Assembly (NCBI GenBank): GCA_002455215.1 | Contig: DKKK01000094.1 | Coordinates: forward strand, 4,304-29,269 | Reading direction: 5' to 3' | Source: Anaerolineales bacterium UBA6668 | GTDB lineage: Bacteria > Chloroflexota > Anaerolineae > Anaerolineales > UBA6668 | Length of the DNA stretch: 24,966 nucleotides | In this document: in pieces, positions 1-24,966 of the stretch | Position numbering within the stretch: the stretch's first letter is position 1 | Layout: each line of letters opens with the position of its first letter | The notes under the pieces: model-generated | The model's input: only the letters and a program-made list of their open reading frames with translations | What the model was told of the DNA's origin: nothing | The model's database searches: none | Program-made: the position numbers and the translations under genes

Positions 1-380
<380 letters not shown>

Positions 381-401
381 TCTCGCAATCTCTTGTGAAA
401 T

Positions 402-433
402 AAAAAAGCCACCCATCAAAAGGTGGCTTTTTT
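402..433. terminator. Bidirectional intrinsic terminator between rpoC and the MOSC gene
   Basis: AAAAAAGCCACC and GGTGGCTTTTTT form a perfect 12-bp inverted repeat around an 8-nt loop. T tracts lie on both strands, so it can end rpoC on the plus strand and the convergent MOSC gene (stop at 436) on the minus strand. Confidence 0.93.
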
Positions 434-435
434 AT

Positions 436-1239
436 TTATGAATACGTAAGCGTTTGCCCTACCCTCAGAGCGCCACCTCCTTGATGGCACACATTCTGCC
501 CAAATATTACCTTGCCGCTCCAGTTGCGAAATTCGGACAAAGTACGCAAAGGCTCTTTGCCACGTTCCGCAGTTTTCGGGTCGGTAGTCGTGATGACACA
601 ACGCGCACAAGGCTTAACGATTTCCAACACAAGTTCGCCCACATACAAGGTGTGCCATTGGTCTTCGGCAAAAGCGCTAGCCCCACTTACCACTACATTT
701 GGGCGAAAACGCTCCATCTCAACAAGCGCTTCTCCCTTTGCTTGTAGCCGAGCATTTAAATCATCCAATGAAGCGCTGTTGGTGAGCAAGATGGGATAGC
801 CATCTGCAAAGCCAGTTTGGTCGGTCGCATGACGGGCATAACGTGGGTCACACGGACGAATGTGCCCATCGGAAATACGCACCAATTGTACTTCTGCCTG
901 CAAAAAAGCGCTCAACCATTTTGACGCGTTGGCATCCTGCTCTGTAGCAAGCACCAAATCGCTCCAAACCCGTACCATCCGCCGCTTATCGCTTTCACCC
1001 AGCGGCACACGAATATCGGGCATAGCAGGTGCAGATAAAGTGAGCCAATAATCGTCCTGTAGTTTAGGTTGAATCAATGCCATACGCGGTAGTTCACGCT
1101 GGGTTAAAAAATCGCCATTGCTGTTTACAATTTGCAAACAACGGTCATTTTTAATGCCACGTGGGGTTAGCTCGGCGGCGTTGAGCGCACAACCTGCGCA
1201 AGATTTAATTGGGTAGTAAAATAAGCCTGAAATATACAT
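436..1239 (-). CDS. MOSC domain protein (mARC/YcbX-like molybdenum cofactor enzyme)
   Basis: 267 residues. The N-terminal MOSC_N beta-barrel begins at once with YISGLFYYPIKSCAG, the classical start of this family, so I place the start at the ATG at 1239. An open frame runs upstream to 1353 but would cover the divergent gene. Conserved MOSC features follow: a FADGYPILLTNSASL stretch near 144-158, ERFRPNVVV near 176, and PCARCVITTTDP near 210-221, whose Cys corresponds to the molybdenum-ligand cysteine of mARC and YcbX proteins. mARC/YcbX proteins reduce N-hydroxylated compounds such as hydroxylaminopurines. Unlike E. coli YcbX there is no C-terminal ferredoxin domain, so a separate electron donor is needed. 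It is convergent with rpoC and divergent from the methyltransferase-like gene, with 16 bp between start codons. The fold is secure; the substrate is unknown. Confidence 0.88.
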   Translation of the reverse strand: MYISGLFYYPIKSCAGCALNAAELTPRGIKNDRCLQIVNSNGDFLTQRELPRMALIQPKLQDDYWLTLSAPAMPDIRVPLGESDKRRMVRVWSDLVLATEQDANASKWLSAFLQAEVQLVRISDGHIRPCDPRYARHATDQTGFADGYPILLTNSASLDDLNARLQAKGEALVEMERFRPNVVVSGASAFAEDQWHTLYVGELVLEIVKPCARCVITTTDPKTAERGKEPLRTLSEFRNWSGKVIFGQNVCHQGGGALRVGQTLTYS

Positions 1240-1255
1240 AAGATTGGTGGTAATA

Positions 1256-1897
1256 ATGAACGTACAAATGCTCTTACAAAATTGTATCCTAATTGGGGGA
1301 ATGTTGGCAATCTGGGGAGGGGTACATAGCCTGACAGCTAGCTTCACCAGCAAATTATTGGCGCAACGCTGGCTGGGTGAACGAAATCGTGATGGTTGGT
1401 ATCGGCTTGTTTACAATTTGTTTGCGCTGGTGAGCTTTGTGCCCGTTTTGTGGGGATTCACGCGCTTGCCGGATGTGGCGCTCTACCGCTTGCCGTGGTG
1501 GGGCTGGTGGCTGTGTATCCCGTTACAACTGTGCGCCTTGCTCGGTGCGGGGTTGACTTTGTGGCGGGTAGATTTGTGGCGCTTTGTCGGGTTACGGCAG
1601 TGGGTACGCTGGCTGAATGGCGAACCCGAACCGCGCACGCCACCCGTATTTTATGCCAGTGGCTTCTACCGTTGGGTGCGTCACCCGCTTTACTTTTTTA
1701 GCCTAGTTTTGCTGTGGTGTACGCCGATGTTGAGTGCAAACACACTCTTCTTCAATCTGTTTTGCACGCTTTATTTCTATGTGGGTTCGATCTTTGAAGA
1801 GCGTAAACTGGTGCGGGAATTTGGGCAGGTGTATCTGGACTATCAAAAGCAAGTGCCCCGTTTATTGCCTGTGTTGTTTGGCAGACGAGATAGTTAA
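1256..1897 (+). CDS. Isoprenylcysteine/phospholipid methyltransferase-like integral membrane protein (MddA/NnrU type)
   Basis: 213 residues with about five hydrophobic helices. The C-terminal signature FYRWVRHPLYFFSL followed by FEERKLVREFGQVYLDYQKQVPRL (read in two parts, roughly residues 136-200) is the SAM-binding R-x-x-RHP...EE..L...FG..Y..Y motif. It is shared by isoprenylcysteine carboxyl methyltransferases, phospholipid methyltransferases and methanethiol S-methyltransferase MddA. The family methylates small or lipidic thiols, carboxylates or amines at the membrane. I chose the ATG at 1256, which has GGTGG about 5 nt upstream; a TTG at 1244 would add four residues. The start lies 16 bp from the divergent MOSC start, so promoters of both genes must overlap the neighbouring coding sequence. 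Family assignment is good, the true substrate is open. Confidence 0.8.
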   Translation: MNVQMLLQNCILIGGMLAIWGGVHSLTASFTSKLLAQRWLGERNRDGWYRLVYNLFALVSFVPVLWGFTRLPDVALYRLPWWGWWLCIPLQLCALLGAGLTLWRVDLWRFVGLRQWVRWLNGEPEPRTPPVFYASGFYRWVRHPLYFFSLVLLWCTPMLSANTLFFNLFCTLYFYVGSIFEERKLVREFGQVYLDYQKQVPRLLPVLFGRRDS

Positions 1898-2020
1898 ATC
1901 CATCACGGGCAGGAAATCCAGCATTTTTTAGGAGTCAGCATTTTCGACCTTTTAGGGCGGCTGGGATAGGATGTTGTCATTCTGTCATAGTGACCGAAGC
2001 AATCCCCAATCTATGTGGCT

Positions 2021-3142
2021 TTACACCTTTTCCACATGCGACGGGTACACCAAGCCCCATTGGTGGCGTAGTTCATCCATGATGTCCATTTGTAGCAAAG
2101 TGCGGCTGGCAGGCATGAGTGGGCTTTCTAATAAGCCTGCTTGTAAGCACTGCCCGGCTTCAATCGCTTCGTATTGATAGCCATTGCCCTGTAAGCCGCT
2201 AGGGATGGTTTGGGCGTTTTCGCCTTCTGCCATTGCCCGTAGGCGCGACCAAAATTTGGTATAAAGCCAGACAGCCCACGGCTGGGTGCGCAAAAAACTT
2301 TTGGCTTTGTCTTGCGAGAGTTTGCCTCCTACCAAGCCGGCATCCGGGTCTTTGGTTTTCACCCATTTAAGTCCATCTGGGCGGTAAATGGGGGCGTTAA
2401 TGTGCAGTCGCCCGCGCGTTCCGTAGAGCGTGGCATGGGTTGGGTAGGTGGTACGCACCGAGCTGGCAAGCATACCTAACCGCCCTTCGGCAAAGCGAAA
2501 AATGGCAATTGAGCTTTCATCTACGCCGCTCTTGCCAATATCGGCAAAGCCTTGCACTTCCAGCGGCTCTCCCATCAGCAGGCAAGTCCAAAAGAGCGGG
2601 TAAATCCCCACATCGAGTAATGCCCCACCTGCCAAATCCGGATTAAGCAAGCGTTTTTCCGGTTTCCAAGCGGAGCGAAAACCGAAATCTGCTTGAAACA
2701 ATCGGATATCCCCCAAACTACCGTTTTGAGCAATTTGGATGGCTTGCTGGGTGACGGGCAAAAAGCGCGTCCATAAGGCTTCCATGAGGAAAAGACCTTT
2801 TTGCTGGGCAAAGCGGAACATCTCGCGGGCTTGGGCGGCATTGACGGCGAGCGGTTTTTCGCAAAGCACATGCTTACCTGCCGCCAAACATAGCATGGTG
2901 TTTTCATAATGTAGGTTATGGGGGGTGGCAATGTAGATAATATCCACCTGGGGGTCTGCCGCAAGTGCCGAATAGCTGGCGTGGCGATTGGGAATGTTAT
3001 ATTTTTTGCCGAAAGTTTCGGTATTTTCGGCACTGCGCGAACCCACTGCCACCAACTGTGCGTCTGCCACCCGGCTCAGCCCTTGTGCAAAGGCATGTGC
3101 AATGCTTCCGGTGCCTAAAATTCCCCAGTGCATGACTTTCAT
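2021..3142 (-). CDS. Gfo/Idh/MocA family NAD(P)-dependent oxidoreductase
   Basis: 373 residues. The N-terminal Rossmann fold is marked by WGILGTGSIAHAFAQGL (residues 6-22). The family's catalytic EKP motif is present in GKHVLCEKPLAVNAAQA (E95-K96-P97). The FLMEALWTRFLP stretch that follows is typical of the dimeric dihydrodiol dehydrogenase/xylose dehydrogenase branch. The C-terminal half is the alpha/beta GFO_IDH_MocA_C domain carrying the substrate site. These enzymes oxidise or reduce sugars, sugar acids or diols in the cytoplasm; the exact substrate cannot be read from sequence. It is the last gene of the minus-strand operon, and its ATG overlaps the stop of the histidine phosphatase by 4 nt (ATGA), which suggests translational coupling. 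An alternative ATG lies three codons downstream. Confidence 0.88.
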   Translation of the reverse strand: MKVMHWGILGTGSIAHAFAQGLSRVADAQLVAVGSRSAENTETFGKKYNIPNRHASYSALAADPQVDIIYIATPHNLHYENTMLCLAAGKHVLCEKPLAVNAAQAREMFRFAQQKGLFLMEALWTRFLPVTQQAIQIAQNGSLGDIRLFQADFGFRSAWKPEKRLLNPDLAGGALLDVGIYPLFWTCLLMGEPLEVQGFADIGKSGVDESSIAIFRFAEGRLGMLASSVRTTYPTHATLYGTRGRLHINAPIYRPDGLKWVKTKDPDAGLVGGKLSQDKAKSFLRTQPWAVWLYTKFWSRLRAMAEGENAQTIPSGLQGNGYQYEAIEAGQCLQAGLLESPLMPASRTLLQMDIMDELRHQWGLVYPSHVEKV

Positions 3143-3783
3143 TTGTTTTCTACCCTACTTAAGTGTTGAACATTGCCCAATTGTAAAACTTGAATGCGAT
3201 TTTCCCGAATTTCCACTTCAGTGACGGAGGTATTCTCCAAGTTAAAACGCACGTTACACAGCAGTGGCATCTTAAACAAATGGCGCAGGTAAATATTAAG
3301 CGAACCCCGATGGCTAATCACCAGCACATTTAGATATTTATTGGCTTTGATGATTCCATCTAGGGCGGTAACCATACGTTCTTGCACTGCCCGCGGATCT
3401 TCTCCGCCGGGCGGCGGTGCAATCTCCCATCCGTCTTTTTCCACTTGCTTTGCCCAATCGCCATATTGCGCTTGGACTTCGCTCCAGGTCAATCCGGTCA
3501 CTGCCCCCACATCGCGTTCTCGAAGCCGCTCATCTACTTGTAAGCTGGCTTGATATTGCTGTTGATGATAATTGGCTAGAATTTGAGCGGTTTGGCGGGC
3601 GCGTTGGGCAGGGCTGGTATAAAAAGCGTGTATGCGTTGCTTGCGAAGGACTTCCGCCAGCGCACGAGCTTGTGCAATACCCACATCATCTAAACTAGAA
3701 TCGGCATGTCCTTGCAAACGTCCTTGTGCATTCCAAGCAGAACGAGCGTGGCGCACCAAAAACAAGTTGATATGCTGACTCAC
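3139..3783 (-). CDS. Histidine phosphatase superfamily protein (phosphoglycerate-mutase fold)
   Basis: 214 residues. The phosphate-pocket motif is LVRHARSAWN (R11, H12 nucleophile), with SPAQRARQTA supplying the second Arg (~R61). LRERDVGAVTG holds the catalytic acid (E89) and VISHRGSL the second His (H158). All four core catalytic residues are present, although the usual RHG and SHGG contexts are RHA and SHRG here. Family members dephosphorylate small phosphorylated metabolites; alpha-ribazole phosphatase or sugar-phosphate phosphatase are possible. The start is a GTG inside GTGA, overlapping the thiolase stop by 4 nt, and its own stop overlaps the Gfo/Idh gene by 4 nt. It is therefore clearly translated as part of one operon. 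The reaction is not assignable. Confidence 0.86.
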   Translation of the reverse strand: MSQHINLFLVRHARSAWNAQGRLQGHADSSLDDVGIAQARALAEVLRKQRIHAFYTSPAQRARQTAQILANYHQQQYQASLQVDERLRERDVGAVTGLTWSEVQAQYGDWAKQVEKDGWEIAPPPGGEDPRAVQERMVTALDGIIKANKYLNVLVISHRGSLNIYLRHLFKMPLLCNVRFNLENTSVTEVEIRENRIQVLQLGNVQHLSRVENK

Positions 3784-4934
3784 GCGCTTTTCCCCAAGAT
3801 GTGAGTCAAGATGGTTGCGCCACTGCCACCGATATTTTGAGTCATAGCAATACGAGCATCCGGTACTTGGTTTGCGCCGCCTTCACCGCGCAATTGTGCT
3901 GTCGCTTCGACAATTTGGTACATGCCGGTTGCACCGACCGGGTGTCCGCGTGCTTTGAGCCCGCCCTGCGTGCAAATAGGCAGTTTGCCAGTGGGTGAAA
4001 TGTCATTTTCTATGGCAAATCGAGGACCTTGCCCACGCTCTGCAAAGCCACAGGCTTCGAGTGAGAGTGCCGACATGATACTAAAGGCATCATGTAATTC
4101 AAAAAGGTTGATATCTTTGGGCGTTACGCCCGCCATTTGATAGGCTTTTTGGGCAGAGAGTGCGGCGGCGGATAGCCAGAGTGGGTCGAAACGGTCGTGG
4201 ACGGCGAGCGAGTCGGTGGCGCTTGCCGCTCCCAGCACATGCACTGCCTTGGGATTGCCCACCGCCATTTCCAGTGGCACAATCAAGGCGGCGGCGGCGC
4301 CATCGCCTACCGGGCTGGCATCCAGCAGGTTAATGGGCGAAGCGACCATTTTCTCTTTGGCGTATTGTTCCGGGGTAATTTTGAATTGCAAGCGTGCATT
4401 CGGATTCCGCGCTCCGTTGGCGTGGGCGTTGATACTAAAAGTGGCAAAATCTTGGTGTTTCCAGCCATATTCGTGCATGTAGCGTTGCATGACAAGCGCA
4501 TTGATTGCCACAAACGAAAGACCGACTCCCGCTTCATAATCCGCATCGGCGGCGGTTGCCAGCGCTGAAGTGGTTTCGCTTCCGCCGGCTTCGGTCATCT
4601 TCTCCACGCCGACTGCCAAGGCGCTGTCCATTTCACCGGAGGCAACTGCCATGAGCGCGGCGCGGAAAGCGGCCGCCCCCGAACCGCAAGCGGCTTCAAT
4701 TTTCACTGCTTCGGCTTGATGTTGTTGGAGCCAATCGGCGAGTAGCGTGCCTAGGTGTTGTTGTCCGCTCAACGCACCGGAGAGCATATTGCCAACGAAT
4801 ATGCCGTCCACATTTGCGCGTCCGGCATCATTTAGGGCGTCTAAAGCGGCAAAGCCTGCCAATTCACGCAGGCTGTAATTCCAGTGTTCATCTACGGGGG
4901 TTTGCCCGATTCCGATTATAGCTAAAGGACGCAT
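3780..4934 (-). CDS. Thiolase-family acyl-CoA C-acyltransferase (SCP2/archaeal type)
   Basis: 384 residues from the ATG at 4934; a TTG at 4979 would add an unlikely hydrophobic leader. RPLAIIGIGQTPVDEHW is a typical thiolase N-terminus. The acyl-accepting Cys lies in IEAACGSGAAAFR (C83). The catalytic His residues are in ELHDAFSI (H281) and GGLKARGHPVGATG (H331). The C-terminal loop reads TQNIGGSGAT rather than the CIGGG of FadA/PhaA thiolases, as in SCP2-type and archaeal acetyl-CoA acetyltransferases. Those archaeal enzymes usually have a DUF35 partner gene next door; none is visible here. Predicted to condense or cleave acyl-CoA in the cytoplasm, in lipid, isoprenoid-precursor or degradation metabolism. 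There are 93 nt between it and the upstream oxidoreductase gene, and a 4-nt overlap with the downstream phosphatase. Confidence 0.87.
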   Translation of the reverse strand: MRPLAIIGIGQTPVDEHWNYSLRELAGFAALDALNDAGRANVDGIFVGNMLSGALSGQQHLGTLLADWLQQHQAEAVKIEAACGSGAAAFRAALMAVASGEMDSALAVGVEKMTEAGGSETTSALATAADADYEAGVGLSFVAINALVMQRYMHEYGWKHQDFATFSINAHANGARNPNARLQFKITPEQYAKEKMVASPINLLDASPVGDGAAAALIVPLEMAVGNPKAVHVLGAASATDSLAVHDRFDPLWLSAAALSAQKAYQMAGVTPKDINLFELHDAFSIMSALSLEACGFAERGQGPRFAIENDISPTGKLPICTQGGLKARGHPVGATGMYQIVEATAQLRGEGGANQVPDARIAMTQNIGGSGATILTHILGKSA

Positions 4935-5027
4935 AAGAAAGGGTAAGTGGTGAAAAATGAGAGATTTTTTGAGAAGCAAGTTTTGCCATAGCGGTTATGC
5001 CGACAATATCATAGCTAAAATTTGTTC

Positions 5028-6476
5028 TCAATTGCTCTCAATTTGTGCGTTGGGTGTCGTTATATGAATTTGCGGAAAGAGACGGCGCGAAAGATTGGTC
5101 TGAAGCAAGTTTTGTGGGTCGTATTTGGATTTTAACGCTGTTAATTGTGCAAGGGTCGTCTCCCCCAGAAAGGTGGAAACGGTGTGCGGGTAAAGCGTAG
5201 CATCCTTCGCCATGTAAAATCGCCCATGATGTTTGAGTACAATCTCGTCCAGATGTGCAACCATTTCCTGCAAGCGTTGGCGGTTGCGACGCGTCACGTG
5301 AAAATCCAGCGCCATTGAGAAGCCATCTACACTGTAGGAAATGAGAAAGGGGTCTGGGCGGTAACGCTTGACCACTGCTAAGTAAGCGGGCAAACCATAG
5401 TCGTGGCAGGTTTGCAAAATTTCACGAAAACCGGCATAGGCGTGCTCAGCGGGGATAAAGCTTTGATGCTGAATCAACCCACCCGGCAGGTAGGTTTCCT
5501 TCCAGCGCGGGAAGTAATCTAGCAAAAAATTGGCGGAAACGTACGATTCCAGTCCTTGTTTATCATTTTTGAGCAAGCCCATTAAATAATTGCCTAAGCT
5601 GGTCAAGCGCATTCCAAGCGGGTTTACAAAATATTTGATAAAACGCCACAAAATGCTACGAGGCACAATGCCAAACAGCTCTTCCGGTGGCTCTTGGAAT
5701 TGCACGCTGAGTGTGCGCTGGGGGTTGGGGTCTTCGCCCGGCGTAAATTCATGGGCGATCTGCAGTTGCCCACGTCCAAGCGCCTGTCCTTTGGCAAAGC
5801 AATCGATCCAACCAATGAGATAATCGCTACTTGCCTTGCGTTGCTCCATCGTGTTAAGCAGGTCTTGCAAGTTTGCAGTGGCATGGGTGCTGATGTGCAT
5901 TTGCCCAGAGTAGATACGCTTCATCTGCAAGGTGATACTGGTAAATACCCCTAGCACGCCAAAACTGCCAATCATGGCGTAGAAAAATTCAGGATTTTTT
6001 TCAGGAGAGCAGTGGAGCAGTTCGCCGGTGCTAAGCAGGGCAGTAAATTCTAGGACGTGTTCGCCCAGTGTGCCTGCTTTGTATTGGTTCTTGCCGTGCA
6101 GGTTCATGCCAAGCGCACCGCCAATAGTGGGAAAAGCCGTGCCCGGCACAACCGGAAGCCACCAACCATCGCCTATAATGTAGCGCCAAATATCACGAAT
6201 GGTGACGCCCGGTTCGACTGTAAGCTTGCCCGTTTCGGGATTCCAGTCTAGGATGCGGGTCATGCGAGTCAGTTCAAGCAGAATTTGCTCGGCATTCACA
6301 GCCGCGTCTCCGTAGCTACGCCCACTGCCACGCAAGCCAACTGTGCGTCCGTTTTCTTTTGCCAGCGTAAATACTTGGCGAATGCCTTCGACCGTACTGG
6401 GGCGATGTACATAATTCAACGCCTGATAGGTTAACCCCCAAGCGCTAGAAAGTTCAAGATGGTTACTATTGAGCAT
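5028..6476 (-). CDS. FAD-linked oxidoreductase, DprE1-like (decaprenylphosphoryl-ribose 2'-oxidase family)
   Basis: 482 residues from the ATG at 6476; the longer open frame to 6611 would overlap the SDR gene by over 100 nt and is not needed. The FAD-binding PCMH domain shows RGSGRSYGDAAVN (~49-61) and the NLHGKNQYKAGTLGEHV segment (HGKN 127-130), matching DprE1. The C-terminal ALO-type domain carries GRFYMAKDATL, whose Lys (~K424) aligns with the catalytic Lys418 of M. tuberculosis DprE1. The residue aligning with its Cys387 (in GFSMALDF) is Ala. DprE1 oxidises the 2'-OH of polyprenyl-phosphoryl-ribose, and DprE2, an SDR, then reduces the ketone to give the arabinose donor. The SDR gene lies immediately upstream (20-nt gap), supporting a two-step epimerase. 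The polyprenyl substrate in this organism is inferred. Confidence 0.83.
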   Translation of the reverse strand: MLNSNHLELSSAWGLTYQALNYVHRPSTVEGIRQVFTLAKENGRTVGLRGSGRSYGDAAVNAEQILLELTRMTRILDWNPETGKLTVEPGVTIRDIWRYIIGDGWWLPVVPGTAFPTIGGALGMNLHGKNQYKAGTLGEHVLEFTALLSTGELLHCSPEKNPEFFYAMIGSFGVLGVFTSITLQMKRIYSGQMHISTHATANLQDLLNTMEQRKASSDYLIGWIDCFAKGQALGRGQLQIAHEFTPGEDPNPQRTLSVQFQEPPEELFGIVPRSILWRFIKYFVNPLGMRLTSLGNYLMGLLKNDKQGLESYVSANFLLDYFPRWKETYLPGGLIQHQSFIPAEHAYAGFREILQTCHDYGLPAYLAVVKRYRPDPFLISYSVDGFSMALDFHVTRRNRQRLQEMVAHLDEIVLKHHGRFYMAKDATLYPHTVSTFLGETTLAQLTALKSKYDPQNLLQTNLSRRLFPQIHITTPNAQIESN

Positions 6477-6496
6477 AAGTGAGCCGTTTGAAGCGG

Positions 6497-7258
6497 TTAC
6501 AGGTTTAATCTGCGAAACACAAAGGATGGAATATGAGTGAGCACTAGACTGATAATGCCCCACTTGCCGGGGATGTAGGCAATTTGCTTTCGACTGTGGA
6601 TAGCACTCCAAATCAGGTCAGCGGCACGTGTGGCGGAGATAGGTCCACGAACTTGTTCGGCGTTTTTGAGCATATCGGTTTCCACTTGACCAGGTTTGAT
6701 AGTGGTTACGGTCACGCCGAAGCGGCTAACGCGGTTGCGCAAGCCTTCGAGATAAGTATGCAAGGCGGCTTTGCTGGCATTGTAGCCCGGCGCACCACGT
6801 CTGCCACGGTCGCCCGCAATACTGCCAATGCCGACAATCTGCCCACGCTTTGCCCGTACCATGCGGTCAGCCACCGGGGACAGCCAAGCCATTGCTCCAG
6901 CCGCATTCACCTGAAGCATGGCGATGTCTTCATCTGCGTTATACTTTTCGGCATGGCTAGGAAACATTGCGCCAGCGTTGTAGATGAACAAGTCCAAACT
7001 GCCCAAATCCGCCGTGATTTGCTGTAATAGCGCAGGTGTACCGGCAAAGTCGAGTACATCGTGGGTGTAGGGTCGGGCTTGGGTTTGGTTGGCGTGTTGG
7101 TTGATTTCTGCACAAACATCATGGAGCAAGTCGGCACGCCGTGCAACCAGCGCTAACTGATAGCCTTGTGCCGCGAGTTTTCGTGCGAGCGCCGCGCCGA
7201 TACCCGTGCTAGCGCCCACAATAACCGCTGTTTTTGGGGGATGTAAAGGACGAATCAT
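6497..7258 (-). CDS. Short-chain dehydrogenase/reductase, DprE2-like
   Basis: 253 residues from the ATG at 7258; a TTG at 7279 would overlap the cytochrome gene. The Rossmann nucleotide motif GASTGIGAA is at ~15-23, the NAG motif (YNAGAM) at ~93-98, and the catalytic Ser146-Tyr159-Lys163 triad in GIGSIAGD and GYNASKAA. The length is close to DprE2 (about 254 aa), and the position directly before the DprE1-like gene matches the dprE1/dprE2 pairing in mycobacteria, although the order is reversed here. Predicted role: NAD(P)H reduction of the 2-keto intermediate made by the DprE1-like oxidase. A simple SDR of other specificity cannot be excluded, because SDRs are hard to assign without context. 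The gene follows the cytochrome c lipoprotein stop by 10 nt. Confidence 0.82.
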   Translation of the reverse strand: MIRPLHPPKTAVIVGASTGIGAALARKLAAQGYQLALVARRADLLHDVCAEINQHANQTQARPYTHDVLDFAGTPALLQQITADLGSLDLFIYNAGAMFPSHAEKYNADEDIAMLQVNAAGAMAWLSPVADRMVRAKRGQIVGIGSIAGDRGRRGAPGYNASKAALHTYLEGLRNRVSRFGVTVTTIKPGQVETDMLKNAEQVRGPISATRAADLIWSAIHSRKQIAYIPGKWGIISLVLTHIPSFVFRRLNL

Positions 7259-7268
7259 AAAATTGGGT

Positions 7269-7709
7269 TTATTGGTCAATTTGCGGCTGTGCTTTCATTG
7301 TCAGCAAATACCGCACGAGTAAGTTCAAATTTTCTTCGTTGAGTTTGTCACTGATAGTGGCAGGCATATAACTGGGGCTAGAACAAGGACCGCCCGGGCA
7401 ATCAGGTGCAACAAAAGCGTTGGGTTGCAAAATAGCTTCACGCAGGTAAGTTTCTGCGGTTACCCCTTCTTGACGCGTACCGGCAACAAGCCCGATGTCA
7501 TTCAGTTGTGGTCCGACCCCACCAATGGTATTGGCACTATCTAGTTGGTGACAAGCCCCACAGCCCGCGAGTACATACACTTCTTTGGCAGTTTCAATCT
7601 CTGCCGCGCTAAGTACGTCTTCTTTGGCTTGTTGGTTGCCACAAGCGCTGAGTAAAACGCCAACAATGAGTAATAAAAAGCTGAGAAAGATTTTTTGAGA
7701 TATTTTCAT
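7269..7709 (-). CDS. Mono-haem c-type cytochrome lipoprotein
   Basis: 146 residues. The signal peptide has a lipobox (LLSAC, C23 the likely lipidated residue), so the mature protein is anchored outside the cytoplasmic membrane. The haem-attachment motif CGACH is at C50-C53-H54, and the probable distal ligand Met115 lies in SPSYMPATISDKL. GGVGPQLNDIG and the final LVRYLL helix are typical of class I cytochrome c. An unusual APDCPGGPCSSP insert with two extra Cys precedes the Met ligand. Function: electron carrier in respiration. It is the first gene of a likely six-gene operon, so it might accept electrons from the membrane-associated oxidoreductases encoded downstream, but that link is inference. 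A -10 element lies at 7796-7801 upstream. Confidence 0.9.
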   Translation of the reverse strand: MKISQKIFLSFLLLIVGVLLSACGNQQAKEDVLSAAEIETAKEVYVLAGCGACHQLDSANTIGGVGPQLNDIGLVAGTRQEGVTAETYLREAILQPNAFVAPDCPGGPCSSPSYMPATISDKLNEENLNLLVRYLLTMKAQPQIDQ

Positions 7710-7720
7710 GGCTTATTGTG

Positions 7721-7788
7721 ATATTCGGCGCTGGTGAAGTCTGCATTTTTCCTTGTAAGAATACAGGCGCAATTCGATGCCCGTGCCA
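7721..7788. repeat. Two-hairpin intergenic element, copy A
   Basis: Starts ATATTCGGC and ends GGCGCAATTCGATGCC. It aligns with copy B (7909-7988) at nearly constant spacing (TATTCG, 18 nt, then a T/C tract, then GGCGCAAT..GAT.CC). It lies in the untranslated leader just before the cytochrome c gene, with GCCGAATAT reading toward that gene on the minus strand. Confidence 0.55.
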
Positions 7789-7795
7789 GCTACCC

Positions 7796-7801
7796 ATTAT
7801 A
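7796..7801 (-). promoter_or_regulatory. Candidate -10 box for the cytochrome c / DprE-like operon
   Basis: The minus strand reads TATAAT here, about 87 nt upstream of the cytochrome c start. No good -35 match is present at 16-18 nt, so the call rests on the -10 and its position alone. Confidence 0.4.
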
Positions 7802-7908
7802 CCGCAACCTACCCAACAAATTTTAACATTTTCATTTGAAAGTGCAACATCCATCGGGTAACATGATCATTTGATTTGACACACGTGAGAACTGAATTTT
7901 TCGCTTTC

Positions 7909-7988
7909 TATTCGACACGGATGGAAATTGCGCTTTCCCCATCAGAAAAAAGGCGCAATCTGATACCTGGCACACCTGAACCGTGCCA
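7909..7988. repeat. Two-hairpin intergenic element, copy B
   Basis: Begins CTATTCGACACGG. Stem 1 pairs TTGCGC (7928-7933) with GCGCAA (7953-7958). Stem 2 pairs TGGCAC (7968-7973) with GTGCCA (7983-7988) around a 9-nt loop. A degenerate left half (GACACACGTGAG...TTCGCTTTC) lies just before it at 7878-7907. The region 7710-8076 holds no convincing gene; it contains copies A and B, a promoter element and the yidC terminator. Confidence 0.6.
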
Positions 7989-8022
7989 AAGCCATGATAC
8001 ATTTTACGAGTAGGTGGTAAAC

Positions 8023-8054
8023 AAAAGAGCCACTTACAGGAAGTAGCTCTTTTT
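8023..8054 (-). terminator. Intrinsic terminator of the rpmH-yidC operon
   Basis: AAAAGAGC.ACTT and AAGT.GCTCTTTT pair with a single mismatch around a 5-nt loop, with a T-rich tail on the minus strand, 23 nt beyond the yidC stop. The plus-strand reading also ends in TTTTT. Confidence 0.8.
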
Positions 8055-8076
8055 AAACAGTGATTGTGTAGCTCAG

Positions 8077-8943
8077 CTATTTTTTCACCGGTTTTTTGGT
8101 GGTTGGGGCAGGTGTACGCTCCTTGCCTTTGGCTGGTTGCGTGACGGGCTGAGACGGGAATGATGGAAATGCGATGGAAACACCCCCCAAGTTGAAGCGT
8201 TGCCAGTAGAAATTTTCGCGATTAGTCCAAGCCGATTGCAATACGGTGGCAATATTCGAAACAATAAAATAAATGGATAAGCCCGATGCAAAGCTCAAAG
8301 CCATCCAACCAAACATCAACGGCATGGTGAACATCATATTACGCGACATGCTGGCCGTGGGGTCATTGGGGTCGGCGTTGGTGGAAGGGGGCATAACCAT
8401 CAATTGTTGCAAGAAAGTTGTTACCACCACCAAAATCGTTAGCACGGGAATGCCAATACCCAAAGCTGGAATGAATAACCGTTCGGGTTGGCTTAAGTCC
8501 ATCCACAGAAAGTGATTGTTGACCGGTATTAGATTCGGCAGGTTCGGGAACAGTGCGCTCCAACTACTTTCGTACAAACTAAGCAAACGCATTGGGGTAT
8601 TGGGCAAAACGCGCTCAATAGAGCGGTACATTGCAATCAAGATAGGGAATTGCAGGAGCAAAGGCAGACACCCTAGTAACATAGATGCCGGGTTGTAGCC
8701 AATCCTTTGAAACTCTTCCTGCATTTTTTGCGGATCGTTGCGGTATTTGTCTTGAATTTCTTTAACTTTAGGCTGGAGCGCTTGCATTTGCTTTTGCTGT
8801 GTCATTTGACGAGCAGAAAGCGGCATCAGTGCCAAACGCACGAGCAAGGTAAGCACAACCAGCGCCAGCACATAGTTATTGCCAAGCACGGTATATAACC
8901 AGAGCATAGCGTTGGTGAAAAAAACGTAAAGGGGTTCTAGCAT
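8077..8943 (-). CDS. yidC: Membrane protein insertase YidC/Oxa1
   Basis: 288 residues. The protein starts directly with hydrophobic segments (no large periplasmic domain), as in Gram-positive and Chloroflexota YidC. VLTLLVRLALMPLSARQM carries the conserved Arg of the hydrophilic groove (R36) and the start of the cytoplasmic coiled region KQMQALQPKVKEIQDKY. GYNPASMLLGCLPLLLQFPILIAMYR and a late MPLMFGWMALSFASGLSIYF segment (two further membrane parts) are classic 60KD_IMP signatures. The C-terminal tail is basic and Pro/Thr/Lys-rich (TPAPTTKKPVKK), probably for ribosome contact. It inserts membrane proteins with or without SecYEG. It is the last gene of rpmH-rnpA-yidD-(propeller)-yidC; a jag/khpB gene, often next, is absent here. 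Confidence 0.95.
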   Translation of the reverse strand: MLEPLYVFFTNAMLWLYTVLGNNYVLALVVLTLLVRLALMPLSARQMTQQKQMQALQPKVKEIQDKYRNDPQKMQEEFQRIGYNPASMLLGCLPLLLQFPILIAMYRSIERVLPNTPMRLLSLYESSWSALFPNLPNLIPVNNHFLWMDLSQPERLFIPALGIGIPVLTILVVVTTFLQQLMVMPPSTNADPNDPTASMSRNMMFTMPLMFGWMALSFASGLSIYFIVSNIATVLQSAWTNRENFYWQRFNLGGVSIAFPSFPSQPVTQPAKGKERTPAPTTKKPVKK

Positions 8944-8968
8944 GGGATTGACTCGTGAGATTGATTAG

Positions 8969-10096
8969 CTATTTTGCAGGATAAGTCCATTGGGTAGTTC
9001 CATTGGCGCTATTGTAAGCATATACAGTTTGTTTGCCATCCACGGCGGCAATCAGCACCAAATCATTGACAAGCAGGGGTGTGCTGAGAAGTTTTTCTTT
9101 GATGCTTGAATCAACTTCAACTTCCCATTGCTTTAAGCCATCATCCATAGCAAATGCATAGACAAAGCCTTTTTCACTATTGATAATCACCAGGTTGTCG
9201 GTCAGCGCAGGTGCGCCGCGAACTGCGCTGTCCACGATTACGCGCCAACGTTCTGTGCCATTGGTTGCGTCTACTGCGTATAAGTTGCCTTTTAGGTCAC
9301 CAAAGTAGGCTACGCCATCACGTACGGATGGGCTAGACCATACCCAGCCCACAGTGGGAAAATCCCACAAGACAGAGCCATCTTGAGCAGAAAGTGCATA
9401 TACGTGATTACTCATGCTACCAATATACAAAATGCCATCCACCAGTGTTGGAGTGGCAACCAAACTGCCCCCTAGCTCGGTTTTCCATATATCGCTCCCA
9501 TCAGCGGTCTTCCAAGCATAGAGAAAGTGGTCATTGCTCGGTTGATATAAGCGGTCGCCATCAATGAGTGGGGCGCTCCACAGGGTATTGCTAGCGCTTT
9601 TTCGCCACAATTCGCTACCTTCCGCAGAAACGGCTACCAACTCATGTTCGTTAACTGCATAGCTGACACCATTGCCAAACGTGACGGCGTTTACCACCGT
9701 AGCATTTTTGCTGGGAGCCATGTCAAAAGACCACTGGTATTTGCCATCGTTTGATAACACAAAAAAGTGTTGGTGGTAGCTGGCAACCCCGATTTTATTT
9801 TCTTCAATGGCGAGTGGAGAATAAAACAAGTTGGCATTGCGGCTGGCGCTGTTTTGTTCAGCGGGTACGCTTTTGCTGTCAAATTTCCAAATCTCAACAC
9901 CGCTGGTAGGATTGAGTGCGATGACTGAATTTCCGGTGGTTACAGCAACCACATCACCGGAAACCGCCATTTCGGGCCAAGAGTAGCTGACTGCCGCACT
10001 ACAACCACTGAGTATAAGCCCACTTAGCCCAATGGCAAAAAGCGTCCAGCGGCGCGGTGACAGCACAAATTGTTTAGATAAAGAGAAAAGATTCAA
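8969..10096 (-). CDS. PQQ-type beta-propeller lipoprotein (BamB-like)
   Basis: 375 residues. After a basic N-terminus the signal peptide ends in LSGC (C32), a lipobox, so the protein is an exported lipoprotein. The rest is a string of about seven propeller blades, each carrying a PQQ_2-like pattern such as VDGILYIGSMSNHVYALSAQ, VRDGVAYFGDLKGNLYAVDA and GTERWRV. The start is a TTG at 10096 supported by GGAG six nt upstream; no Met occurs in the first 40 residues. The fold resembles BamB, the outer-membrane assembly scaffold, and also non-enzymatic propellers in monoderm bacteria. Its place between yidD and yidC suggests a role in membrane protein biogenesis or quality control, which is inference. 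Gaps are 34 nt after yidD and 25 nt before yidC. Confidence 0.85.
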   Translation of the reverse strand: MNLFSLSKQFVLSPRRWTLFAIGLSGLILSGCSAAVSYSWPEMAVSGDVVAVTTGNSVIALNPTSGVEIWKFDSKSVPAEQNSASRNANLFYSPLAIEENKIGVASYHQHFFVLSNDGKYQWSFDMAPSKNATVVNAVTFGNGVSYAVNEHELVAVSAEGSELWRKSASNTLWSAPLIDGDRLYQPSNDHFLYAWKTADGSDIWKTELGGSLVATPTLVDGILYIGSMSNHVYALSAQDGSVLWDFPTVGWVWSSPSVRDGVAYFGDLKGNLYAVDATNGTERWRVIVDSAVRGAPALTDNLVIINSEKGFVYAFAMDDGLKQWEVEVDSSIKEKLLSTPLLVNDLVLIAAVDGKQTVYAYNSANGTTQWTYPAK

Positions 10097-10130
10097 GTTG
10101 AACTCCTATAGGCGGTGGGGAAGCCGACCG

Positions 10131-10373
10131 CTAGTGCGGATGTGAATGTTGCGGCCATTCATCGGGTACGGGGTCGAAACCGCCTTTGGAAAACGGCTGA
10201 CAGCGTAGTATGCGCCAAACAGCCAATATGCCACCTTTGATAACCCCATGCCGCTCAATTGCAGTGTAGGCATATTCTGAGCAAGTGGGGTAAAAGCGAC
10301 AGGCAGGGGGTAGCATGGGTGAGATAAAACGCTTATAACCACGAATGAGTAAAAGGAATGGTTTTTTGAACAT
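10131..10373 (-). CDS. yidD: Membrane protein insertion efficiency factor YidD
   Basis: 80 residues. [20 protein letters not shown] followed by [15 protein letters not shown] and [16 protein letters not shown] contains the invariant Cys residues and nearly the whole family signature. YidD is a small amphipathic peripheral membrane protein that helps insertion and folding of inner-membrane proteins with YidC. The position between rnpA and yidC is the canonical one. A longer open frame at 10106-10435 in another phase on the same strand is a shadow. There is a 101-nt gap after rnpA that contains a large palindrome. Confidence 0.96.
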
Positions 10374-10426
10374 ATAAGGTAAGCTCTCAATAATAGAATG
10401 CCATTAACGTTTGTAACCAATGCTAA

Positions 10427-10464
10427 ATTCGACACGCGTCAAGCAACTTGCTTTCGTGTCGAAT
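10427..10464. repeat. Nested palindrome between rnpA and yidD (motif shared with two-hairpin elements)
   Basis: ATTCGACACG (10427-10436) and CGTGTCGAAT (10455-10464) are a perfect 10-bp inverted repeat. The space between holds a second perfect palindrome, AAGCAA-C-TTGCTT (10441-10453). The outer arm matches the ATTCGACACGG start of elements B and D. It could be an intercistronic RNA structure in the operon. Confidence 0.65.
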
Positions 10465-10474
10465 CTAAATAAAC

Positions 10475-10858
10475 TCATACTGGTTTCTCGTCAATTCCTG
10501 TTCGTAGTAGCCCTGCTTTTTGGCACGCATTTTTTAAAACCAAACAGGCAACGGCGCTAGTGCTCGTTGCCAGTGGTGCGCGGGCTATCAGTACAATGTC
10601 CCATCCGGGTTGTAAAAGGGTAGCGAGTTGCTGGATTGCCGCTCGTAAGATACGCCGACCGCGGTTTCGCACATTGGCTTTGCCAAAACTGCGGCTGGTA
10701 ATCAAGCCAATGCGTGTTTTTTGCTGTTGATTGGAGCAATAAGTAAGTATCACGAGTGGGGTACGAACCGCACGCCCGCTGATACGAACTCGCTCAAAAT
10801 CTTCGCGCTGGCGTAAACTCTCCACTGTTGTGGATGGGAGACGTGCCAACCAACGCAT
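10475..10858 (-). CDS. rnpA: Ribonuclease P protein component
   Basis: 127 residues. The signature TRIGLITSRSFGKANVRNRG with RRILRAAI (about residues 48-75) is the RNR motif of RnpA, which binds the P RNA and the 5' leader of pre-tRNA. An N-terminal LRQREDFERVRISGRAVRTP helix and strand and a C-terminal GWDIVLIARA strand complete the family fold. It works with the catalytic RNA (not in this window) to mature tRNA 5' ends. The gene begins 14 nt after rpmH, the near-universal pairing. Length is normal. The start at the ATG at 10858 gives an N-terminus (MRWLARLPSTTVESLRQ) like that of many homologues. Confidence 0.95.
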   Translation of the reverse strand: MRWLARLPSTTVESLRQREDFERVRISGRAVRTPLVILTYCSNQQQKTRIGLITSRSFGKANVRNRGRRILRAAIQQLATLLQPGWDIVLIARAPLATSTSAVACLVLKNACQKAGLLRTGIDEKPV

Positions 10859-10872
10859 GAATTTGGCAAAAA

Positions 10873-11082
10873 CTAATCTTTGCGTGCGCTAGCGCCACTC
10901 TTCTTGGCGTTCCAATCGACTCGTTTGAGCATGGTGCTCTTATCACCTACTGTCAATGCCCAACGTCCCTTGGCGCGACGTGCTTTCAGCACACGGCGAC
11001 CATTGTGGGTGGACATACGGGAGCGGAAGCCATGCACACGGGCATAGCGGCGAATTTTAGGTTGCAGGGTTCGTTTGGTCAT
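10873..11082 (-). CDS. rpmH: 50S ribosomal protein L34 with C-terminal extension
   Basis: 69 residues. The first ~45 ([19 protein letters not shown], then [21 protein letters not shown]) are textbook L34, which is normally 44-47 residues. A further 24 residues ([19 protein letters not shown] plus SARKD) extend the C-terminus with basic and polar sequence; the frame is clean and ends just 14 nt before rnpA, so the extension is encoded. L34 binds 23S rRNA in the large subunit. AAGGA lies about 8 nt before the ATG, one of the few clear Shine-Dalgarno sites in the window. It is the first gene of the rpmH-rnpA-yidD-propeller-yidC operon and is driven by a near-consensus promoter at 11168-11196. 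Confidence 0.96.
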
Positions 11083-11140
11083 AAGTCAAATCCTTTTTGG
11101 AGGGGTTATTAAGTCCCTGTGAATAGCAATAATAAAACTA

Positions 11141-11156
11141 CGGTTCACAAGAACCG
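11141..11156 (-). promoter_or_regulatory. Hairpin at the 5' end of the rpmH leader
   Basis: CGGTTC-N4-GAACCG is a perfect 6-bp stem. It would start about 5 nt after the predicted transcription start of the rpmH operon, so the mRNA would carry a 5'-terminal stem-loop. Confidence 0.5.
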
Positions 11157-11167
11157 AAGCGGGTCGC

Positions 11168-11196
11168 ATTATACAAGCATTTTGGATACAGGTCAA
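11168..11196 (-). promoter_or_regulatory. Sigma70-type promoter of the rpmH operon
   Basis: On the minus strand TTGACC (11191-11196) and TATAAT (11168-11173) are separated by exactly 17 nt. This is the best promoter match in the window and predicts a start near 11161, giving an ~80-nt leader to rpmH. The surrounding intergenic stretch 11083-11466 has no gene; it also holds an inverted repeat CATCCAAT (11260-11267)/ATTGGATG (11286-11293) of unknown role and the lon promoter area. Confidence 0.85.
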
Positions 11197-11391
11197 ATCA
11201 TTGGTGCGTGAGATAATAGGCAAGCTTTTACCAGAGCTACTCATTATACATTACTGTGTCATCCAATCATCCGTCTAATCCGCATATTGGATGATGGTTG
11301 TTTCACTTGCTTGAACAGTTACCCATACTCAGCATTTATTCGCCTTCTTAACCTTTAAAATAAAACTAAAATAAAATGCACACGGCAGAAG

Positions 11392-11436
11392 AAAATCGCG
11401 GTTTGTTACTATTGGTGTATAATTGCCCGCGGTTTT
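11392..11436 (+). promoter_or_regulatory. lon promoter region with flanking inverted repeat
   Basis: TATAAT at 11418-11423 is a good -10 box about 44 nt before the lon ATG; no clear -35 is seen. It is centred inside an imperfect 10-bp inverted repeat, AAAATCGCGG (11392-11401) and CCGCGGTTTT (11427-11436), which covers the -35 region and the expected transcription start. This is the layout of an operator. Confidence 0.45.
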
Positions 11437-11466
11437 CCTTACTGCATTCCTATCACCCATAATTTC

Positions 11467-14025
11467 ATGACTGCTGAATTCATCCATTTTCCTGCCCAAA
11501 GTTCCGATTCATCCCAGCTAGAAAACGCTACCCAAAACGAAACCCTCGCACGAGTGATTTTAGATATGTTGTTAAGCCCTGTCATTAATGTAAGTACGCA
11601 AGCCGAGTCTGCCGTTGACTCCGCCACAGAAATTTCCCCAAGCGAGAGCGAATCGGAGCATATTCTGCCGATATTACCATTGCGCGGTTTGGTAGTCTTT
11701 CCGGAAACAGGCGTACCCCTGAATGTAGGACAAGAGCGCTCTTTACGCTTGGTAGATACAGTCGCCAACACATCCAAAATCATTGGCTTGCTAACGATTA
11801 AATCGCCTGATGTGGAAGTGCCAGAACCAGAACATTTATACGAATACGGCACAACCGCCATCATTCAGCGCTTATTTCGTGCGCCTGACGGTACAGTACG
11901 CTTGTTGGTGCAAGGCTTTAATCGCTTCCGCGTGCAGGAATTTGTAGCTGGCGAGCCATACTTGCAAGCCAAAGTTGAACTTGCCCCGGAGACGCCAGAA
12001 ACATACACCCCAGAACTTGAAGCACTCAAAAGGCTGGTATCTGAACGTTTTCAGCGCTACTCTGAGCTAGGACCCAACTTGCCCGAAGAATTGATGCAAT
12101 TGGTTCTCGGCAATGAAAACCCATTGCAAACTGCCTATAGCATTGCGAATTACATTCGCATTGATGTAGAAACCGCCCAGCGCGTGCTTGAACTTAATCT
12201 GGTATCTGAAAAATTCTACCTGCTTTTGGAAGTGCTCAACAAAGAACTCGAAGTACTAGAATTGGGTCGAAAAATCCAAGAAACAGCACAAACCAGCATG
12301 GAGAAAGTGCAAAAAGAGTACTTCTTGCGCGAACAACTCAAAGTCATCCAGCAAGAACTGGGCGAGTCAGATGAAACCACTACCGACGTAGCTGAATTTC
12401 GCCAGAGTATTAGCGCGGCAAACTTGCCACCCGAAGCGTTACGCGAAACCGAGCGGGAATTGGCTCGCTTAGGGCGGCTCTCGTCATCTGCCGCCGAATA
12501 TGGTGTGATTCGCACCTACTTAGAATGGATGGTGGCATTACCGTGGAACAAAGCCACCACTGACAACCTAAACCTTTCTTACGCTCGCCAAGTACTAGAA
12601 GAAGACCACTTCGGCTTGGAGAAGGTAAAGAAACGCATCATTGAATTTTTGGCTGTGCGCAAGTTGCGGACAGAACGTGCCGCCGAATTTACCGAAGAAG
12701 GTGAAGACAGCTTACGCCGTGACCGCGAAGGCACTATTTTGTGCTTTATCGGACCGCCCGGTGTGGGTAAAACTAGCCTAGGGCGAAGTATCGCCCGTGC
12801 CCTTGGGCGGAAATTTACGCGCATTTCGTTAGGCGGTGTCCATGACGAAGCCGAAATTCGCGGACACCGCCGCACCTATATTGGTGCGCTACCCGGTCGC
12901 ATCATCCAAGCTATCAAGCGCGTAGGCTCACGCAATCCAGTATTTATCCTAGATGAAATTGACAAGCTCGGCTCCGATTTTCGCGGCGACCCTGCCAGCG
13001 CCTTACTAGAAGTGCTTGACCCCGAACAAAACCGCGAGTTTCGCGATCACTACCTAGACGTGCCGTTTGACTTGTCGCAAGTGTTTTTCATCGCCACCGC
13101 CAATTATGTGGATAGCATTCCCTGGGCGTTACGAGACCGCATGGAAGTGATTTATCTAAGCAGTTACACCGAGCAAGAAAAACTAGCCATTGCGAAAAAT
13201 TACTTGGTGCGCCGCCAATTGCGCGAGAACGGGCTACGCCCAAACGAGCTAACTTTTCAAGATGATGCGTTGCTCTCCATTATCCGCGCCCACACACGAG
13301 AAGCTGGGGTGCGAAATTTGGAGCGGAAAATTGCCGCACTCTGCCGTAAAGCGGTTGTTTCCATAAATGATGGCGCAGAAATTCCCATGACCATCAGCGA
13401 AGCAGTGGTACGCGAACAGTTGGAAGACCCTATCTTGCCAAGTTCAGAAACATTTAAACGCTCAAATGAAATCGGCATTGCTACTGGCATGGTGTACACC
13501 AGCGTTGGCGGGGATGTGTTATTTATTGAAACAGTCGCCTTGCCGGGTGGACGGGGTATCAATTTAACCGGACGGCTGGGCAATGTCATGCAAGAGAGTG
13601 CGGAAGCCGCTTACACCTGGGTAAAAGCCAATGGCAAGGAATTTGGCATACCCAAAAACTATTTCAATGACCACGAAGTTCACATTCATGCCCCCGAAGG
13701 CGCTACGCCCAAAGATGGTCCCTCGGCGGGCATCACCATCGCTACCGCTTTGGTTTCATTAGCTAGCGGCATTCCAGTACGCACAGATGTCGCAATGACA
13801 GGCGAAATCACCTTACGCGGACAAGTAACGCAAATCGGCGGAGTGAAGGAGAAAGTGCTGGGAGCGCATCGTGCGGGCATTACCACCATTATCTTGCCCC
13901 GTCAGAACGAAGATGATATTAAGGAAATTCCTGAAGAAGTTCGGCATCAACTCAAATTCATCTTAGTAGACCGCATGGCAGAAGTGATTCAAAATGCCTT
14001 GAATTACGAAAAGCAAAAATCTTAA
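11467..14025 (+). CDS. lon: ATP-dependent protease LonA
   Basis: 852 residues. The N-terminal substrate-binding domain begins at [20 protein letters not shown] (~65-84), preceded by a ~60-residue acidic, low-conservation extension from the ATG at 11467; a later in-frame ATG at 11565 is possible. The AAA+ module has Walker [10 protein letters not shown] (K435), Walker [10 protein letters not shown] (D496-E497), and the [19 protein letters not shown] segment. The C-terminal protease domain has the catalytic Ser in PKDGPSAG (S753) and the Lys in GGVKEKVLG (~794-796). Lon degrades misfolded and regulatory proteins in the cytoplasm using ATP. It stands alone after a divergent promoter region and is 17 nt upstream of the YfhO-like gene. 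All catalytic residues are intact. Confidence 0.97.
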
Positions 14026-14042
14026 TCTTCGATTCCGCACCA

Positions 14043-16349
14043 TTGCTGAGTTCTTTTCCTAAATTGTTTGGATTTTTGAGCAAAACCGCTTTTGGGCGGC
14101 GGATTGCCCGGCATCGCTTGCCTATTCTGTGCCTAGCCGTCACAGTTGCGCTTTTCTTTTGGAGCGTGTGGCTTCCCATTCGTACACCACAAGGCAGATG
14201 GGTGATCCCGCAAGGGGGTGGAGATGCCACTAGTTATCTGTGGCCCAATTATCGTTACAACGCCGCTCAAATTCGGCAGGGGCATATCCCGCTCTGGAAC
14301 CCGACCTTGTACGGCGGCGCCCCCTACCTAGCAGATATTCAAAACGGATTCTGGTATCCCCCCAATTGGTGGTTGGCATTTCTGCCGGATGTGCCTTACC
14401 GTGCATTGGAAGTCATGGTGGCATTGCATGTGTTTTGGGCGGGTTTGGGCATGTACGCGCTCGCCTGGCAACTGCTTAAATTCCAGCGCCACCCACCCCC
14501 ATTACCAGTTGCCCAATCCAGCGCTTTGCTGGCTGGCATTGCCTTTCAATTTTCCGATGTTTTCATTACGCATAGCGGCAACCTAAATACACTAGCCGTG
14601 AGCGCGTATTTGCCCTGGCTTTGGCTTTGCCTGGTACAAATGCAGTTTGCGCCAACCTTTCGGCGTGCTGTAGCGTGGGGGCTTGGTTTCAGTGCTGTTG
14701 TGGCATTGGCAACGCTAGCCGGACACGCGCCTAGCCTACACAGCCTGGCGGTAGCGGAAGGACTGTATTTACTATTTGCGCTGTGGCAAGGTACACACCG
14801 CTGGCGTACTCTGTTCCTTGCCGGGTACTTTGCGATGCTAGGTGTGGCAATCACTGCAGTTCAGCTACTACCGAGCATAGAGCTAATCCCTTTCACACCG
14901 CGTGCCGAACTGGACTATGCCAAAGCCACTGCCTACAGTTTGCCGTGGAATGGGCTGGCGGGTTGGATTTCTCCACTGCTATTTGGGCGCGGCATTATGC
15001 AATTTTGGGCAACTTGGGAGCGAGTCGAATTGGGTTTTACCGGTCTAACCACACTCACTTTAGCATTACTTGCCCGCCCCCCGCGTGCTTGGCGCTGGGC
15101 ATTGTGGGGGGTGGTCGGTATTGCGACCCTGCTGGCATTGGGGAGCAACACGCCGTTTTATCGCTGGGCATATGACTACCTGCCTGGGTTTGCCAGTTTT
15201 CGCACCAGCGCACGCTTTGTCTTGCTGGCTAATGGGGGCATCAGTATTTTGGCGGCATTGGGGTTGGTGCAGGTGTGGCAAGGTTTACAACGCAAACATT
15301 GGGTTGTGTTTGGGATGTGGGGTGGAGTAGCAGTGAGCGGGTTATTGCTTGGGTGGTGGTTTGCCAGCCGCACCCTGCCCAGCGAACGGCAACTTGCCAG
15401 CCAGTATCACCTTGCTTGGGCAGTGGGCATTGCATTACTCACCTTGTTGTTCTGCGCGGCTTTTTTTCACAAACGCTGGCACCGTGCATTACTCGCCTTA
15501 CTGATTGGTGAAATGCTTGGCTTGGGCGCGTGGATAGAAGTGGATAGCGCATTTCCTGCGGCAGGTTACCCCACCACCAGTGCCGCTGTACAATTTTTAC
15601 GCTCACAAACGCCCCCTTTTCGCATCGAAATTTTGCAGGAAACACACTGGCAAGAAAGCGCCCCGCAAGTGTTGGCGCTGGAGGCTGTGGGTGGGGTTTT
15701 TCACCCATTGCGAATTTCCAATTACCAAAATTATTATGGAGCAGTTGGCAATCGAGCATCCAACTTATACCGGTTGCTAAATGTCAAATTTGTCGTCTCG
15801 CCCAAAAGCTTACCAATGGGTGATGCCCAGTATGTGCCGGTTTTCGTAGATGACCCACAAGTAGATGTGTATCTAAACACGCAAACTTTACCGCGCCTGT
15901 ATTGGGTGCCAAATGCCCAATGGGTGGAAACTCCCGCTGATGCACTTCACACCATGCAATCGCCCACGTACGAGCCAAACCAGCAAGTGATATTACTACA
16001 GGCAGAGCGAGCCTGTTGCTCCGACACAACCAATAGCGTACCGACACAACTCAACCTGGCACTGCTCACCTACCAGGCTGAACGCCAACAAGTGCAAATT
16101 GAGAGCGACCAAGCGGGCTATTTGGTCTTTAGCGAAACCTGGTATCCGGGTTGGCAGGCAACACTCAACGGCAAAAGTGTGCCCGTACTGCGAGCAAATT
16201 ACACCTTTCGTGCCATTCCTATCCCACAAGGTAAAAGCGAGCTAATTGTGTGGTATCAACCGCTCAGTTGGCAAGTTGGAAAGTGGCTTTCGCTATTGGG
16301 GTTGTTGGTTTTTGGGGTTAGCGTGTGGAATCTAACGCGAACTCGCTAA
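14043..16349 (+). CDS. YfhO-family multi-spanning membrane protein
   Basis: 768 residues with a dozen or so hydrophobic helices, then a soluble C-terminal domain and a last membrane helix. The N-terminal part has GGDATSYLWPNYRYNAAQIR and HIPLWNPTLYGGAPYLADIQ, typical of the YfhO/GT-C-like family, in which the early Asp region lies in the extracellular loop. The C-terminal domain ends with ETWYPGWQATLNGKSVPVLR and ANYTFRAIPIPQGKSEL, the family hallmark. Bacillus YfhO takes part in lipoteichoic-acid glycosylation, and others are thought to be polyprenyl-phosphate-sugar-dependent glycosyltransferases. That fits a role in cell-surface glycan, but the substrate is unknown. The start is a TTG at 14043 with no Shine-Dalgarno; no Met precedes the first membrane helix. 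Confidence 0.85.
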   Translation: MLSSFPKLFGFLSKTAFGRRIARHRLPILCLAVTVALFFWSVWLPIRTPQGRWVIPQGGGDATSYLWPNYRYNAAQIRQGHIPLWNPTLYGGAPYLADIQNGFWYPPNWWLAFLPDVPYRALEVMVALHVFWAGLGMYALAWQLLKFQRHPPPLPVAQSSALLAGIAFQFSDVFITHSGNLNTLAVSAYLPWLWLCLVQMQFAPTFRRAVAWGLGFSAVVALATLAGHAPSLHSLAVAEGLYLLFALWQGTHRWRTLFLAGYFAMLGVAITAVQLLPSIELIPFTPRAELDYAKATAYSLPWNGLAGWISPLLFGRGIMQFWATWERVELGFTGLTTLTLALLARPPRAWRWALWGVVGIATLLALGSNTPFYRWAYDYLPGFASFRTSARFVLLANGGISILAALGLVQVWQGLQRKHWVVFGMWGGVAVSGLLLGWWFASRTLPSERQLASQYHLAWAVGIALLTLLFCAAFFHKRWHRALLALLIGEMLGLGAWIEVDSAFPAAGYPTTSAAVQFLRSQTPPFRIEILQETHWQESAPQVLALEAVGGVFHPLRISNYQNYYGAVGNRASNLYRLLNVKFVVSPKSLPMGDAQYVPVFVDDPQVDVYLNTQTLPRLYWVPNAQWVETPADALHTMQSPTYEPNQQVILLQAERACCSDTTNSVPTQLNLALLTYQAERQQVQIESDQAGYLVFSETWYPGWQATLNGKSVPVLRANYTFRAIPIPQGKSELIVWYQPLSWQVGKWLSLLGLLVFGVSVWNLTRTR

Positions 16350-16690
16350 ATCCCACTGATTCTTTTTTCCGCCCGTTTAACCGCGCGGTTTACCGCAGTC
16401 CGCACGTAATTGTAGAGTCGCATACGATAAATCATTGCATCATCAATTTCAAAAATATCATTCGCTTCTACGGCAACTTCTGCCAAGCGCCGCCGCACTT
16501 GCGCCAAGCCGGTGTGGGCAAACTCAGAATCAGCATCTAACTGTAGGATCTCTTGGTATTTCAACGCCGCTACTTGCCAATCGTGCGCGGCTTCGGCGGC
16601 ACGCGCCGAACGGTGCAAGTCTGCCAGCGCTTGTGTGTGCCCATTGTGATACCCGTTAACAGATTTTTCTACTGTTTTCATAATGCTCAT
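16346..16690 (-). CDS. Small TPR-like protein of unknown function
   Basis: 114 residues, soluble, charged. Residues ~30-68 (AAEAAHDWQVAALKYQEIL, then QLDADSEFAHTGLAQVRRRL) follow the pattern of a tetratricopeptide helix pair. The C-terminal third is basic (RTAVNRAVKRAEKR). No enzymatic motif is seen. It is convergent with the YfhO gene and the two stop codons share bases (plus-strand CTAA at 16346-16349). TPR proteins usually mediate protein contacts; nothing more can be said. Support for it being real is the TPR pattern, an ATG start and the absence of a competing frame. Confidence 0.65.
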   Translation of the reverse strand: MSIMKTVEKSVNGYHNGHTQALADLHRSARAAEAAHDWQVAALKYQEILQLDADSEFAHTGLAQVRRRLAEVAVEANDIFEIDDAMIYRMRLYNYVRTAVNRAVKRAEKRISGI

Positions 16691-16859
16691 TCTATACCCT
16701 ACCCAATATTAAGGGAATAGGGGGGATAGCGCTGTGTTTTTGCAAAAAAAAGCGGATCTCAGGTGGACGTTATCATTCAAGGTCAAGAAAGCCACTTTTG
16801 TCAACTCACAGGGGGCAGTTGCGCAAAATGTAGAATACCACTACACTAATCATAGTTGT

Positions 16860-16939
16860 TATATTCGACACGGAGAGAAATTGCGCTTTTTTCTTAAGCA
16901 AAGAAACGCAACCCGATATTTGGCATGTTGCCGAATATA
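16860..16939. repeat. Two-hairpin intergenic element, copy D
   Basis: Begins TATATTCGACACGGAG. Stem 1 pairs TTGCG (16881-16885) with CGCAA (16907-16911), continued by T-tract/A-tract pairs after one mismatch. Stem 2 pairs ATATTTGGC (16916-16924) with GCCGAATAT (16930-16938) around a 5-nt loop with one G-T wobble. It shares the CGCAA..C.GATA..TGGCA core with copy B. The stretch 16691-17143 contains no convincing gene, only copies D and E. Confidence 0.65.
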
Positions 16940-17023
16940 ATCTGTGTTAAGTATAGTCTGTACAATTGCAAAATGAATTCTTGATTAATTTGCATTTGAC
17001 TCATCGGAGCGATGTATTTTCGG

Positions 17024-17119
17024 GTATTGCTTCACGGAAGAGAATTGTGCTTTTCCATACTACCATCGCCCCTGGAAGCAACTATCTGCAATTCAATATT
17101 CGGTACGCACCCCGAATAT
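17024..17119. repeat. Two-hairpin intergenic element, copy E (leader of the cyclase operon)
   Basis: The left part TTCACGGAAGAGAATTGTGC matches the left arm of copy D. GAATTG (17042-17047) pairs with CAATTC (17089-17094). The right hairpin is a perfect ATATTCGG (17096-17103), 8-nt loop, CCGAATAT (17112-17119), ending 24 nt before the cyclase start codon. Confidence 0.6.
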
Positions 17120-17143
17120 GATGACTATTTTTTTACACACGTT

Positions 17144-18019
17144 ATGAAATTCATCGACCTAACCATCCCTTTTGGTATTGGCACACCTGCTTGGCCCACT
17201 TATGAGCCTTTACAAGTAAAATATTTTAAACGCCTTGCCCCCAATGGCGCAAATGGGCAATTGGTTACACATAGCAACCATGTAGGCACACACTTGGACG
17301 GCGAAATTCACTTTTACACGCCGGGAAAAGACATTGCATCGCTGACTTTTGACTTTTTGGCAGGCTCAGCGGCAATTGTGGACTTAAGTGACATTTGTGG
17401 GGATTATGACATTTACACCCCCGAAATGATTGAAGAACGGGTAGAAGTGCGCGTAGGCGATATTCTCATCATCCACACTGGGTATCACCATTTTGGCTGG
17501 GACCAACCGTATGGCAATGAAGTGCGCTACATGGTGATGCACCCCGGTCCCGATGACCGCTTTGCCCGCTGGTGTATGGAGAAAAAAATCAAATGGATTG
17601 GGGTGGATTGTGGCAGTGCCGACCATCCCATGAACACCAAAATCCGCGAGTGGATGCCTGCACAAGCCAAAGCGGCAGATGAACATTTACGTGCCAAACA
17701 TGGCAAAGGCTTGGAGCAAATTTTCACACCCGATATGTATCAAATGATGCATTTGTGGATGTTTGACAAGGGCATTATTCATGCCGAATGTGTGGGCGGA
17801 GATATAGACCTGCTGGTGAATCGGCGCGTGCAGGTTGGGTGCTTCCCCTGGCGCTTTGTGGATGGCGAAGCCAGCCTAGCTCGCATTGTGGCAATGGTGG
17901 ACGATAGCGAATATGAAGCGCTCATGGCAAAGAAAGCTAGCCTACCCAAAACCAAGTTTGGCGACTGCTACGACCCGCTACATGTGGAGCGCTTGGGCGG
18001 GCGTGGCAGAGTATTCTAA
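17144..18019 (+). CDS. Cyclase-family metal-dependent hydrolase (kynurenine formamidase/isatin hydrolase fold)
   Basis: 291 residues from the ATG at 17144 (MKFIDLTIPFGIGTPAWPTY). The frame is open up to 17012, but that part lies in repeat copy E and does not look like protein. The family's metal-binding signature H-x-G-T-H-x-D-x3-H is present in HSNHVGTHLDGEIHFY (H46, H50, D52, H56). Members are Mn- or Zn-dependent hydrolases of cyclic amides, imides or formamides such as isatin and formylkynurenine. There are only 2 nt to the CoA-transferase gene, and FdrA and DUF1116 follow. In this context a ring-opening step on a nitrogen heterocycle or ureide, producing an acid for the next enzymes, is the most natural guess; the substrate itself cannot be read from sequence. 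Confidence 0.85.
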   Translation: MKFIDLTIPFGIGTPAWPTYEPLQVKYFKRLAPNGANGQLVTHSNHVGTHLDGEIHFYTPGKDIASLTFDFLAGSAAIVDLSDICGDYDIYTPEMIEERVEVRVGDILIIHTGYHHFGWDQPYGNEVRYMVMHPGPDDRFARWCMEKKIKWIGVDCGSADHPMNTKIREWMPAQAKAADEHLRAKHGKGLEQIFTPDMYQMMHLWMFDKGIIHAECVGGDIDLLVNRRVQVGCFPWRFVDGEASLARIVAMVDDSEYEALMAKKASLPKTKFGDCYDPLHVERLGGRGRVF

Positions 18020-18021
18020 CC

Positions 18022-19194
18022 ATGTCAGCACTCTCCAATATTCTTGTCCTTGACCACACTACCGCGCTTGCGGGTCCCTACTGCACACAAATGCTCGGTG
18101 ATCTGGGCGCAGAAGTGATTAAAATTGAACGAGCAGGGGTTGGGGATGCCAGTCGTGCCTGGGGTCCCCCTTTTGTCAACGGTGAGTCCGCTTACTTTTT
18201 GGGCGTAAACCGCAACAAGCGCAGTCTTTCACTTAACCTAGCTAACCCTGCCGAGCGCGAAATTTTCCACAAATTGGTAGCGCGTGCCGATGTGTTGGTG
18301 CAGAATGTGCCGCGCCAAGATAGCCGCGTCAAATTGGGCTTGGATTATGAAACCTGCCAAACCATTAACCCGCGCTTGGTATGGGCAAGCATCACTGGTT
18401 ATGGCAATTCATCCGGTCCCTATAGCGAAAAACCCGGCTATGATGTAGCAATACAAGGCATGGCAGGCACAATGGCACTGACCGGCGCACCAGATAGCGA
18501 GCCGATGCGCTTTCCCACCCCTATTGCCGACATCACCACCGGTTTGTACACTGCGCTCGCCATTGTGTCCGCCCTATTTACACGTGAACACACTGGCAAG
18601 GGGCAAATGATTGACAATGCGCTCCTAGACTGCCAAGTGACTTGGTTGGCAAACATGGCGAGTAGCTATCTGATTGCCGGCACGCCGTTTCGCAAACTAG
18701 GCAATACACACCCCAGCATTGTGCCGTACCAGCCGTTTCCCACTGCCGACCGCCCCATCATCATTGCGGGCGGCACCGAAGAGCACTGGCAAAAGCTCAC
18801 TCAAGTTTTGGGTTTGCCTGAACTCGCCAACGATCCACGCTTTGCCCACAACCCTGACCGATTACAAAATAAAGCCGAGTTGATTCCGCTCTTGACAGCC
18901 CGCCTACAAGAAAAATCAGCGCTAGAATGGGTAGAAGCGCTAGAAATCGCAGGGATTCCAAATGGGCTGGTCAACACTCCAGAAGATATACTGGCAGATT
19001 TGCATCTGGAAGCACGCGAAATGATTGTGGAGATGGAACATCCCACTGTTGGCAAAATCCGCACATTGGGCAACCCCATGAAATTGAGCGATACGCCTGT
19101 CAGCTATCGCCGCCCTGCGCCTACGCTCGGTCAACATACACAGGAAATATTGCAAGAGTTAGAAAATGGGCAGTTGGGCACAAACGATGCATAA
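18022..19194 (+). CDS. CaiB/BaiF (class III) CoA-transferase family protein
   Basis: 390 residues. NILVLDHTTALAGPYCTQML and GDLGAEVIKIERAGVGDASR open the family fold. NRNKRSLSLNL (~63-73) is the usual CoA-contact region, and the catalytic Asp is D170 in PTPIADITTGLYTA. KPGYDVAIQGMAG is also canonical. Class III enzymes move CoA between small carboxylic acids, for example oxalate/formate, succinate/2-methylmalate or carnitine derivatives. The motif usually written ENFRPG reads QNVPRQ (94-99), so the active-site lip may differ. The gene begins 2 nt after the cyclase stop. Predicted job: activate the acid made by the cyclase step, or remove CoA from it. Substrate unknown. Confidence 0.88.
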   Translation: MSALSNILVLDHTTALAGPYCTQMLGDLGAEVIKIERAGVGDASRAWGPPFVNGESAYFLGVNRNKRSLSLNLANPAEREIFHKLVARADVLVQNVPRQDSRVKLGLDYETCQTINPRLVWASITGYGNSSGPYSEKPGYDVAIQGMAGTMALTGAPDSEPMRFPTPIADITTGLYTALAIVSALFTREHTGKGQMIDNALLDCQVTWLANMASSYLIAGTPFRKLGNTHPSIVPYQPFPTADRPIIIAGGTEEHWQKLTQVLGLPELANDPRFAHNPDRLQNKAELIPLLTARLQEKSALEWVEALEIAGIPNGLVNTPEDILADLHLEAREMIVEMEHPTVGKIRTLGNPMKLSDTPVSYRRPAPTLGQHTQEILQELENGQLGTNDA

Positions 19195-19197
19195 TTT

Positions 19198-19230
19198 ATA
19201 TGCGGTTCACACGGAAATCGCGCCGAATAT
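19198..19230. repeat. Degenerate short element, copy F, before fdrA
   Basis: ATATGCGG (19198-19205) and CCGAATAT (19223-19230) are arms with one mismatch. The interior TTCACACGGAAATCGCG is a shortened version of the CACGGAGAGAAATTGCG core of copy D. It lies in the 91-nt gap between the CoA-transferase and fdrA. Confidence 0.4.
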
Positions 19231-19285
19231 GCCTATTCCTAATCTCTATTCCCTGGTACCTAAGCTCTAACCCTTATCGATTCCT

Positions 19286-20974
19286 ATGCCTATCCAAACT
19301 CAACTCCGTCATGGCGCCTATTACGACTCTGTGGTTCTAATGCAATTACAAGCCGCCTTGAGCCAATTAAGCGGGGTACAAAATGTTGGGGTAATGATGG
19401 GAACACCCGCCAACAAAGCGCTACTGGCACAAAGCGGACTACTCACCCCCGAAGCCGAGTCTGCCGCTCCCGATGACTTGATTATCAGTGTGCTGGGCAA
19501 AAACGCCGATGACAGCCAAAATGCCTTAGCACAGGTGGATAGTTTGCTGATGAAGCGCAGTACAGGCACAGAAGGCGACTATCTGCCCCAAAGCTTGCCT
19601 GCCGCCGCCAAAGCCTTGCCTTCAGCCCAGTGGGTGCTGGTCTCTGTACCTGGGCGCTATGCCGCCGATGTCGCACGTGATGCGCTCAACATGGGCAAGC
19701 ATGTGTTTTTGTATAGTGACAATGTCTCACTCGCCGATGAAATTGAACTAAAACAATCTGCCACAGCAAAAGGCTTGTTGGTGATGGGTCCAGATTGTGG
19801 CACTGCGATTATCAACGGTGTCGGGCTGGGCTTTGCAAACCGCGTGCGGCGTGGACCCATCGGCGTAGTCGGCGCAAGTGGCACTGGTTTGCAACAAGTG
19901 ACCAGCCGTATTCACCAACTCGGTAGTGGCATCTCACACGCCATGGGTACGGGCGGGCGCGACCTAAAAGCGGATGTCGGGGCTTTAACCGCCCGCCAAG
20001 CCCTTTCCTTGCTTGCCAACGACCCACAAACCCAAGTGATTGTGCTGATTTCCAAGCCGCCCGCCCCTGCCGTTGCTCAAGAACTGCTCCGACTGGCACG
20101 CACTATCCCCAAACCAGTGGTGGTAAACTTCATCGGCTATCAACCTAACGAGAGCGAAGCGAGTGACGGTAGTGTGTGGTTTGCTCGCACATTGGATGGC
20201 GCGGCGCAATTGGCGGTCAATCTGCTCTCGTCCGCCACGCCGGCAGTGACCATCCCTGCCCCAGCCCACGCCCGCTACTTGCGCGGCTTGTTTAGCGGTG
20301 GGACACTCGCCTACGAAGCCCTACTCATTTTGCAAGATTACCTACCCAGCGTGTATTCCAATGCCCCGCTAGACAAGCGCTATCAACTGTCAAACTCATT
20401 GGTGAGTCAAGAACATACCATTGTGGATTTGGGCGAAGACGAGTTTACGGTGGGACGTTTGCACCCGATGCTGGACAATACCCTGCGCCTGCACAGGCTG
20501 GCACAGGAAGCCGCCGACCCGCAAGTGGGCTTAATTTTGCTAGATGTGGTCTTGGGCGATGGCGCTCATCCGAACCCTGCTAGCGAAATTGCCCCTGCCA
20601 TTGAGAAAGCCAAAGAAACTGCCCGCGCCGATGGACGTGATTTGCCAGTGGTGGTGGTGGTGTGTGGCACAGACGAAGACCCGCAAAATATGGCGGAGCA
20701 AATTGCCCTATTAGAAGCGGCAGGAGCACAAGTCTTTAGCAATAATGAAACTGCTATCCGCCACGTGGGTGAGTGTGTGCAAAAATTGGGTGGGCTGGGC
20801 TTAGCCAATGTACAAAACAACCTAGACCAACCATTTGCCGCGCTCAATGTCGGTTTGGAAAGCTTTGCCCAAAGCTTACAAACGCAATCTGCCGCCGTAC
20901 AACACCTGAACTGGCGCCCCCCGGCAGGCGGCAACGATAAACTAATGGCGCTCCTACGCAAAATGAAAGGATAA
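19286..20974 (+). CDS. fdrA: FdrA (AllF) family acyl-CoA synthetase-like protein
   Basis: 562 residues (E. coli FdrA is about 555). The N-terminal CoA-binding-like domain contains FLYSDNVSLADEIELKQSAT and LLVMGPDCGTAIINGVGLGF (~141-183), then GPIGVVGASGTGLQQVTSRI with MGTGGRDLKADVGALTA (~190-236). This is the FdrA signature, related to succinyl-CoA synthetase alpha. The second half resembles the ligase/flavodoxin-like domain. In E. coli FdrA was renamed AllF: with YlbE (AllG) and YlbF (AllH) it forms oxamate carbamoyltransferase, which splits oxalurate into oxamate and carbamoyl phosphate in anaerobic allantoin use. The AllG homologue follows here after 25 nt; AllH (DUF2877) is not in the window. 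The start is the ATG at 19286, without Shine-Dalgarno. Family certain; reaction here inferred. Confidence 0.9.
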   Translation: MPIQTQLRHGAYYDSVVLMQLQAALSQLSGVQNVGVMMGTPANKALLAQSGLLTPEAESAAPDDLIISVLGKNADDSQNALAQVDSLLMKRSTGTEGDYLPQSLPAAAKALPSAQWVLVSVPGRYAADVARDALNMGKHVFLYSDNVSLADEIELKQSATAKGLLVMGPDCGTAIINGVGLGFANRVRRGPIGVVGASGTGLQQVTSRIHQLGSGISHAMGTGGRDLKADVGALTARQALSLLANDPQTQVIVLISKPPAPAVAQELLRLARTIPKPVVVNFIGYQPNESEASDGSVWFARTLDGAAQLAVNLLSSATPAVTIPAPAHARYLRGLFSGGTLAYEALLILQDYLPSVYSNAPLDKRYQLSNSLVSQEHTIVDLGEDEFTVGRLHPMLDNTLRLHRLAQEAADPQVGLILLDVVLGDGAHPNPASEIAPAIEKAKETARADGRDLPVVVVVCGTDEDPQNMAEQIALLEAAGAQVFSNNETAIRHVGECVQKLGGLGLANVQNNLDQPFAALNVGLESFAQSLQTQSAAVQHLNWRPPAGGNDKLMALLRKMKG

Positions 20975-20999
20975 CCTAACTGACGTCTCACTACCCATT

Positions 21000-22259
21000 A
21001 TGAACATAGACTCTGCCAATACTGAAACCACTACCCGCATGATGTCTGCCCGTCCGATGCTGGTCGGCACTGCCACTACTCGCGATGTAATTCCCGGCAT
21101 GACCGATGATTTATTACTACACGCGGGTCCTCCCATCACTTGGGAACGTGCCAGCGGACCGATGCGCGGTGCTATCACGGGCGCATTGATTTTTGAAGGC
21201 AAAGCAACCGATATGGTAGGCGCGGCAGAATTGGTGCAGAGCGGCAAGATTCGCCTACACCCCTGCCACCACCATGCCACAGTCGGACCGATGGCAGGGG
21301 TCACTAGCCCAAGCATGTCGGTTTATGTGCTAGAAAATGCGGTGCATGGCAACCGTAGTTTTAGCAATATCAATGAAGGTTATGGCAAAGTATTGCGTTA
21401 TGGAGCTTACAGCGAAGAAGTATTAGACCGCTTGCGCTGGCTCAATGATGTCTTGGGCAAGGTACTGAATAACGCCTTGCAAGGCATGGGTGGGCTGGAT
21501 ATGAAGGCTTTGATGGCAGAAGCCTTGCACATGGGCGATGAAGGGCACAATCGCAACAAAGCCGCCAGTGTATTGTACCTAAAAGCACTTGCCCCCCACA
21601 TCGCACGCTCTGCCCCCGATAGCGAAACCGCCGCGCAGGTTTTGCAAGCGCTGGGCGACAACGCTTTGGCAGTCTTGAATCCGGTGATGGCGGCTGGGAA
21701 AGCGATGGCAGATGCGGCGCAAGGGGTGCAGGGCAGTACCATTGTGACTGTCATGGCACGCAACGGCACCGATTTTGGCATCCGCGTCAGTGGTATTGGG
21801 GGCAAAGGCACCGACACGCGCTGGTTTACGGGTCCAGTCGGGCATCCCAAAGGCTTATATTTCCCCAATTTCACCGCCGAAGATGGCAGTGGCGACATTG
21901 GCGACAGCACGATTACCGAGAGTATTGGCATTGGGGGTTTCGCAATGGCCGCGGCGCCAGCAATTGTCACTTTTGTCAGCGGTTCGCCAAGTGATGCGGT
22001 CAAAGCCACGTTGGAAATGTATGAAATTTGCCACACCGAACACAACGCTTTCACCATTCCACAATTGGAGTTTCGCGGTACGCCAACCGGTATTGATATT
22101 CGCAAAGTGGTCGAAACCGGCATCACCCCGCGTATTAACACTGGCATTGCCCACAAAAACGCGGGCGTAGGGCAAATTGGTGCGGGTTTGGTGCGTCCCC
22201 CGATGAGCGCGTTTGAAGACGCATTGATGGCTTACGCCAAACAATACGGTTTTGAATAG
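21000..22259 (+). CDS. ylbE: DUF1116 protein, YlbE (AllG) family
   Basis: 419 residues, the normal family length. Distinctive conserved blocks: MLVGTATTRDVIPGMTDDLL near 20-39, HAGPPITWERASGPMRGAIT at 41-60, HPCHHHATVGPMAGVTSPSM (CHHH at 89-92), ALHMGDEGHNRN (~175-186), then RNGTDFGIRVSG and GIDIRKVVETG. The His/Cys and Asp/Glu/His-rich blocks could form a metal or carbamoyl-transfer site. In E. coli it is the AllG subunit of oxamate carbamoyltransferase. It follows fdrA by 25 nt and ends the cluster; a GC-rich hairpin lies 9 nt after the stop. Without AllH nearby, the complex may use a distant AllH or work with a different substrate. Confidence 0.9.
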   Translation: MNIDSANTETTTRMMSARPMLVGTATTRDVIPGMTDDLLLHAGPPITWERASGPMRGAITGALIFEGKATDMVGAAELVQSGKIRLHPCHHHATVGPMAGVTSPSMSVYVLENAVHGNRSFSNINEGYGKVLRYGAYSEEVLDRLRWLNDVLGKVLNNALQGMGGLDMKALMAEALHMGDEGHNRNKAASVLYLKALAPHIARSAPDSETAAQVLQALGDNALAVLNPVMAAGKAMADAAQGVQGSTIVTVMARNGTDFGIRVSGIGGKGTDTRWFTGPVGHPKGLYFPNFTAEDGSGDIGDSTITESIGIGGFAMAAAPAIVTFVSGSPSDAVKATLEMYEICHTEHNAFTIPQLEFRGTPTGIDIRKVVETGITPRINTGIAHKNAGVGQIGAGLVRPPMSAFEDALMAYAKQYGFE

Positions 22260-22267
22260 ACGGATTG

Positions 22268-22302
22268 CGGCTAGTGCAAGGGCATGCCCCCCCCACTAGC
22301 CG
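22268..22302 (+). terminator. Strong GC-rich hairpin after the DUF1116 gene
   Basis: CGGCTAGTG (22268-22276) and CACTAGCCG (22294-22302) form a perfect 9-bp stem, and the loop contains a further palindrome GGGCATGCCC (22280-22289). There is no T tract directly after it, so it may end transcription inefficiently or protect the 3' end of the mRNA. Confidence 0.5.
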
Positions 22303-22353
22303 TTACTCACCCCGTCATTTTGCCGGTTTTCCCCATAAGCGGCGCGGATTGGG

Positions 22354-22359
22354 TACAAT
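22354..22359 (+). promoter_or_regulatory. Candidate -10 box for the pabB fusion, suggesting a leaderless mRNA
   Basis: TACAAT lies only 6 nt before the ATG at 22366, so a transcript started from it would begin at or next to the start codon. There is no Shine-Dalgarno, and no convincing -35 at the usual distance. Confidence 0.4.
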
Positions 22360-22365
22360 TAAGCC

Positions 22366-24114
22366 ATGACATGTGCTTGGATTCAAGACGACTCAACCGG
22401 GCAATGGTGGCATTTTTCTGACCCAATCGGACAATACACTGCCCACCAATTGGCAGACGTGCCTACGGTTCTGGTACAAGCCGACCAGGCAGTTCACGAC
22501 CCAGCCCGACCCGCGTGTTGGGCGGTGGGCTTTGTCAGCTACACGGCAAGCGCCGCTTTTGACCGCGCCCTGCCGTACCGCCCCACAACGGGCACATCCC
22601 TGCCATTTGCCCACTTCACCCTCTATCGCACCCGCTCGCTTTCTCCGCTTCCAGCCCCGCAGACAGTTTTTCAGCTAACGACTTGGCAGGCGGCAATCTC
22701 GCCGCAGAGCTACCAAGCGGCAATCGCCCACATCAAGAACCAAATCGCGGCGGGCAACACCTATCAAGTCAACTTTACTTTCCCACTGTTTAGCAATTTT
22801 TCGGGCGACCCTTACGCGCTCTTTTGGCAAATGACGCAAGCCATGACAGGACAGCGCGGCAATTTGGGCGCTTTTTTGCAAACGGCGGAGTGGGCGGTGT
22901 GTAGCGCCTCCCCCGAACTGTTTTTTCGCCGCGATGGTACGCAAATCACCTGCCGCCCGATGAAAGGCACTGCCCCGCGTGGGCGATGGCTCGCCGAAGA
23001 CCAAGCCATCGGCGCAGAATTGCGCCACAGCATCAAAAACCGCGCTGAAAACGTGATGATCGTGGACATGATTCGCAATGACTTGGGACGGGTGGCAGAA
23101 GTGGGAAGCGTGCATGTCCCTGCACTGTTCGAAACCACACCTTACCCCACCCTGTGGCAAATGACCAGCACCGTGCAAGCCACCAGCCACGCCAGTTTGC
23201 CCGACTTGTTCTCTGCGCTTTTCCCCTGCGCCTCCATCACCGGTGCGCCCAAAGTGCGTACCATGCAAATCATCCACCAATTGGAGAGTCACCCACGCGA
23301 CTTATACTGCGGTGCGATTGGCTATTGGGGCAACGATGGACAGGCGCAATTCAACGTAGCCATCCGTACCGTACAAATTGACCGCACCACCCAGACCGCC
23401 CGCTATGATGTGGGCAGTGGCATCATCTGGGACTCGGAAAGCACGGCAGAGTACGATGAATGTTTGGTCAAAGCCCGCCTTCTGACCGAAGATTTGCCCG
23501 AATTTGAATTGTATGAAACTCTGCGCTGGGAAGTAGCGGGGGGATATTGGCTACTGGAAGAACATTTGCACCGCTTGGCAGAATCGGCGGCGTATTGGGG
23601 GTTTGTGTTTGACAAGGGACAGGTTTTGCAATGCTTGCTGGGCGCGGCACAACATTGGCACAGCCCACAACGGGTACGCATTACTCTTGACCGCCACGGC
23701 ACGCTCCAACTCAGCTACCGCGACCTGCCCCCAGCCGAATCCGCCCCCATCGCCGCTCAATTTGCCACCACGCCGGTTCAGAGCGCTAACCGTTGGCTTT
23801 TCCACAAAACCAGCTACCGTGCCGTTTACGAACACGCGCTGGCACAAGTTCGCACGCCCGATGTGATTTTGTGGAACGAACGCGCTGAAATCACCGAAAC
23901 CAGCATTGGCAATTTGGTGCTGGAATTAGATGGCAGTTGCTATACCCCTAGTCGAGACAGTGGCTTGCTAGCGGGCACATTGCGGGCACACTTGCTTGCT
24001 ACGGGCAAAATCCAAGAGCGTACACTCACACGGGCTGACCTGCTACTGGCACAACGTGTTTGGCGTATCAACTCGGTACGTGGCTGGAACGAATTGCAAA
24101 TCCTACCCGCTTGA
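22366..24114 (+). CDS. pabB: PabB-PabC fusion: aminodeoxychorismate synthase component I with aminodeoxychorismate lyase
   Basis: 582 residues, two enzymes in one chain. Residues ~1-385 are the chorismate-binding domain: QSYQAAIAHIKNQIAAGNTY QVNFT (read as two parts), RPMKGTAPRG with the Lys (K200) that marks PabB rather than TrpE, SIKNRAENVMIVDMIRNDLG, and SITGAPKVRTMQII (290-303). Residues ~395-582 are a class IV aminotransferase/lyase: FHKTSYRAVYEHAL with the probable PLP Lys481, LWNERAEITETSIGNLVLEL, and SGLLAGTLRAHLL. Together they convert chorismate plus ammonia to aminodeoxychorismate and then to p-aminobenzoate and pyruvate for folate synthesis. The glutamine amidotransferase (PabA) is not in the window. 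The SRPBCC gene follows after 29 nt. Confidence 0.94.
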   Translation: MTCAWIQDDSTGQWWHFSDPIGQYTAHQLADVPTVLVQADQAVHDPARPACWAVGFVSYTASAAFDRALPYRPTTGTSLPFAHFTLYRTRSLSPLPAPQTVFQLTTWQAAISPQSYQAAIAHIKNQIAAGNTYQVNFTFPLFSNFSGDPYALFWQMTQAMTGQRGNLGAFLQTAEWAVCSASPELFFRRDGTQITCRPMKGTAPRGRWLAEDQAIGAELRHSIKNRAENVMIVDMIRNDLGRVAEVGSVHVPALFETTPYPTLWQMTSTVQATSHASLPDLFSALFPCASITGAPKVRTMQIIHQLESHPRDLYCGAIGYWGNDGQAQFNVAIRTVQIDRTTQTARYDVGSGIIWDSESTAEYDECLVKARLLTEDLPEFELYETLRWEVAGGYWLLEEHLHRLAESAAYWGFVFDKGQVLQCLLGAAQHWHSPQRVRITLDRHGTLQLSYRDLPPAESAPIAAQFATTPVQSANRWLFHKTSYRAVYEHALAQVRTPDVILWNERAEITETSIGNLVLELDGSCYTPSRDSGLLAGTLRAHLLATGKIQERTLTRADLLLAQRVWRINSVRGWNELQILPA

Positions 24115-24143
24115 ACACCCCATTCGCTCCAAAGAGTCTCCCT

Positions 24144-24656
24144 ATGATGCGTCCCATTCACATCGAAATCTCCACAATACTTGCCCGTGAGCCAGCCGAA
24201 ATTTGTGCGCAAATTTTAGATACCGAGCAGTGGCGTACTTTCACAGGCTACAGTATCTTGCCGGGCGTTGCCCAGGCTTCCTTTGAGAAGGAAACCCCGC
24301 AGATTGTGGGGTCTCGCATTCGTGTAAAAAACACCGATGGCTCAACCCATGTGGAAGAAATTATCGAGTGGGATGTGCCCCGCCAAATTCGCTTGCGTTT
24401 TCAAGAATTTCAGCCGCCATTACAGCATTTAGCAGAACAATTTATCGAAACTTGGAGCTTCCAACCCACCCTTGATGATGTATATTCAACACAGAAAAAA
24501 GCACAACTTTCATGCGTACCGAACATAGAAGTAACACGTGCCATGGATCTGTATCCCAAAAACTGGTTGGGATGGCTGATTTTGCTCCCCGTCTCGCGTT
24601 TGATGAAAAAAGCGTTTTTGCAAAACTTACAGAGCCTAATCAATGCTGAACGCTAA
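24144..24656 (+). CDS. SRPBCC (START/Bet v1-like) fold protein
   Basis: 170 residues from the first of two adjacent ATGs at 24144; a longer frame would overlap the pabB fusion. IHIEISTILAREPAEICAQI followed by LDTEQWRTFTGYSILPGV and VGSRIRVKNTDGSTHVEEII are typical of polyketide-cyclase/dehydrase-like SRPBCC proteins, which bind hydrophobic ligands in a helix-grip pocket. The middle of the domain (around STQKKAQLSCVPNIEV) and the C-terminal amphipathic helix (LPVSRLMKKAFLQNLQSL) complete the fold. No catalytic residue can be named. Probably co-transcribed with pabB by proximity; no functional link to folate is known. Confidence 0.75.
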   Translation: MMRPIHIEISTILAREPAEICAQILDTEQWRTFTGYSILPGVAQASFEKETPQIVGSRIRVKNTDGSTHVEEIIEWDVPRQIRLRFQEFQPPLQHLAEQFIETWSFQPTLDDVYSTQKKAQLSCVPNIEVTRAMDLYPKNWLGWLILLPVSRLMKKAFLQNLQSLINAER

Positions 24657-24678
24657 GGGCTGAAGTGTCCTGCATTGG

Positions 24679-24700
24679 ATATTCGAGCCGTGTCAAATAT
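24679..24700. repeat. Partial element, copy H
   Basis: ATATTCGAGCCGTGTCAAATAT: short arms ATATT/AATAT, and on the minus strand TTGACACGGCTCGAATAT, which recalls the GACACGG and CGAATAT ends of the other copies. Weak on its own. Confidence 0.3.
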
Positions 24701-24722
24701 AGCTTTGCGCTACCTGCTACCC

Positions 24723-24751
24723 TTGTTATTTATTTTGGCTTGCACTATACT
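24723..24751 (+). promoter_or_regulatory. Promoter candidate for the terminal lipoprotein gene
   Basis: TTGTTA (24723-24728) and TATACT (24746-24751) are 17 nt apart, about 73 nt before the ATG at 24825. Confidence 0.6.
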
Positions 24752-24824
24752 GCCAGTGATGGAACTTTTGGACTAGTCTGCTCGTTTGTAGAGTTGATTC
24801 TAAGACGGTTGTAATTACCCTGCT

Positions 24825-24966
24825 ATGAAAAAAGCCTTTTTGCTTCTCCCCTTGCGTATTAAAATGACCAGCCTGATGATCTTCTCGCTCGTTTTGGGGC
24901 TATTGGCGGCATGTAGCGGACAGTCAACCGCAGTGCCGATAGAGACATTGGCATATCAAGCCAATT
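24825..24966 (+). CDS. Lipoprotein signal peptide, gene cut by the window end
   Basis: The open frame from the ATG at 24825 runs off the window after 47 codons. It reads MKKAFLLLPLRIKMTSLMIF and then SLVLGLLAACSGQSTAVPIE: a basic N-terminus, hydrophobic core and a lipobox LAAC at residues 27-30, followed by a Ser/Thr-rich linker. This is a typical exported lipoprotein. Solute-binding proteins of ABC transporters and cytochrome or redox lipoproteins start like this; nothing downstream is visible to decide. A well-spaced promoter (24723-24751) supports it as a real gene. Confidence 0.7.
   Translation, partial: MKKAFLLLPLRIKMTSLMIFSLVLGLLAACSGQSTAVPIETLAYQAN

What the first reader, a model, noticed from the sequence alone, without database searches (positions are those of the whole stretch)
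17144..22259. Cyclase - CoA-transferase - FdrA - DUF1116 cluster: possible new variant of carbamoyl-transfer catabolism
Seen: four co-directional genes with gaps of 2, 91 and 25 nt. Known: E. coli FdrA/YlbE (AllF/AllG) need YlbF (AllH) for oxamate carbamoyltransferase and are followed by a carbamate kinase to make ATP. Here neither AllH nor a carbamate kinase is adjacent; instead there is a ring-opening hydrolase of the cyclase family and a class III CoA-transferase. Inference: the cyclase opens a cyclic ureide or imide, the CoA-transferase activates or recycles the acid, and FdrA/DUF1116 carry out a phosphorolytic or CoA-linked carbamoyl or acyl transfer. One testable candidate is parabanate to oxalurate, but other heterocycles are equally possible.
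Basis: partly seen in the sequence, partly recalled or inferred. Interest (0 to 1): 0.7.

Follow-up and report, generated by a model that had tools for sequence, protein, structure and literature searches.

The report
Predicted uracil-to-malonate breakdown gene cluster
Four neighbouring genes in an uncultured Chloroflexota bacterium belong to a gene set that recurs in several bacterial phyla and probably breaks uracil down, by way of barbiturate, to malonate while saving part of the molecule as the energy-rich compound carbamoyl phosphate.

Summary
The four genes are real and correctly placed: cyclase 17144-18019, class III CoA-transferase 18022-19194, FdrA 19286-20974, AllG/DUF1116 21000-22259. 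The genome shows no AllH but has an unlinked carbamate kinase. The cyclase-FdrA-AllG link recurs: a cyclase lies in 31 of 77 Chloroflexota AllG stretches (1.3 expected) and 59 of 80 AllG loci from named genomes, including Spirochaetes, Bacillota and Caldiserica. The window's AllG sits in a 91-row clade, 71 rows cyclase-linked, that excludes E. coli AllG. Such clusters often carry molybdenum hydroxylases, UraA/RutG-like permeases (28 of 31), amidases and, in some lineages, malonate decarboxylase, a Na+-pump decarboxylase or a malonyl-CoA synthase. Best reading: uracil to barbiturate (Mo-hydroxylase), to ureidomalonate (cyclase), to malonamate plus carbamoyl phosphate (FdrA-AllG, with AllH where present), to malonate. 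All substrates are inferred. The parabanate-oxalurate idea is weaker: oxalyl-CoA decarboxylase is over cut-off in 0 of 19 genomes. New variant of known chemistry.

The parts
17144..18019 (+). Cyclase-family (PF04199) metal-dependent hydrolase, 291 aa; predicted barbiturate ring-opening enzyme. Metal motif HVGTHLDGEIHF present. (Longest ORF starts at 17012.)
   Evidence: 88% identical to the cyclase of L134 and 68-73% to eight further window-type cyclases of Spirochaetes, Chloroflexota and one unassigned lineage in alignment A5; motif survey; fold matches kynurenine formamidase and isatin hydrolase
18022..19194 (+). Class III (CaiB/BaiF) CoA-transferase, 390 aa; predicted malonate (or malonamate) CoA-transferase, substrate inferred
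   Evidence: PF02515 422 bits; below the cut-offs of every NCBIfam model it matches; best solved-structure matches are succinate-hydroxymethylglutarate CoA-transferase chains; homologues in 6 of 77 and 10 of 80 loci that also hold FdrA, AllG and cyclase
19286..20974 (+). FdrA/AllF, 562 aa; predicted transcarbamylase subunit
   Evidence: NF004760 577 bits over cut-off 433; 42% identical to E. coli FdrA; no phospho-His loop
21000..22259 (+). AllG/DUF1116, 419 aa; predicted transcarbamylase subunit
   Evidence: PF06545 293 bits; 48% identical to E. coli YlbE; inside the 91-row, mostly cyclase-linked AllG clade

Best explanation
The four genes are part of an oxidative uracil (and possibly thymine) degradation route that conserves energy. 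Proposed steps: a molybdenum hydroxylase of the CoxMSL/xanthine-dehydrogenase family (large subunit unlinked in this genome) oxidises uracil to barbiturate; the cyclase-family hydrolase opens barbiturate to ureidomalonate, replacing the AtzD-type barbiturase; FdrA-AllG (with AllH where present) cleaves ureidomalonate with phosphate to malonamate and carbamoyl phosphate, as AllFGH does with oxalurate, which is one CH2 shorter; an amidase (of several unrelated families) releases ammonia to give malonate; the class III CoA-transferase makes malonyl-CoA, which is decarboxylated to acetyl-CoA; carbamate kinase turns carbamoyl phosphate into ATP. Shown here: gene content, conserved neighbourhood, protein families, the AllG clade, the missing phospho-His loop. 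Inferred: every substrate, every reaction direction and the order of steps.
For: Linkage of FdrA-AllG with a cyclase (31 of 77 stretches vs 1.28 expected; 59 of 80 loci from named genomes). A 91-row AllG clade (99% FastTree local support) holds 71 cyclase-linked rows, 9 without a cyclase and 11 on short contigs; E. coli AllG is outside; 9 label changes on the tree against a minimum of 28 in 200 shuffles. CoxL-type Mo-hydroxylase in 29 of 31 and 39 of 50 loci holding FdrA+AllG+cyclase; the own genome holds a CoxL 71% identical to the one in L123, a Caldilineales MAG cluster (L201:4224-6581). NCS2 permeases: 28 of 31 closest to UraA or RutG (31 includes two same-genome duplicates and three loci without a cyclase). 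Malonate enzymes in separate lineages: MdcA 890 bits over cut-off 789, Mdc beta 340 over 228 and MdcE in Bacillota L178, an MdcA homologue in L175; in Spirochaetales L185 an mmdA-type carboxyltransferase (790, under its cut-off 999), OAD_gamma, biotin carrier and Na+-pump beta subunit (511 over 191) between CoxL and FdrA, parts of a similar set in L176, and mmdA and OadB homologues between CoxL and a window-type cyclase in L205 of the window's own order; malonyl-CoA synthase subfamily 565 over cut-off 558 in L136, homologues in L070, L084, L158 and others. Dihydropyrimidinase (592 over 393) in L146, hydantoinase-family homologues in 9 cyclase-linked loci. Amidase or CN-hydrolase in 12 of 31 and 33 of 59 cyclase-linked loci. 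AtzD-type barbiturase in 0 of the 20 genomes of the window's order/class (the model does find 5 of 71 in all). Carbamate kinase over cut-off in 19 of 19 genomes searched.
Against: No substrate is demonstrated. The window's genome shows no AllH and no NCS2 permease, its CoxL is unlinked and its four genes stand without other pathway genes; it is 92% complete in 225 contigs. Of 19 order/class genomes searched, 9 show no NCS2 permease. Three of 31 permeases are closest to purine carriers, and some cluster regulators are PucR-type, a family named for purine catabolism. Malonate-processing homologues occur in a minority of the 173 loci examined: MdcA in 2, OadB-type in 5, mmdA-like in 6, malonyl-CoA-synthase-like in 12, some of them weak. 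The own CoxL scores nearest the 'aerobic CODH group 5' model (936, under its cut-off 950), which names no uracil enzyme. Carbamate kinase is local in only 1 of 91 loci of the clade. Nine clade loci with flanks held show no cyclase, and 13 cyclase-linked loci lie outside the clade. Na+-pump decarboxylases of this type can also act on methylmalonyl-CoA (recalled).
Confidence: 0.66

Rival explanations
1. Parabanate route: the cyclase opens parabanate to oxalurate, FdrA-AllG give oxamate and carbamoyl phosphate, and an amidase plus the CoA-transferase feed oxalate to oxalyl-CoA.
For: FdrA/AllG are subunits of the known oxalurate enzyme (PMC11326118, parts read); the CoA-transferase is 38% identical to the oxalate enzyme YfdE, and 3 of the 18 cluster CoA-transferases other than the window's (L170, L177, L182) are nearer to YfdE than to the window's by bit score, as is L194_10511; parabanic acid is said to induce oxamate transcarbamylase in a Streptococcus (1965 title seen only in a reference list).
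Against: Oxalyl-CoA decarboxylase over its cut-off in 0 of 19 genomes searched; the window CoA-transferase is below the oxalate cut-offs, 285 vs 522 and 253 vs 504; malonate enzymes in the clusters; of the E. coli allantoin enzymes, AllC has hits in 2, AllD in 1 and AllE in 0 of 173 loci, and the 14 AllB hits score higher with hydantoinase HyuA in 12 cases.
Confidence: 0.09
2. Same logic but a different ring: a purine-derived or other cyclic ureide or imide (or mainly thymine, giving methylmalonate) is oxidised, opened and decarbamoylated.
For: Three purine-type permeases; PucR regulators; mmdA-type decarboxylase subunits; an ABC transporter with BPD_transp_2 permeases beside the single cyclase in L207; six Chloroflexota genomes and L139 carry both a tandem and a window-type cyclase.
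Against: 28 of 31 permeases on the uracil side; MdcA and MdcE are malonate decarboxylase families; dihydropyrimidinase beside some clusters.
Confidence: 0.16
3. The FdrA-AllG pair is a CoA-linked acyl or carbamoyl ligase working with the CoA-transferase, not a transcarbamylase.
For: FdrA matches Ligase_CoA and CoA-binding domains; a CoA-ligase role was proposed for E. coli FdrA in 2012 (PMC3364942, passages read).
Against: The GHAG phospho-His loop of SucD is in none of 12 FdrA proteins aligned; E. coli AllFGH shown to be a transcarbamylase (PMC11326118); the CoA-transferase gene is seen in only 17 of 91 loci of the clade.
Confidence: 0.05
4. The cyclase is a kynurenine formamidase or isatin hydrolase unrelated to its neighbours.
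For: Fold matches both enzymes; the genome has a kynureninase (315 over cut-off 246) and only three PF04199 matches: this gene, one on C172, and a third not listed, probably the other half of the C172 tandem protein.
Against: Arylformamidase model 43 bits against cut-off 223; cyclases 68-88% identical to it recur in FdrA-AllG clusters of Chloroflexota and Spirochaetes.
Confidence: 0.04

Closest known systems
E. coli oxamate transcarbamylase AllFGH with carbamate kinase AllK
   Same: FdrA/AllF 42% and AllG 48% identical; phosphorolytic carbamoyl transfer proposed; carbamate kinase present in the genome
   Different: No AllH found in this genome, kinase unlinked, no AllB/C/D/E homologue in the window, cyclase and CoA-transferase in the operon; AllG belongs to another clade
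Classical oxidative pyrimidine pathway (uracil dehydrogenase, barbiturase, ureidomalonase; recalled, plus the title of Soong 2001 seen in a reference list)
   Same: Same proposed intermediates barbiturate and ureidomalonate and the same end product malonate
   Different: No AtzD-type barbiturase in the window's genome or 19 order/class relatives; carbamoyl group kept as carbamoyl phosphate instead of urea (inferred)
Isatin hydrolase / kynurenine formamidase (cyclase family PF04199)
   Same: Fold and metal motif; amide or ring hydrolysis
   Different: 13-18% identity in the structural alignments; different gene neighbourhood; far below the arylformamidase cut-off
E. coli UGC cluster (ygeW-yqeA, hyuA, xdh, mocA; annotation)
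   Same: Mo-hydroxylase, carbamoyl transfer and carbamate kinase logic
   Different: Uses YgeW, unrelated to FdrA/AllG according to PMC11326118; YgeW, YgeX and YgeY homologues in 0 of 173 loci at E 1e-15

Membership tests
Oxamate transcarbamylase AllFGH | FdrA/AllF and AllG subunits | tested here: met
Oxamate transcarbamylase AllFGH | AllH (PF11392) subunit | tested here: not met
   0 matches in the own genome, 92% complete, so a gap cannot be excluded; 57 of 71 AllG-bearing genomes have it
Oxamate transcarbamylase AllFGH | Carbamate kinase in the same operon | tested here: not met
   kinase on another contig
Oxamate transcarbamylase AllFGH | Oxalurate/oxamate as substrate | not testable with these tools
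   no assay
Barbiturase (AtzD family) | PF09663 domain | tested here: not met
   0 in G000 and 0 in the other 19 order/class genomes; 5 of 71 in the whole set; no control genome rang
Oxidative pyrimidine pathway (functional sense) | Enzymes for malonate as end product | tested here: inconclusive
   found in some related clusters; no malonate enzyme in the window other than the CoA-transferase of unknown substrate; not searched in the whole own genome
Oxidative pyrimidine pathway (functional sense) | Uracil-to-barbiturate oxidation | not testable with these tools
   Mo-hydroxylase genes present, substrate unknown
Arylformamidase KynB | TIGR03035 over cut-off | tested here: not met
   42.6 bits against 223.05
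Cyclase family PF04199 | Fold and HxGTHxD...HF metal motif | tested here: met
Oxalate CoA-transferase (Frc/YfdE) | NCBIfam equivalog cut-offs | tested here: not met
   284.7 vs 522 and 252.7 vs 504.2
ADP-forming acyl-CoA synthetase | Phospho-His loop of the alpha subunit | tested here: not met

The most novel reading that the evidence does not exclude
A so far unrecognised oxidative pyrimidine pathway, present in at least Chloroflexota, Spirochaetes, Bacillota and Caldiserica, in which a cyclase-family barbiturase opens barbiturate and an AllFG(H)-type enzyme phosphorolyses ureidomalonate to malonamate and carbamoyl phosphate, so that uracil breakdown yields ATP and malonyl-CoA instead of urea.
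Probability: 0.6. Interest if true: 0.82.

Novelty: new variant of a known kind. Interest (0 to 1): 0.72.

Why it matters
If right, it gives genes to an oxidative uracil route in several uncultured or anaerobic lineages, explains why FdrA/AllG (so far studied for allantoin) are so widespread, names a second kind of barbiturase, and shows a way for cells to gain ATP and a CoA-activated C3 unit from pyrimidines. It also predicts the substrates of three unassigned enzyme subfamilies, each open to a simple assay.

Tried and rejected
Parabanate/oxalate route: tested with oxalyl-CoA decarboxylase (0 of 19 over cut-off; 16 of 19 have weaker matches, best 282 of 739 bits, as expected of related TPP enzymes) and with E. 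coli allantoin proteins. AllB hits in 14 loci score higher with HyuA in 12 of the 14.

Protein 'C32' as a divergent AllH: rejected; by eye its alignment shows none of the residues conserved in the AllH alignment, and it has no Pfam hit. Its resemblance to GNAT acetyltransferases is by eye only.

Palindromes ATATTYGG..CCRAATAT upstream of the cyclase (pattern chosen after seeing the sequence) looked like operators. The stretch is a dispersed repeat with 13 further matches in own-genome sequence held and none in 208 other loci, so rejected.

A first, length-greedy gene call missed AllG where longer antisense frames won; replaced by homology-weighted labels. Of the ORF clusters, numbers 12 and 34 had no Pfam hit and may be wrong frames; number 20 was not tested.

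A thiolase in the window (3780-4979, minus) resembles the thiolase of some clusters (249 bits) but is 12 kb away; not claimed as part.

Literature: nine full-text searches. None of the titles or abstract openings shown links FdrA/AllG with barbiturate, uracil or a cyclase. Lists were capped (25 of 61; 25 of 33; 15 of 203; 30 of 40), and the library holds open-licence papers only, so this is weak evidence of novelty. PMC11326118: parts 1 and 2 of 6 and six passages. PMC3364942, PMC12625717, PMC11898903: passages. All others: search listings.
Full report
Observation. The window (24,966 bases of contig C210 of a 3.34-Mb, 225-contig, 92%-complete assembly) holds four + strand genes: a PF04199 cyclase, a PF02515 CoA-transferase, FdrA and AllG, with gaps of 2, 91 and 25 nt. 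The phylum is Chloroflexota judging by the named relatives of AllG (Caldilineae/Anaerolineae MAGs at 73-75% identity); no formal taxonomy was run. Neighbouring genes typed in the window (Lon, YfhO-like, PabB/aminotransferase IV, YidC, RNase P protein) have no evident link.

AllH and carbamate kinase. AllH has no match in the own genome, with E. coli as positive control. Carbamate kinase is on contig C100 among ORFs with no evident link (by eye). In 71 AllG-bearing Chloroflexota genomes, G000 included, AllH is present in 57. In 19 of the 20 order/class genomes (G235 not searched), carbamate kinase is over its cut-off in 19.

Conservation. Of 400 genomes drawn from the phylum, 71 have AllG. I fetched 77 stretches around the AllG places other than the window's own and labelled neighbours by phmmer at over 40 bits. 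A cyclase occurs in 31 of 77, against 1.28 expected from genome sizes and cyclase copy numbers. The expectation assumes random placement and treats related genomes as independent, so it shows linkage, not an exact probability. This scan favours relatives of the window protein. The two sets share some genomes (for example L068 and L161). The full four-gene set occurs in 6 of 77 and 10 of 80, among them Spirochaetes L170, L177 and L194, Alkaliphilus L174 and Fuchsiella L182.

The cyclase. The window cyclase is 88% identical to that of L134 and 68-73% to eight further window-type cyclases in alignment A5. Its metal motif is intact. Several Chloroflexota carry a tandem-fused cyclase whose N-terminal half has lost motif residues (TVGTHLVGERAF type) while the C-terminal half keeps HLATHMDGEKHF. 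The window's genome has one such tandem protein on C172, away from FdrA-AllG. An AlphaFold model (mean pLDDT 78; residues 15-60, which include the metal motif, under 50) matches kynurenine formamidases and isatin hydrolases.

The AllG clade. A FastTree of 149 AllG proteins places the window in a 91-row clade with 99% local support: 71 rows with a cyclase, 9 without although more than 4 kb is held on both sides, 11 on short contigs; E. coli YlbE is outside. Cyclase presence needs 9 changes on the tree; 200 label shuffles gave 28 or more. Thirteen cyclase-linked rows lie outside the clade, so the association arose, spread or was lost more than once. In the clade 59 of 91 loci have CoxL, 49 an amidase or CN-hydrolase, 28 an NCS2 permease, 20 AllH, 17 the CoA-transferase and 1 a carbamate kinase; many loci are truncated, so these are lower bounds.

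Why uracil and malonate. (1) Permeases: of 31 longer than 1150 nt, 28 are closest to UraA or RutG and 3 to purine carriers; two pairs are the same protein from one genome fetched twice, and L076, L078 and L166 come from loci without a cyclase. (2) CoxMSL-type molybdenum hydroxylases recur (counts); selenium-molybdenum maturation genes YqeB and YqeC accompany one in Alkaliphilus L174. (3) Malonate: MdcA, Mdc beta and MdcE in Bacillota L178, an MdcA homologue in L175; a Na+-pump decarboxylase set in L185, parts of one in L176, and mmdA and OadB homologues in L205, between CoxL and a window-type cyclase in a genome of the window's own order (the two small ORFs between them were not typed); malonyl-CoA synthase subfamily in L136, just over its cut-off, and homologues. 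The mmdA-type subunit is under its own cut-off. These are different ways to use malonate, which makes a shared malonate product the simplest reading. (4) A dihydropyrimidinase lies near Caldilineaceae clusters. (5) Hydrolases of three families fill the place expected for malonamate hydrolysis: PF01425, PF00795 and an M42-type protein; that they do so is inference.

The own genome. A CoxL 71% identical to that of the L123 cluster lies on C182 with no CoxM or CoxS match on the 19 kb held; two more distant Mo-hydroxylases lie on C72 and C166. No NCS2 permease was found. So the pathway is either split over the genome, incomplete in the assembly, or partly lost.

FdrA. None of 12 FdrA proteins aligned holds the GHAG loop of SucD (E. 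coli FdrA has a GHxG elsewhere), in line with transcarbamylase rather than ligase chemistry. E. coli AllFGH was shown by others to be an oxamate transcarbamylase (PMC11326118); in that work AllFG without AllH restored about 7% of oxamate formation, so AllH may help without being strictly required.

Rivals and verdict. The parabanate idea is weakened by 0 of 19 genomes with oxalyl-CoA decarboxylase over cut-off and by the malonate genes; for it speak the known substrate of AllFGH and the YfdE-like CoA-transferases. A kynureninase is present in the genome but the cyclase is far below the arylformamidase cut-off. I rate the barbiturate-ureidomalonate route at 0.66. No listing in nine searches of the open library makes this link (four lists were capped). 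One paper reports allFGH with carbamate kinase beside triuret genes in Nitrospira MAGs (PMC12625717, passages), another sign that FdrA/AllG serve more than allantoin.

Noticed in passing
window 16859-16956, also 7906-7972: Copies of a dispersed, palindrome-bearing repeat of about 100 bp; 13 further matches in own-genome sequence held (one of them elsewhere in the window), none in 208 other loci.
   Followed up: partly
L204:8673-10511 (own genome, contig C172): Second cyclase gene, a tandem fusion of two cyclase domains, beside ABC-transporter-like ORFs (by eye) rather than FdrA-AllG.
   Followed up: partly
L038:10480-12201, L068:10365-12038, L087:7141-8868 and others: Tandem cyclases whose N-terminal half lost the metal-motif residues while the C-terminal half kept them: a fused pseudo-enzyme and enzyme.
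   Followed up: partly
L203:4880-6103 and 9009-11692 (own genome, contig C166): Kynureninase (over cut-off) a few kb from a xanthine-dehydrogenase-like gene pair.
   Followed up: no
window 22366-24114: Fusion of aminodeoxychorismate synthase component I (PabB) with a class IV aminotransferase.
   Followed up: no
L042, L044, L059, L061, L066, L071, L072: Another AllG-linked cluster in other Chloroflexota with carbamate kinase and a RutB-like isochorismatase but no cyclase in the stretch; function unassigned.
   Followed up: no
L096 AllG versus window FdrA C-terminus: A roughly 50-residue segment at the C-terminus of some FdrA proteins resembles, by eye, the N-terminal extension of an AllG protein, as if the segment moves between the two subunits.
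   Followed up: no
L114 (G100:C71): AllG split into several pieces in different frames; left as found.
   Followed up: no
L041:7131-7859, L161:7067-7846, L184:4373-5047: A conserved protein without Pfam match that accompanies cyclase-FdrA-AllG clusters in several phyla (15 of 91 loci of the clade, 0 of 57 outside).
   Followed up: partly
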